Assembly (NCBI RefSeq): GCF_024972735.1
Contig: NZ_CP087723.1
Span: forward strand, 372,001-436,000
Source: Halalkaliarchaeum sp. AArc-CO
GTDB taxonomy: Archaea; Halobacteriota; Halobacteria; Halobacteriales; Haloferacaceae
Reading direction: 5' to 3'
DNA length: 64,000 bases
Numbering within the stretch: the first letter of the stretch is position 1; every line of letters begins with the position of its first letter. A model generated the notes under the pieces. That model saw nothing but the letters and a program-made list of their open reading frames with translations, ran no database searches and was not told the origin of the DNA. Shown here one piece after another: positions 1 to 64,000 of this stretch. Position numbers and translations under genes: made by a program.

Positions 1-1
1 G

Positions 2-556
2 ACGCGGGTGCAGGAGGCCGTGGCGTACGCCGAGCGCCGGACCGCCGGCTACGAGGAGTTCCGGCTGAACGTCGCGCTCGCGTACGGCGGCCGCAACGAA
101 CTCACCAGGGCGGCCCGGGAGATCGCAGCGGAGGTCGACGACGGGACGCTCGACCCCGAGGCGGTCGACGTCGCGGAGATCGAACGGCGGCTCTACCGGG
201 AGCCCGTGCGGGAGGTGGACCTGATCGTGCGGACCGGCGGCGACGAGCGCACCTCGAACTTCCTGCCGTGGTACGCGAACGGCAACGAGGCGGCCGTCTA
301 CTTCTGTGCGCCCTACTGGCCGGCGTTTTCGAAACCCGACTTCCTGCGAGGTATCCGGACCTACCAGGCGAGAGAACGCTCCTGGCGGCGCAACCGGGTC
401 GAACGAGCGGCGACGCTGGTCCGGGCGATCGCGGCCGTCGAATTCGCGGAGGCGCGCTCGCTCGTCGGTCGGCTCCGGGACCAGTTCCCTCGCAGGGAGG
501 CCGAGGAAATCGAGAACGTGCTCGGGGACACTGACGATCCCGACCTGGCAGACTGA
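2..556 (+). CDS. uppS: Isoprenyl (cis-prenyl) diphosphate synthase, C-terminal part
   Basis: The reading frame is open from the window edge, so the N-terminus lies upstream. It is a Z-type prenyltransferase that condenses isopentenyl diphosphate into long polyprenyl diphosphates, the membrane lipid carriers for glycan assembly. Visible family motifs are YGGRNEL, then RTGGDERTSNFLPWY (the pyrophosphate-binding RTGGE-x-R-x-SNF block) and a terminal arginine-rich helix (RTYQARERSWRR). About 184 residues are present; the family is usually 250-310, so roughly the first third is missing, including the catalytic DGN motif. The last 20 residues are acidic, as is typical of halophiles. It is followed by a separate gene after about 50 bases. 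Confidence 0.9.
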   Translation, partial: TRVQEAVAYAERRTAGYEEFRLNVALAYGGRNELTRAAREIAAEVDDGTLDPEAVDVAEIERRLYREPVREVDLIVRTGGDERTSNFLPWYANGNEAAVYFCAPYWPAFSKPDFLRGIRTYQARERSWRRNRVERAATLVRAIAAVEFAEARSLVGRLRDQFPRREAEEIENVLGDTDDPDLAD

Positions 557-606
557 TCGACTGATCGGCCCGGGGCCTTTTTACCCCTGGTGCCGTTCGA
601 ACGGCC

Positions 607-1332
607 GTGAACTCGCTGGAAGCCGACCTCGAACGCGCTCGAGAACTCGACGTGGCGGCGATCGCGGACGCCGTCGAGTCGATCGGCTTCGAGTGCACGC
701 GGTGTGGCGGCTGCTGTACGGCCGAGGAGTCGGACGCCGGCAGGGAACCACACACTGCAACCGTCTTTCCCGACGAAGTCAGGCGGCTTCAGGCGATCGG
801 CGACCGCGTGTGGGACGCGGTCGCCAGACCGATGCCCTACGGGCTCGAGGACGCTGGCCCGAGCGGAGGGGCCTGCGGGTCGACGGAGGGAACTCGCGAT
901 CCGAGCGGGGAGACGTTCGAGTGGGCACTTGCAGTCGACGGCTGTGGCGACTGCGTCTTTTATACCGAAACCGAGGAGGGCGTCGGCGCGTGCACGGTCC
1001 ACGAAGCGCGTCCGCTCGTGTGTCGGACGTACCCGTTCTCGCTGGACGTGCTGTCGGACCGGGGGGTGGAGGAAGCCGTCGTCGAACGCGACGAGGCGGT
1101 CCTGGCACACGAATGTGCGGGACTCGGACGCGACATCTCGCGGGCGAACGCCGAAGCGATGGCTGAGACGCTGAAACGGCGGGCGATCCGGGAGCTCGAG
1201 GAAGCCATCGCGGTCCGCGACAGCTACCGACCGACGGCCGTCGACGGGGTGGTCGTCCACGACTCCGAGGGACAAAAGCGACCGGACGGGAGGCGCCTCG
1301 GGGACGGGTCCGGATCGGACGGACCCAGGTAG
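607..1332 (+). CDS. YkgJ family cysteine-cluster protein
   Basis: The 241-aa protein starts at a GTG. Near the N-terminus it carries a tight cysteine cluster, C-x2-C-x2-CC at residues 30-37, and further cysteines follow in GDCVFY, ACTVHEARPLVCRTYPF and HECAGLG. This is the arrangement of the YkgJ/UPF0153 zinc- or iron-binding family, whose exact role is unknown. The phrase ARPLVCRTYPF is the family signature. The C-terminal 40 residues are charged and look disordered. It lies between uppS and a ribosomal S10 paralogue in the same direction and may be co-transcribed with them. Confidence 0.85.
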   Translation: MNSLEADLERARELDVAAIADAVESIGFECTRCGGCCTAEESDAGREPHTATVFPDEVRRLQAIGDRVWDAVARPMPYGLEDAGPSGGACGSTEGTRDPSGETFEWALAVDGCGDCVFYTETEEGVGACTVHEARPLVCRTYPFSLDVLSDRGVEEAVVERDEAVLAHECAGLGRDISRANAEAMAETLKRRAIRELEEAIAVRDSYRPTAVDGVVVHDSEGQKRPDGRRLGDGSGSDGPR

Positions 1333-1379
1333 ATGCGCTTTTGGGGTTCGGGAACGCAGCAACGGACAGGCTCCAGCAC

Positions 1380-1712
1380 ATGACCTTCGTCACGAAACTC
1401 ACCTTCCAGTCGGGCGACAGGGCGGTTCTCGAGGACACCGTCGAGGAAATCAAAGGGATGCTCGAACGCAAGGGAGTCGAGTGCAAGGGGCCACACTCCT
1501 CTCCCCCGGAGAAGCTCCGCGTGCCGCTGTCCCGCCGGCTCGACGCCGGCGACACGTTCGACCCGTGGACCTACACCGTCTACACTCGCCGGATGGAGAT
1601 CCACGGCGCCGAACACATCGCCCGGGAGGTGGGTCACATGGACTTTCCCGACTCGCTTCACGTCGAAATCGAGGTCGGCCGGAAACGGCCGCTGGGCTAC
1701 CGCCGGAACTGA
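1380..1712 (+). CDS. uS10-family ribosomal protein paralogue
   Basis: This 110-aa protein has the uS10 fold signature: TKLTFQSGDRAVLEDTVEEIK at the start, then GPHSSPPEKLRVPLSRR and YTRRMEIHG, which match the S10 loop and following strand. Archaeal genomes carry a canonical rpsJ next to translation elongation factor genes. Here no elongation factor is nearby and the sequence is divergent, so I call it the second uS10/mL48-type copy seen in halophiles rather than rpsJ itself. I chose the ATG at 1380. A longer in-frame start 13 codons upstream would only add residues that do not look like uS10. Confidence 0.8.
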   Translation: MTFVTKLTFQSGDRAVLEDTVEEIKGMLERKGVECKGPHSSPPEKLRVPLSRRLDAGDTFDPWTYTVYTRRMEIHGAEHIAREVGHMDFPDSLHVEIEVGRKRPLGYRRN

Positions 1713-1803
1713 CGGCAAAACAGGCGAAACCAAAACAGGCGAAACCGGCGTGCGGACGGGTCTCCCGTGTCCGTGCGGCATCGTCACACGCCCGTCTGAC
1801 GCA

Positions 1804-1812
1804 CATTTATAC
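1804..1812 (+). promoter_or_regulatory. TATA-box promoter of the smc operon
   Basis: An AT-rich box (catttatac) stands out of the GC-rich background about 26 bases before the ATG at 1836. That spacing is what a leaderless haloarchaeal transcript would need. It would drive the coiled-coil protein-smc-scpA operon. Confidence 0.6.
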
Positions 1813-1835
1813 AGCCGGAACGACCTGTTGTTCGT

Positions 1836-2213
1836 ATGAGTAACCGGGTGGAGGACCTGGAACGCCAGGTGCAGGAGCTTCAGGCCGCAGTCAACGGACT
1901 GACCGAGGAGTTGGTGGAGACGAAAGCACGCCTCCAGGACCTCGAGGCGGCCGAACGGGAGGAACCTGAACCGCCGGCGGAGCCTTCGGAGGTTCCCGCG
2001 GAACGGACGACAAAAAGCGACGTCCACGCCGATGTCGTCGAGGCGAACCCCGAGGCGAAGCCTGCCGAGGAGTCCGACGCGGACGCGGCCGCCGACAGCG
2101 ATGCAGCCGCCGAGGACGGCTCGGAGGAATCGGTCGAAGCAGCTAAATCCGAGGAGCCTGACGAATCGAGCGGAGATGGGGAGTCGGAGGAGAGCGACAT
2201 AATCGTCGCGTAA
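1836..2213 (+). CDS. Short acidic coiled-coil protein upstream of smc
   Basis: The 125-aa protein begins with a heptad-patterned coiled coil (about residues 3-45: RVEDLERQVQELQAAVNGL and on) and continues into a long Ala/Glu/Ser/Asp-rich tail that is probably disordered. It ends 26 bases before smc and shares its promoter. Similar small proteins sit in front of smc in other haloarchaea (the DUF7518-type family, from memory). The context suggests a chromosome-organisation partner, but no function is shown by the sequence. Confidence 0.75.
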   Translation: MSNRVEDLERQVQELQAAVNGLTEELVETKARLQDLEAAEREEPEPPAEPSEVPAERTTKSDVHADVVEANPEAKPAEESDADAAADSDAAAEDGSEESVEAAKSEEPDESSGDGESEESDIIVA

Positions 2214-2239
2214 GCTCGCGACTCCATCGCGAGCGACCC

Positions 2240-5200
2240 ATGCACATCAAAGAGCTCGTACTGGACGATTTCAAGAGCTTCGGACGACCGACGCGTATCC
2301 CCTTTTACGAGGATTTCACGGTGATCACCGGGCCGAACGGCTCGGGCAAGTCGAACATCATCGACGCGGTGTTGTTCGCGCTGGGACTCGCCCGGACGCG
2401 GGGGATCCGTGCGAAGAAGCTGACGGACCTCATCTACAACCCCGGCCACGAGGACGACGCGAACTCTGCCGGGCCGAACGAGGCGTCGGTGACGGTGGTG
2501 TTGAACAACGAGGACCGCACCCTCTCGCGGGAGCAGGTGGTTACGGCCGCAGGCAGCGACCGGATCGGCGACGTCGACGAGATCACGATCAAGCGTCGGG
2601 TGAAGGAGACCGAGGACAACTACTACTCCTACTACTACCTCAACGAGCGCTCGGTGAACCTCTCGGACATCCGCGATCTGCTCTCGCAGGCGGGTATCAC
2701 TCCGGAGGGGTACAACGTCGTGATGCAGGGCGACGTCACCGAGATCATCAACATGACTCCCTACCAGCGTCGGGGGATTATCGACGAGATCGCCGGCGTC
2801 GCGGAGTTCGACGCAAAAAAGGAGGACGCCTTCGAGGAGCTGGAGACCGTCGAGTCCCGGATCGGCGAGGCCGACCTCCGGATCGAGGAGAAGCAGGACC
2901 GGCTCGACCAGCTGGAGGACGAGCGGGAGGCCGCCCTCGAATACGAGTCGCTGCGCGAGGAGAAAGCGGAGTACGAGGGCTACCTCGAGGCGGCCGAACT
3001 CGAGGAAAAGCGGGGCACTCTCGAGGGAACCGAAAAGAAGATCGAGGCGAACGAACAGACCCGCGATGAGCTGCAGGCGGAACTCGACGAGCGCCAGACT
3101 CGGGTCGACGAACTCGAGGCGGAGCTCGAGGAGCTCAACCGCGAGGTCGAGCGGAAAGGCGAAGACGAGCAGCTCCGGATCAAAAGCGAGATCGAGGAGG
3201 TCAAAGGCGAGATCTCCCGGCTCGAAGGGAAGATCGAAACCGCAACCGAGCGGATCGAGGACGCAGAAACCGAGCGCAGGGAGGCGTTCGTCCAGATCGA
3301 CCGCAAGGAGGAGCGGCTCGAGGAGCTGGAAGGGGAGATCCGCGAGCTGAAAGTCGAGAAGGCGTCCGTAAAGCGGGAGATCGGCGAAAAGCAGTCGGAA
3401 CTCGCCGAGATCGAAGCCGAGATCGACTCGGAGGACACCGAGTTCGACGAGCTGAAGGCCGATCTGGCCGACCGCAAACAGCGGCTCGAGGAACTCAAAG
3501 ACGAGGCGAACGACCTCCAGCGGGAGAAGGACCGCCTGCTCGACGACGCCAGACGGCGATCCAACGAGCTCGCGGAGGCGCGCGAGGAGCTCGAGACAGC
3601 CCACGAGAAGATCCCCGAACTGAAGGCCCGCAGGTCGGAGCTGCACGGCGAACTCGACACCGCAGAGCGGAACCTGCGGACGATCGAGGGGACGATCGAG
3701 GAGCTGCAGGCCGAGAAAGCGGAGCTGTCGGCGGAACTCGAGGAGGTCGAAGGCGAGCTCCGGGAGAAACAGACCGAGTACGCCGAACTCGAGGCGCGCG
3801 CGGACCGCGAGGGCGACAGCTCCTGGCCGCGGTCGGTCACGACGATCCTGAACGCGGACGTCTCCGGCGTCCACGGCGCGGTCGGCGACCTCGGCGCGGT
3901 CGACTCGGAGTACGCCGTCGCCTGCGAAACCGCTGCCGGCGGCCGACTCGCGAACGTCGTCGTCGACGACGACGGCGTCGGGGCGACCTGCATCGACTAC
4001 CTCAAGTCGCGCAACGCGGGGCGGGCGACGTTCCTGCCGATCACGGAGATGGAAACCCGGAGTCTGCCCCGAGAGCCCTCCCATCCCGGCGTCGTCGACT
4101 TCGCGCGCAACCTCGTCGACTACGACGCCGAGTACGAGGGGATCTTCTCGTATGTGCTCGGCTCCACGCTGGTCGTCGAGGACATGGATACGGCCCGGGA
4201 TCTGATGGGAGACTACCGGATGGTGACCCTCGAGGGCGACCTCGTCGAACGGTCGGGCGCGATGACCGGCGGGTCGGGCGGCGGCTCCAGATACTCCTTC
4301 AGCAAGTCCGGGAAGGGGAAGCTCGAACGGCTCGCAGAGGAGATTTCCGAGCTCGAGGATCGACGTCGGGACGTGGAGTCGGAGATCCGCGAAATCGAAG
4401 GCGACGTCGACGACGCCCGCGACCGGAAGACGGACGCCGCAGACCGGGTCCGAGCGGTCGAGGGCGACATCGAGGACGCCGAGGCGGAACTCGGCCGGCA
4501 GGACGACCGGATCGACGAGCTGGAAGGGCGGATCGACGAGCTGGAGGCCGAACGGGAGTCGGTCGACGAGCAGATGAACGAACTGGAGGCGGAGCTGTCC
4601 GACGTCCAGGACGAGCGGGCCGAGGTCGAAGGCGAGATCGCGGAGCTCGAGTCCGAACTCGCCGACTCGCGGATCCCGGAGCTCACCGACCGCGCAGACG
4701 AGGTGCGCGCCGAGATCGACGACCTCGAGTCGAAGATGGACGACCTCGACGGCCGGCTCAACGAAAGGACCGTCGAGGTCGAGTACGTCGAGGAGTCGAT
4801 CGAGGAGCTGCAGGGGACCGTCGAGACCGCCCGAGAACGGAAGGCGGACGCCGAATCCGACATCGAGAGCTACGAGGAACGGATCGAGGAAAAGCAGGAC
4901 ACACTCGAGGAAAAGCGGGCGGCGATCGAGGAGCTCGAAGGGGAGCTCGTCGACCTGAAAGAGGAGCGCACCGATCTCCGGGAGGAGCTTCGGGGGGCGG
5001 AACGCGCCCGGAACGAACAGCGCGAACGCGTCTCGGAGATCGAGTCGACGCTGTCGGACTTGCGGGGGACCAAAGAGCGGCTCGAATGGGAGATCGAGGA
5101 GCTCGAGGCGGCCGTCGGCGACTACGACCCCGAGGAGATCCCCGATCACGACGAACTCGAGGCACGGATCGACCAGCTGGAAGAGGAAATGACGTCGCTG

Positions 5201-5839
5201 GAGCCGGTAAACATGCTCGCGATCGACGAGTACGACGAGGTGGAGTCGGAGCTGGAGACGATGACCGAGCGCCGGGACGTGCTAATCGAGGAGCGAGACG
5301 GCATCGAAGAGCGGATCGACCAGTACGAAACACAGAAAAAGCAGACGTTCATGGAGGCGTTCGATGCGATCGACGGCGAGTTCCAGAACGTCTTCTCCCG
5401 GCTGTCGGACGGCTCTGGCGAACTCGTCCTGGAGGATCCCGAGGACCCGTTCGAGGGCGGACTGACGATGAAGGCCCGCCCGGCGGACAAGCCGGTCCAG
5501 CGGCTCGACGCGATGTCCGGCGGCGAGAAGTCGCTGACGGCGCTGTCGTTCATCTTCGCGATTCAGCGACACAACCCCGCGCCGTTTTACGCACTCGACG
5601 AGATCGACGCGTTCCTCGACGCGGTCAACGCCGAACGCGTCGGGGAGATGGTCGACGATCTGGCCGGTGACGCCCAGTTCGTCGTCGTCTCGCACCGCTC
5701 GGCGCTGCTGGAACGCTCCGAACGCGCGATCGGCGTGACCATGCAACAGGACAACGTCAGCGCCGTCACCGGCCTGCAGTTCGGCGAGGAGTCCGGGGAG
5801 AGCGCCGAGGAGTCCGGGGAGGTGAGTGCCGGTGACTAG
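2240..5839 (+). CDS. smc: Chromosome segregation ATPase SMC
   Basis: The 1199-aa protein is a full-length SMC, which folds back on itself and dimerises to organise chromosomes. Walker A (GPNGSGKSN) is at residues 31-39. Long coiled-coil arms run from about 170 to 510 and 690 to 1050. Between them lies a hinge at about 527-670, with glycine-rich GAVGDLG, AAGGRLANVVVDDD and a conserved SGAMTGGSGGGS exit. The C-terminal head has the ABC signature MSGGEKSLTALSF near 1093 and Walker B YALDEIDAFLD near 1118. The kleisin gene scpA follows with overlapping ends, so SMC and ScpA are made together. Confidence 0.97.
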   Translation: MHIKELVLDDFKSFGRPTRIPFYEDFTVITGPNGSGKSNIIDAVLFALGLARTRGIRAKKLTDLIYNPGHEDDANSAGPNEASVTVVLNNEDRTLSREQVVTAAGSDRIGDVDEITIKRRVKETEDNYYSYYYLNERSVNLSDIRDLLSQAGITPEGYNVVMQGDVTEIINMTPYQRRGIIDEIAGVAEFDAKKEDAFEELETVESRIGEADLRIEEKQDRLDQLEDEREAALEYESLREEKAEYEGYLEAAELEEKRGTLEGTEKKIEANEQTRDELQAELDERQTRVDELEAELEELNREVERKGEDEQLRIKSEIEEVKGEISRLEGKIETATERIEDAETERREAFVQIDRKEERLEELEGEIRELKVEKASVKREIGEKQSELAEIEAEIDSEDTEFDELKADLADRKQRLEELKDEANDLQREKDRLLDDARRRSNELAEAREELETAHEKIPELKARRSELHGELDTAERNLRTIEGTIEELQAEKAELSAELEEVEGELREKQTEYAELEARADREGDSSWPRSVTTILNADVSGVHGAVGDLGAVDSEYAVACETAAGGRLANVVVDDDGVGATCIDYLKSRNAGRATFLPITEMETRSLPREPSHPGVVDFARNLVDYDAEYEGIFSYVLGSTLVVEDMDTARDLMGDYRMVTLEGDLVERSGAMTGGSGGGSRYSFSKSGKGKLERLAEEISELEDRRRDVESEIREIEGDVDDARDRKTDAADRVRAVEGDIEDAEAELGRQDDRIDELEGRIDELEAERESVDEQMNELEAELSDVQDERAEVEGEIAELESELADSRIPELTDRADEVRAEIDDLESKMDDLDGRLNERTVEVEYVEESIEELQGTVETARERKADAESDIESYEERIEEKQDTLEEKRAAIEELEGELVDLKEERTDLREELRGAERARNEQRERVSEIESTLSDLRGTKERLEWEIEELEAAVGDYDPEEIPDHDELEARIDQLEEEMTSLEPVNMLAIDEYDEVESELETMTERRDVLIEERDGIEERIDQYETQKKQTFMEAFDAIDGEFQNVFSRLSDGSGELVLEDPEDPFEGGLTMKARPADKPVQRLDAMSGGEKSLTALSFIFAIQRHNPAPFYALDEIDAFLDAVNAERVGEMVDDLAGDAQFVVVSHRSALLERSERAIGVTMQQDNVSAVTGLQFGEESGESAEESGEVSAGD

Positions 5840-6701
5840 CAGCTTCGGACTCGACGTCGGAAGCGAGCCGGTGGTGGAGTCGACGCCGGCCGACGTCGAC
5901 GACGACGAGGTCGAGCCGGTCGAACTCCTCGTCCAGCTCGCCGAGGAGGGCGAGATCGAGCCGTGGGACATCGACATCGTCACGGTCACCGACGCGTTCC
6001 TCGAGAAGCTCGATGCGACCGATCTGCGGACGTCGGGTCGAGCGCTGTTTTACGCCTCCGTCCTGCTGCGGATGAAAAGCGACGCGATGCTCGCCGAGGA
6101 CGACGAGGAAGACGACGAGCCCGAACCGTGGGAGCTGGCGATGGAGGGTGGCACACAGGAGCGTTCGGATCCGGCGTTCGATCCGGTCGACGCGCTCGAG
6201 GCGGAGATGGACCGCCGGCTCGACAGAAAGAACACCCGTGGACAGCCGGAGACGCTCGAGGGGCTCGTCCGGGAGCTCCGCGAGGCGGAACGGGAATCGT
6301 GGTGGAAGCGTCGGCGGGAGTACGACACCAGCGACTCCCCGAGCGGCTACGACCGCGGGATGCAGACGCTGGATTACCACGCCGACGACGACGCCCGGCG
6401 GGACGGGGAGCCGACCGCGGGCGACGTGACCGCCCGGACCCACGACGAGGACATCGAAGAGGTGATCGAGGGGGTGACCGACGCGCTTCGGGAGCAGTAC
6501 GCCGCCGGCCGGGGGGAAGTGCTGTTCGCGGAGGTGCGCACCGCCGGTGGACGCCCCTTTATGACGTATCTGTCGCTTCTGTTCATGGCCCACCGCGGCG
6601 CGGTCCGACTCCGGCAGGACGAGCTGTTTGGCGACCTGTGGATCCAGGATCACAACGTCACCGCCGTCGCCGAGGAGGCGGACGCTGTCGCGGATGACTA
6701 G
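5826..6701 (+). CDS. scpA: Segregation and condensation protein A (kleisin)
   Basis: This is the kleisin partner that bridges the SMC heads. The N-terminal part has the ScpA hallmark VELLVQLAEEGEIEPWDIDIV with TDAFLEKL, followed by YASVLLRMKSDAML. The C-terminus (about residues 230-285) is a winged-helix-like domain, with VLFAEVRTAGGRPFMTYLSLLFMAHRGAVRLRQ in pieces. The start is one of two GTGs, 5826 or 5832, both overlapping the smc stop, so translational coupling is likely. The central region is a charged linker. No scpB is seen in the window. Confidence 0.92.
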   Translation: MPVTSSFGLDVGSEPVVESTPADVDDDEVEPVELLVQLAEEGEIEPWDIDIVTVTDAFLEKLDATDLRTSGRALFYASVLLRMKSDAMLAEDDEEDDEPEPWELAMEGGTQERSDPAFDPVDALEAEMDRRLDRKNTRGQPETLEGLVRELREAERESWWKRRREYDTSDSPSGYDRGMQTLDYHADDDARRDGEPTAGDVTARTHDEDIEEVIEGVTDALREQYAAGRGEVLFAEVRTAGGRPFMTYLSLLFMAHRGAVRLRQDELFGDLWIQDHNVTAVAEEADAVADD

Positions 6702-6709
6702 CCACGACC

Positions 6710-6764
6710 TTTTTTAACGGGGGCCTCGGGCGCTCTTCGAGCGCCCTCGACCCCCGTCAAAAAA
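6710..6764. terminator. Bidirectional hairpin terminator after scpA
   Basis: A long inverted repeat is flanked by T on the left and A on the right. TTTTTT is followed by ACGGGGG and GGGCGCTC, then the complementary GAGCGCCC and CCCCCGT, and AAAAAA. It can therefore end transcripts from either side, which fits its place between converging genes. Confidence 0.75.
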
Positions 6765-6830
6765 GCTCGGCCAAAAAAGCCGCCTCCGCGGGCTCCGCCC
6801 GCTCCGGCGGTGAACCGCTCGTTGCGCTCG

Positions 6831-7962
6831 CTCACGGGTCGCTTCGCTCCCCGTTCGCGTCTCCGAGGTTCTCGTATTCGCTCGAACCTCGCCCCGCTCC
6901 CCGTTCGCATCTCCGAGGTTCTCGTATTCGCTCGAACCTCGCTCTCCTCGCTCACGGGTCGCTTCGCTCCCCGTTCGCGTCTCCGAGGTTCTCGCATTCG
7001 CTCGAACCTCGCTCTCCTCGCTCACGGGTCGCTTCGCTCCCCGTTCGCGTCTCCGAGGTTCTCGCATTCGCTCGAACCTCGCTCTCCTCGCTCACGGGTC
7101 GCTTCGCTCCCCGTTCGCGTCTCCGAGGTTCTCGCATTCGCTCGAACCTCGCTCTCCTCGCTCACGGGTCGCTTCGCTCCCCGTTCGCGTCTCCGAGGTT
7201 CTCGCATTCGCTCGAACCTCGCTCTCCTCGCTCACGGGTCGCTTCGCTCCCCGTTCGCGTCTCCGAGGTTCTCGCATTCGCTCGAACCTCGCTCTCCTCG
7301 CTCACGGGTCGCTTCGCTCCCCGTTCGCGTCTCCGAGGTTCTCGCATTCGCTCGAACCTCGCTCTCCTCGCTCACGGGTCGCTTCGCTCCCCGTTCGCGT
7401 CTCCGAGGTTCTCGCATTCGCTCGAACCTCGCTCTCCTCGCTCACGGGTCGCTTCGCTCCCCGTTCGCGTCTCCGAGGTTCTCGCATTCGCTCGAACCTC
7501 GCTCTCCTCGCTCACGGGTCGCTTCGCTCCCCGTTCGCGTCTCCGAGGTTCTCGCATTCGCTCGAACCTCGCTCTCCTCGCTCACGGGTCGCTTCGCTCC
7601 CCGTTCGCGTCTCCGAGGTTCTCGCATTCGCTCGAACCTCGCTCTCCTCGCTCACGGGTCGCTTCGCTCCCCGTTCGCGTCTCCGAGGTTCTCGCATTCG
7701 CTCGAACCTCGCTCTCCTCGCTCACGGGTCGCTTCGCTCCCCGTTCGCGTCTCCGAGGTTCTCGCATTCGCTCGAACCTCGCTCTCCTCGCTCACGGGTC
7801 GCTTCGCTCCCCGTTCGCGTCTCCGAGGTTCTCGCATTCGCTCGAACCTCGCTCTCCTCGCTCACGGGTCGCTTCGCTCCCCGTTCGCGTCTCCGAGGTT
7901 CTCGCATTCGCTCGAACCTCGCTCCGCTCGAACCTCGCTCCGCTCGAACCTCGCTCCGCTCG
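6831..7962. repeat. 70-bp tandem repeat array (13 exact full copies plus degenerate ends)
   Basis: Thirteen consecutive 70-bp units from 6951 to 7860 look identical base for base. A fourteenth, at 7861, departs only in its last ten bases. Two diverged partial units precede it (6831-6950), and three copies of a 16-bp piece (ctcgaacctcgctccg) trail it to about 7962. Each unit holds two short inverted repeats: CGAGGTTC/GAACCTCG with a 12-nt loop, and ACGGG/CCCGT with an 11-nt loop. Because 70 is not a multiple of three, the array is read in all three frames without stops. It fills the gap between the converging scpA and Cas4-like genes. I do not regard it as coding. Confidence 0.95.
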
Positions 7963-8006
7963 CGGGTCGCCGTGACCACCGCCTGCCTTTCGGGGGTCCA
8001 CACTCC

Positions 8007-8702
8007 TCACAGCCCGAGCAGCGACCGGAGCGATCGGGTTCGGGTGCCACACTCTCCGCTGTACTCACACCCCTCACACCGGGCGTCGTTGACCCGCGGC
8101 GGTGGGCCGTCGATGGCCCGGACGGTTCGGAGCGCCGAGCGGTACGCCGCCTTCGCGCGCGTCGTGAGTTCGACCGTCCGCACGACGCCGTGGGCCGGAT
8201 ACTCCACCAGCGCCCTCGGGACCGCCCGCTTTTGTTCCCACGCGAGCGCCTTGGCGGCGGCGACCGCACGCACCCGATGGTGGTTCCACGTTCCGTCCTC
8301 GGGGGGTGATCCGGGAGAAACGATCGTCGGCACTGCCGGATCACCGACGACCTTGTGGGCGATCCCCCGACAGTCCTTCCCCGACAGCAACACCCGGGTC
8401 CGGGACGGCGACGCCAGGTCGTCCCAGTCGTCGCGTGATTCGAGCCGGGCGAGGTTCCGACGGTAGTCATCCGGTTGGAGATCGATCGGGGCCTCCCGAA
8501 GCTCCCGGTCGGCGGCGCAACGCAGCGACGGATACCGGAAGGCGAGATCGATCCGGTCGGTCGCTTCCGGCGGTGGCTCCCTGTCGTCCGCCCGTCGGGC
8601 GTGATACAGCTGTCGTGGGCAGTAGGCCCCCCGCGAGAGATCGCCGAACGTCACTGTTTCGTCGGACCCGGTTCCGCTCACGCTGGGGAGTGGTCCCGGC
8701 AT
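8007..8702 (-). CDS. Cas4-like (RecB-type) protein, nuclease residues apparently lost
   Basis: The 231-aa protein starts with TFGDLSRGAYCPRQLYHARR, the Cas4 N-terminal cysteine region, and ends with C-E-G-C-x5-C. Together these would hold an iron-sulfur cluster as in Cas4/AddB-type exonucleases. The nuclease core looks degenerate. Where Cas4 has an Asp after the glycine-rich strand, this protein reads RGIAHKVV, and the expected E-x-K strand reads PTIVSPGSPP. No cas genes or CRISPR array are near, so it is a stand-alone relative. The ATG at 8702 lies just beside the divergent glutaredoxin promoter. Confidence 0.75.
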   Translation of the reverse strand: MPGPLPSVSGTGSDETVTFGDLSRGAYCPRQLYHARRADDREPPPEATDRIDLAFRYPSLRCAADRELREAPIDLQPDDYRRNLARLESRDDWDDLASPSRTRVLLSGKDCRGIAHKVVGDPAVPTIVSPGSPPEDGTWNHHRVRAVAAAKALAWEQKRAVPRALVEYPAHGVVRTVELTTRAKAAYRSALRTVRAIDGPPPRVNDARCEGCEYSGECGTRTRSLRSLLGL

Positions 8703-8703
8703 G

Positions 8704-8712
8704 GTATTTAAG
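8704..8712 (+). promoter_or_regulatory. TATA box for the glutaredoxin/acetyltransferase pair
   Basis: The sequence tatttaag lies about 27-34 bases before the ATG at 8739, in the short divergent gap. This is the usual spacing for a leaderless haloarchaeal message. Confidence 0.5.
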
Positions 8713-8738
8713 TCCGGGTAACGGATGTGGAGACGAAC

Positions 8739-9050
8739 ATGGGGGATCGAGACGACGAAACAGAGGCCGCCGACTCTACGGGCGCCGAAGGCTCCGCGGT
8801 CGACGTCACGGTTTACACGCGGGAGGACTGCCACCTGTGTGAGGAGGCGATCGAGGCGATCCGGCAGGTCGCCGCCGACGTCGGCGTGGGTGTCGCGATC
8901 GACGAAATCGACGTCGAGGAAGACGAGGAGCTCGAAGCGGAGTACGGCGATCGGGTTCCGTACGTTCTCGTGGACGGCCAGCCCGCCTACAAGTACCGGG
9001 TGGACACCTTCGACCTCCGGCGACGGCTTCGCGACCGCACCACGAGCTGA
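8739..9050 (+). CDS. Glutaredoxin-family thiol oxidoreductase
   Basis: The 103-aa protein has a charged N-terminal tail of about 20 residues and then a thioredoxin fold beginning VTVYTREDCHLCEE. The redox pair is C31-H-L-C34. The cis-proline strand is VPYVLVDG, and KYRVDTFDLRRRL closes the domain. C-H-L-C matches the haloarchaeal glutaredoxin/NrdH-like DUF836 type. I chose the ATG at 8739, not the GTG 12 bases upstream, because of its distance from the TATA box. The stop overlaps the next gene's ATG (TGATG), so the two are translated together. Confidence 0.85.
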   Translation: MGDRDDETEAADSTGAEGSAVDVTVYTREDCHLCEEAIEAIRQVAADVGVGVAIDEIDVEEDEELEAEYGDRVPYVLVDGQPAYKYRVDTFDLRRRLRDRTTS

Positions 9051-9625
9051 TGAGGGACGACTCCAACGCAAAACGGGCTTTTGAAGCACTCCCCTCCGAT
9101 GTGACGATCAGGTGTGCCGACCCGACGGAGCTGCTGGGTGTCGTGCGCGTCCTCGACGGGGGCGCGCTCGAGACCGATCTCGAGGCGATTCGACGCCGGT
9201 TACGGGCCGATCCGCCCCTGGTGTTCGTCGCGGTCGCCGAAGCCGAGTCGTCGGAGTCGTCGATGGAACGCGTCGTGGGCGCGCTGGTTTTGAACCCACT
9301 TCAGACGTCGTCTCCCGGGGACTTCGAGATCGAGCAGGTCGCGGTCCGCCGCCGTCGGCGAGGACGGGGGATCGGCCGGGCGCTCGTCGAGGCCGCCTGT
9401 GGGTTCGCGAGGGAACAGGCGCCACCGGACGCGACGGTCACGGTGACAGCGAGCTTCGACCGGACTGTCCGGCCCTTTTATGAGGCGTGTGGGTTCGAGA
9501 TCGTCGACGATCCGGACCTCGAGTCCGGCGACGGTTCCCCCGATACCGCTGAGGAACCTCTCGAGTCCGGCGACGGATCCCGAACGGATCGGCTCCGGGC
9601 CCGTCGGCGGACCGACATCCGGTAA
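9050..9625 (+). CDS. GNAT family N-acetyltransferase
   Basis: The 191-aa protein has the GNAT acetyl-CoA site IEQVAVRRRRRGRGIGRALVEAA (R/Q-x-x-G-x-G/A in the middle). The strand before it is GALVLNPL, and FYEACGFEIVDD is the closing GNAT motif. The substrate is not evident. The ORF overlaps the glutaredoxin stop by one base, an operon arrangement. The last 40 residues repeat the phrase LESGDGS, from a small local duplication, and are probably disordered. Confidence 0.85.
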   Translation: MRDDSNAKRAFEALPSDVTIRCADPTELLGVVRVLDGGALETDLEAIRRRLRADPPLVFVAVAEAESSESSMERVVGALVLNPLQTSSPGDFEIEQVAVRRRRRGRGIGRALVEAACGFAREQAPPDATVTVTASFDRTVRPFYEACGFEIVDDPDLESGDGSPDTAEEPLESGDGSRTDRLRARRRTDIR

Positions 9626-9659
9626 CCTCGCTGAACGCGTCTCCACTGGAGGCTCCGAG

Positions 9660-10148
9660 TTAGTTCTCCAGTTCTCGGAGCTTCTTTTGCACCTGTGTGT
9701 AGACTTTCGGGTGCAGGTTCATCCCCTCGTCAACGAGGTCGTACAGGACGTCAGTTGCCTCATCGCCCGTCACGTCACCGGTTTTCACACAGCTGAGCAA
9801 CAGCGTCGTCACCCACCAGCACTCGACGCCGTGGCTCCTGGCGACCTCGATCAGCCCCTTGTCGTTGGCGAGAAGGATCTCCTCGTCGTCCTCCGATTGC
9901 AGGATCACCGAGGCGTCGGCCACCGCGATGCCCTCCATCGACGCCACCGCTTCGGCCCGCGCTGGCGTGTCGTGAATAGCTACGTCCGACAGAAACTCCT
10001 CGAGCACCGCAGTTCCACGTTTCCCCTCGGTGAGGACTTCCTCTCGAACCGCTGCAGTCGTCCGAACCTCGTCGAAGGCAGTCGGGACGAGATCGAGCCG
10101 GCCGACCCACGCGAGTGGAATCAGCGCGGAAGAGTCGACGACGACCAT
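9660..10148 (-). CDS. PIN-domain (DUF3368-type) putative toxin
   Basis: The 162-aa protein begins MVVVDSSALIPLAWVGRLDLVP, the first PIN strand with its acidic residue, as in DUF3368 proteins. Further acidic positions appear in REEVLTE, VADASVI and LANDKGLIEVARSHGVECWW. PIN proteins are metal-dependent ribonucleases that often act as VapC toxins. The ATG directly abuts the stop of the upstream UPF0175 gene, a typical antitoxin-then-toxin order. The target RNA cannot be told. Confidence 0.8.
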   Translation of the reverse strand: MVVVDSSALIPLAWVGRLDLVPTAFDEVRTTAAVREEVLTEGKRGTAVLEEFLSDVAIHDTPARAEAVASMEGIAVADASVILQSEDDEEILLANDKGLIEVARSHGVECWWVTTLLLSCVKTGDVTGDEATDVLYDLVDEGMNLHPKVYTQVQKKLRELEN

Positions 10149-10442
10149 CTAGATGCGGTTGAGATCCCGTTCGAGGTCGTCGGTCGTGTACCCGACGTCG
10201 ATCCCTTCCTCGGCGGCGAGCGTCAGCATCTCGACGTACGAGACGTCCGCGAGTTCCGCCGCCTTCCGGAGTGTGATGCGGTGCTCGCGGAGCTGGTCGA
10301 GTGCCCGCTGCGTGCGCCAATCGTCGAGGCCCTGTCGGATGAGTCGTCGAAGAACCTCCGACCGGTCGGCACTCATTTCCTCCTCGAGTTCGGCGAGTGC
10401 CTCCTCGTCGTCTTCCGGAATGCGCGTGGTGACCGTTTTCAT
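10149..10442 (-). CDS. UPF0175-type antitoxin with ribbon-helix-helix start
   Basis: The 97-aa protein begins with a ribbon-helix-helix-like segment (MKTVTTRIPEDDEEALAELE, then RSEVLRRLIRQGL). It ends with a helix-turn-helix stretch ITLRKAAELADVSYVEMLTL, the UPF0175 signature. Such proteins pair with DUF3368 PIN toxins. It is the first gene of the pair and is preceded by repeated CGTTACGAT boxes that it may bind for autoregulation. Confidence 0.82.
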   Translation of the reverse strand: MKTVTTRIPEDDEEALAELEEEMSADRSEVLRRLIRQGLDDWRTQRALDQLREHRITLRKAAELADVSYVEMLTLAAEEGIDVGYTTDDLERDLNRI

Positions 10443-10483
10443 CGTTACGATTCACTACGTTACGATACGCAATAGATGTAACG
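10443..10483 (-). promoter_or_regulatory. Candidate operator of the UPF0175/PIN pair
   Basis: Two exact copies of CGTTACGAT start at 10443 and 10458, one and a half helical turns apart. An inverted half (GTAACG) follows at 10478. Position and symmetry fit an autoregulatory operator for the antitoxin just downstream. Confidence 0.5.
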
Positions 10484-10671
10484 GGGTGGGTAGGCGTCAC
10501 GCACCCAACAGTCGACGAATGGGTCCCGTAGTGGTCGCCAAGCTGGTGGGGACTGGCGTCGTCGGTCCCATCCGATGTACCTTTCCGGGGCGATAGCGTT
10601 TCCTCTTGTATGAACACAGAGTCGTCGGCGCTCTCGGAGTCGAACGGGGTAGGAAATACGGTGACGTGAGC

Positions 10672-11463
10672 ATGGCAGGCAAGGATCACTACTACAACAA
10701 GGCCAAACAGGAGGGCTACCGGACCCGGGCCGCCTACAAACTCCTGCAGATCGACGAGACCGCCGATCTCTTTTCGGGCGGGGAGACGGTCGTGGACCTC
10801 GGGGCGGCGCCGGGCGGGTGGCTCCAGGTCGCCGCGGAACTCGTCGGCGACGCCGGGACCGTCGTCGGCGTCGACTTCCAGCGGATCCGGGAGTTCGACG
10901 ACGAGGAACTGGAAAGCGAGGCCCGGATCGAGACGATCCGCGGGGACATGACCGACGAGCGGACCCGCGACCGGCTTCGGGACGCCGTCGGCGAGGGCGG
11001 CGCGGACGTCGTCGTCTCCGACATGGCGCCGAACATGACTGGCGAGTACTCGCTGGATCAGGCCCGGTCGGTTCACCTGGCCCGCCAGGCGTTCGAGACC
11101 GCCCTCGAACTGCTCGCGCCCGGCGGGGACCTCGTCGTCAAGGTGTTCGAGGGACGGGACCTCGAGGATCTCAAAGCGGATATCGACGCCGAGTTCGAGT
11201 ACGTCCGGGTGGTCTCGCCGGACGCCTCCCGGGACTCCTCCTCGGAGGTGTATCTCGTGGCGAAAGGTCGGATCACCGCGCCCGTCGAGGCGGGGGATCG
11301 GCTCACAGTCGAAATCACCGACACTGGACGCGAGGGCGACGGTATTGCGAAGGTCGACGGCTACACGCTGTTCGTTCCCGGAGGGGAGCGCGGGGAAACC
11401 GTCGAGGTAGTCGTCGAGGACGTCAAGCCTCGGTTCGGGTTCGCCGAACGCGTCGACGGCTGA
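10672..11463 (+). CDS. rlmE: 23S rRNA 2'-O-methyltransferase RlmE (FtsJ) with TRAM domain
   Basis: The enzyme uses S-adenosylmethionine to methylate a uridine ribose in the 23S rRNA A-loop. The 263-aa protein starts with DHYYNKAKQEGYRTRAAYKL and has the SAM site VDLGAAPGGW near residue 43. It also has VVSDMAPNMTGEYSLDQ, GGDLVVKVFEG and SSEVYLVAKG, which supply the K-D-K-E catalytic residues. A C-terminal TRAM domain (about 205-263, VEAGDRLTVEITDTGREGDG) adds RNA binding, as is usual in haloarchaeal RlmE. I chose the ATG at 10672; upstream codons do not match the family. Confidence 0.95.
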   Translation: MAGKDHYYNKAKQEGYRTRAAYKLLQIDETADLFSGGETVVDLGAAPGGWLQVAAELVGDAGTVVGVDFQRIREFDDEELESEARIETIRGDMTDERTRDRLRDAVGEGGADVVVSDMAPNMTGEYSLDQARSVHLARQAFETALELLAPGGDLVVKVFEGRDLEDLKADIDAEFEYVRVVSPDASRDSSSEVYLVAKGRITAPVEAGDRLTVEITDTGREGDGIAKVDGYTLFVPGGERGETVEVVVEDVKPRFGFAERVDG

Positions 11464-11505
11464 CGGGCGTCGTCGCGACGGTTCACCTTTTCAAAACGGT
11501 CCCGC

Positions 11506-12222
11506 TCACGCCGGCGAAACCTCGTACCGACGTACCGCACCGACCACGAGATAGACGAGCGGCGTGTCCAGCACCGCGATCCCGAGCTTCAACAGGTACT
11601 GGCCGATCATCAGCGCGACGACGACGTCGCCCGGGAGCACCGGCCCGAGTCCGATCGCGCGGGGGAGCAGCCAGAACGCCACGCCGACGAAGATCACCGT
11701 GTCGATCGCCTGGCTCGTCCCGGTCGAGACGATGTTGCGCAGCCAGAGCCGCTCTCCGCTGGTCTGCTCTTTGATCCAGTGGAACACCACCACGTCGTAG
11801 TTCTGGCTCACCACGTACGCGAGCAGGCTGGCGGCGACGATGTTCGTCGAAGCGCCAAGTACCGTCTCGAACGCCGCCGGGTCGATGCTCGAGGGCGCCG
11901 CCGGCGCCAGGATCGTGCTCCACACAAGCGCGAGCACGAGGAAGTTCATCAGGAAGCCGACGTTCACGAGCACCTGCGCCGCCCGCTTGCCGTACAGCTC
12001 CGTGTAACAGTCCGACGCCAGGAACGTCAGGGCGTACGCCAGCGCCGCCCCCGGCAAGGCGAGCTCTGCGCCGGTCACCGGCAGCGCGAACGGGAGTTCG
12101 AACTGCAGCACCTTCGAGGCGGTCAACTGGGCGGTCACCAGCGACGCGACGAACAGCGCCGCCAGGGCGACTGCCCCGGCGGGCAGCGTCGGCTGGTCCT
12201 GCGTTACCGAGCGGACCGACAC
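11506..12222 (-). CDS. VUT/YhhQ family queuosine-precursor-type transporter
   Basis: The 238-aa integral membrane protein has about six hydrophobic segments. It carries the YhhQ/VUT signatures ALTFLASDCYTELYGKRAA, NIVASSL-like NIVAASLLAYVVSQNYDVVVFHWIK and RNIVSTGTSQAIDT. The family imports deazaguanine precursors of queuosine, and in archaea possibly precursors of archaeosine. The start is a GTG one base after the stop of the small upstream gene, so the two are co-transcribed. Confidence 0.88.
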   Translation of the reverse strand: MSVRSVTQDQPTLPAGAVALAALFVASLVTAQLTASKVLQFELPFALPVTGAELALPGAALAYALTFLASDCYTELYGKRAAQVLVNVGFLMNFLVLALVWSTILAPAAPSSIDPAAFETVLGASTNIVAASLLAYVVSQNYDVVVFHWIKEQTSGERLWLRNIVSTGTSQAIDTVIFVGVAFWLLPRAIGLGPVLPGDVVVALMIGQYLLKLGIAVLDTPLVYLVVGAVRRYEVSPA

Positions 12223-12223
12223 G

Positions 12224-12400
12224 TTACTCGTCCTCCTCCAGCCGGCCGTGCCGCTCGTCGATGTCGTCCAGCAGGTCCAGCGTCTTCCGGATCGACGCGC
12301 GGATCGCCTCGCTGCGGTTGACGAACTTCCCGTCCTCGCCGACGTGTTCGTCGAGATCGGAAAGCAGCTCTTCGGGCACCTCGACGCTTATCTTGGGCAT
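12224..12400 (-). CDS. 58-aa ribbon-helix-helix DNA-binding protein
   Basis: This short gene encodes MPKISVEVPEELLSDLDEHV, then EDGKFVNRSEAIRASIRKTLDLLDDIDERHGRLEEDE. The beta strand (KISVEVP) followed by two helices with NRSEAIRASI is the MetJ/Arc/CopG fold. Its stop is one base before the GTG of the transporter gene, so it may regulate that gene or simply be coupled to it. It is close to the small haloarchaeal CopG-like regulators. Confidence 0.85.
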   Translation of the reverse strand: MPKISVEVPEELLSDLDEHVGEDGKFVNRSEAIRASIRKTLDLLDDIDERHGRLEEDE

Positions 12401-12427
12401 ACCCGAGTCATCTCTCGGGAGTATCCT

Positions 12428-13519
12428 TCAAGTGCTCGATTCCGGTTCGGGGGCCCGCTCGAAGTCGCTTCGATCCAGCGGTGGCTCGTACACCCCGGTC
12501 TCCGTGACGAGGTAGTCGACGAGCTCCATCGGCGTCGGATCGAACGCCGGATTGAACACCGGCACGTCCTCGGGGGCGTTCTGGCGCCCGTAGATCTCCC
12601 GCAGCTCTGCGGGATCCCGCTGTTCGATCTCGACGTCTGTGGCGCTCAGTTCGGTGTCGACCGTCGAGTGCGGCGCCGCCACCACGAACGGGATGTCGTG
12701 GCGATCCGCCAGGACCGCGTGTTTGTACGTCCCGATCTTGTTGAAGACTGCGCCCTGTGGCGATGTCTCGTCTGTCCCGGCGAGGAACGCTTCGCCGCCA
12801 TCGAGCACCACCCGATCGGCGCCGACGACTACGGCGTCTACTAACCCTCGCTGCATGCACAACCCGCTTGCGTTGTCGGGGATCAGCGTCACTTCCACGT
12901 CCCGTTCCTGTAGTTCGACGGTGGTGATCCGGGAGCCCTGGTTGAGGGGTCGGGTCTCGTTTGCGATCACGTCGACGCTCTTGCCTGCCTCGTGGGCCGA
13001 GTACACCACACCCAGTGCGGTCCCCCAGTCGACGGTCGCCAGCGCGCCCGCGTTGCAGTGGGTCATCACGGTGTCGCCGTCCGCGAACAGTTCTGCCCCG
13101 TGTTTCCCGATCGTTCGGTTGCGCTCGACGTCGGCGTCGGCGACGTCCTTCGCCGCCGCCAGCGTCCGCCGTCGTGCCTCCGCGATCGACTCACAGCCGT
13201 GGAGTTCCCCGAGAACCGTCTCGACCTCCCGCGAGAGGTTGACGGCCGTCGGTCGAGCGCTGGCGATCGCGTCGGCGTCCTCGCGGACGGCCTGCTCGAA
13301 CTCCTCGAGGGAGTCGGCGTCGGTGCGCCGGGCGGCAAGCGCCACCCCGAACGCCCCGGCGGCCCCCAGTGCGGGCGCACCCCTGACGCGAAGGATCTCG
13401 ATGCTCTCGACCAGCTCCGGTACGGTCTCGGCGTGATCGGTCGTGTACTCGGTCGGAAGCTTCGTCTGATCGACCATCTCGATGCAGTCCCGGTCGTCGT
13501 CCCAGTCGATGGTGCGCAT
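12428..13519 (-). CDS. mtnA: S-methyl-5-thioribose-1-phosphate isomerase
   Basis: The 363-aa protein belongs to the MtnA/eIF2B family, whose MtnA members turn methylthioribose-1-phosphate into methylthioribulose-1-phosphate in methionine salvage. The catalytic cysteine is in MTHCNAGALATVDWG (C155) and the catalytic aspartate in VVVGADRVVLDG (D235). RGAPALGAAGA and GTYKHAVLADRHDIPFVVAAP are further family blocks. Archaeal relatives include ribose-1,5-bisphosphate isomerase, but full-length MtnA motifs are kept here. The upstream aldolase gene on the same strand suggests a shared pathway. Confidence 0.9.
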   Translation of the reverse strand: MRTIDWDDDRDCIEMVDQTKLPTEYTTDHAETVPELVESIEILRVRGAPALGAAGAFGVALAARRTDADSLEEFEQAVREDADAIASARPTAVNLSREVETVLGELHGCESIAEARRRTLAAAKDVADADVERNRTIGKHGAELFADGDTVMTHCNAGALATVDWGTALGVVYSAHEAGKSVDVIANETRPLNQGSRITTVELQERDVEVTLIPDNASGLCMQRGLVDAVVVGADRVVLDGGEAFLAGTDETSPQGAVFNKIGTYKHAVLADRHDIPFVVAAPHSTVDTELSATDVEIEQRDPAELREIYGRQNAPEDVPVFNPAFDPTPMELVDYLVTETGVYEPPLDRSDFERAPEPESST

Positions 13520-13596
13520 GGTCGGTCCCGTCCCTATCCATGTTTCGGGCCCCAGCCGTCAAGAACGCTCGGCTCGATCGACGGGCTCTCCCCGGA

Positions 13597-14238
13597 CTAC
13601 CCGCTACCTTCGTCGGGGCCGTACTCCTCGAACTTCTGTGCAGCCGCCTCGATGTCGTCCGACGACAGCACCTCTGGTTCGCCGATCGACCGCGCCCGAC
13701 AGTACACCTCCGCGACCGATTCGACGGCCACGGCCGTCTCGACGGCGCCCGGGACGTCCTCGCCCGTCGCGACGAGCCCGTGGTTCGCGAGCAGGCAGGC
13801 GTCGCTTCCGGTGTTCTCCATCGCCTCGACCGCGTTGTCCGCGAGCTGTTCGGTCCCGTAGGTCGCGTACGGCGCAACCGGCACGGTCTCGCCGGCCAGC
13901 GCGATCATGTAGTGAACCGGCGGGAGCGGTTCTCCGAGCACCGCGAGGGTCGTCGCCCACGGCGAGTGGGTGTGGACGATCGCCCCGGGCTCGAACCGCT
14001 CGTAGATCCGCCGGTGCATCGGCGTCTCGCTCGAGGGTGCGATATCGCCCCACAGTACCTCTCCGTCGAGGGAGACGACCGGGACGTCACCAGTGTCGAT
14101 CTCCCCGTACGGAACACCCGAGGGAGTGATCGCCATTCGGTCCTCGCGCCGGGCGCTGAGGTTCCCCGTGCGACCGGGAGTAAGCCCGGCCAGTCGGCGC
14201 GCGTGCTCGGCGACCGTTTCGCGTTCCGAGGCGAGCAT
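13597..14238 (-). CDS. Class II aldolase (fuculose/ribulose-phosphate aldolase family)
   Basis: The 213-aa zinc aldolase has TPGRTGNLSARREDRMAITPSG at the N-terminus and the metal-binding HTHSPWATTLAVLGE (two histidines). The third histidine is in LANHGLVATG, and SSETPMHRRIYE holds the catalytic acid. Family members cleave L-fuculose-1-phosphate and similar sugars to dihydroxyacetone phosphate. It sits 77 bases upstream of mtnA on the same strand. In the bacterial DHAP shunt the same pair cleaves methylthioribulose-1-phosphate, so that activity is a reasonable inference. An L-fuculose-1-phosphate aldolase role is the alternative. Confidence 0.85.
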   Translation of the reverse strand: MLASERETVAEHARRLAGLTPGRTGNLSARREDRMAITPSGVPYGEIDTGDVPVVSLDGEVLWGDIAPSSETPMHRRIYERFEPGAIVHTHSPWATTLAVLGEPLPPVHYMIALAGETVPVAPYATYGTEQLADNAVEAMENTGSDACLLANHGLVATGEDVPGAVETAVAVESVAEVYCRARSIGEPEVLSSDDIEAAAQKFEEYGPDEGSG

Positions 14239-14239
14239 C

Positions 14240-16489
14240 CTACGTCTCGACGACCTCCAGCGCCGTCGAGGTGGTGTCGACGATCTCGGCCGGCGGAGAC
14301 AGGTTGCGTCTCCCGCCGAGCGTGACGAAAAACAGCACGAACAGGCCGATGCCGTAGGCGGCCATCAGCGGGATCGTCACCAGGAACATCGTGACGATGT
14401 CGGCGGGCGTGAAGACCGCGGCGAACGTGAGCATCGCGAGCAGCACCTCGCGCCACCGGTTGCGCATCGCCTGGTAGGGGATCCCCGCGTAGTTCAACAG
14501 CACCATCAACACCGGCACGTCCGCGAGGATGCCGATTCCGGCGGTCGTGAAGACGATCAGCCAGAAGAAGTCGTTGATCCGGTAGGAAATGATCATCCCC
14601 GCATCGAGCGCGTCGCCGACGAGATACGAGATCAGCCACGGGGCAAAGAAATAGTAGCCCAGCATGAACCCGCCGATCAGTCCGCCGACGAGCGCGCCGG
14701 TCCACAGGAAGACGACGTTCTGTCGCCCACGGACGAAGCCGAGTTCCCGCAGCGCCGGCCACGCGTAGTACGCGATGACGGGGAAGATCGCGAGCACGCC
14801 CACGAGCACCGAGAACTTCACGATGAAGATGAGCGCCTCCACCGGATGGAGGGTGATGACGTTCACGTTCTCGGCGACGACCTCGCTGGGAAGCCGGCCC
14901 AGGAAGTTGTCGAAGACGTTCCCCAGCCCGCCGAGGTACAGCCACGTGAACGTCGCCGCCATCACTGCGAGGAACGTCCCGACGATGATGAACGACCGCG
15001 ACCGGACGCTGTCGAAGATGAACTTCAGGTCCTTGTAGTAGCCGCCGATGTCGTCCTCGTCGTCTTCGGTCAACTCCTCGAGGAACGTCGATCCCGCCCG
15101 GGTGCCCCGTTCCCCGAGTTCGCCGGCGATGTCTTCGGCCGCCTCGCCGGCGCTTGCGCCGCCAGCCGCCCCGGAAGCTCCTGCCGCTCCGTTCCCGTCG
15201 TCGCTTTCGGCGCGCTGTGCTTCCACCTCGTCGAACCGGTCGAGCAGTGCCTGAGCCTTTTCGGGGTCGTCGGCGTCGAGGGCAGCGCTGGCCAGTTGCA
15301 TCACCTCATCTTCGCTCAGCTCTTCGAAGGCCTCAATCGGCGCCGCCCGGACGCCTCCCGCGTCGAGTTCTCCGAGGTCGATCGCCGTCGGATCGCCGTA
15401 CAGCTCCGGTTCCTCCTCGGGGTCGAGGCCGGCGTACACGAGGTACATCAGTCCCAGGACCGCAAACAGGACACCCGTGAGGAGACCGTACAGCGCGATC
15501 GCGGTCGGCTCGGCGACGCCGAGTCCCTCACCGAGCGGGACGATCCGGTAGTCGCTGCCCATCCACGCGAGTAGATCGTTTGCCGCTTGTCGACCGCCGT
15601 AATCGTAAAAGCCGTATACAGCGGCGACCCCGACAACGAACAGTCCGGCGAGCACGTTCCACTTCCGGCGGATCGTCGTCGGCACGTCGATCGTCTCGCT
15701 TCGCCGGCGGGCGGTGACCGCGATCTTCGCGAGGTACAGGGAGACGCCGTACAGCGCGATCAACGGGACCGCCCACATGATCTGCGTGAACGGATCCGGC
15801 GGTGAGAACATCGCGCCGAAGACGAAGATGAGCACGACTGCGTATTTCCATTTGTCCCGGAACGTCTCGTACTGGACGATGCCGGCGTACGACAGCCCGG
15901 TGACGACCAGCGGCATCTGGGCGGCGAGGCCGAACGACAGCGACAAAAAGACGATGAACTCCGTCCACATCACGATCGAGTAGCTCGGCGCGAAGCCGGC
16001 CTCGAGACCGAAGCTCGCGAGGAACGCGAACATGAACGGGAAGAAAATGCTCTGGCCGTAGAAGACCCCGCCTGCGAAAAGTAGCGCCGCGAGGACGCCG
16101 ATCGTGGCCATCTTCCACCGAGGGATCGGTGCGTCCGGCCACATGTCGCGCTCGCGAAGCGCCTCCCTGGAGAAGTAGATCAGCGGCGGGATGGCGGCGA
16201 TGACGCCGACGATGAGGCCGATCTTCGCCTGCAAGAGAATCACGTCGAACGGCGTCAGAACGATGATCTCCAGCTGGGCCTCCACGTCGGGCGGCATCTG
16301 AGCTCGGGTGACGCCCTTGAGGTAGTCCCAGACCCACAGCCGAAGTGCGTAGAACGTCCCGAGAAAAACGAAGAGAAACACCATGAAGGCCTTCTGCAGG
16401 TCCTTCTGGGCCGAACGGAGCATCGCCCGAACGGCGTCGCTTCCCTCGGCCAGCGTCTGCTGGGTGTCCTCGTCGAGGGCGCTGGACAT
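14240..16489 (-). CDS. tatC2: Twin-arginine translocase TatC, double-domain form (TatCt)
   Basis: The 749-aa protein holds two TatC domains in tandem, the haloarchaeal TatCt form. The first copy spans about residues 35-290 (PFDVILLQAKIGLIVGVIAAIPPLIYF, then FSPPDPFTQIMWAVPLIALYG). The second spans about 500-740 (PVEALIFIVKFSVLVGVLAIFP, then FTPADIVTMFLVTIPLMAAYG). A charged linker rich in Asp, Glu and Ala lies between them. TatC recognises twin-arginine signal peptides of folded exported proteins, the main secretion route in haloarchaea. The start is the ATG at 16489, back to back with tatCo. Confidence 0.95.
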   Translation of the reverse strand: MSSALDEDTQQTLAEGSDAVRAMLRSAQKDLQKAFMVFLFVFLGTFYALRLWVWDYLKGVTRAQMPPDVEAQLEIIVLTPFDVILLQAKIGLIVGVIAAIPPLIYFSREALRERDMWPDAPIPRWKMATIGVLAALLFAGGVFYGQSIFFPFMFAFLASFGLEAGFAPSYSIVMWTEFIVFLSLSFGLAAQMPLVVTGLSYAGIVQYETFRDKWKYAVVLIFVFGAMFSPPDPFTQIMWAVPLIALYGVSLYLAKIAVTARRRSETIDVPTTIRRKWNVLAGLFVVGVAAVYGFYDYGGRQAANDLLAWMGSDYRIVPLGEGLGVAEPTAIALYGLLTGVLFAVLGLMYLVYAGLDPEEEPELYGDPTAIDLGELDAGGVRAAPIEAFEELSEDEVMQLASAALDADDPEKAQALLDRFDEVEAQRAESDDGNGAAGASGAAGGASAGEAAEDIAGELGERGTRAGSTFLEELTEDDEDDIGGYYKDLKFIFDSVRSRSFIIVGTFLAVMAATFTWLYLGGLGNVFDNFLGRLPSEVVAENVNVITLHPVEALIFIVKFSVLVGVLAIFPVIAYYAWPALRELGFVRGRQNVVFLWTGALVGGLIGGFMLGYYFFAPWLISYLVGDALDAGMIISYRINDFFWLIVFTTAGIGILADVPVLMVLLNYAGIPYQAMRNRWREVLLAMLTFAAVFTPADIVTMFLVTIPLMAAYGIGLFVLFFVTLGGRRNLSPPAEIVDTTSTALEVVET

Positions 16490-16573
16490 ACCCACTACTC
16501 GGCCACTAATGCCTATCAACCTTTTCAACCGTGCGCGGCTTCTCGAACGGGCCGTCCGCGGAGCTATCAGAAA

Positions 16574-16583
16574 AGGCCTATAA
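16574..16583 (+). promoter_or_regulatory. TATA box of tatCo
   Basis: The stretch cctataatg lies about 27-33 bases before the tatCo ATG at 16608 in the 118-base divergent gap. The other half of the gap (caaccttttcaacc, read on the minus strand) has AT-rich sequence for tatCt. Confidence 0.5.
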
Positions 16584-16607
16584 TGGCCGGGACTGAACGT
16601 CAGGTGA

Positions 16608-17867
16608 ATGGGCGACCCGGACCGCGACGAGCCGTCGGAACCCGACGCCGAATCCGAACCGGAGAGCGACCGGTCCGAGGACGCGGATGCGGAACGCCGC
16701 AAGGACGACGCCGAACGCGGCGAGCAGGGGACGGACGAAGGAGAGTCGTCCGAACCGACGTCGTACGATCTCGACGACGAGGGGCTGTTCCCCGGACCGG
16801 AGAGCTTCGACTCGAACGAGGAGGACGGGAACGCTGACGACGGAGCCGACGGAGCCGCCGACGATAGCGAAGTCGATGACGATGGCGAAGTCGACGCGGA
16901 AGACGCTGCTGCGATCAACGAAGGGACGAGTCCCCGGCCGAACCGACGGCGTATGCGTCCCAAGCGGGAGGGCAAGGACGACGGTACAGACGACGAAGAC
17001 GATGACGACGATGACGACGAAGACGATGACGACGAAGACGACCAAGACGATGACGATGAGGATGTTGAGGAGGTGGACGACGAGACAGTCTCGAACGGTG
17101 CCGGTGCGGTAGCCACCGAGCGCGACGACGACGAACCGCTCTTTGAAGGGCCGGAGTCCGACGAGGAGATGCCGCTTGCGGACCACATCGAGGAGATGAT
17201 GCGGCGGCTCGGCGTCGTCTTCCTCGTGGCGGGGATCGCGACACTCATCGCCTACCCGTCCGCAGACATCGCCATCAACTACTTCTGGTCGAGTCACATC
17301 CCGGACCCGGGAGTGAACCGGCCGCGGGTGTACGGTCCCCTCGAGTTCATTCTCACGAAGCTCAAGGTCGCCGGACTCGCCGGCCTCGTGTTCGGGCTGC
17401 CGGTGTTCGTCTACGAGACGTATCTGTTCATGCGTCCCGGCCTGTATCCCCGGGAACGGCGGTATTACCTGGCGGCGATTCCCACGAGCCTGGTGCTCGC
17501 GACGATCGGGGGACTGTTCGCACACTTCGTCGTCCTGCCGGCCATCTTCGCGTACTTCACCGCCTACACCGAGGGGACCGCAGTGATCGCGTTCGGGCTG
17601 GCGGAGACGTTCAACCTCATCGTCGTCCTGATCGGGTACATGGCGGTCGTCTTCCAGATCCCGCTTTTGATCATGCTCGCGATCATGATGAACCTCGTCA
17701 CGCGGGAGTGGCTGGAGGACAAGCGGCTCCTGTTCTGGGGTGGCTTCCTCGGCCTCTCGTGGCTCGTGACGCCGGACCCGACCGGGATGGCGCCGATCAT
17801 CGTCACACTCACTATGATCGGACTCTACGAGGGGACGCTCGCGCTGCTCCGGTGGACCGGGAACTGA
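16608..17867 (+). CDS. tatC1: Twin-arginine translocase TatC, single form (TatCo), with long acidic N-terminus
   Basis: The 419-aa protein has one TatC domain, about residues 185-419: EEMPLADHIEEMMRRLGVVF, GPLEFILTKLKVAGLAGLVFGLP and SWLVTPDPTGMAPIIVTL. About 180 residues of almost pure Asp/Glu/Ser precede it, including a run of some 20 near-consecutive Asp/Glu near residues 124-150. TatCo and TatCt act together in haloarchaea. The acidic extension would lie on the cytoplasmic side. It is far longer than in a standard TatC (about 250 aa), and the repeated gac/gat codons suggest it grew by slippage. Confidence 0.93.
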   Translation: MGDPDRDEPSEPDAESEPESDRSEDADAERRKDDAERGEQGTDEGESSEPTSYDLDDEGLFPGPESFDSNEEDGNADDGADGAADDSEVDDDGEVDAEDAAAINEGTSPRPNRRRMRPKREGKDDGTDDEDDDDDDDEDDDDEDDQDDDDEDVEEVDDETVSNGAGAVATERDDDEPLFEGPESDEEMPLADHIEEMMRRLGVVFLVAGIATLIAYPSADIAINYFWSSHIPDPGVNRPRVYGPLEFILTKLKVAGLAGLVFGLPVFVYETYLFMRPGLYPRERRYYLAAIPTSLVLATIGGLFAHFVVLPAIFAYFTAYTEGTAVIAFGLAETFNLIVVLIGYMAVVFQIPLLIMLAIMMNLVTREWLEDKRLLFWGGFLGLSWLVTPDPTGMAPIIVTLTMIGLYEGTLALLRWTGN

Positions 17868-17898
17868 TTGCGGCTCCGGAACGCAGAGACGTTTCGGG

Positions 17899-18135
17899 CT
17901 ATCTGCGACGATCACCGTCGCGGTTGACGCGGGAGACGCCGCCCTTTATCAGTCGCAGCACGGTCATCCGGTCTGTGTCGACTGGTGCGTCCTCGGGCAC
18001 CGGGGTCCCGTCGACGAGCACTGTCGCCTCCTGCGTGTTGTATCCGACCCCCCGAACGACGTCACCGTAGGTGGCGTCTACATCGAGCTCGAGAGTGCGT
18101 TCACCCTCCCCGACCACTTCGACTGTCACCTGCAT
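17899..18135 (-). CDS. samp2: SAMP2-like ubiquitin-fold modifier with residues beyond the diglycine
   Basis: The 78-aa beta-grasp protein reads MQVTVEVVGEGERTLELD at the start and VLRLIKGG near its end, matching small archaeal modifier protein 2 (SAMP2). SAMP2 is conjugated to lysines and supplies sulfur for tRNA thiolation through its C-terminal Gly-Gly. Here the gene continues 12 codons after the Gly-Gly (VSRVNRDGDRRR) before TAG. The product would therefore need trimming before adenylation by UbaA. The ATG at 18135 gives the family length at the N-terminus. It is convergent with tatCo. Confidence 0.85.
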   Translation of the reverse strand: MQVTVEVVGEGERTLELDVDATYGDVVRGVGYNTQEATVLVDGTPVPEDAPVDTDRMTVLRLIKGGVSRVNRDGDRRR

Positions 18136-18269
18136 GTCCCTGGAAGGAGGTTGCCGGCGTCGCCACTTGCCACTTTCTCTGGCAGGCGCTGTACGACAAC
18201 CTCCGACTGTCGTCCTCAGTTTCGATTCGAAGGAAAGTTTCATCCGCACCGATCCGCTATCCGAGTGCA

Positions 18270-20237
<1,968 letters not shown>

Positions 20238-20247
20238 TACTGATTAT

Positions 20248-20368
20248 TTATCAGTTGTTGGCAATGTGATTTACTTTAGTTAGCTCGGAACGCGTAAACT
20301 GGCGTTCCGAACTCGATTACCGCGGATTCGTATATAAACCTGAGTCATATTGCCAACTACTGTTATGG
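20248..20368 (+). mobile_element. 121-bp MITE-like element, copy 1
   Basis: This block is identical over its full 121 bases to one at 62483-62603, 42 kb away in the same orientation. Inside, the ends form an imperfect inverted repeat of about 20 bases (CAGTTGTTGGCAATGTGA against CAGTAGTTGGCAATATGA). A central 9-bp perfect hairpin is TCGGAACGC/GCGTTCCGA with an 8-base loop. TTAT lies directly outside both ends and could be a target duplication. A TATA-like tatataaa is near the right end. It is AT-richer than its surroundings and has no ORF, so it would need a transposase in trans. Confidence 0.88.
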
Positions 20369-20602
20369 GCGGGACGTTGACGGCCATCGTCTCCAAAAAC
20401 AGTGATCTTCCGGGTGAACGGGGGCGTTTATTGTGAACGGACGGCAGTTCTACACTAGGGACGGAGTGCCTCTGACAGCACGGGAGTGGTGAGTAATCCA
20501 CGTTCTTTCCCGTCCCGCTACGGTTCTGACGTGCAACCCGCCATCCACGTTGCAGAGCGTCGAGGAGGAAGGCAAAAATCCCTCCCCCGTCCACTGGGTA
20601 GT
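20369..20602. other. Non-coding gap after the MITE-like element
   Basis: Apart from the 121-bp element, I see no convincing gene or structured site in the gap between the ABC exporter and the creatininase-family gene. The few open frames have no recognisable composition. Confidence 0.6.
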
Positions 20603-21352
20603 ATGCGACTGTCCGAATCGACCTGGAGCGAGGTTCGCGAGGCCGATCCGACGGTGGCGCTCGTTCCCGTCGGCAGCACCGAACAGCACGGGCCCCACGC
20701 GCCGCTGGGAACCGACACGCTCAACGCGGTTTCGGTCGCCGAGGCGGCCGCACAGCGGTACGAGGCAAACGACGATGAAGGCGGGGACCGATCGGCCGAC
20801 GACCTCCTCGTCGCCCCGCCGATCCCGGTGGGGGTCGCCGAGGAACACCGCGCGTTCGACGGGACGCTGTGGGTGTCGCCCGACACGTTCCGTGCGTACG
20901 TCCGGGAGACGGCAGAGAGCCTGGCGCACCACGGGATCGAAGACGTCGTGTTCGTGAACGGCCACGGCGGGAACGTCGACGCGCTCTCGGAGACGGCGGC
21001 TCGACTCTCCCGGGACGGGACGGCCTACGCGCTGGCGTTCACCTGGTTCGACGCCGTCGGCGACCACTCCAGCCGGATGGGACACGGCGGCCCGTTGGAG
21101 ACGGCGCTGTTGCGTTCGACTCACCCCGAACTCGTTCGCGACGACCGGATCGAGGAGGCCCGCGAGGGGGCGTCCGACCGGTGGGGCGAGTGGGTCGCCG
21201 GCGTCAACCTCGCACACGACTCGGCTGAGTTTACGGACAACGGCGTCGTCGGCGATCCGGGGGAGGCCACCGCCGATTTCGGCGACGAACTTCTCGAACT
21301 GTCCGCGGCGGCGCTCGTCGATCTGCTCGCGGCGATGGACACCAGACGCTGA
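20603..21352 (+). CDS. Creatininase family amidohydrolase (ArfB-like)
   Basis: The 249-aa metal hydrolase has the family blocks VALVPVGSTEQHGPHAPLGTD (metal-binding E-x-H-G-x-H and D), GVAEEHRAFDGTLWVSPDTF and FVNGHGGNVDAL. MGHGGPLETALL and NGVVGDPGEATADFG follow. In archaea, relatives (ArfB, MJ0116) deformylate a purine-derived intermediate of riboflavin and F420 synthesis, the most likely role here. Creatinine amidohydrolase itself is less likely. The start at 20603 puts the N-terminus at MRLSESTWSEV, as in relatives. Confidence 0.85.
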   Translation: MRLSESTWSEVREADPTVALVPVGSTEQHGPHAPLGTDTLNAVSVAEAAAQRYEANDDEGGDRSADDLLVAPPIPVGVAEEHRAFDGTLWVSPDTFRAYVRETAESLAHHGIEDVVFVNGHGGNVDALSETAARLSRDGTAYALAFTWFDAVGDHSSRMGHGGPLETALLRSTHPELVRDDRIEEAREGASDRWGEWVAGVNLAHDSAEFTDNGVVGDPGEATADFGDELLELSAAALVDLLAAMDTRR

Positions 21353-21480
21353 GGGATTGACATCCGGCGCTGAGGCTCGATCCGGTCTTCCCCACTCCTC
21401 CGGGGACGGGTGGGTGGTGGCGCCGGACGACTGCGGGTTTTGGTGAGGGTTTTTTGGTATGGGTTGTCGTAACAGCGACC

Positions 21481-22134
21481 ATGAACGTCATCGTAGTCGG
21501 CTACGGTCGAGTCGGAGCGCGGACCGCACGCGTCCTGAAAGAGGAGGGCCACGACGTCGTCGTGGTCGAAAACGACAGTGAGGTGGCGGAACGCGCGCGG
21601 AATCGCGGCTTCACCGTCGTCGTCGGCGACGGCTCCGAAGACGCGGTGCTCGAGGAGGCCGGCATCGAAACCGCCGACGCGATCGGCGGGTTCACGCGGA
21701 ACGTCGACACGAACTACGCGGTGTGTATCCTGGGGACGAAACACGGCTGTCGGACGGTCATGCGGATCACCGAGGACTTCAGCAGCGACGTGTACGATCG
21801 GTACGCCGAGGCTGTCGACGACGTCGTCTACCCCGAACGCCTCGGCGCCGCCGGGGCGAAGACGGCGCTTCTGGGCGGGGACTTCAACGCGATCGCCGAC
21901 CTCACCGAGGAGTTGCAGCTCACTACTGTCAGCGTGACCGACGACGCGCCGATCGTCGGCGCCCACGTAAACGAGATCGACCTGGGTGGCCGCGGCCGGA
22001 TCTACGCGCACGGCCGCGACGAAGAACCGATGACGATTCCGCTCCCTGGAACGATCGTAGAGGCGGGCGATAGGCTCGCGCTGCTGGTCGATTCAGATCA
22101 GATAGACGTCGTTCGAACGGAACTACTCGGTTGA
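21481..22134 (+). CDS. trkA: TrkA family potassium-channel regulatory protein (RCK)
   Basis: The 217-aa cytosolic protein begins with the Rossmann fingerprint MNVIVVGYGRVGARTARVL and an acidic end to strand two (VVVENDSE), typical of NAD(H)-binding RCK_N. A C-terminal RCK_C domain follows (about 140-217, LTTVSVTDDAPIVGAHVNEID, IVEAGDRLALLVDSDQ). TrkA gates TrkH/KtrB channels, which matter in a salt-in halophile. No channel gene is adjacent. Confidence 0.9.
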   Translation: MNVIVVGYGRVGARTARVLKEEGHDVVVVENDSEVAERARNRGFTVVVGDGSEDAVLEEAGIETADAIGGFTRNVDTNYAVCILGTKHGCRTVMRITEDFSSDVYDRYAEAVDDVVYPERLGAAGAKTALLGGDFNAIADLTEELQLTTVSVTDDAPIVGAHVNEIDLGGRGRIYAHGRDEEPMTIPLPGTIVEAGDRLALLVDSDQIDVVRTELLG

Positions 22135-22254
22135 AAGGGGTTGAAAAGGCGCGGCGCAGTGCCACGCCGGATGGGGTGTCGGGTGTGCCGGGCGCGCGGG
22201 GTGGGAGGATGGGAACTGAGGCCGTTGCGCGCCCGTGCGGAGAGACAGGCGGAT

Positions 22255-22264
22255 ATCTTATAAA
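22255..22264 (+). promoter_or_regulatory. TATA box upstream of the PIN-like gene
   Basis: The stretch tcttataaaa is about 100 bases before the ATG at 22361, so the message would have a leader of roughly 75 bases. An inverted repeat, CAGACG/CGTCTG, lies just downstream. Confidence 0.45.
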
Positions 22265-22360
22265 AGCCCGTCAGACGCCCGTCTGCCGTTCCGTTGTCGG
22301 CCGTGTCGTCGTCCGCGTCGACGTCGGAAGACGGATGTAGATCCCGACCACATCGCCGAT

Positions 22361-22969
22361 ATGGACTGGGCGACGCTTTTCAGGCAGGCTGGCGACGCCG
22401 TCGTCGAGGCGGACGACGTCAGTGGGGCCCTCGTACGCCATCGGGAACGGAGTGGGGAACGCCGGAACGAGACGGAACGCGACGACGAGACGGAGACGCC
22501 GCCGGAGCCGAGTCCCGCCCGGGTCGTCGCCGACGCCGACGTGCTCGCGGCGGATCTGCTGGTCGGTGACGCCTCGCGGGAGGCCCTCGAGAGGGTGTGG
22601 CGCCACTCCTGGATCGAACTCCTCGCCAGCGACCCGCTACTTTCTGACGCCGAGGCGACGATCGCCGAGCTTTCGACGCCGGAGCTGGCGGCCGACTGGC
22701 GGGAACTCGTCGAAGAGTGGCGGGAACCGGTCACGCATCCGGCGGGCGATCATTCGGGGTTGGCCTCGGCCTACCGGGGCGGTGCGATGCATCTGCTCAG
22801 TTTCGATCGCGTGCTCTCCAGCCCTCGGGCGGGGGCCGAACTCAGGGGCCGTGTCCCGCTCAGCGTTCGGGAACCCCGGGCGTTCACAACGGTGTTCGAC
22901 GCGGAGAGCCTCTACCTCGAAGTCGTCGGCGGCGAGTATCCCGGCCCGGATCGGCCGTCGAGAGTCTGA
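22361..22969 (+). CDS. Uncharacterised PIN-like haloarchaeal protein
   Basis: I do not recognise a named function for this 202-aa protein. Three regions resemble a PIN fold: an early strand with acids (RVVADADVLAADLLVG, about residues 49-64), a central helix region with SDPLLSDAEATIAEL, and a late MHLLSFDRVL strand. It matches what is annotated in other haloarchaea as DUF7384, as far as I recall. The N-terminal 45 residues contain a charged linker. No antitoxin-like partner is next to it, so a housekeeping RNA role is as likely as a toxin. Confidence 0.7.
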   Translation: MDWATLFRQAGDAVVEADDVSGALVRHRERSGERRNETERDDETETPPEPSPARVVADADVLAADLLVGDASREALERVWRHSWIELLASDPLLSDAEATIAELSTPELAADWRELVEEWREPVTHPAGDHSGLASAYRGGAMHLLSFDRVLSSPRAGAELRGRVPLSVREPRAFTTVFDAESLYLEVVGGEYPGPDRPSRV

Positions 22970-23011
22970 CGGGACGGCGAGGCCGGGCGGAATCCACTCG
23001 ACGGACGGGGC

Positions 23012-23701
23012 TCACTCGACCCGATCGCGTCGGGCCTGGAACCACTCGGCGAACTTCGCGAGCGCACGGCCGCGGTGCGAGAGGGCGTTCTTCTCGGCGG
23101 CGTCCATCTCGGCGAACGTCGTCCCGCCGTGTTCGAAGATTGGATCGTACCCGAACCCGCCGTCGCCTCGCGGCTCGACGATACGCCCCGGAACGTACCC
23201 CTCGAACAGCTTCACGGGGAGCGTCTCGCTTTCGGCGCCTTCGGTTCCCGCTGACGATCCGTTCGGGGAGGATCCGCCCGGATCCGATCCCCCTGGGCTG
23301 GAGGCGGCGGCGACGGCCCGGTCGTCTCTGGCGACGGTGTCCGGCGCCGCCTCGAACGGGCCGCCGTCACAGTACGCCAGCACGCACCGGAACGACGCGC
23401 GGGTGTCCTCCTCGGCCAGCGCGATGCGGGCGACCCGCTCGATCCCGAGGGTGTCCTCCACGAACGAGGAGTAGGTGCCGGGGAAGCCGTTCAACGCGTC
23501 GACGAACAGGCCGGCGTCGTCAGTGATCACGGGCTCGCCGCAGGCCCGGTACGCCTCCCGTGCGCCGTGGGCCGCGATCGTTCCGGGGTCGTCCGACTGA
23601 ATCTCGACGTAGTCGTAGTCGAACTGTTCGACGGCGCCGTCTCCGAGGTAGTCGGCCGCCTCGCGCATCTTCCCCTCGTTGGTCGTCACGTACCGCAGCA
23701 T
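23012..23701 (-). CDS. rdgB: Non-canonical purine NTP pyrophosphatase RdgB/HAM1
   Basis: The enzyme hydrolyses ITP, dITP and XTP to monophosphates and keeps them out of nucleic acids. Family motifs are LRYVTTNEGKMREA (substrate phosphate loop), VITDDAGLFVDALNGFPGTYSSFVEDTLG, then GGFGYDPIFEHGGTTFAEM and NALSHRGRALAKF. At 229 aa it is longer than usual (about 185). The extra length is a roughly 40-residue Gly/Ser/Pro/Glu segment (about residues 120-160, SSPGGSDPGGSSPNGSSAG) inserted between two core strands. Confidence 0.93.
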   Translation of the reverse strand: MLRYVTTNEGKMREAADYLGDGAVEQFDYDYVEIQSDDPGTIAAHGAREAYRACGEPVITDDAGLFVDALNGFPGTYSSFVEDTLGIERVARIALAEEDTRASFRCVLAYCDGGPFEAAPDTVARDDRAVAAASSPGGSDPGGSSPNGSSAGTEGAESETLPVKLFEGYVPGRIVEPRGDGGFGYDPIFEHGGTTFAEMDAAEKNALSHRGRALAKFAEWFQARRDRVE

Positions 23702-23809
23702 GGGGAGGCCTCCGGGGGGATGACTGATAGGCGCATCGATGCCGACGAGAGGGCCCAGATAAATTCCGGGAGCCGAGCACTCAAACCAACCCCGGTCCAA
23801 CGGGGTGAT

Positions 23810-25723
23810 ATGCCAGGCCCTGACGATGCCGCTGACGTCGACGTCCTCGAGGAGCTCGCCAACCTGCCGACGCTCGCGCACCCGACCGCCGCACCCGACG
23901 GCCGAGAAGTGGCGGTGTACTACGACATTTCCGGCCGGAACGAACTCCACGTGCTCGACGTCGAATCCGGCGAACTCCGTCAATGGAGCGACGGGGAGGT
24001 GCCGCGAAACGCCAGGTGGTTCATCGAGTGGGGCGCCGACTGCGACCGGGTGTACTTCCACAACGACGAGGGGGGCAACGAACAGAACGACGTGTACGCG
24101 ATGACCCGCGAGGGCTCGGTCGAGTCGGTCGTCGAGATGGGCGGCCAGATCGCGATCGGCGACGTCGGTGACGACGGTCGCACGCTGCTTTTCGCCGCCA
24201 GCCGCGACGGACAGATGAACGCCTACCGTCACGATCTGGAGACGGGAGAGACGACGAAGCTCACGGAGTACGACCGGGCCGTCGGCGGGCTGACGCTGTC
24301 GCCCGACTGCGAGCGGTTCGCCTACGCCACGAACGAGGCGGACGACTACAACAACCGAGACGTGTACGTCGCCGACATCGACGGCTCGAACCCCCGAAAC
24401 CTGGAGATCGGCGACGTCGGCGCCGAAGCCGCCCCCAGCGACTGGGGTCCCGACGGGGATCGCCTGCTCGTCTCCGACAACACGCCCGACCTCGGGCGGA
24501 TCGGGGTGTACGACTTGGCCGCCGACGAGGTGACGTGGCTCGGCGACGGCGAGTACGAGGAGCAGCCGGCTGCGTTCCTGCCCGACGGGCGGCGGGTGAT
24601 CGGCACACGGATGCGGGAGGCGGTCACCGTTCCGATCGTCTACGACCTCGAAACCGGCGAGGGTCGCGAGTTCGACCTCCCGGAGGGGGTCGCTGGCTTC
24701 GGTATGGGCGGGAGCCCTGTGCTGGACGACGACCGGGTACTCCTCACCCACACGACGCCGACGACGCGGTCGGAGCTCCTCGCGTACGACCTCTCGACGG
24801 ACGAGGCGGAGACGCTTATCGAGGCCGAGTACGGCCCGTTCGAGCCCGACGACTTCGCCGACGCGGAGTACCTCACTGTCGACTCGGACGGCGTTCCAGC
24901 GACGCGACAGGCGGCGGTCGAACACGACCCCTCCGAGGAACTGGAGATCGGCGCGCTGTTTTACGACGCCGGAGTCCGACCGTCGCCGCTGATCGTCAAC
25001 CCGCACGGCGGCCCCCGACACCGCGACAGCAAGCGGTTCGACCTGTACACGCAGGTGCTCGTCTCCCGTGGCTTTTCGGTGCTGCAGGTGAACTACCGCG
25101 GTTCGACCGGCCGGGGGCGGTCGTTCGTCCGGGCGCTGCACGACGACTGGGGCGGCGCCGAACAGGGCGACGTCGCGACTGCCGCCGAGCACGTCATCGG
25201 AACGCACGACTGGATCGACGACGACCGCGTGGTCGTCTTCGGCGGCTCCTACGGCGGCTACTCTGCCTACTGGCAGCTTGTCCAGTATCCCGACCTGTAC
25301 GACGCGGGGATCGCCTGGATCGGGCTGACGGATCTCGACGACATGTTCGAGAACACGATGCCCCACTTCCGGACGGAACTGATGGAGAAATACCTCGGGA
25401 CGCCCGGGGAGAATCCCGACCTGTACCGCGAGCGGTCGCCGGTCACCCACGTCGAGAACCTGAACGCGCCGCTTTTGATCGTCCACGGGGTCAACGACCG
25501 GCGGGTGCCGGTCTCACAGGCCCGGATCTTCCGGGAGGCGCTCGCCGAGTCCGGCTTCCAGGAGGGCCCCGACGGCGACTTCGAGTACCGCGAGCTCGGC
25601 GAGGAGGGGCACGCCTCCTCCGACCGCCAACAGAAGCTTCGCACGTTCCGGTTGCTCGACGAATTCCTCGAGCGCCGCATCGGTACGGATGCCGAGGAGT
25701 CGCGGATCGAGGTCGGCGACTGA
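23810..25723 (+). CDS. S9-family prolyl oligopeptidase-like serine peptidase
   Basis: The 637-aa protein has an N-terminal WD/propeller-like domain (about 25-380; repeats such as RDGQMNAYRHDLETGETTKL and NNRDVYVADIDGSNPRNLEI). A C-terminal alpha/beta hydrolase domain follows. The catalytic triad can be placed: serine S480 in GGSYGGYS, aspartate D563 in HGVNDRRVP, and histidine H601 in GEEGHASS. No signal peptide is seen, so it probably digests peptides in the cytoplasm. Substrates are not evident. Confidence 0.92.
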   Translation: MPGPDDAADVDVLEELANLPTLAHPTAAPDGREVAVYYDISGRNELHVLDVESGELRQWSDGEVPRNARWFIEWGADCDRVYFHNDEGGNEQNDVYAMTREGSVESVVEMGGQIAIGDVGDDGRTLLFAASRDGQMNAYRHDLETGETTKLTEYDRAVGGLTLSPDCERFAYATNEADDYNNRDVYVADIDGSNPRNLEIGDVGAEAAPSDWGPDGDRLLVSDNTPDLGRIGVYDLAADEVTWLGDGEYEEQPAAFLPDGRRVIGTRMREAVTVPIVYDLETGEGREFDLPEGVAGFGMGGSPVLDDDRVLLTHTTPTTRSELLAYDLSTDEAETLIEAEYGPFEPDDFADAEYLTVDSDGVPATRQAAVEHDPSEELEIGALFYDAGVRPSPLIVNPHGGPRHRDSKRFDLYTQVLVSRGFSVLQVNYRGSTGRGRSFVRALHDDWGGAEQGDVATAAEHVIGTHDWIDDDRVVVFGGSYGGYSAYWQLVQYPDLYDAGIAWIGLTDLDDMFENTMPHFRTELMEKYLGTPGENPDLYRERSPVTHVENLNAPLLIVHGVNDRRVPVSQARIFREALAESGFQEGPDGDFEYRELGEEGHASSDRQQKLRTFRLLDEFLERRIGTDAEESRIEVGD

Positions 25724-25810
25724 GGGTCGGGACGCGAGTCCGGTGGCGTCGCTCCTCACCGACTGTTCGACGGCCAACAGTTATCCGCCCGGTGTCCGAA
25801 GCAGTCGACG

Positions 25811-26251
25811 ATGTACGACGACGTGTTGATCCCGACGGACGGAAGCGAGACGGTCCCGGAGGCGCTCGAACACGCGCTTCCGATTGCGACCGACAACGAC
25901 GCCACGGTACACGCGCTGTACGTCGTGGACTCCCGGATCACGGCCGCGGCCGACAGGGAGACTCGCGAGGAGGTCGAGGCGTCGCTCGAACGGGAGGGAA
26001 CGGCGGCCATCGAGGCGGTCGCGGAGGCTGCGACCGACGCCGGACTCGATTCGACGACCGCGATCCGGAAAGCGACCCCGTGGCGGGGGATTCTCGACTA
26101 CGCGGACGATGCGGGCGTCGACCTGATCGTCATCGGGAGCCACGGGAAAACACCCCGAGAGAAGATCACGTCGCTGGGCAGCGTCTCCGAACGGGTCGTC
26201 GACGACGCCGAGATCCCGGTGCTTGTCGTCCGGAGTCCCGACGGCGGCTGA
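25811..26251 (+). CDS. Universal stress protein, UspA family
   Basis: The 146-aa single-domain protein starts MYDDVLIPTDGSETVPEALEHAL. It keeps the ATP-type nucleotide motif G-x2-G-x9-G-(S/T) as GSHGKTPREKITSLGSVSERV, and it ends IPVLVVRSP. Haloarchaea have many such genes, and the individual roles are unknown. Its last codons run straight into the 34-bp tandem repeats that follow. Confidence 0.9.
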   Translation: MYDDVLIPTDGSETVPEALEHALPIATDNDATVHALYVVDSRITAAADRETREEVEASLEREGTAAIEAVAEAATDAGLDSTTAIRKATPWRGILDYADDAGVDLIVIGSHGKTPREKITSLGSVSERVVDDAEIPVLVVRSPDGG

Positions 26252-26353
26252 CCGCGACGCCGTCCGGTGTCCCGACGGCGGCTGATCGCGACGCCGTCCG
26301 GTGCCCCGACGGCGGCTGATCGCGAGGCCGTCCGGTGTCCCGACGGCGGCTGA
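26234..26353. repeat. 34-bp tandem repeat (about 3.5 copies)
   Basis: The unit contains cccgacggcggctgatcgcg and then acgccgtccggtgt. It is repeated with single-base changes from the last codons of the UspA gene into the gap. The stop codon TGA of the UspA gene is itself part of the unit, so the repeat seems to have grown from the gene's 3' end. Confidence 0.85.
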
Positions 26354-26641
26354 CCCACGGGGTCATCCATCGCAGTCTGTCGATTCGGACGCCCCCTGTC
26401 CGACACCACTCATAAATACCAGGGGTTCATACCTCACTATGGGATCACCGGACTGCCGGATCGTCAGACACCCCATCCGGGACGTACGTCGCGTTTCCCC
26501 TTTCCCCCCACGCGAGTACGATCCTGTTTCCGGCACGGGATCCCGTTTTTCCGGACGTCGACGCGTCGGAGCCGAAAAACGAAGTCGCACTCCTCGAAAA
26601 GCGGTGCGGCCGTGGAGCGACTGGATCAGTCGTCGATTGGA
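26354..26641. other. Non-coding gap with an orphan TATA-like box
   Basis: After the 34-bp repeats there is an AT-rich box (ctcataaatacc, near 26409-26420) facing right, but no convincing gene follows. The next gene, the formate dehydrogenase, ends here from the other strand. A short non-coding transcript is possible but unsupported. Confidence 0.4.
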
Positions 26642-28693
26642 TCAGTCGTCGACGGGGGCGACGCTCACGCCGGAGTGTTTGTACTCGGGGATCTTTGCGA
26701 CCGGATCGAGCGCGTCGCCGGTCAGCGCGTTCGTCAGCGGATCCGCGTAGTGGAACGTGAGGAACACCGCGCCCTCGCGGACCGCCGGCGTCACCGCCGC
26801 CTCGACCTCGACGTCACCCCGTTCGTTCTCGACGCGGACCAGGTCGCCGTCCTCGATTCCCCGCGGTTCGGCGTCGGCGGGGTGGATCTGGAGGACGTCC
26901 TCGCCGCGCATCCGCATCAGCGTCTCCGAACGCCGGCTGAGCGCCCCGCTGTTGAAGTGCTGGAGCACGCGACCGGTCGTCAGCGCCAGTTCGTCCTCTT
27001 CGAGTTCGTCTGCGGGCGGGACGTGTTCCAGCGGCACCAGCGGTGCGGTCTTCTCCCCGGTGGAAAACTCCTCGCGGTGGAGCACAGCGGTACCGGAGCC
27101 GTCTTCGGGGGAGAAGGGCCACCGCTGACTCGACTCGCCGATCCCGTCGTAGCTCATCCCGTCGTAGATCGGACTGACCTCCGTGATCTCGTCGAACACC
27201 TCTCCGGGGCCGTCGTAGTCGAACGCCTCCGGGCGGTCGGTGAGGCGCGCGCCGATCTCCGAGATGATCTCGAGGTCGAGCCGGGCATCGCCGGGGAGGT
27301 CGGCGTTGGGGCGCATCCGGATGACCTGCCGGTCGGTGTTGGTGACGGTTCCGGACTTTTCGGCCCACGAGCTCCCGGGCAGGAGGACGTCGGCGTGTTC
27401 GGCGGTTTCGGTCTCGAAGAGGTCCAGTACCACGAGGAAGTCCAGCTCCTGGAACTCCTCTTCGACGCGTCCGGAGTGAGGCTCCGTGACGGCGGGATTC
27501 TCCCCGAAGACGAACGCGCCCTTGACGCCGTCGCCGAACTCGTGGGTGAACTCGACTTCGGTGAGTCCCGGCGTCGCCGGGGGCTCGACGCCCCATACCT
27601 CGGCGACGCGTTCGCGCGCCTCATCGTCCTCGACGGGTTCATACCCCGGCAGGATGTTCGGCAGGGCACCCACGTCGCCGGCGCCCTGGACGTTGTTCTG
27701 GCCGCGCAGCGGGTTGACGCCGGTGCCGCGCCGGCCGACGTTGCCCGTGAGCAGCGAGAGGTTCAAAAGCGAGTGGACGTTGTCCGTCCCGCAGTGGTGC
27801 TGGCTCATCCCCATGCCGGTGAAGATGGCTGCGCGGTCGGCCTCGGCGTACGTCCGGGCCGCCTCGCGCAGTTCCTCGGGGTCGACGCCGGCGAGTTTCG
27901 CGTTCTCCTCGACGTCGATCCGCTCGATGTGCGCTTTGAACTCCTCGACGTTGGAGACGCGCTCTGCGAGGAACTCCTCGTCTTCGAGCCCCTCCTCGAG
28001 GATCGCGGCCGCCATCGCGTTGAAAAGCGGGATGTCGTAGCCCGGCCGGACCGGCAGGTGGATCCCCGCCGCGTCGGTCGTCGAGTTCTCTCGCGGGTCG
28101 ACGTGGATCATCTCGCCGCCGTCGCGGATCGCCGGCAGGAAGTACGACCGGAACGCGACCGGGTGCTGTTCGGCGGGATTGGCCCCGGCGACGAGGTAGA
28201 CGTCGGCCTCGGTGAGGTCATCGAGGGTGTTCGTCATCGCTCCGGCGCCGAACCGCTCGCTCATCGCCGCCACCGTCGAGGAGTGACACAATCGCGCGCA
28301 GTTGTCGACGTTGTTCGTCCCCAGCATCCGGGCGAGCTTCTGGTAGACGTAGTTCTCCTCGTTGGTCGCGTTCGAGGAGGCGAAAAAGCCGATCGCGTCG
28401 GCACCGTACTCGTCGACGATCCCGCCGAGTTCGGACTCGACGCGACCGAGCGCCTCCTCCCAGCTTGCGGGCACCAGTTCGCCGTCTTCGCGCACGAGCG
28501 GCTGGGTGAGCCGGTCCTCGTGGTCGACGAAGTCGAACGCCGCCGCACCCTTCGGACACATCTCCCCTTTCGTGTTCACGGGGCCCTTCCACCCGGTGCC
28601 TTTCCCACTCTTTTCGCTGTACTCGACGCCACAGCCGACGCCACAGAACGGACAGACGCTCTTTTGCGCCCTGAAATTTCGGTCGGTGCTCAT
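26642..28693 (-). CDS. fdhF: Molybdopterin formate dehydrogenase, catalytic subunit
   Basis: The 683-aa enzyme oxidises formate to CO2 with a bis-MGD molybdenum or tungsten cofactor. An N-terminal [4Fe-4S] site is C14-x2-C17-x3-C21 and C46 (CPFCGVGC, then EMCPKG). The metal ligand is C136 in ARLCHSSTVA, at the position of selenocysteine in E. coli FdhF. Cofactor blocks are FFASSNATNEENYV, GANPAEQHPV and GQNNVQGAGDVGALP. The C-terminal domain (about 560-683) is the aspartate-decarboxylase-like barrel (ALTTGRVLQHFNSGALSRRS). There is no Tat signal, so it is cytoplasmic. No FdhB or FdhD neighbour is seen, but mobA/mobB are nearby. Confidence 0.93.
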   Translation of the reverse strand: MSTDRNFRAQKSVCPFCGVGCGVEYSEKSGKGTGWKGPVNTKGEMCPKGAAAFDFVDHEDRLTQPLVREDGELVPASWEEALGRVESELGGIVDEYGADAIGFFASSNATNEENYVYQKLARMLGTNNVDNCARLCHSSTVAAMSERFGAGAMTNTLDDLTEADVYLVAGANPAEQHPVAFRSYFLPAIRDGGEMIHVDPRENSTTDAAGIHLPVRPGYDIPLFNAMAAAILEEGLEDEEFLAERVSNVEEFKAHIERIDVEENAKLAGVDPEELREAARTYAEADRAAIFTGMGMSQHHCGTDNVHSLLNLSLLTGNVGRRGTGVNPLRGQNNVQGAGDVGALPNILPGYEPVEDDEARERVAEVWGVEPPATPGLTEVEFTHEFGDGVKGAFVFGENPAVTEPHSGRVEEEFQELDFLVVLDLFETETAEHADVLLPGSSWAEKSGTVTNTDRQVIRMRPNADLPGDARLDLEIISEIGARLTDRPEAFDYDGPGEVFDEITEVSPIYDGMSYDGIGESSQRWPFSPEDGSGTAVLHREEFSTGEKTAPLVPLEHVPPADELEEDELALTTGRVLQHFNSGALSRRSETLMRMRGEDVLQIHPADAEPRGIEDGDLVRVENERGDVEVEAAVTPAVREGAVFLTFHYADPLTNALTGDALDPVAKIPEYKHSGVSVAPVDD

Positions 28694-28818
28694 AGTGATG
28701 TCAGTACGCGACGGTTGAGTAGTCTCCCCCAAATGTATACCGATCGAACGTGACGAACGTGTCGCGTCACCGTATCTCGTCCCTGTAGTATTTTGGCACT
28801 GGAGGCTGTGTCTCCGAT

Positions 28819-30018
28819 ATGAACCTTCGAACCGCGGTCGTGCTCGCGGGCGGCGAGGGCGACCGCCTGCGGCCACTGACCAGAAACCGGCCGAAACCGA
28901 TGTTGCCGGCGGGCAACCGGCCGATCCTCGAGTACGTCTTCGACAGCCTCATCGACTCCGGGATCGAGCAACTGCACGTCGTCGTCGGCTACAAAGGGAC
29001 CAGAGTGCAGGATCACTTCGGCCCGACGTACCGCGGCGTTCCCCTGGCGTATCACCGACAGGAGAAACAGCTCGGCAGCGGCCACGCCCTCCTGCAGGTT
29101 CGGGGTGCGATCGACGAGCCATTCCTCGCGGTCAACGGCGACCAGATCGCCGACCCGTCGATCGTCGCGGACGTCGCCGCCGCCCACATGGAGGGGGGCG
29201 CCGTCGCGACGCTGAGCGTCGTCGAGAGCCGGGAGGCGTCCCGGTACGGCTCCGTCCGCCTCGACGGCGACGAGATCGTCGAACTGGTCGAGCGCCCGGA
29301 AAGCGGCGACTACCGCCTGCTCAACGCCGGCGTCTACGGTTTCGACCCGGCCTTCCTCGGGGCGCTCGCCGCGACGCCGCGGGTGGCGGGGAGCCTCCCG
29401 CTTCCGGCCGCCGTCTCTCGGCTCGTCGCCGACGAGGACCACCGCGTTCGGGGCGTTCGAACCGAAGGCTTCTGGACGGACGCGACGTATCCGTGGGATC
29501 TGCTCACTGCGGCCCGCCAGGTGTTCGACATGGGATGGGTCGAACTCCCAGAACGCGATCCTGATGTCTGGATCGCCGACAGCGCGACGGTCCATCCGGA
29601 CGCGACGCTTCAGCCGCCCGTGGCGGTCTCGGCGGACTGCGAGATCGGCGCGGGCGCTGTCGTCGGGCCGACCGCGTCGCTCGGGACGAACGTCACCGTC
29701 GACGCGAGCGCCGTGGTTCGCGACTCGGTGGTCGGCGACGACTCCCGGATCGGGGCGAACGCGACGGTCGTGGACGCCGTCTTCGGCCAGGACGTCAGGC
29801 TCGGTCCGGGATCGGTCATTCCCGGCGGTGACGCCGACGTTCGAGTGAACGACCGGATCCACGAAGGTGAGCGACTCGGCGCGGTCCTCGCCGATCGGGT
29901 CGACGCCGAGGCGGGCGTCGTCTTCTCGCCGGGCGTCCTGGTCGGGCCGAACGCGTCGATCGACGTCGGCGTCCGGCTGGTTCGGAACGTCTCCGCCGGG
30001 GCAGAGGTGACCCGCTGA
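28819..30018 (+). CDS. glmU: Bifunctional sugar nucleotidyltransferase (GlmU-like)
   Basis: The 399-aa protein has an N-terminal nucleotidyltransferase domain: TAVVLAGGEGDRLRPLTRNRPKPMLPAGNRPI, VVVGYKG, FLAVNGDQIAD and YRLLNAGVYGF. A C-terminal left-handed beta-helix (about residues 245-399) has repeated hexapeptides such as DSATVHPDATL and DCEIGAGAVVGPTASLG. Together these fit GlcNAc-1-phosphate uridylyltransferase/acetyltransferase or glucose-1-phosphate thymidylyltransferase. The overlap with glmS and the nearby glmM favour UDP-GlcNAc synthesis. The promoter gap is shared with fdhF in the other direction. Confidence 0.85.
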   Translation: MNLRTAVVLAGGEGDRLRPLTRNRPKPMLPAGNRPILEYVFDSLIDSGIEQLHVVVGYKGTRVQDHFGPTYRGVPLAYHRQEKQLGSGHALLQVRGAIDEPFLAVNGDQIADPSIVADVAAAHMEGGAVATLSVVESREASRYGSVRLDGDEIVELVERPESGDYRLLNAGVYGFDPAFLGALAATPRVAGSLPLPAAVSRLVADEDHRVRGVRTEGFWTDATYPWDLLTAARQVFDMGWVELPERDPDVWIADSATVHPDATLQPPVAVSADCEIGAGAVVGPTASLGTNVTVDASAVVRDSVVGDDSRIGANATVVDAVFGQDVRLGPGSVIPGGDADVRVNDRIHEGERLGAVLADRVDAEAGVVFSPGVLVGPNASIDVGVRLVRNVSAGAEVTR

Positions 30019-31886
30019 TGTGTGGGATCATCGGCTACGTCGGGCGGCGGGACGCGCTCGACGTGCTCGTCGGCGGGCTCAATCAGCTCGAATACCGCGG
30101 CTACGACTCCGCGGGGGTCGCGCTCGCGAACGGCGCAGACGAGGGCGCCGGTAGCGACGCGGACAGCGCCGCAACTGTGGACGTCGACGTCGTCAAGCGC
30201 GCCGGCGAACTGTCGGCGCTGGAGGCGGCGCTGGAGGAGCGACGACCCTCGGGCACGACTGGAATCGGCCACACACGATGGAGTACACACGGCCCGCCGA
30301 CCGACGCGAACGCACACCCTCACACCGACGAGGACGGGCGGGTCGCGGTGGTACACAACGGGATCATCGAGAACTACGACAGATTGAAAGACGAGCTCCG
30401 CGCGGACGGCCACCAGTTCGATAGCGACACCGACACGGAGGTGGTGCCCCACCTGATCGAACGGGAACTCGAGGCTGGATCCTCTCCGGAGACTGCGGTC
30501 AGACGGGCTGTCGACCAGCTCTCCGGTAGCTACGCCATCGCCGCCGTCGTCGCCGGTACCGACGCCGTCTACGCCGCCAGGAACGACTCGCCGCTCGTGC
30601 TCGGGGTCGGCGAGGACGGCTACTACCTCGGCAGCGACGTCCCCGCGTTCCTCGAACACACCGCTCGGGTGGTCTACCTCGAGGACGGCGAATTCGTGCG
30701 ACTCACCCCCGACAGCTGGACCGTCACCTCCCCCGACGGGAACCCGGTCGAAAAACAGATCGACACCGTCGACTGGGATCTCGAGGACACCGGGAAGAGC
30801 GGCTACGACCACTACATGCTCAAGGAGATCAACGAGCAGCCGCACGCGCTCCGACAGTGTCTCTCTGGGCGCGTCGACGAACTCGAGGGGCGCGTCGAAC
30901 TGGCGGAACTGGACGCGCTCCTCCAGGACCCCCCGGAAGCGGTGCAGTTCGTCGCCTGCGGGACCTCATATCACGCTGCGCTGTACGGGGCCCGCCGCTT
31001 CCGCGATCGGGGGATCCCGGCGCAGGCGTTTGTCGCCAGCGAGTACGCAACGGAGGCGCCGCCAACGGGCGATCGGCTGGTGATCGGGGTTACCCAGAGC
31101 GGTGAGACGGCGGACACCCTTTCTGCGCTCCGGGAGGCACAGAGCCGGGGGGTCGAGACGCTCGCGGTGACGAACGTCGTCGGATCGACGGCGGCCCGGG
31201 AGTGCGATCACGCGATGTACATCCGGGCGGGTCCGGAGATCGGCGTCGCCGCCACCAAGACGTTCTCTTCACAGCTCGTCGCGTTGAACCTCCTCGTCGA
31301 GGCGGTCGCGAACGGCTCCCGATCGGGTGACCGGGCACAAAGCGATCGAGTCAGGGAGCGACTCGCCGCACTCCGGGAGCTCCCCGGGCAGGTCCAGCAG
31401 ATCCTCGACGAATCGAACGCCGTAGACGTAGCCCGCACGTATCTGGATTCGTCGGGGTACTTCTTCATCGGGCGGGGGTACAACTATCCGGTCGCGCTGG
31501 AGGGGGCGCTCAAGTTCAAGGAGATCACCTACGAACACGCCGAGGGATTCCCCGCCGGCGAGTTGAAACACGGGACGCTCGCGCTCGTCACCGCCGACAC
31601 CCCCGTGATCGCCGTGGTCACCGGCGACGACGAAATCGCCCGCAAGACCGTCGGGAACGTAAAGGAGGTCGAGGCGCGCGATGCGCCGGTGATCGCCGTC
31701 ACGGACGGCCGCTCGGACGTGGAGCGGTACGCCGACGAGGTGCTCGAGATTCCCGAGGCGCATCCGGTGACGATGCCGTTGCTGGCGAACACGCAGCTCC
31801 AGCTCGTCGCCTACCACGTCGCAAACGAACTGGGGCGTTCGATCGACAAGCCCCGGAACCTGGCGAAAAGCGTCACCGTGGAGTGA
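30018..31886 (+). CDS. glmS: Glutamine-fructose-6-phosphate aminotransferase (isomerising)
   Basis: The 622-aa enzyme makes glucosamine-6-phosphate from fructose-6-phosphate and glutamine. The N-terminal glutaminase domain has nucleophile C2 (MCGIIGYVGRRDALDVL), GIGHTRWSTHG and HNGIIENY. Two SIS sugar-isomerase domains follow, with ACGTSYHAALYG and GVTQSGETADTL, then YFFIGRGYNYPVALEGALKFKEI. The C-terminus is KPRNLAKSVTVE, as in the family. The ATG overlaps the preceding stop (TGATG). The 3' end overlaps the converging mobB by 14 bases. Confidence 0.97.
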   Translation: MCGIIGYVGRRDALDVLVGGLNQLEYRGYDSAGVALANGADEGAGSDADSAATVDVDVVKRAGELSALEAALEERRPSGTTGIGHTRWSTHGPPTDANAHPHTDEDGRVAVVHNGIIENYDRLKDELRADGHQFDSDTDTEVVPHLIERELEAGSSPETAVRRAVDQLSGSYAIAAVVAGTDAVYAARNDSPLVLGVGEDGYYLGSDVPAFLEHTARVVYLEDGEFVRLTPDSWTVTSPDGNPVEKQIDTVDWDLEDTGKSGYDHYMLKEINEQPHALRQCLSGRVDELEGRVELAELDALLQDPPEAVQFVACGTSYHAALYGARRFRDRGIPAQAFVASEYATEAPPTGDRLVIGVTQSGETADTLSALREAQSRGVETLAVTNVVGSTAARECDHAMYIRAGPEIGVAATKTFSSQLVALNLLVEAVANGSRSGDRAQSDRVRERLAALRELPGQVQQILDESNAVDVARTYLDSSGYFFIGRGYNYPVALEGALKFKEITYEHAEGFPAGELKHGTLALVTADTPVIAVVTGDDEIARKTVGNVKEVEARDAPVIAVTDGRSDVERYADEVLEIPEAHPVTMPLLANTQLQLVAYHVANELGRSIDKPRNLAKSVTVE

Positions 31887-32370
31887 GGTACTCGAGGATC
31901 GCCTCGATATCCACGTCGTCTGCGGTCTCCGCTGTGGCGATCACCCGGCTGTGGCCCTCCCGTTCGGAGTCGTCCGGATCAGTCGTCCCCAGCACTACGG
32001 CCGGCACCGCAGCCGCGGAGAACCCCTCGACGAGCGCAATCTCGTAGCCGTCGCATTCGAGCTCTGCGAGAACCGACTCGAGTGCAGCCACGTCGTCGTC
32101 ACCCTTGCCGCCGCGTGCGATCCGGAACGTCAGCGACGGCGTGACGCCGATCGCCGCATCGGCGCCGGCGGTTCGGTGACGGTGGGTGTCCCGCCCGGGT
32201 GTGTCCGGTTCGACGTCGTGATGGATCGCCTTCACCGTCGCAACCCGGCCGTCCGTTCGCTCGCCGAGGCGTTCGACGAGTCGCTCGAGGAGCGTGGTCT
32301 TCCCGGAGTCGCTCGGGCCGACGACCTGCAGGACCGAAAGCGACCCCCGGTTCGGCTCGTCGGGGGTCAC
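31873..32370 (-). CDS. mobB: Molybdopterin-guanine dinucleotide biosynthesis protein MobB
   Basis: The 165-aa P-loop GTP-binding protein has VVGPSDSGKTTLLERLVERL, then VATVKAIHHDVEPDTPGRDTHRHRTAGA (Walker B-like region with the D-T-x-G-D-T-x-R-x-R/H motif) and LVEGFSAAAVP. It assists MobA in attaching GMP to molybdopterin. The GTG start overlaps the mobA stop by four bases (GTGA), so the two are translationally coupled. Longer in-frame starts upstream run back inside mobA and lack family resemblance. Confidence 0.9.
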   Translation of the reverse strand: MTPDEPNRGSLSVLQVVGPSDSGKTTLLERLVERLGERTDGRVATVKAIHHDVEPDTPGRDTHRHRTAGADAAIGVTPSLTFRIARGGKGDDDVAALESVLAELECDGYEIALVEGFSAAAVPAVVLGTTDPDDSEREGHSRVIATAETADDVDIEAILEYLTPR

Positions 32371-33086
32371 CGTTTCGCTCCCGTCCCTGCGGGCGGTGTT
32401 TCCGCCTCGATCGTCTGTGTGATCTCGCGGAGATCTGTGGGGGTGTTGACGTTCCGGAACGACGCTTCCCCGCCGGGGAGCTGATCGGCGGGAACTGCCC
32501 GTACGGAGAGTGGATCGAACGCCGAAAGCACCGCCCGGTTGCGGACTTGCTCGAGCGACGTCACGCCCGACCGGAGTGCGTCCGTCCGGCAGGCCGCACA
32601 CAGCGGCTGGAGCCGGCTGCCGACGGATGGCAGGGCGGCATCGGCGGGCGGTCCTTCGCCGAACTCGCCTCCCAGCGCTGTCAACAGCGTCTCGAACGCG
32701 GCCGTTTTAACGAGCGGGAAGTCGCCGCCGAACACGAGCGTGGCGTCCGTGTCATCGCCGATCTCGTCTATCGCCGACGCGAGCCCGGCGAGGGGCCCCC
32801 CGTCAGGTCTGTCGTCGAACGCGAACGAGACCGGGACGTCGCGATCGGGGCCGTCGGTCGTCCCAAGCGCGGCCGCCAGCCCGTCGCGTTGCTCCCGGCG
32901 GCAGCTCGCGACGATCCGGCGCGAGAGCGGTTCGACCGTCCGCACGACCCGTCGGATCATGGGCTCGCCCGCGACGTCCGCGGTGAGTTTCTCCCGATCG
33001 CCGAACCGTCGCGAGAACCCGCCGGCAAGGATGATCGATTCGACGACGGCGTCTCCCGGTGACACCCCGTCACAGTTCCGATCCAT
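32367..33086 (-). CDS. mobA: Molybdenum cofactor guanylyltransferase MobA
   Basis: The 239-aa enzyme transfers GMP from GTP to molybdopterin. The nucleotide-binding signature is ESIILAGGFSRRFGDREKLTADVAGEPMI. DRPDGGPLAGLASAI and VFGGDFPLVK are the following family blocks, with the acidic metal site in the latter. The C-terminal FRNVNTPTDLREI is also typical. It is coupled to mobB and lies near fdhF, whose cofactor it would complete. Confidence 0.92.
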   Translation of the reverse strand: MDRNCDGVSPGDAVVESIILAGGFSRRFGDREKLTADVAGEPMIRRVVRTVEPLSRRIVASCRREQRDGLAAALGTTDGPDRDVPVSFAFDDRPDGGPLAGLASAIDEIGDDTDATLVFGGDFPLVKTAAFETLLTALGGEFGEGPPADAALPSVGSRLQPLCAACRTDALRSGVTSLEQVRNRAVLSAFDPLSVRAVPADQLPGGEASFRNVNTPTDLREITQTIEAETPPAGTGAKR

Positions 33087-33130
33087 ACACGATGTAGACG
33101 GCAGGGAATCATATGTACCCGAGGGCGTTC

Positions 33131-34549
33131 TCACGGTTCGGGAGTCGACTGATCGTCGAGCTGGTCGGTTGCGTCCGAGAGCAGTTCCCGAGCGATCCGG
33201 GCCAGTTCGTCGCGGCGATCCGTAGTGGTCGCTTCGGCGGTGATCCGGACGAGCGGCTGGGTTCCGCTGGCGCGCACGAGGAACCAGCCGTCCTCGGCGT
33301 CGACCCGGATCCCGTCGATCGTCGTGAGCTCGGTCTCGCCGTCCGACTCCGGGCCGAACCGATCGCGGGCGAGGTCGGTCGCAACGTCCATCAGCTCCCG
33401 CTTGCGGTCCGTCTCCACCTGGTCGCGGACGATCGGGTACGGTTCGAACGCCGACAGGAGGCTGCTCAGTCCCTCGCTCCCGGCGGCCACGTCCTCGGCG
33501 ACGATCGCCGCAAGCGCCACCGCAGCAAGCGGGCCGTCGGGGCACCGGGTTCGGTCGGGGCGAATCCACGCCCCGCTGGGTTCGCCGCCGAAGACGACGT
33601 CCTCCGTTCGGGTCGCCTCCGCGACGTGGACGTCTCCTACCTCGGTGTACTCCACGTCGGCGCCGAGGTCCCCGAGCGCGTCGGCGACCAGCTGACTCGT
33701 GTCGACAGGGACGGCCACGCGTTCGCCGGGCCCTGCAGCACGCGTGGCAAACAGCGCGAGCAGTTCGTCTCCCGGAACGAACCGTCCCGTTTCGTCCACG
33801 GCCAGCAGCCGATCGGCGTCGCCGTCGTGGGCGAGCCCGAGGTCGGCGCCGATCGCCTCCACCGTCGCCGCGAGCGTGTCGCAGGTTTCGGCTGTCGGTT
33901 CGCTCGGTCGCCCGGGGAACCGGCCGTCGGGCTGGGCGTTGAGCGTTTCGACCCCGACGCCCAGTTCCGCGAGCGCGTCTGCAGTCACCCGCCCGGCGCC
34001 GTTGCCGAGATCGAGCACAACCGAAAGCTCCGCGAGCGCCTCATCGGAGGCGTTCTCGCGCCCGTGGTCCACCAGCGCCTGTCGGTGTGTCTCGATCGCC
34101 GCCGTCGAGTCGGTTTCCTCGCCCAGTCCGTTTGCGCCGACCAGTTCGAACGATTCCTCCCGGATCCGGCGCTCGATCCGCCGGCGCTGTTTCGGCCGGT
34201 ACGCTCCGCCGTCCGGATTCCAGAGCTTGAACCCGTTGTCCGAGGGGGGGTTGTGCGAAGCGGTTACGGCAATGCCGACGTCGGCGTCGTGGACGGCGAC
34301 GCCGCGGGCGATCGTCGGGGTCGACGCCTCCCCGATCCGGACCACATCGGCCCCGGTCTCGCGGAGCCCGGCCGACAGGGCGTCCGACAGCACCCGGCCG
34401 CTCTCGCGGGGATCCCGGCCGATCACCGCGGTTTCGATCGCGTCGCCGTCCGGTCGGCGCTCGCTCCCGATCGCCCGCCCGAGAGAGACCGCGAGCGCGG
34501 CCGTCACCTCCGACCCCACAGCTCCTCGAATGCCACTCGTTCCAAACAC
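33131..34549 (-). CDS. glmM: Phosphoglucosamine mutase (alpha-phosphohexomutase)
   Basis: The 472-aa enzyme converts glucosamine-6-phosphate to glucosamine-1-phosphate. The GTG start gives MFGTSGIRGAVG. The catalytic phosphoserine is S98 in TASHNPPSDNGFK, the metal loop is AHDGDADRLLAVDE, the sugar loop is FGGEPSGAW, and the phosphate loop is RASGTQPLVRITAEA. Archaeal relatives can also act on glucose or mannose phosphates. The neighbouring glmS and GlmU-like genes point to GlmM. Confidence 0.92.
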   Translation of the reverse strand: MFGTSGIRGAVGSEVTAALAVSLGRAIGSERRPDGDAIETAVIGRDPRESGRVLSDALSAGLRETGADVVRIGEASTPTIARGVAVHDADVGIAVTASHNPPSDNGFKLWNPDGGAYRPKQRRRIERRIREESFELVGANGLGEETDSTAAIETHRQALVDHGRENASDEALAELSVVLDLGNGAGRVTADALAELGVGVETLNAQPDGRFPGRPSEPTAETCDTLAATVEAIGADLGLAHDGDADRLLAVDETGRFVPGDELLALFATRAAGPGERVAVPVDTSQLVADALGDLGADVEYTEVGDVHVAEATRTEDVVFGGEPSGAWIRPDRTRCPDGPLAAVALAAIVAEDVAAGSEGLSSLLSAFEPYPIVRDQVETDRKRELMDVATDLARDRFGPESDGETELTTIDGIRVDAEDGWFLVRASGTQPLVRITAEATTTDRRDELARIARELLSDATDQLDDQSTPEP

Positions 34550-34627
34550 GTTTCGTTGCCTCGCCCTACGGAGTAAAAACAGTTCGCCCAGTCGGGAACG
34601 GTGGCGCTCCCCGTCCCCGATCTTCGA

Positions 34628-35011
34628 CTACTTCTGCCGGAGTTCGTCGATCGCCACCAGCAGATACACGAGTCCCACGAACCGCGCCAGCGTGTACACC
34701 GCCGACCGCCACTCACACTCTTCGGGGTTCCGATACGCCAGCCGGGTGCCGTAATCGACGAACTGTTCGGGGTACGCCAGCGCGAACAGCCCGACACCCC
34801 CGAAGAACTTCTTCAGTGCGGCGTAGGAACCGCCGCCGCGCCAGGCGATCAACACGTACAGCGCCCCCTCGATCCGGATCGCCGGAACGACCCACGACCG
34901 GAGTTCGGGGACGCCGGGCGTCTCCGTGGCCCACCGCTCGGTCGCTTTCGCGAGCCGATCGGGTGCGAGCACCCACAGCAATCCCAACACGCCGAGGAGT
35001 TTCCGGAACAT
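34628..35011 (-). CDS. Small uncharacterised membrane protein
   Basis: I do not recognise the family of this 127-aa protein. It has three or four hydrophobic segments: KLLGVLGLLWVLAP near the start, IEGALYVLIAWRGG, KKFFGGVGLFALAYPEQF and TLARFVGLVYLLVAIDEL at the end. The start at 35011 gives MFRKLLGVLG, a sensible membrane-anchor start. Similar unnamed proteins are common in haloarchaea. Confidence 0.7.
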   Translation of the reverse strand: MFRKLLGVLGLLWVLAPDRLAKATERWATETPGVPELRSWVVPAIRIEGALYVLIAWRGGGSYAALKKFFGGVGLFALAYPEQFVDYGTRLAYRNPEECEWRSAVYTLARFVGLVYLLVAIDELRQK

Positions 35012-35135
35012 GGTCGAACGGACGCGCGACTCCGGCAAAAGTGTATCTCTGCCAATACTTGGTCCCCTCGTGCAGCCGAGCTGATCGACTCTCCAGTTCC
35101 ACAACAGTTAGGCGGAACGTGTTCCAACAACGGGT

Positions 35136-36143
35136 ATGAAGGAGCTGTTTCTCCGCGCCGCCCGCGGGGAGTGGACCGAACGCCCTCCCGTCTGGATGAT
35201 GCGTCAGGCGGGGCGGTACCTCCCGGAGTATCGCGAGCTCCGCGAGGAGTACACCTTTCTGGAGGCGATTTCGACGCCCGACGTCGCAGCCGAGATCACC
35301 CTCCAGCCGTGGCGCCGGTTCCGTCCCGACGGAGTAGTGATGTACTCGGACATCCTCACCGTGCTCGAACCGCTGGGATTCGATTACCACCTCGAATCGG
35401 GTGTCGGACCGGTGGTCGAGAACCCCGTCGAGAACGCCGAAGACACCCGCCGGGAGCAGGGCGACGTCCGAGAGGACCTGTGGTACGTCGGTGAACTGCT
35501 CGACCGATTGACCGACGAACTCGGCGAGGAGGCAGCCGTTCTCGGGTTCGCCGGCGGGCCGTTTACCCTCTCGGCGTACGTCTGTGAGGGGACTCCGTCC
35601 CGATCGTTCACGGCGGTCCGTCGCTTGCGGGCCGAAGATCCCGAGGCGTTTCGCCGTCTCCTCCGGGCGTTCACCGACGTCCTCGTCGATTACGTCACCT
35701 ATCAGGAACGGCGGGGTGCCGACGCGATCCAGCTGTTCGACACCTACGCCGGGTTGTTGACGCCGGCGGACTACAGGGAGTTCCTGCTTCCCTTGCACCG
35801 GGAGGTGCTCGAGGCGGTCGACGTGCCGACCATCGTCTACGTACGGAACGTAAGCGGGAATCTGAACCTGCTCGCCGACAGCGGGGCCGACGTCGTCGGG
35901 CTCGACTGGACGGTCGAGATGGCCGAGGCGAGAGCGCAACTCGGTGATCAACCGGTGCAGGGGAACCTGGATCCGGCGACGCTGTTTGCTGACCCGGCGA
36001 CGATCCGGAAGCGCACCCACGAGGTAATCGACGCCGCCGGGGACTCCGGACATATCCTCAATCTCGGACACGGGCTCGACCGGAACACGCCCGTCGAGGG
36101 GGTCGAGGCGTTCTTCGAGGCGGCGAAGTCGATCGAGCGGTAG
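35136..36143 (+). CDS. hemE: Uroporphyrinogen decarboxylase
   Basis: The 335-aa enzyme decarboxylates uroporphyrinogen III to coproporphyrinogen III. The signature PPVWMMRQAGRYLPEYRELR is complete, with the substrate arginine in it. Further blocks are VMYSDILTVLEPLG, GFAGGPFTLSAYV, IQLFDTYAGLLTP, QGNLDPATLFADP and HILNLGHGLDRNTPVEGVEAFF. The ferrochelatase gene is convergent 28 bases away. HemE and HemH belong to the coproporphyrin/protoporphyrin routes rather than the siroheme route of most archaea. Confidence 0.96.
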   Translation: MKELFLRAARGEWTERPPVWMMRQAGRYLPEYRELREEYTFLEAISTPDVAAEITLQPWRRFRPDGVVMYSDILTVLEPLGFDYHLESGVGPVVENPVENAEDTRREQGDVREDLWYVGELLDRLTDELGEEAAVLGFAGGPFTLSAYVCEGTPSRSFTAVRRLRAEDPEAFRRLLRAFTDVLVDYVTYQERRGADAIQLFDTYAGLLTPADYREFLLPLHREVLEAVDVPTIVYVRNVSGNLNLLADSGADVVGLDWTVEMAEARAQLGDQPVQGNLDPATLFADPATIRKRTHEVIDAAGDSGHILNLGHGLDRNTPVEGVEAFFEAAKSIER

Positions 36144-36171
36144 CCCGGTGGAACGTTCTCCGACTTGACGC

Positions 36172-37230
36172 TCACTCGGGGCGCGGCGCGTTCAGACAGA
36201 ACGTCCCCGGCGCGTCGCGGCACTCGCACTGCCGGTACTGGTAGTACGAGGGTTCGAAGCCGGAGAGGAACGGCTCCAGCAGGTCGGCGAACTGTTCGGC
36301 CAGACGGGGATCGTCGTGGGGGACGGGAACGCGGTGGAGATCGAGGCCGACCTCCTCGGCGTCCTCCCGGAGGTCGATATCGAGCTCGACGAGCGTCTCG
36401 GATTGCTCGTGGATGAAGCTCATCGGCTCGACGACGACGCGTTCGGCCTCGCCCTCGAGCCCTTCGATGACGTCCTCGATTTCGGGTTCGGTCCACGGGA
36501 TGTCGCGGTTCGAGTGGTTCTGGAACCCGAGTTCGTACTCCTCGACGCCGACCATTCGGGCGATCGTTTCGGCGTGCTCATCGACGTAGGTGTCGTAGCG
36601 GTTTCCTCCCTCGAGGTAGTGGATCGGCGTTCCGTGCGCCGAGAAGACGAACGCCGTGTCGGGGGCGTTCGGGTCGAGGTCGTTCTCCTGGAGGAACCTC
36701 CCGATCGCCTCTGCCCGGATCCGGTTGTACGTCGGCGCCCGGTGCCAGCCGGTGATGCCGGCGAACTCGGGATCGTAGCCGTCGATCTCGCCGATCGCGT
36801 CCTCGAGTTCGTTCAGGGCGGCGACGTTCGTGGAGTGGCCACACAGCGGATAGATCGGCAGCGCGACGACCTCCTCGATCCCCGCCTCGGCCAACTGCTC
36901 GGCGACGTCCGGGATCAGCGGCTCCATGAACTGCATCCCGTGGAACAGTTCGACCTCGTGGCCACGCTCTTTCAGCTCCGCCGACAGTGCCTCCAGCTGG
37001 GCCGTCGCCTGTTCGTTCAGCGGGGAGCCGCCGATCTCCTCGTACTCTTCTATCAGGCTCGGTGCGCGGCGCCGTGCCAGCTCTCGGGACCGTTCCCAGG
37101 CTTCCGCTTCGGTGTCGGCCTGCTCGAGTGAGGCATTGTTGTAGAAGATACGTGTGAGATACTCGATTACGACGTCCCGATCCGGACGCGACGGTTCTCC
37201 GAAGTTCAAAAGGGCCACACCGGTTTTCAT
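36172..37230 (-). CDS. hemH: Ferrochelatase with C-terminal cysteine cluster
   Basis: The 352-aa enzyme inserts Fe(II) into a porphyrin ring. Blocks are GVALLNFGEPSRPDRDVVIEYLTRIFYN, YPLCGHSTNVAAL, TAFVFSAHGTPIHYLEGG (catalytic histidine) and GFQNHSNRDIPWTEPEIEDVIEGL. VVEPMSFIHEQSETLVELDIDL also follows the family. The C-terminus has C-x-C-x7-C (QCECRDAPGTFCLNA), which may hold an iron-sulfur cluster, as several ferrochelatases do. With hemE convergent, a late-heme role is secure. Whether it acts on copro- or protoporphyrin cannot be read. Confidence 0.93.
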   Translation of the reverse strand: MKTGVALLNFGEPSRPDRDVVIEYLTRIFYNNASLEQADTEAEAWERSRELARRRAPSLIEEYEEIGGSPLNEQATAQLEALSAELKERGHEVELFHGMQFMEPLIPDVAEQLAEAGIEEVVALPIYPLCGHSTNVAALNELEDAIGEIDGYDPEFAGITGWHRAPTYNRIRAEAIGRFLQENDLDPNAPDTAFVFSAHGTPIHYLEGGNRYDTYVDEHAETIARMVGVEEYELGFQNHSNRDIPWTEPEIEDVIEGLEGEAERVVVEPMSFIHEQSETLVELDIDLREDAEEVGLDLHRVPVPHDDPRLAEQFADLLEPFLSGFEPSYYQYRQCECRDAPGTFCLNAPRPE

Positions 37231-37275
37231 GCAACCGATGTACGGGAACGACGTGTAAAGGTGCTTCGAGCGAAT

Positions 37276-39783
37276 TCACTCGACGGCGACCGTCGCGCCC
37301 TCCTCGACGTCGGCTTCCGACACCGTCACTGTCCCGCCGCCGTCGTCGCCGGTGTCCCCGCCGACATCTTCGGTGCCGCCGTCGTATTCGCCCCCGATGT
37401 CGTACTCGCCGGGATACGCGACCGTCACCCGGGCGGTGCCGTTCTCGTCGGCGGTCGCCGTCCGCCGGTAGTCGATCGTCTCGCCGGAGACGGTCGCGGT
37501 CGTCTCGACGTCGATCTCTGCGCCGGGTTCCCCCTCTATTTCGATCGTCGCACCGGGGACGACCGCGAATGCGGCGACGTCCTCCTCGAGCAGGAGTGCC
37601 CGGTAATGAGCGAGCCCGTCTCCGTCCCCTCCGCCGGCTCCGCGCTCCTCGAGCAGCTGGATCTGGGTGGTGTCCGCGGGGAGGTCGGCGTCGACGTCGG
37701 TGACGACGACGTAGCCGACCCGATCCTCGAACTCCCCGTACCAGCCGTCTGGATCGTCACCGAACCGGAAGTCGTCGTAGTTCGCCATGGCGTAGCCGTA
37801 GCCCCGGGATTCCCCGTTGACGAAGTAGTTGTACATCCGGTTGTCGCCCCACCGGCTCAACACGAAGTCGTCGGGATACTCCCGATCTGCCGCCTCCGCG
37901 TGCGCGTCGATCCCCTGGACTGCCGCGTACTGGCCGTCGGTGTAGGTCGTCTGGGCGGTCAGGCTCGGAACGTACAGCAGGCTGAAACTACACAGGAGCA
38001 GCCCGACAGCCAACAGATACGCCGCCATTCTCGGGTCCGGCAGTTCGAAGGCGCGGTCGTCCCCGTCGTCCTCGCGCCAGGAATTCGATCCCTCGTTGCG
38101 CGGAGAGCCCCCCGTGCCACCCTGGAACGGGCGCGGGACCCGGGCGAGATCGACCGCCGACAGCGCGTACACGAAGCCGACCCCGCCGAGCACCGACAGC
38201 GGAACCACCAGCTGTGCGGCGAACCTGATCTGGACCGCCGCGAGCACGATGAAGTAGCCAGTGTACACCGAAAGCAACAGCCACCCGGGCTCGTACCGGC
38301 GCCAGGTGAGCCAGGTCGCCCACCCGAGGACGCCGACCGCGAGATAGAAGCCGACGCCGATCTGGACGAGCGGCCCGAAGAGCACGGCGTAATCGGGGGT
38401 GAAAAGCGAGACGGATTCGGTGTACCCTTCCCGGAGGAAGAGGTCCTCCATTCGCCCCTGCGCTTCGACCCAGTCTTCGGGACGGAGGCGCCGGAACGCA
38501 AACAGGCCGGCGGCGGCCACGGCAGCCTGGAGCCCGACGAACAGGCCGGGGTGGAGCTGTTTGCGCCGCCACAGCTCGCCGATTCCGAACACGACGATCG
38601 CGCCGCCCAGCACGAGCACCGGCGTGTACGCGACGAAGCTGGAGTGCCAGCCCCAGCTTTCGTGGACCCCGACCGACAGGAGACTCCCGACTCCGAGCGC
38701 GAGCAGGACCGGGAGGTTCGCGAGCGTCGGGGACAGCCCTGTCCGCGCGTCGAGGACGGCACGGAGGCCGACGTAGCCCGCGAGGGGGACGAACACGAGC
38801 GGGGAGCCGCCCCACAGGTGGATCGAGACTCCGAGGGCGATCCCGAGTCCGCCGCCGACGAGCCACGACGCCGGCGATCGGAGATGGGCCCGGACGGCGT
38901 CGTCTGTCCCCTCGAGTTCGACCCGGCGGGCGAGATCGACTGCGAGCCACGCGAGCCCGAGCAGTGTCACCCCGAGCCAGAAGTACTGGTGGAGTCGATG
39001 TTCGAGGAATCCAACGCCCGTGTAGACCGCGTGGACCGGCGCGATCGCGAACAGGAGCACCGACGCCAGCCCGACCCGGACGTCCCGGGTCACGACGAGC
39101 GCGATCGCGTACACCACGATCCCGAGCCCGACCATCGCGGCGACCGGGAGCCAGGCGGCCACCGCGTCGACGGCCGCTTGATCGCCCCCGAGGAGGGCGG
39201 TGAACCACCAGTTCACTGCGTGAGAAAGCGGGCGCCGGCCCGTCGCCCCGCCGGGCATCTCGGCGAGGATCCCGAGGTTGGTCGGGTCGGCCGACAGTTC
39301 GAGCAACTGTTCGATCCAGTATCGATAGAAGTACGGATCGTTTCCGGGCGAGACCACCCGACCCTCGCGGAACACCGATCCGTACTGGGTGAGCCGCATC
39401 GCCGCGACCACGAACAGCACCCCGAGAAGCCCCACGAGTGCTCGTGGCTGTGTCCACGGTCGGTCGACGAGCCGTCGCCAGTCGGGGGTGCCGTCCGGCA
39501 GCATCCCCGGTGGGGAGGGTCGTTCGTCGGCGGTCGTCTCGGCGGAGTCGCCCGCGAGCACCGCACCCACCGCGTCGACGTCCGACACGCGGTAGTCGCC
39601 GTCGACCTTCTCGACGACCCCGCGGGAGACCAACTCGCCGAACGCACCCGAGTCGACATCTACGTCGTGAAACGACCAGGGACCGTCGGTTGTCTCTTCG
39701 GTTTCCACGACCGCTCGAACCGCGTCTTCGAGCTCCGGCCGCTCGTCGAGGAGCTCCCGGGTCGCCTCGCCGGCGCCTGTCAT
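37276..39783 (-). CDS. STT3/AglB-like membrane protein lacking the WWDYG motif
   Basis: The 835-aa protein has an N-terminal winged-helix-like domain (about 1-80), then about 11-13 hydrophobic helices (about 110-590). These begin with GLLGVLFVVAAMRLTQYGS and the STT3-like GNDPYFYRYWIEQ. A C-terminal extracellular domain follows. Helix-loop blocks GFLEHRLHQYFWLG and GVHESWGWHSSF resemble oligosaccharyltransferases. Where AglB has the sequon-binding WWDYG, this protein reads VLSRWGDNRMYNYFVNGE. It may be an STT3 paralogue with another acceptor, or an inactive one. The tail contains Ig-like and Gly/Asp-rich sequence. Confidence 0.7.
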   Translation of the reverse strand: MTGAGEATRELLDERPELEDAVRAVVETEETTDGPWSFHDVDVDSGAFGELVSRGVVEKVDGDYRVSDVDAVGAVLAGDSAETTADERPSPPGMLPDGTPDWRRLVDRPWTQPRALVGLLGVLFVVAAMRLTQYGSVFREGRVVSPGNDPYFYRYWIEQLLELSADPTNLGILAEMPGGATGRRPLSHAVNWWFTALLGGDQAAVDAVAAWLPVAAMVGLGIVVYAIALVVTRDVRVGLASVLLFAIAPVHAVYTGVGFLEHRLHQYFWLGVTLLGLAWLAVDLARRVELEGTDDAVRAHLRSPASWLVGGGLGIALGVSIHLWGGSPLVFVPLAGYVGLRAVLDARTGLSPTLANLPVLLALGVGSLLSVGVHESWGWHSSFVAYTPVLVLGGAIVVFGIGELWRRKQLHPGLFVGLQAAVAAAGLFAFRRLRPEDWVEAQGRMEDLFLREGYTESVSLFTPDYAVLFGPLVQIGVGFYLAVGVLGWATWLTWRRYEPGWLLLSVYTGYFIVLAAVQIRFAAQLVVPLSVLGGVGFVYALSAVDLARVPRPFQGGTGGSPRNEGSNSWREDDGDDRAFELPDPRMAAYLLAVGLLLCSFSLLYVPSLTAQTTYTDGQYAAVQGIDAHAEAADREYPDDFVLSRWGDNRMYNYFVNGESRGYGYAMANYDDFRFGDDPDGWYGEFEDRVGYVVVTDVDADLPADTTQIQLLEERGAGGGDGDGLAHYRALLLEEDVAAFAVVPGATIEIEGEPGAEIDVETTATVSGETIDYRRTATADENGTARVTVAYPGEYDIGGEYDGGTEDVGGDTGDDGGGTVTVSEADVEEGATVAVE

Positions 39784-39823
39784 TGGCGAGTGTGGAGCCC
39801 CGGCGTGCAAAAATCTCCCGTTG

Positions 39824-41038
39824 TCAGACGTCGCCCGCCATCGCGGAGAACATCCGATCGACCAGCCCGTCGCGATACTGCACGCTGGGGGTGTCGCCGT
39901 CGGTGACCGGTTCGGGCGGGATCTGTCCGCCGCCCATCCTGGCGTGGCCGCCGGCACTGGCGTTCGGGATCTCCTCGAGCGCCATCTGGAGGGTCTGGCC
40001 CATGTGAACCCGATCGTCCCGCGACCGTCCCGACAGATGGAGCGTGCCGTCGCGTTCTCCCCAGACGACGACTGCGGTGATCCCTTCAAGCAGGATGAGT
40101 TCGTCGGCTGCCTGTGCGATCGCGTCGGCGTTGGTGATCGCGCCGACGTCTGCGACCGCAAACGAGCCGTTCACCTGCCGGCCGGCGATCGCGCGCGCCT
40201 TGACGTCGAGCACTTCGGCGTCGACGGCGGGGTTGGCGATCCGATCGAGCAGGTCCTCGTCGACTCCGGGGCGCAGGTAACCGGCGGCCTCGAAGTCGGC
40301 GGTGGAGGCACCGACGGTCAGGTGGCTCGTATCCGCGAGGATCCCGTACAGCAGCCCCGTCGACGTTTCCGTCGAGACGGTGCGTCTCGTTCCCGCCTCG
40401 CTTGCGTGCTGGTCCGGCGGCACCGGGGTCGCGTTCACGTCCTGGAAGTACTCCGCGACCATGCTCGAACACGCCCCGTAGTCGGTTCGGACGTCGGTGA
40501 ACTCGGCGCCGACCCCCTCGCCTGGATGGTGGTCGACGACCGCGAGCGGCAACACGCCGTCGGCCCCCTGGAACCCACGGGGCTTGTTGTGGTCGACCAG
40601 TACCACTTCCTCGGTCGCGAGGTCGGTCACGTGCTCGACCCGCTCGAGGTTCACGTCGAGCACCGTCTGGAACGCGCGGTTCTCCTGGTGACGGATCTGT
40701 CCGGTGTACTGGATCGTCGGCTCGGTGTCGACCTGGTTTGCAAGCAGCGCCACGCCCATCGCCGACGCCATCGCGTCGGGATCGGGATTCGGATGTGTCA
40801 GTACGGTGATCTCCTCACACTCCCCCAGAACCTCCTGGAACTTTTTCCCCGCTGGCCGTCGCCGGCGATAGAACAGTACGAGCACCGCAACGACCAGAAT
40901 CCCGCCGGCCACCAGTGCGAAAAGCTCCGGTTGCGAGCGAAGAGTCTCCTCGAGCGCCTGGCGTTGGCTCCCGTCGACGAGCCCTTCGAGCTGTGTGAGG
41001 TCCGAGATCGCTGACAGACCCACCCAACGATACCCCAT
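39824..41038 (-). CDS. Membrane-anchored DHH/DHHA1 phosphoesterase
   Basis: The 404-aa protein has an N-terminal tail, one transmembrane helix (about 41-60, LFALVAGGILVVAVLVLFY) and a cytoplasmic DHH domain. The latter has EEITVLTHPNPDPDAMASAM, VLVDHNKPRG, LAVVDHHPGEG and GILADTSHL. A DHHA1 domain closes with GGHARMGGGQIPPEP. DHH/DHHA1 proteins are Mn-dependent nucleases or cyclic-dinucleotide phosphodiesterases. The membrane anchor recalls GdpP-type c-di-AMP enzymes, but that activity is only inferred. I chose the ATG at 41038. Confidence 0.88.
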   Translation of the reverse strand: MGYRWVGLSAISDLTQLEGLVDGSQRQALEETLRSQPELFALVAGGILVVAVLVLFYRRRRPAGKKFQEVLGECEEITVLTHPNPDPDAMASAMGVALLANQVDTEPTIQYTGQIRHQENRAFQTVLDVNLERVEHVTDLATEEVVLVDHNKPRGFQGADGVLPLAVVDHHPGEGVGAEFTDVRTDYGACSSMVAEYFQDVNATPVPPDQHASEAGTRRTVSTETSTGLLYGILADTSHLTVGASTADFEAAGYLRPGVDEDLLDRIANPAVDAEVLDVKARAIAGRQVNGSFAVADVGAITNADAIAQAADELILLEGITAVVVWGERDGTLHLSGRSRDDRVHMGQTLQMALEEIPNASAGGHARMGGGQIPPEPVTDGDTPSVQYRDGLVDRMFSAMAGDV

Positions 41039-41144
41039 ACCTGGTCCGTAACGACGAACCACTATCAACGTTCCCGCTTTTTTCCTACCTATCGGGGATA
41101 CATACTAGGATGCGTTCCGGTTTTAAAACGTGAAATAATCCCTG

Positions 41145-42068
41145 TCAGGAACGATACGCCGCTAGGGCCGGACGATACCCCTCGCGGAACGTCGGATAGT
41201 CGAACTCGTATCCGAAGCCACGAAGCCTGTCGTTCGAGCAGCGTTTGTTCGCCCTGATTCGTCGCCGCCGGGACGCCGAGAGTTCCTCCCCCGCGAGTCG
41301 CTCCTCGACGGTGCGTTTTGCGGGTGGATCGACGCCACACTCGCCCGCGAGCCAGTCGGCGAACGTCCAGCGATCGACGGGTTCGTCGTCGACGACGGTG
41401 ACGACGTGGCCGCCTGCGAGAGCCTCCGTCAGGAGGAACGCGACCGCCCCGGCGGCGTCGTCCCGGTGGACCATATTCAAATACCCCTCGGTGACGGGAC
41501 CCTCGAGATAGCGTTCGAGCCGGTAACGGCCGGGACCGTACAGGCCGGCAAACCTGGCGACTGTCCCGTCGATCCCGTGTTCGGCTGTCGTCTCCAGGGC
41601 GATCCGTTCCGCCGCCACGAGAACTCGTCCCCGTTCGCTTTCCGGCTCCAGGGGCGTCGTCTCGTCGACCCACTCGCCGCCGTGATCGCCGTACACACCC
41701 GTCGACGAGGTGTACACCAGCCGGTCCGGAGTCGACTCTCGACTGGCGTACTCCTCGATCGTGGCCTCGACCCCCTCGACGTACACCCGACGGGCAGCGT
41801 CCGCGCCCCGTCCACCGCTGGAGGCGGCGAACACGACCGCATCGGCGTCGGGAAGTGCTTTCAGACTCTCCGGATCGGTGACGTCCGCACGTATCGGCTC
41901 CAGTCCCGCATTCGAGACGGCTTCCAGGCCCTCGGGGCTCCGGCGCACGCCGGCGACGGAGAATCCCTCATCCAGAAGCCGCTGTCCCAGTTCGATCCCG
42001 ACGTAGCCACAGCCGACGATCGCGACGTCGACAAGTTCTGGCGCTGTTCGGTTCGACACGTCGATCAC
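41145..42068 (-). CDS. SDR-type NAD(P)-dependent epimerase/reductase
   Basis: The 307-aa protein has the Rossmann motif VAIVGCGYVGIELGQRLL and the later blocks VYTSSTGVYGDHGGEWVDE, VARFAGLYGPGR and LNMVHRDDAAGAVAFLL. These are typical of extended SDR or YeeZ-like proteins. The catalytic YxxxK is not obvious, the Tyr region being GVYGDH. The GTG start overlaps the stop of the preceding gene (GTGA). The substrate is unknown. Confidence 0.8.
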   Translation of the reverse strand: MIDVSNRTAPELVDVAIVGCGYVGIELGQRLLDEGFSVAGVRRSPEGLEAVSNAGLEPIRADVTDPESLKALPDADAVVFAASSGGRGADAARRVYVEGVEATIEEYASRESTPDRLVYTSSTGVYGDHGGEWVDETTPLEPESERGRVLVAAERIALETTAEHGIDGTVARFAGLYGPGRYRLERYLEGPVTEGYLNMVHRDDAAGAVAFLLTEALAGGHVVTVVDDEPVDRWTFADWLAGECGVDPPAKRTVEERLAGEELSASRRRRIRANKRCSNDRLRGFGYEFDYPTFREGYRPALAAYRS

Positions 42069-42490
42069 GTCCGCCGTTCGATGGCCGCCTGTATCTGCGC
42101 GAGCTGTTCGAGCGTGAATCGGGTTCGACCTTCCAGCGCCTGCTGGACCTCCTGTCCGGTGAGATCCGCCTCGATGTCGTCGGCGAGAGTGTCGACGTCC
42201 AGCACCGCCGACGACATCCCCATCAGGAGATGGTCCCGGAGCTCGAAGACGACCGCGTCGGCGCCGGGGAACCGGTCGGCCGTTGCCAGGATCGCGGCCG
42301 CCTCTTCGACCGAAAGGTCCGCGGGTTCGTCGTCCCGTAGCGCCTCGAGTGTCGCCCGGTCGACGCCCGACTCGGCGGCGACGGCCTCGACCCCGACGGC
42401 GTCGACGACGGACGCGAGTTCCCGCCGGTAGGCGGCGAGTAGCTCACCTGGTGTGCGATCGGAGGGGTCATCGACGGCGTCGTACAACAT
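42065..42490 (-). CDS. Haloarchaeal DUF5791-type protein
   Basis: This 141-aa acidic protein has no recognised function. It begins MLYDAVDDPSDRTPGELLAAYRREL and holds a helix-turn-helix-like middle (VEAVAAESGVDRATLEALRDDE, then LSVEEAAAILA). It ends LTGQEVQQALEGRTRFTLEQLAQIQAAIERR, a pattern I recall as DUF5791. Its stop overlaps the start of the SDR gene, so the two form an operon. A DNA-binding role is possible, but the helical repeats could also be structural. Confidence 0.72.
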   Translation of the reverse strand: MLYDAVDDPSDRTPGELLAAYRRELASVVDAVGVEAVAAESGVDRATLEALRDDEPADLSVEEAAAILATADRFPGADAVVFELRDHLLMGMSSAVLDVDTLADDIEADLTGQEVQQALEGRTRFTLEQLAQIQAAIERRT

Positions 42491-42552
42491 ACCGTCTTTC
42501 GGGGAACGACGATGAAAACGGTTGCGGGCGACGGGTCGTGTTTCTGCTGAGG

Positions 42553-45500
42553 TCACTCTTCGGGCTCCCACCCCGGCGATCGTTCGTCCGCGACGCCGTC
42601 GACGTCGCCGACGCCGCCCGCTTTCGGAGGGACGGCGATCGCGATGGCGGTCTCCGTCTCGAAGGTGACGGGTTCCGTCTCCCCGAGCGTCACCGGCTCG
42701 TCGTCGACGTCGACGGTGACAGTTCCGGATTCGCGGACGTACTCGATCGGTTCCTCGTGGGCAGTCCCGCCGGAGGCCCGGACCGAGAACCGGGGATACG
42801 TTCCGCGGACCTGAACCCGCCAGACGTTCGTCGTGGCGTACCAGTAGCCGGGAACGGGCGCGATCGGGAGACCGGCCGGCGTCGCCGCGACGACGTCGTT
42901 GCCCCAGTGTTCGCGGGCCCGGTCGGAGCCCTCCTCGATCCCGTCTTCGAGGGCGTCGGACAACGAGTCGCGTGCGATCGCCCGGGCGCGAGTCGCGGCG
43001 TCGGTCACAGGTTCGTCTGGAACCGCGGCGGTCTCGCGATCCGCCGCCCGCTGTGTGGCGACCCGGAGACGGACGGCGAGTTCGTCGGGGCCGGACTGCT
43101 GTCGACCGGCTCGCACTCGGTCGGCGTCGATGGTCCGATCGTAGGCGGCCGCCGCAAGTGTCTCGGCATACGAGCCGTTTCCGACCGCCGTCGCCCGTTC
43201 CCCGAGCCCATCGTATCGTCGATCCGCAGCTTCGATCGCCTCCCGTCGCTCTCGAGCGGAAAGGTCGGTTTCCTCCCGGAGTACACTGTCTGCCTCGCGG
43301 TGGACCTCGGTCATCCCCTCTTTGACCTCGGCGGCGAGTTCATCACGCAGCTTCCGGAGTTCCGGATCGGACGCGTGTTCGAGGGTCGCGTTCGTCGCCG
43401 AAAGCGTCCGGCCGGCCCGGTCCAGGTCGACCGTTCGTCCGGTTCCGAGCACCCGATCGACGATCCCGTCCGCGAGTTCCCCGTGCGGCAGCGTGAAGTA
43501 GTTCACGTTCCGGGTCGCAAGCGGCGTCCGGGACTCCGTTCGTCCCACCCCGTCCTCGTCGGCTCCGAACGGACGGGTGTGTGAGGCGTCGACCGGCGTC
43601 CGAGGGAGGTAGCCAGGGGAGCCGACCGGCTCGAACGCGACGGCGCCGCCGGGACCGTCTTCCCCTGTAGACTCGGGCACGCGATCGATGGTTGCGGTTC
43701 GTGCCTCGCGGATCCCCTCGAGCCGATCGGTCCCCGGCGCGCCGGCGTCCTCGAGTACATCTGCGAGCGCCCCGCGGGTCTCCGCCTCGCGATCGGCGCG
43801 CCGATCGAGCTCTCGCTGGAGCTCTTCGAGGAAGACGGCCCGGACGGCGACACGGGCGCGGTCGTCGACGTCGGCGTATCGGTCCGGAGCGCCCACGAAC
43901 GACTGTCGTCGGTCGTCGACGCGTTCTGCCAGCGCCGACTCCGGGCTCTCGGCGCCGGTCGCGATCCCGCCCCGTTCGGCCTCGACGTCGACCGATCGAA
44001 CGTCTTCACGGAGGGTGCGCACGTCGTCGTACACCCGATCTCGCAAGCCCGCCGGGGGATCAGCGTGGACGACGACCCGGTTTTGACCGAGCTGCTCCCC
44101 GTCGTCTCCGCCGTCGAGCCGGCTCACTTCCCGGAGTGCGATCGATTCGAACCCGTCGTCGTCGTCCACGAGCCGGTCGACGGCGCGTTCGCTGGCGTCC
44201 CGGAGCGCCGGATCTTCGAGCGGGTCGGACAGTGTTCGATCGGGCGCCACGTCGGTCGGCGCGTGAGCGACGGACACGTCGACGAATGCCCGAAACGTCC
44301 GTGTTCCGGTCGCGGTCGTCTCCCGGGTTTCGTTCCCGCCAACCCAGGTTCGACTTACCGTCGTCTGCCGTTCGACCGTCAGCGTCGCGCTCGCGTCGGT
44401 CGCCGTGCGTCGGTCGGTCTCCACGACGACTGCATGCTCGACTTCGCGGTCTTCGTTCGCCAGGGACCAACCCGCCGGCGTCGACGTGGACCCGTTCCCC
44501 TCCGCTGTCGCGTTCGCTGGTTCGTCCGGCGGAACCGCCGTCGACACCGGCGTGGCGTCGATCTCGGTGATTCGGACGACTCGTTCGCCTTCGACTCGAT
44601 ACGTACGCCGGAACTGTTCGTCCATCCGGTCGAGTGCCTCCAGAAAGGCGACGTCGGCCGTGTGGCCGACCTCGATCGAGGTCGTTTCGTTCGGCGACGG
44701 GTTCGCTGTGTCCGTGGCCGCCTCCGACGGGAGTGTGCTGTCGTTGTCGTTCTGGAGGGGATCGACGTCCGTCGCCGCTTTTGACGATTCTGCCGGTTCC
44801 TGGTCCGCCTCCGGGATCGTCGCCTCGGCGTCGTCGCCACCAGCGTCGAGGACCACGTCACTCCACCGCTCCCCGTCCAGTTCCGTCGGCGCAAGGAGGT
44901 CCTCGAGTCCGGTTCTTGCGGCCGCGATTCGGACGCCTTCCCGACCGCGGTGGTCGTCCGTCCCGAACGTCGACCGCTGGACAGACCGGATCCCGGTGTT
45001 GGTCGACAGTTCGACGTGGCGATTCGCGAGCACGTTTTGGATGGGTGTGCCGGCGTACTGGCCGTATCCGCGGGCCCAGACGACCGGATACAGACGCGCG
45101 GTGAGCTGTCGCCCGAGTCCGGACCCCTCGATCGGGCCGCGATTGAGCCGGGTTTCGAACTGTTCGGTCCGTTCGTGGGCCGCAAGCACTGGCGTCGCAA
45201 CCGTTACGGTGGCCTCGCGGCTCTCGCGTGCCACGACCTCCCCGTCGCGCTCGGCGACGACGGTCACGTCGTCGATCGTGACCTCGAGGGCGGTCCCGTT
45301 GGCGACTCCCTCGATCCGGACCCGTTCCCGAACCCGGGTCAGATCCTCGACGGTGGGCTCGTTCCCGATCCCGAGTTCCGGTGTGGCAACGACGTCGTCG
45401 ACCGTCGCGCTCGCACCCGGGAGGCGTTCGGCGGCGGCGAGGCCAATCCGGATCCTGAGCGCGTCCCGGAACGGCGAGTTCGGCCTGACGGCGTCGGTGC

Positions 45501-45750
45501 CCGTTTCGGTCGCTCGTGTGACTGGTTCGCGTGCGGCGTCGGCGGCGGCCGATCGCACCGCATCGCGCACGGCCGCGTCGGCGTCGCCGTCCGCCCGATC
45601 CATCGCCCGTTCGACCGACCGATCGACTTCGGTCGGTCCCTGCGTTGCGATCCCCGCGCCGTACGCCACGCTGCTCGTCAAAAGCAGGACGCCAAGCAGC
45701 GCGAACGGGATCCTCGCGCGTCGGTCCGACGGGAGGTCGAACTCGGGCAC
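42553..45750 (-). CDS. Large single-anchor secreted protein (DUF7286-type)
   Basis: The 1065-aa protein has one N-terminal hydrophobic anchor (ARIPFALLGVLLLTSSVAYGA, about 11-30) followed by a huge acidic ectodomain with repeated Arg/Asp-rich helices. Segments include YPVVWARGYGQYAG, VEDLTRVRERVRIEGV, PRTPVDASHTRPFG and IAPVPGYWYATTNVWRVQV. The GTG start lies two bases after the upstream gene's stop, so it is the last of four packed genes. I recall the family as DUF7286. No catalytic motif is visible; an envelope or pilus-assembly role is only suggested by the operon. Confidence 0.75.
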   Translation of the reverse strand: MPEFDLPSDRRARIPFALLGVLLLTSSVAYGAGIATQGPTEVDRSVERAMDRADGDADAAVRDAVRSAAADAAREPVTRATETGTDAVRPNSPFRDALRIRIGLAAAERLPGASATVDDVVATPELGIGNEPTVEDLTRVRERVRIEGVANGTALEVTIDDVTVVAERDGEVVARESREATVTVATPVLAAHERTEQFETRLNRGPIEGSGLGRQLTARLYPVVWARGYGQYAGTPIQNVLANRHVELSTNTGIRSVQRSTFGTDDHRGREGVRIAAARTGLEDLLAPTELDGERWSDVVLDAGGDDAEATIPEADQEPAESSKAATDVDPLQNDNDSTLPSEAATDTANPSPNETTSIEVGHTADVAFLEALDRMDEQFRRTYRVEGERVVRITEIDATPVSTAVPPDEPANATAEGNGSTSTPAGWSLANEDREVEHAVVVETDRRTATDASATLTVERQTTVSRTWVGGNETRETTATGTRTFRAFVDVSVAHAPTDVAPDRTLSDPLEDPALRDASERAVDRLVDDDDGFESIALREVSRLDGGDDGEQLGQNRVVVHADPPAGLRDRVYDDVRTLREDVRSVDVEAERGGIATGAESPESALAERVDDRRQSFVGAPDRYADVDDRARVAVRAVFLEELQRELDRRADREAETRGALADVLEDAGAPGTDRLEGIREARTATIDRVPESTGEDGPGGAVAFEPVGSPGYLPRTPVDASHTRPFGADEDGVGRTESRTPLATRNVNYFTLPHGELADGIVDRVLGTGRTVDLDRAGRTLSATNATLEHASDPELRKLRDELAAEVKEGMTEVHREADSVLREETDLSARERREAIEAADRRYDGLGERATAVGNGSYAETLAAAAYDRTIDADRVRAGRQQSGPDELAVRLRVATQRAADRETAAVPDEPVTDAATRARAIARDSLSDALEDGIEEGSDRAREHWGNDVVAATPAGLPIAPVPGYWYATTNVWRVQVRGTYPRFSVRASGGTAHEEPIEYVRESGTVTVDVDDEPVTLGETEPVTFETETAIAIAVPPKAGGVGDVDGVADERSPGWEPEE

Positions 45751-45751
45751 G

Positions 45752-46564
45752 CTACCACCGCCGGACGACGATCCGGACTGACGCACCGTCCCGGTCGGTA
45801 CCGTTCGATCGCGTCGACGACCGAGTTGTCGTGTTCGGACCGTCTGTGAGCCTCCCTGCGAGCCCGCCTGCGATCGCCGCGTTCGCCTCCGCGGGCGTTG
45901 CACCTTCGAGTGCAGTGTTGTCGCCGAGCGTCAGGGCCGCCGCCTGTCGGTACCGGAGCTCCGCATGGGCAGCCGCCGCGTCGTCGCCCCGGAGGGAGGC
46001 ACGCAGCGACTCGACCGGGAACCGGTCGTCGACGAACGCCGACGCGAACGACCGGACATCGTCGGGGTCATCGACGTCTGCCGGATGGAACGGCGTCGGA
46101 ACCGACACGACGGTCGCGTGGACGGCCGTATCCGTCGGCGGCGTCCGCCCGGCACGCAGCTCCCCGCGGAACTCGCTTCCGTCGACGGGTTTCCAGCTGG
46201 CGATCACTTGCGTGCGCCCGTCCAGGCGGGCGTCGAGTTCGCGTTCGACCGCCCGGCGGAACGCGACGCCGTCCGGATCGAGGGCGGTGCCGTCGATCCC
46301 GGCACCCGCGACGGTTCCCCTCGCGATCAGCTCCCGGAGCGAGCCGTGCACCCGACGCTCGTCTTCCGGGGTCGTCCCGGTTTCGACGTCGGGCGTCCGG
46401 GGATCGAACGCCACCGTCGCGGTGGTAGCGAGCACGTCGGTGCCGGCTCCGGCCGCGGGCGACGACGCGAACGGGCCGGTCGGTTCCAGCGCGGAACCGA
46501 GCGCCAGCACGCTCGCGCTCACCAGCAGGAGGAACACCCCCGCGTCGATCGCGGTGCTGGTCAT
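45752..46564 (-). CDS. Single-anchor secreted protein (DUF7284-type)
   Basis: The 270-aa protein begins MTSTAIDAGVFLLLVSASVLALGSALEP, a pilin-like or TadE-like N-terminal hydrophobic helix. An acidic ectodomain with PADVDDPDDVRSFASAFVDDRFPVESLR follows. I chose the ATG at 46564 because it overlaps the upstream stop by four bases (ATGA). The stop is one base before the DUF7286-type GTG start. I recall the family as DUF7284; its function is unknown. Confidence 0.75.
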   Translation of the reverse strand: MTSTAIDAGVFLLLVSASVLALGSALEPTGPFASSPAAGAGTDVLATTATVAFDPRTPDVETGTTPEDERRVHGSLRELIARGTVAGAGIDGTALDPDGVAFRRAVERELDARLDGRTQVIASWKPVDGSEFRGELRAGRTPPTDTAVHATVVSVPTPFHPADVDDPDDVRSFASAFVDDRFPVESLRASLRGDDAAAAHAELRYRQAAALTLGDNTALEGATPAEANAAIAGGLAGRLTDGPNTTTRSSTRSNGTDRDGASVRIVVRRW

Positions 46565-47034
46565 TGCCACACCCGCACCCGGAGGGTTCCACGCCTGATT
46601 TCGCCCGGCCCGATCCGGACGGCGACCGTCCGATCCGCCCGATGGACGGGGCGGTCGGGTGGGGCCGGCCCAGCGGTCCAGCCCGCGTCACCGCCGACAG
46701 CGAGGGTCACGTTCGACTCGAACCCGGTCGGCATCACGTCGCCGTCGGTGGCGGCGTCCTGGAGTCGCTCGGGATCGACTACGTCGCCGTCGCTGGCGGC
46801 CGATCGGAGGGTGTCGAGGGTGGTTTCGGCCGTCCGGTCGGTTCCGGTCCGGTCACCCCCGGCGACGGCAGCCACGTCGGCGAGGACGCCGGCGTAAACC
46901 GCGACCCCGGCGATCACGGCCAGCAGCGCGACGAGTGCGGCGACGGGCGAGGCCTGTGCACGACTGGAGAGTGCGGAACGATCGCGTTCCAGACCGGCCG
47001 CCGGAAGCGGGCAGTCAGCCGACGAGTGTGACAC
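46561..47034 (-). CDS. Pilin-like secreted protein (DUF7285-type)
   Basis: The 157-aa protein has a short tail, then a long hydrophobic helix (AQASPVAALVALLAVIAGVAVYAGVLADVA, about 25-54, here in two overlapping parts) and a small acidic ectodomain ending RRGTLRVRVWQ. The helix near the N-terminus resembles class III pilins or pseudopilins. The GTG start at 47034 overlaps the upstream gene's end by 20 bases. A far longer in-frame ORF (to 47661) is an antisense-like shadow and is not used. Confidence 0.7.
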   Translation of the reverse strand: MSHSSADCPLPAAGLERDRSALSSRAQASPVAALVALLAVIAGVAVYAGVLADVAAVAGGDRTGTDRTAETTLDTLRSAASDGDVVDPERLQDAATDGDVMPTGFESNVTLAVGGDAGWTAGPAPPDRPVHRADRTVAVRIGPGEIRRGTLRVRVWQ

Positions 47035-47635
47035 GGACGGACCCCCAGTGGACCTGTCGGACGCGGACCGTACCGTCGGTCGCGTGCCAATCCAGCTCGT
47101 CTGCGTCTGTGCCGAGTCCGAGGCCGACTCCGACGTCAGCGTCCGATCCCGTGCCAGCGTCCGATCCCGCGTCGGCGTCCGATCCCGCGTCGGCGCCCGA
47201 TCCCGCGTCGGCGCCCGATCCCGCCCCGACGTCCGATCCAGTGCCGGCACCCGATCCAGTGCCGGCGTCGATCGCCGCCTGCTGGAACGCCGCCGGGCTC
47301 TCGAAGGTGTCCGTCGGTGGTTTCCCCTCGAGCACGCTCCGGAGGGGCCCCTCCGTCGCGGGTGTAACCGGCCCGAACGCGAACGTCGCGGTCGTTTCTC
47401 CACCCTCCCCGGCCAACCGGAGGCCGTTCGGATGGACGGCGATCCGGTCGGCCTCGACGGCGTGGGTGGCGCTTCCGGGGGTGGATCCGGCGGCGACCTC
47501 GTCGACGGTTTCGGCGACGCCGGAAGCGTCCGGCGGCGGCGCGGTCGGAAACGTCGACGCGAGACCGAAGACGACGACGCTCGCGGCGGCCACGCCGATC
47601 CAGACGTACCAGGCGTCGATCGGGAGTTCGAACAT
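47015..47635 (-). CDS. Single-anchor secreted protein with Gly/Ser/Ala/Asp repeats (DUF7283-type)
   Basis: The 206-aa first gene of the operon starts MFELPIDAWYVWIGVAAASVVVFGLASTF, an N-terminal anchor, then a small domain (VHPNGLRLAGEGGETTATFAFGPVTP). A tandem GADAGSDADAG-like linker follows (about 122-165), and the protein ends VHWGSVRVTLVG. The linker's repeated codons show in the DNA as direct repeats at about 47135-47260. It resembles what I recall as DUF7283. The divergent DtxR gene shares its promoter region. Confidence 0.75.
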   Translation of the reverse strand: MFELPIDAWYVWIGVAAASVVVFGLASTFPTAPPPDASGVAETVDEVAAGSTPGSATHAVEADRIAVHPNGLRLAGEGGETTATFAFGPVTPATEGPLRSVLEGKPPTDTFESPAAFQQAAIDAGTGSGAGTGSDVGAGSGADAGSGADAGSDADAGSDAGTGSDADVGVGLGLGTDADELDWHATDGTVRVRQVHWGSVRVTLVG

Positions 47636-47746
47636 GGGAGGGCGTGGTCCCGGTTTCGCACTTAAACGCTCGGGGGAGCGACGGACGCGGAGCAGGAAAA
47701 ACCCCGTAGCTATTTGGGGAGGCGGGCGTACGAACGACCGAAAACG

Positions 47747-48415
47747 ATGATGCTCAGCGACGTGATGGAGGACTATCTCAAGGCGATCTACGTTCTCGAA
47801 CGGGAGGGGGGAACACCGGTCTCGACCTCCGCGATCGCTGAGCATCTCGACAAGACGCCCCCGACGGTGACGAGCATGCTCGAGAAGCTGGCAGAGCGGG
47901 GGCTGGTCGAGCGGGAGAAGTACAAGGGGGTGGAGCTGACCGACGAGGGCCGGACGGTCGCGCTGGAGGTGATCCGTCACCACCGGTTGCTGGAGACGTA
48001 CCTCACCGAACACCTCGATTACGACTGGAGCGACGTGCACGACGAGGCCGACCGGCTGGAGCATCACATCTCCGAGGAGTTCGAGCGCCGGGTGGCGGAG
48101 CTGCTCGACGAGCCCACGGTCGATCCGCACGGCGATCCGATCCCCGGCGTCGACCTCGAACCCGTCCCCGACGACGAGTCGGTGAGCCTCTCGGAGCTCG
48201 AGACGGGTGAGACGGGCGTCGTGAGTCGCGTCAGCGACAGGAACGACGAGGAGCTTTCGTATCTCGCCGAGGCCGGGATCAAACCCGGAACCGAGCTGAC
48301 GGTCGTCGACGTCGCCCCGTTCGGGATGGTTACGGTCCGGACGGATCAGGGCGAGCAGTCGCTACCGGAGGAAGTGGCCCGATCGATCCGGGTGCGGCGT
48401 CGCGACGGCGGATGA
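47747..48415 (+). CDS. DtxR/SirR family metal-dependent repressor
   Basis: The 222-aa regulator has the N-terminal winged helix MLSDVMEDYLKAIYVLEREG with VSTSAIAEHLDKTPPTVTSMLEKLAERGLVE. A dimerisation and metal domain follows with HHRLLETYLTEHLDYDW, DEADRLEHHISEEFERR and HGDPIPG. A FeoA-like SH3 domain ends the protein (about 145-218, LETGETGVVSRVSDRNDEELSYLAEAGIKPG). Such proteins repress iron or manganese uptake genes when metal-loaded. Two start codons follow one another (ATGATG). Confidence 0.92.
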   Translation: MMLSDVMEDYLKAIYVLEREGGTPVSTSAIAEHLDKTPPTVTSMLEKLAERGLVEREKYKGVELTDEGRTVALEVIRHHRLLETYLTEHLDYDWSDVHDEADRLEHHISEEFERRVAELLDEPTVDPHGDPIPGVDLEPVPDDESVSLSELETGETGVVSRVSDRNDEELSYLAEAGIKPGTELTVVDVAPFGMVTVRTDQGEQSLPEEVARSIRVRRRDGG

Positions 48416-48441
48416 GATAACAAGGCTCGGAACGAAGCGAC

Positions 48442-48458
48442 GAACACCTTAAAAAGGA
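48442..48458 (+). promoter_or_regulatory. TATA-like box before the 43-bp repeats
   Basis: The sequence ccttaaaaagg (48448-48458) faces the 43-bp tandem array, which ends at T-runs around 48691-48716. Together they look like the promoter and terminator of a possible repeat transcript. Confidence 0.35.
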
Positions 48459-48487
48459 GGGGGAGAGCGACGAGTCGAAGTGTCACA

Positions 48488-48690
48488 CCGATGGCGAGGG
48501 CCCAAACGGTGCAAGACGACCCGTATCGAACCGATGGCGAGGGCCGAAGCGGTGTAAGACGACCCGTATCGAACCGATGGCGAGGGCCGAAGCGGTGTAA
48601 GACGACCCGTATCGAACCGATGGCGAGGGCCGAAGCGGTGTAAGACGGCCCGTATCGAACCGATGGCGAGGGCCGAAGGCCCGAGCCATC
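48488..48690 (+). repeat. 43-bp tandem repeat array (about 4.5 copies)
   Basis: The unit starts at the phrase atggcgagggcc, found at 48491, 48534, 48577, 48620 and 48663, exactly 43 bases apart. The middle copies are identical or differ by one base. 43 is not a multiple of three, and any ORFs through it on either strand are open in more than one frame, so it is non-coding. It lies between the DtxR and HD genes. Confidence 0.9.
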
Positions 48691-48716
48691 GGCTTTTTTG
48701 GTCCAGCTTTTTTAAG
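48691..48716 (+). terminator. Poly-T terminators after the 43-bp array
   Basis: The last repeat unit reads into ggcccgagccatcggc followed by tttttt, and a second tttttt run comes 18 bases later. The T-runs follow GC-rich sequence and fit archaeal termination. Confidence 0.5.
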
Positions 48717-48829
48717 GAGTGGTGTGCGACCGGAGGGAGCACACCCGACGCAAAAAAAGGTGGGTCGTAACGACTAAGAACGAAACACGCTTTCATGTCG
48801 GTAATGAACGAAAACGTCTCGCCATTTCG

Positions 48830-48837
48830 GGAGGTGA
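48830..48837 (+). promoter_or_regulatory. Shine-Dalgarno site of the HD-domain gene
   Basis: ggaggtga lies four to five bases before the GTG at 48842 and is complementary to the 16S 3' end. It indicates a leadered message and fixes the start. Confidence 0.7.
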
Positions 48838-48841
48838 TACT

Positions 48842-49531
48842 GTGGGCGTCGAAATAAAGGAGTCAGGGGTCTCCGAGGAGGAGTTCGCGCGGATGAAGCG
48901 GTTCGTCCGCGATTATCTCACCGCAAGCGTCGAAAGCGAGGACGACGGCGGTCGGATGCGGTGGTACCCCTGGCACTCCGCCGAATACCGGTTCAACCAC
49001 ATCCTGAACGTGGTCGAACTGGGCGCGCAGATCGCCAGCAAGGAGGGCGCCGACGTCGACACCGTTCGCGTGGCGGCGCTGTTTCACGACATCTCCAAAC
49101 TGGAGGCCGACCAGGACGAACACGCCGAGGAGGGGGCCCGCGTCGCCCGGGAGTACCTCACCGCGCACGGGGAGTTCCCCGAGTCGTTCGTCGAATCGGT
49201 CTGTCAGGCCGTCGAGGACCACTCCTACCAGGGTCCCCTGTCGGACGTCTCCCTCGAGACGCAGTGTCTCATCGAGGCGGACATCCTCGACAAGGTGGGC
49301 GCCAACGGCACCGCCCTGATGCTGTTGCGGATGGGCTACGAGGCCCGGTCGCACATGGACGCGGCGACGATGGTCGAGCGCGTGCTCGAACGCGGCCGGG
49401 AACACACCGCCCGCCTCGAGTCGGACACCGCCCGATCGATGGCCCACCAGCGCCTCAAGCGGGTGAAGTGGTTCCGCGAGTGGCTCGAAGCCGAAGTCAC
49501 CGAGATGACCGCCGAAGACTCGATGCTGTGA
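48842..49531 (+). CDS. HD-domain phosphohydrolase
   Basis: The 229-aa protein has the HD pattern FNHILNVVELGAQIA, then RVAALFHDISKLEADQDEHAEEGARVAREYL (catalytic HD with D downstream) and AVEDHSYQG. ECL-like metal positions follow in IEADILDKVGANG. It may hydrolyse nucleotides or dinucleotides; the substrate is unknown. The GTG at 48842 is preceded 5-7 bases by ggaggtgat, a strong Shine-Dalgarno sequence and rare among the leaderless genes here, which decides this start. Confidence 0.85.
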   Translation: MGVEIKESGVSEEEFARMKRFVRDYLTASVESEDDGGRMRWYPWHSAEYRFNHILNVVELGAQIASKEGADVDTVRVAALFHDISKLEADQDEHAEEGARVAREYLTAHGEFPESFVESVCQAVEDHSYQGPLSDVSLETQCLIEADILDKVGANGTALMLLRMGYEARSHMDAATMVERVLERGREHTARLESDTARSMAHQRLKRVKWFREWLEAEVTEMTAEDSML

Positions 49532-49560
49532 TCGGTCGACGCTCGGGAGAACGGCACTCA

Positions 49561-49690
49561 CCCAATTCAAGGCGGAGGTCCCATCCTCAACGAGCGCAGG
49601 GGTTGCGATGGTCAATCGGAAGCACAAGCGAGTAGCGCGGGGAGGATGTCAACGCTACCAAACAATCGCCTACCAAGAGCGTACTTGAGT
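49561..49690 (+). pseudogene. Probable tail of an IS1341-type tnpB element
   Basis: One frame reads QFKAEVPSSTSAGV, then KHKRVARGGCQ. This looks like the C-terminal tail that I recall for many haloarchaeal TnpB genes, followed by the rightmost non-coding end. No upstream TnpB domain is present, so only a remnant is left. The assignment rests on memory of related elements and is uncertain. Confidence 0.4.
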
Positions 49691-49711
49691 GAGAGCCAGC
49701 TCTGGACATGA

Positions 49712-49743
49712 GTAGTACTTATACTACAGTAATACATATAATA
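49712..49743 (+). promoter_or_regulatory. Promoter and operator of the VapBC pair
   Basis: The perfect inverted repeat GTAGTA-ctta-TACTAC (49712-49727) is followed by an AT-rich TATA region (acatataata, 49734-49743) just ahead of the ATG at 49748. This fits an autoregulated antitoxin promoter. Confidence 0.55.
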
Positions 49744-49747
49744 CGCT

Positions 49748-50005
49748 ATGGGAACTGTCAGTTTCCGTGTCCCCGACGAGGTAAAAGAACGCATGGAAGA
49801 ACACGACGAGGTAAACTGGAGTGCAGTACTCCGTGACCACATCGAGGAGGAACTACACAGTCTGGAATCGCGGAACATCGCCCACGCAGTTGCGACCAGC
49901 GAGCGACTGAGCAGTGCCATCGACGCCGACGAGGTGGCGACGGCGAACACGGCAGAACAGATTCGTGAGTTCCGTGATGCGCGATATGGCGAGGGGCAAC
50001 CCTGA
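49748..50005 (+). CDS. vapB: VapB-like antitoxin
   Basis: The 85-aa protein begins MGTVSFRVPDEVKERMEEHDEVNWSAVLRDHIEEEL, a ribbon-helix-helix DNA-binding N-terminus of CopG/VapB type. The C-terminal half would wrap the toxin. The ORF stop overlaps the toxin ATG (TGATGG). It probably represses its own promoter through the GTAGTA inverted repeat upstream. Confidence 0.9.
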   Translation: MGTVSFRVPDEVKERMEEHDEVNWSAVLRDHIEEELHSLESRNIAHAVATSERLSSAIDADEVATANTAEQIREFRDARYGEGQP

Positions 50006-50424
50006 TGGCTGACGTCGTCGTCGACACCAGCACTGTTGTCAAGTGGTACATTCCAGAGCAGCATCACGAACAGGCCCGGGCACTTCGTGACGATTTCCTC
50101 AACGGCAAACACGACCTGTGCACACCGGCTCTCATGCCCTTCGAGGCGGTCAATGCACTCACTTACAGCGGCCACTACGATGGCGAGCGACTCCACGAGG
50201 CCGCAAACTCTCTCGACAACTACGGTATCGAACTCGTCTCGTTCGGGTCAGTCGGCCCCATCGCGGAGATCACGAACACTGTTGACATCACGGCCTACGA
50301 CGCTGCCTACGTGGCACTCGCCGTCGAACGGGATGCGATAGCCTACACCGCCGATGGAAACCTGTTGCAGGATTTAGACGGGAGCGAGTATGCGGACACG
50401 GTTGCCCACATCCAGACCTACTGA
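50005..50424 (+). CDS. vapC: VapC-like PIN-domain toxin
   Basis: The 139-aa PIN protein starts MADVVVDTSTVVKWYIPEQHHEQA, with the first catalytic aspartate in VVDTS. The others are in PFEAVNALTYSG, TAYDAAYVALAVERD and YTADGNLL. All four acidic positions appear kept, so it is likely an active ribonuclease. It is translationally coupled to the antitoxin. Confidence 0.92.
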   Translation: MADVVVDTSTVVKWYIPEQHHEQARALRDDFLNGKHDLCTPALMPFEAVNALTYSGHYDGERLHEAANSLDNYGIELVSFGSVGPIAEITNTVDITAYDAAYVALAVERDAIAYTADGNLLQDLDGSEYADTVAHIQTY

Positions 50425-50441
50425 GCAATGAGTTGTGCTTA

Positions 50442-51440
50442 TCACATCGTCTCCAGCACGCCTAGCACGCGCTCTTCGGCATCGCGTCCGGGGTCGTGTT
50501 CGCTGCCGTCCCGGTCGGAGTCGCGGTGCTCTTCGACGGTGCGTTCCATCGCCTCCCGGAGCGGCGTCGACTCCCAGCCCAGGGCCGCCAGCTTGCAGGT
50601 GTCGAGCACGTGGGGGTACTCCCGGTAGAGCACGTAGTCGTCGGGCTCGAGGTCGCCGGCGGCGAGTTCGCGGCCGTCGGCGGCGACGATCTCGATCTCC
50701 CGGTCCATGACGTCGGCGATCAGCTCGACCATCTCCCGGAGGGTGACCAGCCGGCGGTCGCCGACGTTGTACGCCTCGCCGGGGTCGCCACGTTCGGCGA
50801 CGAGTCGGAGCGCGCGGGCGACGTCCTCGACGTAGGCCCGGTGCCAGACGTTGTCGCCGTCGCCCGGGAGCAACACCCGGTCGTAGGTCGCCACGCGGTC
50901 GAGCCAGAAGTCGAGCCGTTCGGTGTAGTCGTACGGGCCGTAGACGATACAGGGCCGGACCGACATCGCGTTGACCCCCCGCTTTGCGGCCTCGAAGACG
51001 ATCCGGTCGCCCTCGGCCTTTCGGTTGCCGTACGTCTCGGCCGACCCGTCGGTGGCCTGTTCGTCGCTGCAGGGACACAGCGGCGTCTCGCCCTCGCGTT
51101 TCGGGATCTCTTCGCGTCCGTAGGCGGAGCCCGAGGAGATGTAGACGTAGCCGTCCACGTCCGCGAAGACCTCGACGGCCGCCTCGACGTCGGCGGGGTA
51201 GTAGGCGACGCAGTCGACGACGACGTCCGGGTCGGCGGCGTCCCTGGCGTCCCGGAGGGCGTCCCGGTCGGTTCGATCGCCCGTGACGTGGGTGACGTCA
51301 TCGGCGTCGGCAAACGGGTTCTCGTGGGTCCCGCGGTTGAGCATGTACACCTCGTAGCCGGCCTCGCGGAACTCCGTGACCGTGTGGCGGCCGATAAAGC
51401 GCGTGCCGCCGATGACGAGTGCAGTCGGTGTCCGTGTCAT
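50442..51440 (-). CDS. NAD-dependent epimerase/dehydratase (extended SDR)
   Basis: The 332-aa protein has the Rossmann motif LVIGGTRFIGRHTVTEF, then DVVVDCVAYYPAD, the catalytic SSG-YGREE region and TYGNRKAEGD, and MSVRPCIVYGPYDY. It resembles RNA-associated NAD-binding or UDP-glucose-4-epimerase-like proteins (GGTRFIGR is typical of the CSP41-like group). The end is charged (EEHRDSDRDGSEHDPG). The substrate is unknown. The ATG at 51440 is chosen since upstream codons do not fit. Confidence 0.85.
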   Translation of the reverse strand: MTRTPTALVIGGTRFIGRHTVTEFREAGYEVYMLNRGTHENPFADADDVTHVTGDRTDRDALRDARDAADPDVVVDCVAYYPADVEAAVEVFADVDGYVYISSGSAYGREEIPKREGETPLCPCSDEQATDGSAETYGNRKAEGDRIVFEAAKRGVNAMSVRPCIVYGPYDYTERLDFWLDRVATYDRVLLPGDGDNVWHRAYVEDVARALRLVAERGDPGEAYNVGDRRLVTLREMVELIADVMDREIEIVAADGRELAAGDLEPDDYVLYREYPHVLDTCKLAALGWESTPLREAMERTVEEHRDSDRDGSEHDPGRDAEERVLGVLETM

Positions 51441-51587
51441 ACATCGACCTCGCGTGCGGGAAGAAAAGATCCGGCGGTTCGGCGCCGGGATCACTACTAG
51501 CCACGCTGGAGCCGACGACGTTCTGACCAAGGTACGAAGTCGGCGTACTTCTCTGCTGTGTCGAGAACGGTGCTGCTCGACGACGAA

Positions 51588-52076
51588 CTATCGGGGTGTA
51601 GCACCATCGACAGCGTCGAGATCGGGCTCGTCGAACTCGAGTGCGTCCGCGACGGCATCCGGAAGCTTCGGACGGGGTGCCGATTCGTGGCGCTCGATTT
51701 TTTCAGTTTTGCGCGTGTTTTCGTAGAGAGCGCGTGCGACCGGAAGTCCACGGAGATACTTGTAGTCGTGGAGGACCTCGATGCCCCGCTCCGTGAATCC
51801 GTAGAACTGGGAGGGGAGATCACGTTTCCCCTCACTTGGGTCGTACGTGTAGCGTGCGAGGAGTCCGGCGTCGATCAGCGTCTCCAACTGGTCTTTGATG
51901 GCCGCCTGACTCTTCCCCGTCATATACTCGAGTTCGGCGAGCGACATCAGATGGGCGGGGTGGCCCAGCAGCTCCTGGATGATGAGATGACGCGTATCCT
52001 GGGACAGCAGCTTGAACAGCCGCTGCTGTTCCGCGAACGGCCCTGCATCGGCCGCGCCAGTGTCGGTTTCGCTCAT
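51588..52076 (-). CDS. ArsR-type winged-helix transcription regulator
   Basis: The 162-aa protein has a winged helix in LFKLLSQDTRHLIIQELLGHPAHLMSLAELEYMTGKSQAAIKDQLETLIDAGLLARY, read here in overlapping parts. FYGFTERGIEVLHDYKYLRG follows as the wing and dimer helix. Its layout matches the regulator at 60288. It is divergent from the unnamed gene at 52192 and may control it. Confidence 0.82.
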   Translation of the reverse strand: MSETDTGAADAGPFAEQQRLFKLLSQDTRHLIIQELLGHPAHLMSLAELEYMTGKSQAAIKDQLETLIDAGLLARYTYDPSEGKRDLPSQFYGFTERGIEVLHDYKYLRGLPVARALYENTRKTEKIERHESAPRPKLPDAVADALEFDEPDLDAVDGATPR

Positions 52077-52191
52077 ACGTGCTGGTACGAGGGAGGGCGC
52101 TATAACAGTTAGGGTTGTCCAAGTTGGTTAAATAAGGAAAAACCAAAGTGATTCAGAAGGGATAAGGTGGTGTGGTTTGAATCGGCAGCTA

Positions 52192-52992
52192 ATGACCGAC
52201 CCAGGCTCGCCGCCGAAAGCTGGAGAGATTATGGCCGTTGTTCACGAGGCCGTCGGGGGCATCGAACTTGACCCTGCAGAGAAACGGGAAATCTGGCGGT
52301 TCACCCAACGTGAATTGCCGTATCTCTGGAGTCAGCGGACATCGTATTTCATCCTGGGGAGCTATCGCGACCCCTATCTCCGCCGGCTTCGCGCCGTCCA
52401 AAACGAACTCACGAAGCAGCTCGGTGCCTATCCGTTCATCATGGGTGATCTCCTCGAACTCCCGACTGACCGGCTCAATACGTTCGATATCACGTTTTCG
52501 TTGCTCGCGACATACAGCGACTACATCGTCGGCGTCTTCGAGAAGGAGAGTGGTGGGGAGGCGCCCGAGTTGGGCGAGATCGATGACCCCCCGTATTTCG
52601 GCAAGTCGTACGTGTTCCCGCGTGATTACGCGTGGGTGACTGACGCGAACCTTGACTCGAAACAGCACGTCATTCAGGCCGCTCTCGAGATCGCGTTCGC
52701 AGACGATTTGTCGGCGGATGAAGTCCAAGCAAACGTCGAGTCGCTCATTGATCGCGCACAGGAGAGCGGTCTTACTATCGACGAACAGGAAGTCTGGGGT
52801 GTGATCGACGACCGGACAACTGAGGGCGAAGAGCCAGCAACGTACAGCTGGGTCCATCTCAACAAATTCCGCAAATTCGAACTCCACGATCGGTGCTTCC
52901 CGTGGACGACAGAGGACGAACTTCGAACTGTGGTTGAGGAACTCCCGTCCCCGACACCGCGTCCGGAGTGGGAAGAGAGAGAGGAACAGTGA
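52192..52992 (+). CDS. Unnamed haloarchaeal protein, possible deoxyribosyltransferase-like fold
   Basis: I do not recognise this 266-aa protein by name. After a charged N-terminal helix it reads SYFILGSYRDPYLRRLRAVQNELTKQLGAYPFIMGDLLELPT and FDITFSLLATYSDYIVGVFEKESGG. A start strand with glycine and arginine, a helix, and a second acidic strand recall nucleoside deoxyribosyltransferase/TIR-like folds. The C-terminal half ends SWVHLNKFRKFELHDRCFPWT. The ATG at 52192 is chosen over a TTG at 52177. It sits at the edge of the accessory zone. Confidence 0.6.
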   Translation: MTDPGSPPKAGEIMAVVHEAVGGIELDPAEKREIWRFTQRELPYLWSQRTSYFILGSYRDPYLRRLRAVQNELTKQLGAYPFIMGDLLELPTDRLNTFDITFSLLATYSDYIVGVFEKESGGEAPELGEIDDPPYFGKSYVFPRDYAWVTDANLDSKQHVIQAALEIAFADDLSADEVQANVESLIDRAQESGLTIDEQEVWGVIDDRTTEGEEPATYSWVHLNKFRKFELHDRCFPWTTEDELRTVVEELPSPTPRPEWEEREEQ

Positions 52993-53281
52993 ATTTCGTC
53001 GGCGAGAAACGACAGACTCACGGAGAGACCGTTTCGGGGGGATCGATCGCCCTCTCGGCGACTCGGTCCATCGCATTGCGGTGTCGGTCCCCCACTGCGG
53101 CCATCTCGACGATCTGGCGCACAGGGATGCGTTCCGGTCGTCTCGTCCCCCGTGTTTTTGCCCCATCGAGAGCCAACCATCTCGTCGAGAATCATCGGTT
53201 GTCCGCCTACGATATCGCGACCGGAATCCTGTCGGCTATCGAGGCCGTTCCGGACCGATCCTCCCTTGATTGGGAACGACG
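52993..53281. other. Gene-poor gap before the TumE-like toxin
   Basis: Open frames exist on both strands, including one that ends VENHRLSAYDIATGILSAIEAVPDRSS and might be the trace of a lost gene. None has a start, composition or family that I can support. Confidence 0.4.
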
Positions 53282-53332
53282 CTATTGGTTTGCCCACCAA
53301 TAGACTTATTCTATTGGTCTGTGTACCAATGG
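53282..53332 (+). promoter_or_regulatory. Four-box operator of the TumE/TumA-like pair
   Basis: Four 8-bp boxes alternate in orientation: CTATTGGT (53282), ACCAATAG (53296), CTATTGGT (53311) and ACCAATGG (53325). The spacers are 6, 7 and 6 bases. The first three are exact and the last has one mismatch. The AT-rich segment acttatt between boxes two and three may be the TATA box, so bound protein would block transcription. The last box overlaps the first possible start codon (53329). Confidence 0.7.
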
Positions 53333-53676
53333 TGAGGATGGCTTCGCTGACCGAGGACGACCTCGATGGCGTGAGCGAAGGGAGGAAGTACCCCGACGGA
53401 ACTGTCATACGCGTGTTCTGTATGCGGACGGACCGTGACGCGTACCCGTCTGGATGGGCCTACAAGCTCCACTACGGCGCGACGGAGCCGGACCCACCTC
53501 GCACGCTCGACGATGGGACGATTCGTCGCTATGACAATTCGCACGAAGACACCAACGGGCACGAACTGCACGTCGCACCGGATCCCGACCCGGACACCAT
53601 CACGTTTCCCGGGATGGTCGAACTCTGGGAACGGTTCTGGAACGAGATCCCGAAATCCGAGTTCGAGGTCGAGTGA
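53329..53676 (+). CDS. TumE/DUF6516-like putative toxin
   Basis: The 115-aa protein (105-111 if the second or later ATG is used) has a strand-rich fold: GTVIRVFCMRTDRDAYPSG, YKLHYGATEPDPPRTLDDG, IRRYDNSHEDTNGHELHVAPD and MVELWERFWNEIP. The RYDN-x-H-E/x-x-x-G-H-E-L-H pattern resembles the DUF6516/TumE toxin family. The next gene has the DNA-binding protein usually paired with it. The four-box operator directly upstream supports a toxin-antitoxin unit. Confidence 0.7.
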   Translation: MVRMASLTEDDLDGVSEGRKYPDGTVIRVFCMRTDRDAYPSGWAYKLHYGATEPDPPRTLDDGTIRRYDNSHEDTNGHELHVAPDPDPDTITFPGMVELWERFWNEIPKSEFEVE

Positions 53677-53700
53677 GGCCATCACACCACGGTGATACCC

Positions 53701-54150
53701 ATGAACGACACCACGCCGCCGCTGCACCCGATGGAGCGCGAACAGCTTCGGGCCGAATCGACCCTGGTCGTGACCGTGAAGTCGTCCAGTGAGTTCCACG
53801 ACGACGTCACCGACGGCATCGAGGCGCTCGAACGGGACGACGCGGGGGATACCACGCCGACGCTCTCGTTTACTAGCTACGACGACCTCATGAAGACGCT
53901 GACGCCGCGCGTCCTCGATCTCATCGAAGCCATCCGTCGGGAGGAGCCATCCAGCATCAACGAGACCGCACGGGTCGTCGACCGGGACGTGAAAAACGTC
54001 CACGGGGAACTCGATCGGCTCGCCCAGCTGGGCATCGTCTTCTTCGAGGAGGACGGCCCGCGCAAGCGCCCGGTCGTCTGGTTCGACGAACTCGTCATCA
54101 CCCTTCCGTTCGATCCGGAGGCTGGCGACACGGCCGCTGCTGCGCCATGA
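53701..54150 (+). CDS. HVO_A0114-type DNA-binding protein, putative antitoxin (TumA-like)
   Basis: The 149-aa protein has a winged helix in LTPRVLDLIEAIRREEPSSINETARVVDRDVKNVHGELDRLAQLGIVFFEED, with KRPVVWFDELVITLPF as the wing and tail. This matches the HVO_A0114 group that pairs with DUF6516 toxins. It is 24 bases downstream of the toxin gene. It is the likely binder of the four alternating boxes in front of the toxin gene. The order toxin-then-antitoxin is as expected for this type. Confidence 0.78.
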   Translation: MNDTTPPLHPMEREQLRAESTLVVTVKSSSEFHDDVTDGIEALERDDAGDTTPTLSFTSYDDLMKTLTPRVLDLIEAIRREEPSSINETARVVDRDVKNVHGELDRLAQLGIVFFEEDGPRKRPVVWFDELVITLPFDPEAGDTAAAAP

Positions 54151-54190
54151 AACTCGAGTTCCACAGATCTCGTGATCTTCGGTGTGAATG

Positions 54191-54358
54191 TGTTACCGGA
54201 GTAACCGGATAATGGATCCGCTGATGAGTTGCGGTTCGATTTGGAGGAGTGTAGCTGCGTCTTCGAATACTGGGTCGTCTACCGCGTTTGCAAATTGCTC
54301 AACGTCGGAGTTAGAGACGTATTCCAGTGCGCCGGTCTTCATAGAGATTGCGAGGTGG
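54191..54358 (-). pseudogene. 3' fragment of a gene split by the TnpB element (AbiEii-like)
   Basis: Read on the minus strand, this piece gives IHLAISMKTGALEYVSNSDV then EQFANAVDDPVFEDAATLLQ and IEPQLISGSIIRLLR and a stop. It ends abruptly at the left end of the TnpB element (54361). The piece at 55813-55925 ends at the other side of the element in the same strand. Together they look like one gene cut by insertion, similar in style to a haloarchaeal AbiEii nucleotidyltransferase C-terminus. Confidence 0.55.
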
Positions 54359-54485
54359 ATACCCCGAGGCTTGACCTCGGGGAAGGAAGCCGACACTCGA
54401 TGACACAAACCACGCACGATGGCAAGGCTGACTCCCCCACGCTTGCACAAATATTTTCAAGTATCTACAATTATGCTAATGAAGT

Positions 54486-55715
54486 ATGGAGGTCGTCCGT
54501 AACATTCAGCTAAAGCTCGACGTTCCCGAGGACGCTCCCAGCGTTCTCGATGAGACGTTCGAGCAATTCCGCCAAGCGGCCCAACACGTCGCTGATGCTG
54601 GGTGGAGTGACGATCCCACGCAGATCGAGGACACCAAAAACACGCTCCACGACCAATCCTACGCGGACGTTCGGGAACAGACCAGTCTGCAAGCCAGTCT
54701 CGTCCAATCCGCCCGCAACCTCGCCGCCGACGCACTCGGCAACTGCAAAGACCGCATCCTCGACGACGGCAAGAAGGCAAGCAAGCCCGAGTTCCGAGGA
54801 AGCGTCGTCGTGTACAATGGGCGCACCATCACCTATAACGAGGACCACGTCACCCTCGCCACGGTTGACGACCGTGTGACAGCCGAGTTCGTCAAGCCCG
54901 AAGGCAACGGGGGAACACCGTTTGCGGAGTATTGGACGGGCGACTGGGAACGCAAGGAAGCCACGCTCCACAAGCGTGACGGGACGTATTACCTCCACGT
55001 CGCAGTCGAGAAAGAAGTGGAACCCGCTGATTCTGGCGACGATTCGACCGAGAACGGAGTGGTTCTCGGCGTCGATCTGAACGTGGATGGCTACCTCGCC
55101 GTCACCTCGACGGGAGCGTTCCTCGGTAATGCAGACTGCCTTAACCACAAGCGCGACGAATACGAGCGTCGGCGCGGCAACCTCCAACAGGCGGGTACTC
55201 GCTCTGCCCATCTTACTATCAAGAGCATCGGTAGTCGTTTCGCTCGGTGGAGTGTGGACTATCTCCACCGTGTGTCGAAGGCCATCGTTCAGGAAGCTAT
55301 TGAGAATGACTGCACGGCGATTGCGTTCGAGAACTTGAAACACATTCGTGAGCGCATCTCGAACGCTTCAAAGTTCCAGCAGTGGGCGTTCCGCGAACTC
55401 CAACGCCACGTCGAATACAAGGCCGAAGAGCACGGTATCGAGGTGGACACGGTGCAGCCAGCGTACACGAGTCAGCGGTGCAGTCACGGCGAGTGCGGGT
55501 TCACGCACGAGGACAACCGTGATGGTGACGAGTTCGGGTGCTTGAAGTGCGGGAAGGAACTGCACGCCGACTACAACGCCGCTCGGAACATCGGGTGGCG
55601 TCTTGTCCAGCACTGGCTCAAGTCTGGTGCTGGACGGGCCACCAGTCAACTGGCCCTGAAGTCAGGGACGCTGAACGCGAACGGCGATTATACGCCTTCC
55701 GCTTTGCGCGGATAG
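54486..55715 (+). CDS. tnpB: RNA-guided endonuclease TnpB
   Basis: The 409-aa protein is a TnpB with an intact RuvC triad: D197 in GVDLNVDGYLAV, E282 in IAFENLKHI and D362 in HADYNAARN. The zinc ribbon is C-S-H-G-E-C, then FGCLKCGKE. The N-terminal half is the helical recognition part (LDETFEQFRQAAQHVADAGW). It would be guided by an omega RNA from the element's right end to cut the vacated donor site. All catalytic residues remain, so it may be functional. Confidence 0.93.
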   Translation: MEVVRNIQLKLDVPEDAPSVLDETFEQFRQAAQHVADAGWSDDPTQIEDTKNTLHDQSYADVREQTSLQASLVQSARNLAADALGNCKDRILDDGKKASKPEFRGSVVVYNGRTITYNEDHVTLATVDDRVTAEFVKPEGNGGTPFAEYWTGDWERKEATLHKRDGTYYLHVAVEKEVEPADSGDDSTENGVVLGVDLNVDGYLAVTSTGAFLGNADCLNHKRDEYERRRGNLQQAGTRSAHLTIKSIGSRFARWSVDYLHRVSKAIVQEAIENDCTAIAFENLKHIRERISNASKFQQWAFRELQRHVEYKAEEHGIEVDTVQPAYTSQRCSHGECGFTHEDNRDGDEFGCLKCGKELHADYNAARNIGWRLVQHWLKSGAGRATSQLALKSGTLNANGDYTPSALRG

Positions 55716-55719
55716 AGCG

Positions 55720-55812
55720 GGAGTCTACTGACAAGCCTCGGGGTCGTTCGGAAGATCTTAGATCTTCCGTGATGACGAGACGCGCCGCGTCTCGAACCAC
55801 TTGACCCCGAGG
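55720..55812 (+). ncRNA. Putative omega (reRNA) scaffold of the TnpB element
   Basis: Just after tnpB is a compound structure: an outer 10-bp stem (55736-55745 with 55803-55812) and two inner perfect stems, CGGAAGATCT/AGATCTTCCG and CGAGACGCG/CGCGTCTCG. Each inner stem has a one-base loop. TnpB systems use RNA from this right-end region, with the guide read from the flanking DNA immediately after it. The transcript start inside tnpB is not visible. Confidence 0.6.
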
Positions 55813-55925
55813 CAGTTGACGTCCGTGTAGTCTGTGACGTACCAGAGGAGAGCATAGAGATCAGCGACATCCTTCACTCGTTTATCTGCGGTACGTAGTA
55901 CTGTCTCACCACTGTTGGTCACCAT
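55813..55925 (-). pseudogene. 5' fragment of the split AbiEii-like gene
   Basis: From an ATG at 55925, which overlaps the antitoxin end by 20 bases, the frame reads MVTNSGETVLRTADKRVKDV then ADLYALLWYVTDYTDVN and meets the right end of the TnpB element. The RVKDVADLYALLWY phrase resembles the C-terminal half of AbiEii nucleotidyltransferases. The N-terminal catalytic domain is missing, so an earlier deletion must have occurred as well. Confidence 0.55.
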
Positions 55926-56520
55926 GATACGAGTCGATGAGTTTCTTCGCCGCTTCCTCACACGGTCCGCCCTCCGCAAGCAAATCCAGAATGAGTTGCG
56001 GGATAGACACAGTCGAGAAGCCATCGACCGCCTGCTGATTGTAGAAGACGTGGTCGTCAAGAACTCTGATACGAGTATTTCCACCGCCCAGCAATCCGTT
56101 CTCCTCGACGACTGTAAGCCACATATTGATCTCCTTTGGAGCAATGTAGAAGTCAGTGGTCGAGGTGAAGAGAAAGCCCTGATTCAGATTCTCTGCCTGG
56201 TATGTCGTTAACGCGTACTGCAAGTCAGTCTCTGCTAGCAGATCCATCGGCTGCTGGAGAGATACCTCTAATTGATTCGGCTCGATCCGCTGATCCAACC
56301 ACGCCTGGTACAGTCCCACTGGTGCCACGACCTCAGTCCCCTCGACCAACCCCTGCTCTTCAAGCTTTTCAGTGTACTGCCGCGTCCACGGCTCAGACGC
56401 CCCCGACAACTGTGCTAACCGGTACTTCGTCAAATCGTCTCCTGTGTGATTCAACAGGACGCGGATGATCCGCTCCTTGTTGAACCCGCGTTCCCGATCC
56501 GGCTGCTCCAATAGTGCCAT
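55906..56520 (-). CDS. AbiEi-like antitoxin / transcription regulator
   Basis: The 204-aa protein has an N-terminal winged helix (KERIIRVLLNHTGDDLTKYRLAQLSGASEPWTRQYTEKLEEQGLV, in parts). The C-terminal AbiEi-like domain reads TTDFYIAPKEINMWLTVVEENGLL, then GGGNTRIRVLDDHVFYN and VSIPQLILDLLAEGGPCEEAAKKLIDS. Such proteins neutralise AbiEii nucleotidyltransferase toxins by repressing their operon and by other means. Here the toxin is a broken remnant, so the antitoxin gene seems to stand alone. Two TATA-like boxes precede it. Confidence 0.75.
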   Translation of the reverse strand: MALLEQPDRERGFNKERIIRVLLNHTGDDLTKYRLAQLSGASEPWTRQYTEKLEEQGLVEGTEVVAPVGLYQAWLDQRIEPNQLEVSLQQPMDLLAETDLQYALTTYQAENLNQGFLFTSTTDFYIAPKEINMWLTVVEENGLLGGGNTRIRVLDDHVFYNQQAVDGFSTVSIPQLILDLLAEGGPCEEAAKKLIDSYHGDQQW

Positions 56521-56541
56521 GATACGTTGGTTACTTCGAAA

Positions 56542-56595
56542 ACTTATATACCTAACCACTGCATTGGCTGATTTGATTACTTAAATACCGAACCA
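56542..56595 (-). promoter_or_regulatory. Twin promoter boxes of the AbiEi-like gene
   Basis: Read on the minus strand, the phrase tggttaggtatataagt (56558-56542) recurs as tggttcggtatttaagt (56595-56579), 37 bases apart with 15 of 17 bases alike. Both contain a TATA box. One may be the core promoter and the other a second start or an operator. Confidence 0.5.
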
Positions 56596-57370
56596 CACAA
56601 CGGAGAGAACCACTGGCATTCACTATCTCCCCAGCGACACGCCCTCGATTGCTGATGGCGCGGGAGATCGACCGCCACGACACCGACGTCGAACTCGACA
56701 AGGACCGTCGGTATGCCAGGCGATGAGGCCGTCGTGTTGCAGTTGTCCGTTGAAGCCCAGATTGATCAGGGGCGGTCCCCGAACATGATCCGACTCTCTC
56801 CCCGATCCGGAGTCTGAACCTCCAACGATCCGCCCGAAGAACTGCGTCGCCGGGCCGAAACCGGGAAGAAACACCCGTCTCCCTCACGAAACCCGCCACA
56901 TGGCCCTTATAAACCCCTGCTCGAACCACCCCGTTGTCAGACTGTCGTCAGACGCTCGATCGAGCCTACACACCCCGGGAATCGACCCACCCCCGCCCAC
57001 AGCCAATCCCCGAAAAGCCCCGGACGGGAGCACGTCGACAGCGACCCACGCCCGGACCGGCGAGGCCCCCGGGACCGCAATCGCACCGCGTCTCCGGTGG
57101 CAGAAAGTATTTATGCACCCATTAATCCGCGAGAAGCGCTCTACCGCCCGAAATCGGGTGTGTCAACGATTGGCGCGCCTGACGCGTCACCACAAAGCAT
57201 TTAATACAAGCGGCAGTTGTTGTGACCGTACCCCTACCCATGGTGGCAGTACCGAGTATCCCAGGTCGAGTCCGGATGTCGGCGACGACGACGACGGCGG
57301 GTGAGGACGGCCGGACGATCGAGACCGGGAGAAAGTGACTGACGCCGGAAGTACAACAACAACACAAAAC
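56596..57370. other. Gene-poor stretch upstream of the S-layer gene
   Basis: No gene can be supported here. A short plus-strand frame reads MAREIDRHDTDVELDKDRRY and stops at 56727; it looks like the tail of a lost gene. Two AT-rich boxes (agtatttatg near 57106 and catttaatac near 57198) could be S-layer promoters, giving a leader of about 145-240 bases before the ATG at 57371. Confidence 0.5.
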
Positions 57371-59950
57371 ATGACAAGAGAAACTACATATCGCGAAAAG
57401 GGACGCGCAGTGTTCCTGGCAGCGATTATGGTCGTCTCCATGCTCGCCATCGGTGGCGCCGGTCTTGCCGGTACCGCCGCGGCGACCAATGATGCGACCT
57501 TCGACGACGATGATTACGATAGATCGATTGAGGAAGGATCGACCGTTTACCAGGGACAGTTAGCGCTGGTAAACGTAACGAATGACTTGAACCAGCCCGC
57601 CTATGATGAGCTTGATGACGACGAGGTTGAACTCCGTCGATACGATGACGGAGATGTTGGAACACTGGTTTCAACCCCGAGCCTTGAGCGGAACGATGAT
57701 GGGGACGCTATCGTCATTCTCGATACGACGAATCGAGATACTGATCGGTACGTCCTGACTACAAACAGCACCGGCGACGAGATTGGTGCTGACGATCTCA
57801 CGTTCGAGGTCGTTATCCAGGACCTTGGCGTTGAGTTCGATGAAGATACCGTCGACAACGCTGGTGACACTGAGGTCGAATTCGAAATTGAATCCGACAT
57901 CCGCAACAGCTACGTTGTGGAAGTCACCGCTGATGGTCTTGACTACGAGGACCTTGAAGACATCTTCACTGGAGCTGACGACGCAACTTGGGAGAACGAA
58001 ATAGATCTCCCTAACCGGAGTGTCGTTCACGATGACCGCGGCAATTCCAGTTATTATGCCCTCGACGATGATGACGACATCATCTACCTGTTCGATGCTG
58101 AGGGCGTCCACGACCTCGACTTCGACGGCATTGATGACGACGAATATGACTTCGAGGTAGAGGTCTTCGACACGACTGGTGCCGACTCCGACGAGATCGA
58201 AGTCGCTGATGTCGACGACGGTGAACTTGACCTCGACGAGCAGATCATCACTGAAGAGCAGGGTGACGTCGCAAACATCACGGTGACCTTCGAAGGTGCT
58301 GCAGAGAGCGGTTGGATCGTCATCGGTGACGAGGACGACGTTGGCTACCAGGCGAACATTTCGGTTGAAGCCGAAGGTGAAGACGAGGTCTCTATCCTCT
58401 TCAACACTTACGCAGCCGGTAGCGAAGACAACGGCACTGTCGTTCAGAACGCAGATGACGACTCCGATGCAGAGGTCACTTTCGACTCTGCTAACGACCA
58501 GACGCTGATCGCCGACATCCTTGACACGGGTGACTATGACATCTCTGTGTCCTCAGAGGCAACGAACGCTTCCGAGACTATCGATGATCCGCAGACTCTC
58601 GGAACGCTCGTGATTGAGGACCGTGAGACTGTTGATCAGACTATCTGGACTGCCTCCGAAAGCGTTGCCAGCGATCTTGAAGACGTTGAAGACATCGAAG
58701 ACGCGATCGACGGCGAGAACGTGACTATGGCGGATACGATCGCTGAGGGCGACTCCGTCATTCACGAAATTGAGGCCTCCGGTCTATCCGGACTCCTCGA
58801 CTCGACTGGAGAAGACGATCTTGTTGACGCTCTCGGTGCCCTGACCATCAACGACAAGGGTATTGATGAGGATGCGTCTCTCAACGTTCGTGTCCGTCAG
58901 ACCGAAGGAACCACCGCGGCAAACGAACCGCGGACGGTTCTCGATGTCCTTGATGCTAATACGGAAGTGATTGAAGATGAGGACAACGATGTCCTGTACC
59001 TCATCTACGATCTCGACCAGACGGATGCTGAGGATGGCGACGAGTACGACGCACGCTTCCGCGTGCAGGACGAACGTCTCCTTGACCCCGATGAGGACGA
59101 CCTTGAAGAGCTCACCACCTCCGAAGTGCGTAGTCAGTACTACCAGGCTGTCTTCGCGTCCTTCGGCGTCGAAGAACGTGAGTTCGAATTCGACCAGGAT
59201 CCGTACAACGTGACGGCTGACGAGGGTCAGCTGATCGAGGGCACGTCCAACGTTGCCCCCGGTACGGAAGTGAACATCCGCGTGCGCTCGGCCAGCGGCA
59301 CGTCCCCGTCGTTCATCAAGACGAACGAGGACGTCCGCGTTAACTCCGACGCCACCTGGGCAACTGAATTCGACTTCAGCGACCAGGACGTCGGCGACGA
59401 GTACACGATCACTGTCCGCCAGAGCGGACTGGCCACCAACCCCTCGGTTGATGGCACGGTCGTCGAAGAAGACGTCGACCCGGCCTTCTTCGAGGTGTCT
59501 GACCTCGACGCCCCAGCCGAGATCGACGTCGGTGACGAGGTGACCGTCTCCGCGACGATCACCAACACTGGCGAAGAGGAAGCGACCCAGGAAGTCGAAT
59601 GGCAGCTCGAAGGTGACGTCGTCGCCAGCGAAGAGGTAACCCTCGACGCTGACGAGGACACCACCGTCGAGTTCTCCGCGACGCCTGACCTCGACGCCGG
59701 TGACTACGACCACGGTGTCTACACCGACGACGACAGCCAGACGGCAACGCTGACTGTCGTCGACGACGAACCGACGCCGACTCCGACCGAGGAGCCGACG
59801 CCGACTCCGACCGAGGAGCCGGATGACCCGACGCCGACTCCGACCGAGGAGCCGACGCCGACTGAGGAAGAGGAGACGCCCGGCTTCGGTGCCATCGCGG
59901 CACTGATCGCGCTCATCGCGGCCGGCCTGCTGGCGTACCGTCGCCGGTAA
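57371..59950 (+). CDS. csg: S-layer glycoprotein with PGF-CTERM anchor
   Basis: The 859-aa surface protein is built for export. The signal peptide is KGRAVFLAAIMVVSMLAIGG (about 10-29), ending near TAAA-TND. A long Asp/Glu-rich ectodomain carries ten N-x-S/T sequons for N-glycosylation. The tail has a Thr/Pro-rich spacer of PTPTPTEEP repeats (about 800-835), then PGFGAIAALIALIAAGLLAY and a final RRR. The last part is the archaeosortase A (PGF-CTERM) signal that is cut and replaced by a lipid. Codon use is less GC-biased (more gat, gtt and aac) than in neighbours, as in highly expressed genes. It forms the cell's surface lattice. Confidence 0.92.
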   Translation: MTRETTYREKGRAVFLAAIMVVSMLAIGGAGLAGTAAATNDATFDDDDYDRSIEEGSTVYQGQLALVNVTNDLNQPAYDELDDDEVELRRYDDGDVGTLVSTPSLERNDDGDAIVILDTTNRDTDRYVLTTNSTGDEIGADDLTFEVVIQDLGVEFDEDTVDNAGDTEVEFEIESDIRNSYVVEVTADGLDYEDLEDIFTGADDATWENEIDLPNRSVVHDDRGNSSYYALDDDDDIIYLFDAEGVHDLDFDGIDDDEYDFEVEVFDTTGADSDEIEVADVDDGELDLDEQIITEEQGDVANITVTFEGAAESGWIVIGDEDDVGYQANISVEAEGEDEVSILFNTYAAGSEDNGTVVQNADDDSDAEVTFDSANDQTLIADILDTGDYDISVSSEATNASETIDDPQTLGTLVIEDRETVDQTIWTASESVASDLEDVEDIEDAIDGENVTMADTIAEGDSVIHEIEASGLSGLLDSTGEDDLVDALGALTINDKGIDEDASLNVRVRQTEGTTAANEPRTVLDVLDANTEVIEDEDNDVLYLIYDLDQTDAEDGDEYDARFRVQDERLLDPDEDDLEELTTSEVRSQYYQAVFASFGVEEREFEFDQDPYNVTADEGQLIEGTSNVAPGTEVNIRVRSASGTSPSFIKTNEDVRVNSDATWATEFDFSDQDVGDEYTITVRQSGLATNPSVDGTVVEEDVDPAFFEVSDLDAPAEIDVGDEVTVSATITNTGEEEATQEVEWQLEGDVVASEEVTLDADEDTTVEFSATPDLDAGDYDHGVYTDDDSQTATLTVVDDEPTPTPTEEPTPTPTEEPDDPTPTPTEEPTPTEEEETPGFGAIAALIALIAAGLLAYRRR

Positions 59951-60022
59951 GCCGTCCACGATGACGTGAGGTGAGCTTCCGCTCGCCTCGCTGGACGTCG
60001 ACTCCAACTCGGATCACAACCA

Positions 60023-60050
60023 CCGGCCCTCGCGGGCCGGCCCCCTTTTC
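60023..60050 (+). terminator. Terminator of the S-layer gene
   Basis: The hairpin CCGGCCC-tcgc-GGGCCGG (60023-60040) is followed by a C-run and then tttt, 73 bases after the S-layer stop. It is a strong terminator candidate for an abundant transcript. Confidence 0.6.
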
Positions 60051-60287
60051 ATTCTTTCACGCTCGCCAGCGACAGCATTGGCGCGTTCGGGACACTGGGT
60101 CCGGATTCTTGGCGCGTGTTCCCAGATGATTCGGCGGCGCTCTCGGAACGCGAAAATCGCCACATGTTTTAATTAGTTTAAGGAATTTACTCACACCTGG
60201 GCGAGCTGTTGCCCAATCCCCCCAACCCCCCGGATGCGAGGCACCTTATCGCCCACTTTTACGGGACGAACCGCGGTAGTCTCGGTC
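60051..60287. other. Non-coding gap between the S-layer terminator and the ArsR-type gene
   Basis: The stretch includes an AT-rich segment (tttaattagtttaagg, near 60168-60183) in a GC-rich background. It is probably the core promoter of a divergent or downstream message. No gene is supported. Confidence 0.45.
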
Positions 60288-60707
60288 GTGACTCCGACGA
60301 ACGCGAACGCCGGCGAAGACGGTCCTGCCGGCGGGTTCGACTCGTGGGCCGCGCTCCAGAAGGCCACCGACGAGACGCGAGCGAGCCTGATCGCCGACGT
60401 CGTCGGCCACCCGAAGGGTGCCCCCAGTGTGCCGGAACTCGACTACATGAATCCGAGCCTCGAGGCGGACGCCATCCGTCGCCACCTCGGCATCCTGCAG
60501 GACGTGGGCGTCCTCGAGGACCTCGTCGTCGAGCCCGGCAACCGCATCCGGGGCTACCCGTACAAGTTCTACCGGCTGACCGACGAGGCCCGGGAGCTGT
60601 TCGACCGGAACGACCTGTTCCCCGAGGCGGCGTGGCGACGCCAGTACGACCGGGTGCAACGCACGGGGGAGATCCGGGAACTGGAGGAAATGCCCCGGCC
60701 GGACTGA
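60288..60707 (+). CDS. ArsR-type winged-helix regulator
   Basis: The 139-aa protein (from a GTG) has a winged helix in WAALQKATDETRASLIADVVGHPKGAPSVPELDYM, with PSLEADAIRRHLGILQDVGVLEDL and a wing YKFYRLTDEARELF, read in parts. It is a relative of the regulator at 51588, sharing GHP-x-x-x-x-S-x-x-E-L-x-Y-M. A longer start at 60234 would add 18 residues without homology. It may act on the S-layer or the membrane protein next to it. Confidence 0.8.
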   Translation: MTPTNANAGEDGPAGGFDSWAALQKATDETRASLIADVVGHPKGAPSVPELDYMNPSLEADAIRRHLGILQDVGVLEDLVVEPGNRIRGYPYKFYRLTDEARELFDRNDLFPEAAWRRQYDRVQRTGEIRELEEMPRPD

Positions 60708-60816
60708 TCGAGGACAGACGGACGCTGGAGACGGAGGTCTCTGTCACTTCGTCGCCGTACATTCATACGAGTCGCCACGAGTGGGATTTTTGTATCCATC
60801 CCCACCGTATTCGGTC

Positions 60817-61527
60817 ATGGCCCTCCGCCACTCGCTTCCGCCCTGGATCGCCCTCCTCGCGACCGTTCCCGTCGCGACCGCTGCCACTCCCGCACAGACT
60901 GCCACCCTTGCGCCCGCACAAACCGCCACCCTTGCGCCCGCACAAACCGCCACACCCGCACCCGCGCCGACCGCCGGAATCGCCGAACTCGCGGTGCTGG
61001 GGCTGGTCGTCTACGGCGCCTCCGTCGCCTTCTCGATCGTGATCGGCCTCCTGGTGCTCGCGGTCTCGGAGTTCGTCTACGCGGAGTCGTACGTCAGGGC
61101 GATCGAACAGCGGATCTCCGACCGGCCGATCCAGGCTGGCGCGCTCGGCGTCGCGTCGATCGTCGCCGGCGTCGCCGCACTGCTCGTGCTGCTGGTGGTT
61201 CTCGCGGTGCTGCTCGCGGTCGGCCTCCCCGAACCCGTGGGGCTGCTCGCTGCGATCCCGCTGTTCGGTGGGCTGGCGTTCCTCTACGTGGGGGCGACGG
61301 TCGGGACGATCGTCCTCGGGGCGTTCCTGCTCCGACCGGTCCGCGGCGACCGGGCGAACCTCTGGCTCGCGCTCGTGGTGGGTGCGCTGGTCGTCAACCT
61401 CCCGCTTTTGAACTTCCTGCTCGCGTTTCTCGTGCTGTTTCTGGGCACCGGCGCGATGGTCGACCGGTGGTGGGCGAACCGACGCGGGGGCGGATCCACC
61501 GCGTCACCGTCGACTGTGGACGGGTGA
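60817..61527 (+). CDS. Membrane protein with proline/alanine repeat near the N-terminus
   Basis: The 236-aa protein starts with a probable signal (ALRHSLPPWIALLATVPVATA). A tandem repeat of LAPAQTAT units (DNA repeats of 24 bases) follows, and then about five hydrophobic segments, for example LAVLGLVVYGASVAFSIVIG and GALGVASIVAGVAALLVLLV. It ends AMVDRWWANRRGGG. I do not recognise its function. The 24-base unit is a site of likely length variation. Confidence 0.75.
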   Translation: MALRHSLPPWIALLATVPVATAATPAQTATLAPAQTATLAPAQTATPAPAPTAGIAELAVLGLVVYGASVAFSIVIGLLVLAVSEFVYAESYVRAIEQRISDRPIQAGALGVASIVAGVAALLVLLVVLAVLLAVGLPEPVGLLAAIPLFGGLAFLYVGATVGTIVLGAFLLRPVRGDRANLWLALVVGALVVNLPLLNFLLAFLVLFLGTGAMVDRWWANRRGGGSTASPSTVDG

Positions 61528-61541
61528 GGTCCTCCCGCAGG

Positions 61542-62420
61542 CTAGGATTCGGATGCACTCACACAGAGATATTCCAGCCCGCCGATCGCGTCCGGATCGA
61601 TCACCGAGATCGATTCCGCCCCCAGGGGCTGTCGCTCCAGCTCGCCCACGTGTTCGCGCACCGTCTCGAGCGACGAGGCTTCGAGCACGAACGCACACGG
61701 GCTGTCCCCGATGGTGTCGAGACGCTCCGAGAGTGGCCCGCCGGCGGTCGGCTCCACGAGATGGACCGGGAGATCCGGGAAGGACGCGACGGAACCCGCG
61801 AACGGACCCGACGAAACGGACCGGGAGGTGGGGTCGGCCCCCTCGAACGCCGTCCGGAACGTCGACACCGACGTCTCGAGATCCGCGACGGCGATCACCA
61901 CGCTGTCGATTCCGACGACCCCGGCTGCCGCGGCGGAGGGTGTCGGCTGCACCCGCCGTTCGAGTGGTGTCTCGTCCTCGATCAGGAACGGCAACACCGA
62001 GCCGGGCTCCCCCGCGCCGAGAAACGCGAGTTTCCACCGGCAGAGCTGCCCGTCGGGACGCTCGCGGCTGTAGTCGTCCGGCCCGTCGACCGGCACTCCA
62101 GCCGCGTCGAGCCGCGAGGCGTCCCGGGCGATGTCCGACGACCGGGCGGCCCACGCACACGGGCCCGCGTTCGACTCTATCGCGTCGTTCCAGAGGGGCG
62201 CGGTTCCGACCTCGTCTTTCGCGATGAGTTCGATGTAGGTGGTGTCGTCGAACCCGACGATGGACATGTGTGTCGGCATCTCGTCGTGGGAGCCGCCGTA
62301 GTCCGGGTCGATGCCGACGCTCTCGAAGGCTGCCTCGAGTCGATCGAGATCCGAGCCGGCGATCGTCACGTGGTCGATCTGCACCTCGTCGCTGGCTGTG
62401 TCCGTCCTCTCTGCGTCCAT
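61542..62420 (-). CDS. VOC-family (glyoxalase-like) two-domain protein
   Basis: The 292-aa protein has two vicinal-oxygen-chelate half-folds. The first reads VQIDHVTIAGSDLDRLEAAF and MSIVGFDDTTYIELI; the second reads IDSVVIAVADLETSVSTFRTAFEG. Such proteins use a metal bound by His and Glu; His (IDHVT) and Glu (YIEL) are visible in the first half, while the second lacks an obvious His. It may be a dioxygenase or a lyase; the substrate is unknown. Confidence 0.82.
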   Translation of the reverse strand: MDAERTDTASDEVQIDHVTIAGSDLDRLEAAFESVGIDPDYGGSHDEMPTHMSIVGFDDTTYIELIAKDEVGTAPLWNDAIESNAGPCAWAARSSDIARDASRLDAAGVPVDGPDDYSRERPDGQLCRWKLAFLGAGEPGSVLPFLIEDETPLERRVQPTPSAAAAGVVGIDSVVIAVADLETSVSTFRTAFEGADPTSRSVSSGPFAGSVASFPDLPVHLVEPTAGGPLSERLDTIGDSPCAFVLEASSLETVREHVGELERQPLGAESISVIDPDAIGGLEYLCVSASES

Positions 62421-62482
62421 AGCCTGGAGTTCGGGCGGACGATATTGGGTATTCGGGTAGGGGACGTACGGAAACGTCTCCG

Positions 62483-62603
62483 TTATCAGTTGTTGGCAAT
62501 GTGATTTACTTTAGTTAGCTCGGAACGCGTAAACTGGCGTTCCGAACTCGATTACCGCGGATTCGTATATAAACCTGAGTCATATTGCCAACTACTGTTA
62601 TGG
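62483..62603 (+). mobile_element. 121-bp MITE-like element, copy 2
   Basis: The sequence is identical to the copy at 20248-20368, with the same ends (TTATCAGTTGTTGGC and GCCAACTACTGTTATGG), the same central hairpin and the same TATA-like box. It lies between the VOC gene and the 3' end of a VapC gene. The flanking bases outside the repeat differ from copy 1. Confidence 0.88.
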
Positions 62604-62638
62604 CAAGCAAACACGCCGGCTCTTTCTCGACAGAACGG

Positions 62639-63025
62639 TTAGTCGAGGTCTCTCGGGTCGAGGCTCTCCACTTCGGGGATTCTCGGATAGAGCGTGTCCG
62701 TGGAGACGATAGGCTCACCAAGTGTCTGGGCGGTTCCGAGGTGGATACCGTCAAAGACGTTCAACGAGTCGTACTGCGACCGTAGTTCTGCCGCGGCGTC
62801 TACCGCATCTGTACCGAGTGGCATCATCTCAATCCCCCGGTTGGCGATCTCCTGGTGAGCGCACACGACCCGGTCGCGCGGCCATTCGTCTTCCATCACG
62901 TACTGGAGTTCGATGCCTGTGGCGACGGATGTCCTCGGGGGGTCCATCGCCTCCAGATCGACTTCGCTTGCGAGCCAGTCGTCCTCCTTCAGTTCAGCGA
63001 GAATGACGTCCAGATCAAGATACAC
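62639..63025 (-). CDS. vapC: VapC-like PIN-domain toxin
   Basis: The 128-aa PIN protein begins MYLDLDVILAELKEDDWLA (GTG start), with the first acidic residue in LDLD. Further acidic positions are in TGIELQYVMEDE and LNVFDGIHLGTAQTLGE, and VSTDTLYPRI closes the site. It overlaps the antitoxin stop by 11 bases. The order antitoxin-toxin is standard. Confidence 0.85.
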   Translation of the reverse strand: MYLDLDVILAELKEDDWLASEVDLEAMDPPRTSVATGIELQYVMEDEWPRDRVVCAHQEIANRGIEMMPLGTDAVDAAAELRSQYDSLNVFDGIHLGTAQTLGEPIVSTDTLYPRIPEVESLDPRDLD

Positions 63026-63239
63026 GTTTGCGTTCCAGACGCTCTTTGACAGCTTCGTGGGCGCGCTCTGCAGTCTGTTCGTGGATGCGCTCCAGGCGTT
63101 CCTCTCGAACAACCAGCCGAGCACCGTACCGCAGCGCTTCGGACCGGGAGCCGAAGACGCCGTCCTCGACGAGAGCGTCGAGGCGATTCACCAGCTCCGA
63201 TGGAAGCGACACTGGCACAGATTTTCTCTCGCTACTCAT
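63015..63239 (-). CDS. vapB: VapB-like ribbon-helix-helix antitoxin
   Basis: The 74-aa protein reads MSSERKSVPVSLPSELVNRL, then FGSRSEALRYGARLVVREERL and a basic helical tail ending ERLERKRVS. The strand VPVSLP with SRSEALRYGA is a clear ribbon-helix-helix of the VapB/CopG type. It overlaps its toxin gene and has an inverted repeat in its promoter. Confidence 0.88.
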   Translation of the reverse strand: MSSERKSVPVSLPSELVNRLDALVEDGVFGSRSEALRYGARLVVREERLERIHEQTAERAHEAVKERLERKRVS

Positions 63240-63251
63240 ACCTATACATAC

Positions 63252-63269
63252 TTTATACGATTGTATAAA
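63252..63269 (-). promoter_or_regulatory. Promoter/operator of the third VapBC pair
   Basis: TTTATAC-gatt-GTATAAA is a perfect 7-bp inverted repeat 13 bases before the vapB ATG (63239, minus strand), and it includes TATA-like sequence. It is a likely autoregulatory site. Confidence 0.55.
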
Positions 63270-63340
63270 CTCATCGTGTCGGTGTGGAATGTCGACTTCT
63301 TTTAACGGGTGTTCGGGGATGGAGGGAGTGTACCCCTCGC

Positions 63341-63600
63341 CAGTGAGTTTCGCTCGCGGCTACGCTGCTCGCTCCACTTACTGGTTCAAATCCCCCCGAC
63401 CGGACAGCGATACAGCCGGCGCTCGAAAGTGAGCGCCGGCAGAATGATGGGGACGGAGGGATTGTGAACCTCAGTCGTTTCGCTCGCGGCTACGCCGCTC
63501 GCTCCACTCCCTGGTTCAAATCCTTCCGACCGGACAGCGATGCAGCCGGCGCTCGAAGTTGAGCGCCGGCAGAATAGTGGGGACGGAGGGATTTGAACCC
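63341..63600. repeat. 130-bp tandem duplication ending in the tRNA-Trp 3' end
   Basis: Two units of 130 bases (63341-63470 and 63471-63600) are alike with scattered differences. Both contain a T-arm-like tggttcaaatcc on the plus strand and a 10-bp perfect hairpin GCCGGCGCTC/GAGCGCCGGC. They end in tggggacggagggatt, the complement of the tRNA-Trp acceptor and T-arm start. Unit two runs into the real tRNA gene, while unit one has a degenerate copy of that end (63448-63463). Confidence 0.8.
63551..63576 (-). terminator. Hairpin just after tRNA-Trp
   Basis: The inverted repeat GCCGGCGCTC...GAGCGCCGGC with a six-base loop lies directly downstream of the tRNA 3' end (minus strand). It may end the tRNA transcript or help processing. 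The same hairpin occurs in the duplicated unit at about 63416-63441. Confidence 0.4.
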
Positions 63601-63751
63601 CCGATCGACTGATATCTCCGGTGTGCCTCGGTACTCCAGAGGGTCGTCAACGCGGCCGATGATCAGTCGGCCGCTCGGAATATCAGTCTGGAGTTCGTCA
63701 CCTGGCGTTGCCTCTGGAGTCAGTCGCCCTCCCTGGCTGGGCCACGTCCCC
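63578..63751 (-). tRNA. trnW: tRNA-Trp (CCA) with a box C/D intron
   Basis: The minus strand folds as a tRNA. The acceptor is GGGGACG/CGTCCCC, the D-arm GCCC...GGGC, the anticodon arm ACTGA-CTCCAGA-TCAGT (anticodon CCA, at 63717-63715) and the T-arm GGGGG-TTCAAAT-CCCTC, with an A discriminator. The two exons (38 and about 36 nt) are split by an intron of about 100 bases right after the anticodon loop. The CCA tail is not encoded. This is the intron position known for haloarchaeal tRNA-Trp. Confidence 0.95.
63614..63713 (-). ncRNA. Box C/D guide RNA inside the tRNA-Trp intron
   Basis: Reading on the minus strand, the intron has a C-box-like GTGACGA and two CCGA boxes (D' and D), with a second C-like TTGACGA. 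Upstream of D, CTCTGGAGTA pairs with the anticodon loop so that the fifth base before the box faces C34. Upstream of D', GACTGATATT pairs with exon 2 so that the fifth base faces U39. These are the Cm34 and Um39 targets known for Haloferax pre-tRNA-Trp. A hairpin GCGGCCGA/TCGGCCGC sits between the two halves. Boundaries are approximate by one or two bases. Confidence 0.85.
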
Positions 63752-63862
63752 TCGCATGTGTCATTCGTTCGTTCCCGACTAAAGGGATTTCGATCGACGC
63801 CACGCCGGCGCCCACCTGTCGGCCCTCGCCGACTGACTGTCACTTCCGTTGGGGGAAACGGC
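63752..63862. other. Gap between tRNA-Trp and the zinc-ribbon gene
   Basis: Short gap holding the tRNA promoter region (minus strand; a TATA-like tttagtcgg near 63776-63785 when read on that strand). Nothing else is seen. Confidence 0.4.
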
Positions 63863-64000
63863 TCACTCCCGATCGTCGTCGCTCCACGCGCAGTCCTGAC
63901 ACTTGTAACCGACCACGAACTCCGTGATGCTGGGCATGTATCCGACCTGCAGGACGTTCCCCCCGCAGTCGGGACACTCCCTGTCGGCGTCCTCGATCGC
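63863..64000 (-). CDS. Zinc-ribbon protein, DUF5795-type (C-terminal part)
   Basis: The gene runs off the window end, so only the last 45 residues are seen: AIEDADRECPDCGGNV, then YMPSITEFVVGYKCQDCAWS and DDDRE. Two C-x2-C knuckles (CPDC and CQDC) form a zinc ribbon. The pattern matches a short haloarchaeal protein that I recall as DUF5795. The function is unknown. Confidence 0.75.
   Translation of the reverse strand, partial: AIEDADRECPDCGGNVLQVGYMPSITEFVVGYKCQDCAWSDDDRE

Follow-up and report, generated by a model that had tools for sequence, protein, structure and literature searches.

The ubiquitin-like modifier SAMP2 of Haloferax volcanii (HVO_0202) ends at Gly-Gly and requires no maturation. 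The haloarchaeal gene studied here encodes a protein with the same core (residues 1-66), the same beta-grasp fold and the same motif LRLIKGG, in a genome which also carries genes for UbaA and a desampylase, yet its reading frame runs 12 residues further. This raises the question of how a modifier whose Gly-Gly must end the mature protein for activation could work when that Gly-Gly is buried inside the polypeptide. The original prediction left two answers side by side, a precursor which needs a protease step or a protein which has lost conjugation. We favour the former: judging from sequence comparisons, the gene encodes a SAMP2 precursor, matured most likely by a JAMM1 cut, a reading to which we assign a probability of roughly 0.8.

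The gene lies on the minus strand at positions 17899-18135 of the window, by which we mean the whole stretch of 64,000 nucleotides that was analysed. It consists of 78 codons and a TAG stop (ATG at 18135, TAG at 17899-17901), and the 78-amino acid product is MQVTVEVVGEGERTLELDVDATYGDVVRGVGYNTQEATVLVDGTPVPEDAPVDTDRMTVLRLIKGG followed by VSRVNRDGDRRR, that is, MQVTVEVV...VLRLIKGG and then the tail. The identification as a SAMP2-like modifier was borne out by family models scoring above their cut-offs, both for Pfam SAMP2 PF21965 (E 6e-26, 91.1 bits, cut-off 27) and for the NCBIfam equivalog NF041919 (97.8 bits, cut-off 70), the whole of which was matched at residues 1-66. The solved structures of Haloferax SAMP2, 2L32 and 4HRS, also matched (E 3e-19 to 2e-17), and their constructs align with the protein as far as Gly-Gly. 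In the AlphaFold model, pLDDT is mostly above 90 for residues 1-61, which form the strand-strand-helix-strand-strand order of a beta-grasp, and falls below 50 across most of residues 65-78, pointing to a disordered end. The beta-grasp core, delimited by the NCBIfam model from end to end and by AlphaFold, thus occupies 17938-18135 and closes with the Gly-Gly codons 65-66 (17938-17943), invariant in all 181 SAMP2 proteins compared. The extension VSRVNRDGDRRR, which is predicted to be disordered and to be cut off, follows in frame at 17902-17937 on the same strand, and its length of exactly 12 codons agrees with the original prediction.

Two circumstances which could have explained the extension away, a frameshift and a second SAMP2 gene with a normal end, had been named beforehand, and neither was found. 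No one-base shift, in either direction, gives a stop at Gly-Gly, as the nearest stop lies 8 codons on in one shifted frame and the other frame is without a stop for 40 codons. Moreover, the single sequenced congener that was compared (G001) carries SAMP2 at the same locus, with a core 83% identical to that of the window's protein, followed by exactly 12 residues and TAG, so that the stop falls at the same position. An equally long tail at the same place in a congener indicates that the extension is real and inherited, and a sequencing error was rejected as its source on both grounds. No second SAMP2 gene was found in the genome of the window, which is 99.91% complete, and its other ThiS-family proteins were rejected as a spare SAMP2 because they are MoaD-like. 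Two such MoaD-like ubiquitin-fold proteins, encoded outside the window at C2:1730150-1730410 (L198) and C2:2414911-2415168 (L200), also run past Gly-Gly (ending ...PPVSGGEQ and ...VVGGGHTPPGTGFDQ, respectively), and precursor forms may therefore reach beyond SAMP2.

Precursor processing by JAMM proteases is an established principle. In vitro, HvJAMM1 cuts a linear SAMP1-MoaE fusion exactly behind the glycine, and in vivo the cut depends on it (PMC4443979). The enzyme is described as hydrolysing SAMP1-3 linkages of both the linear and the isopeptide kind (PMC4048286), and in Caldiarchaeum subterraneum the ubiquitin precursor CsUb-pre is trimmed by CsRpn11 and SAMP precursors by CsJAMM (PMC6043591). 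The precursor reading leans in part on these JAMM1-type cuts of linear SAMP fusions after glycine. In the window's species, we propose that the beta-grasp core would fold with its C-terminal arm flexible, and that a JAMM1-type metalloprotease (the haloarchaeal desampylase) would cut after Gly66, freeing a 12-residue tail which would itself be disposable. The cut would expose the Gly-Gly carboxylate for adenylation by the E1 UbaA, and adenylated SAMP2 could then enter sampylation and sulfur transfer to tRNA; in Haloferax volcanii, SAMP2 and UbaA are important for thiolation of tRNA-Lys(UUU) (PMC4048286). From the comparisons that follow we infer the cleavage, JAMM1 as its agent and a function of the free SAMP2 like that in Haloferax volcanii.

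The idea that the extension is a feature of a single genome did not survive comparison with orthologues. We read the C-terminal ends of SAMP2 from 181 genomes of the order, comprising most of the window's family and, outside it, genomes picked among those that matched the query better, for which reason the tail percentages are not unbiased. Of these proteins, 79 stop at Gly-Gly, 31 carry 1-5 extra residues, 39 carry 6-30, and in the remaining 32 the frame continues into a complete enzyme, so that a tail or fusion is present in 102 of 181. Gly-Gly is kept in every one of the 181, including all 102 tailed or fused forms; seven proteins missed by the automatic pattern were checked by eye and all end at Gly-Gly. 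Tailed forms include those of Halosegnis rubeus (RWG), Haloferax marinum (RS) and Natronocalculus amylovorans (SQRA), and in one genus, g21, all 45 genomes read have a tail, ATDGGA being a frequent form. Some g21 tails have grown through an in-frame repeat of 15 bases, (ATDGG)n, reaching 6, 11 or 16 residues (for example L221 in G139 and L218 in G152).

The partners in the 32 fusions are either an AhpC/TSA-type redoxin or a GNAT acetyltransferase. Redoxin fusions were found in g14, g16 and g28, as well as in 14 of the 15 species of g44, which belongs to another family, while GNAT fusions were found in all 11 species read in g17 and in two of g21. In most other genomes, unfused redoxin and GNAT genes follow SAMP2, in any of the three frames. 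Since the same enzymes are unfused neighbours in relatives, SAMP2-(redoxin)-GNAT was likely the ancestral gene order, and each fusion would seem to reflect the loss of a stop codon. The partner-domain trees are consistent with some three origins for fusion to redoxin, followed by a single later split, and with GNAT fusions in two clades, and stop-codon loss would therefore have produced fusions in about five events. The sole unfused member of g44, G243, has a 2-residue tail (L138) and a redoxin gene in another frame, which may reflect either a frameshift that secondarily split the fusion or an error of assembly.

In these relatives, the JAMM1 cut proposed above would free SAMP2 from its redoxin or GNAT partner. 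A speculative extension, which we put forward tentatively, is that the same cut also switches the partner enzyme on, coupling the supply of modifier one-to-one to an enzyme of oxidative stress or acetylation. Short tails like that of the window would then be another outcome of the same JAMM1 dependence, and haloarchaea would have arrived independently at the ubiquitin-fusion strategy of eukaryotes, with regulation as an added element. Alternatively, SAMP2 could stay attached in the fused proteins, as a permanent or switchable cis tag on the redoxin or acetyltransferase. A switch in cis is possible in principle, given that uncleaved SAMP1-MoaE is inactive and regains activity upon cleavage by HvJAMM1 (PMC4443979). 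However, a cis tag leaves the short tails, the window's included, unexplained. Furthermore, no second SAMP2 was found in the fused genomes of the window's family or of g44, where the fused gene is the only one, so that retention of sampylation and tRNA thiolation would require the release of at least some SAMP2. We consider permanent attachment or a cis switch unlikely on balance.

If a cut is needed, the question becomes which protease performs it. The window's genome encodes, at C2:516934-517362, a JAMM1 which scores 154.9 bits on the NCBIfam desampylase model (cut-off 130), with its motif HSHP...SxxD (SETD) intact, and an E1 of the UbaA type (ThiF match, E 6e-84); it also encodes a JAMM2-type protein, and its one PF01171 match is an NcsA-type candidate. 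We searched for JAMM1 across the window's family and in 52 genomes outside the family whose SAMP2 tails had been read. JAMM1 was found in 101 of the 102 genomes with a tailed or fused SAMP2, the exception (G077) being a 79%-complete assembly, whereas tail-less genomes had it in 51 of 79 cases and were without it in 28. Counted by genus, JAMM1 was present in 17/17 with tails versus 16/30 without (Fisher p 0.0004), and counted by genome the association had p 6e-11, both values ignoring kinship. The HvJAMM1-type desampylase is apparently absent in g7, g11, g13, g23, g32, g48, g62, g70, g87, g89, g95 and others.

In order to take kinship into account, we used a tree of SAMP2 and GNAT, which is poorly resolved and on which tail and JAMM1 each change about a dozen times. 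A paired test of tail against JAMM1 yielded four supported pairs, too few for significance, with 0.9 in favour on average and none against. As a rough figure, the chance that some 12 gains of a tail, if randomly distributed among genera, would all miss the 14 of 47 genera which lack JAMM1 is 0.70 to the 12th power, or 1-2%. Tailed and fused forms are thus essentially confined to JAMM1-bearing genomes in the sample, which suggests that SAMP2 here is probably a precursor in need of a cut. Many JAMM1-positive lineages are tail-less, so JAMM1 would be kept for its desampylase role in any case, and the association may reflect no more than a tolerance of tails in lineages with JAMM1.

The tail could also be trimmed by a protease other than JAMM1, either JAMM2 or a general carboxypeptidase or endopeptidase, for which unstructured tails would be easy prey, and a JAMM2-type gene is indeed present in the window's genome. 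Nevertheless, JAMM2-type genes occur without tails too, as in G045, where the Pfam model finds the JAMM2 type only and there is neither JAMM1 nor tail. It is JAMM1 that tails and fusions track, and a carboxypeptidase cannot trim a fusion to a folded enzyme; we therefore regard another protease as a rather improbable agent, and a cut by JAMM1 as the preferred reading.

The sequences of the tails bear on what they are for. In g21, the short tails differ at codon positions 1, 2 and 3 at rates of 0.33, 0.37 and 0.24, respectively, while the SAMP2 core of the same genus shows 0.085, 0.084 and 0.22, the usual excess at third positions. A conserved peptide signal was rejected for the short tails because their codon-position differences are unconstrained. 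Judging from these patterns, the short tail appears to be without sign of selection as a peptide, and the Gly-Gly which precedes it appears constrained. Such a drifting tail behind a preserved Gly-Gly would be expected if the tail is removed, and would not be expected if the modifier had lost its function. Ala or Ser immediately follows Gly-Gly in 78 of the 102 tailed proteins, compared with an Ala/Ser share of 25-31% in the codons past the stop of tail-less genes; averaged per genus the value is 51%, and the window's genus, with Val or Asn at this position, is an exception. The original prediction had also described the tail as basic, which holds for the window's protein (net charge +3) and not beyond it. 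The tail of the congener, NGNVGFGDDCRA, has a net charge of -1, and short tails are acidic overall (86 Asp/Glu versus 28 Lys/Arg), so a basic tail was rejected as a conserved feature.

Loss of conjugation, the second answer of the original prediction, would mean that SAMP2 has given up both conjugation and sulfur transfer, that its stop was lost neutrally, and that the protein is kept in another role with the tail attached. The tail is poorly conserved between the two species of the genus, and a tail that stayed in place would block activation by E1. However, LRLIKGG is intact in both congeners, Gly-Gly is found in every tailed or fused relative, and E1, JAMM1 and the NcsA-type candidate are all retained. 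The core is also under constraint: of the changes between the two congeneric genes over its 66 codons, 12 fall at codon positions 1 and 2 and 21 at position 3. We find loss of conjugation very hard to credit, and the kept Gly-Gly, the drifting tails, the retained E1 and desampylase genes and the co-distribution with JAMM1 together argue for a precursor. Least probable of all, the short tails could be tolerated drift of the stop codon with no role in processing, a minor activated fraction (for example from chance proteolysis) being enough, as tails which drift in length and sequence and often number 1-5 residues might suggest, but a genus tailed throughout (45/45), 32 genomes with full enzyme fusions and the absence of tails where JAMM1 is absent all speak against it.

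Eukaryotic ubiquitin precursors carry tail residues or ribosomal-protein fusions, which place the stop past Gly-Gly and make processing obligatory, a task performed mainly by cysteine-type enzymes and not by JAMM proteases. The haloarchaeal genes follow the same displaced-stop logic, with an independent origin. Closer to hand, the Caldiarchaeum precursors are likewise archaeal ubiquitin-like proteins with residues after Gly-Gly, trimmed there by a JAMM protease, but they belong to another phylum, the ubiquitin extension has 9 residues, and haloarchaeal SAMP2 is also fused to whole enzymes. Fusions of MoaD or SAMP1 to MoaE, cut by HvJAMM1 or DRJAMM (PMC4443979, PMC8832034), resemble the enzyme fusions described here in joining a ubiquitin-like domain head-to-tail with an enzyme, from which JAMM frees it after the glycine. 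They differ in that MoaE works with the MoaD branch, whereas here a SAMP2 of the ThiS branch is joined to a redoxin or GNAT, and natural archaeal Ubl-MoaE fusions have been reported as restricted to Crenarchaeota. A GNAT gene beside SAMP2 in Halobacteria was noted in 2010 as the pair arCOG00535-arCOG04721 (PMC2948915); the accessible part of that article describes adjacency only and mentions no haloarchaeal SAMP2 fusion, tail or redoxin neighbour. Our search, which covered open-access papers, returned no report of tailed haloarchaeal SAMP2, of its natural fusion to a redoxin or GNAT, or of a confinement of such forms to genomes with JAMM1, and these precursors, fusions and the JAMM1 link appear to be unreported.

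Haloarchaea serve as a model for ubiquitin-like modification outside eukaryotes. If more than half of the sampled haloarchaeal SAMP2 proteins need a JAMM1 cut, then JAMM1 would make the modifier and not just erase modifications, and it should become necessary for tRNA thiolation and sampylation in tailed or fused species. The natural series of precursors, which extends from 2-residue tails to complete enzymes and includes some five fusion events, could also illuminate the origin of ubiquitin-fusion genes in tractable relatives. The main interest therefore lies beyond the 12 residues of the window, in a haloarchaeal parallel to ubiquitin-fusion genes, one which arose repeatedly and is directly testable in Haloferax.

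The surroundings of the window's gene differ from those in relatives. Where redoxin or GNAT would lie downstream, a TatC-like gene (16608-17867, plus strand, recognised by eye from its sequence) converges on SAMP2, an arrangement shared with the congener, and the SAMP2 operon is broken up in the genus. The tail was rejected as a recognisable redoxin or GNAT remnant because the DNA downstream of SAMP2 showed no similarity to either. The genome's closest match to the SAMP2-operon GNAT of relatives lies 8 kb away, at 9050-9625 on the plus strand, and is a candidate orthologue (54% identity in the best segment, E 4e-13). A glutaredoxin-like gene overlaps it (8727-9625 for the two), so that here, too, a GNAT has a redox protein for a neighbour. 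The TatC-like protein itself has a long, very acidic N-terminal extension with runs of Asp/Glu, its first membrane segment starting after some 190 residues. Antisense to its gene lies an open, Ser-rich frame that is joined with the double TatC-like gene next to it (14240-17248, minus strand).
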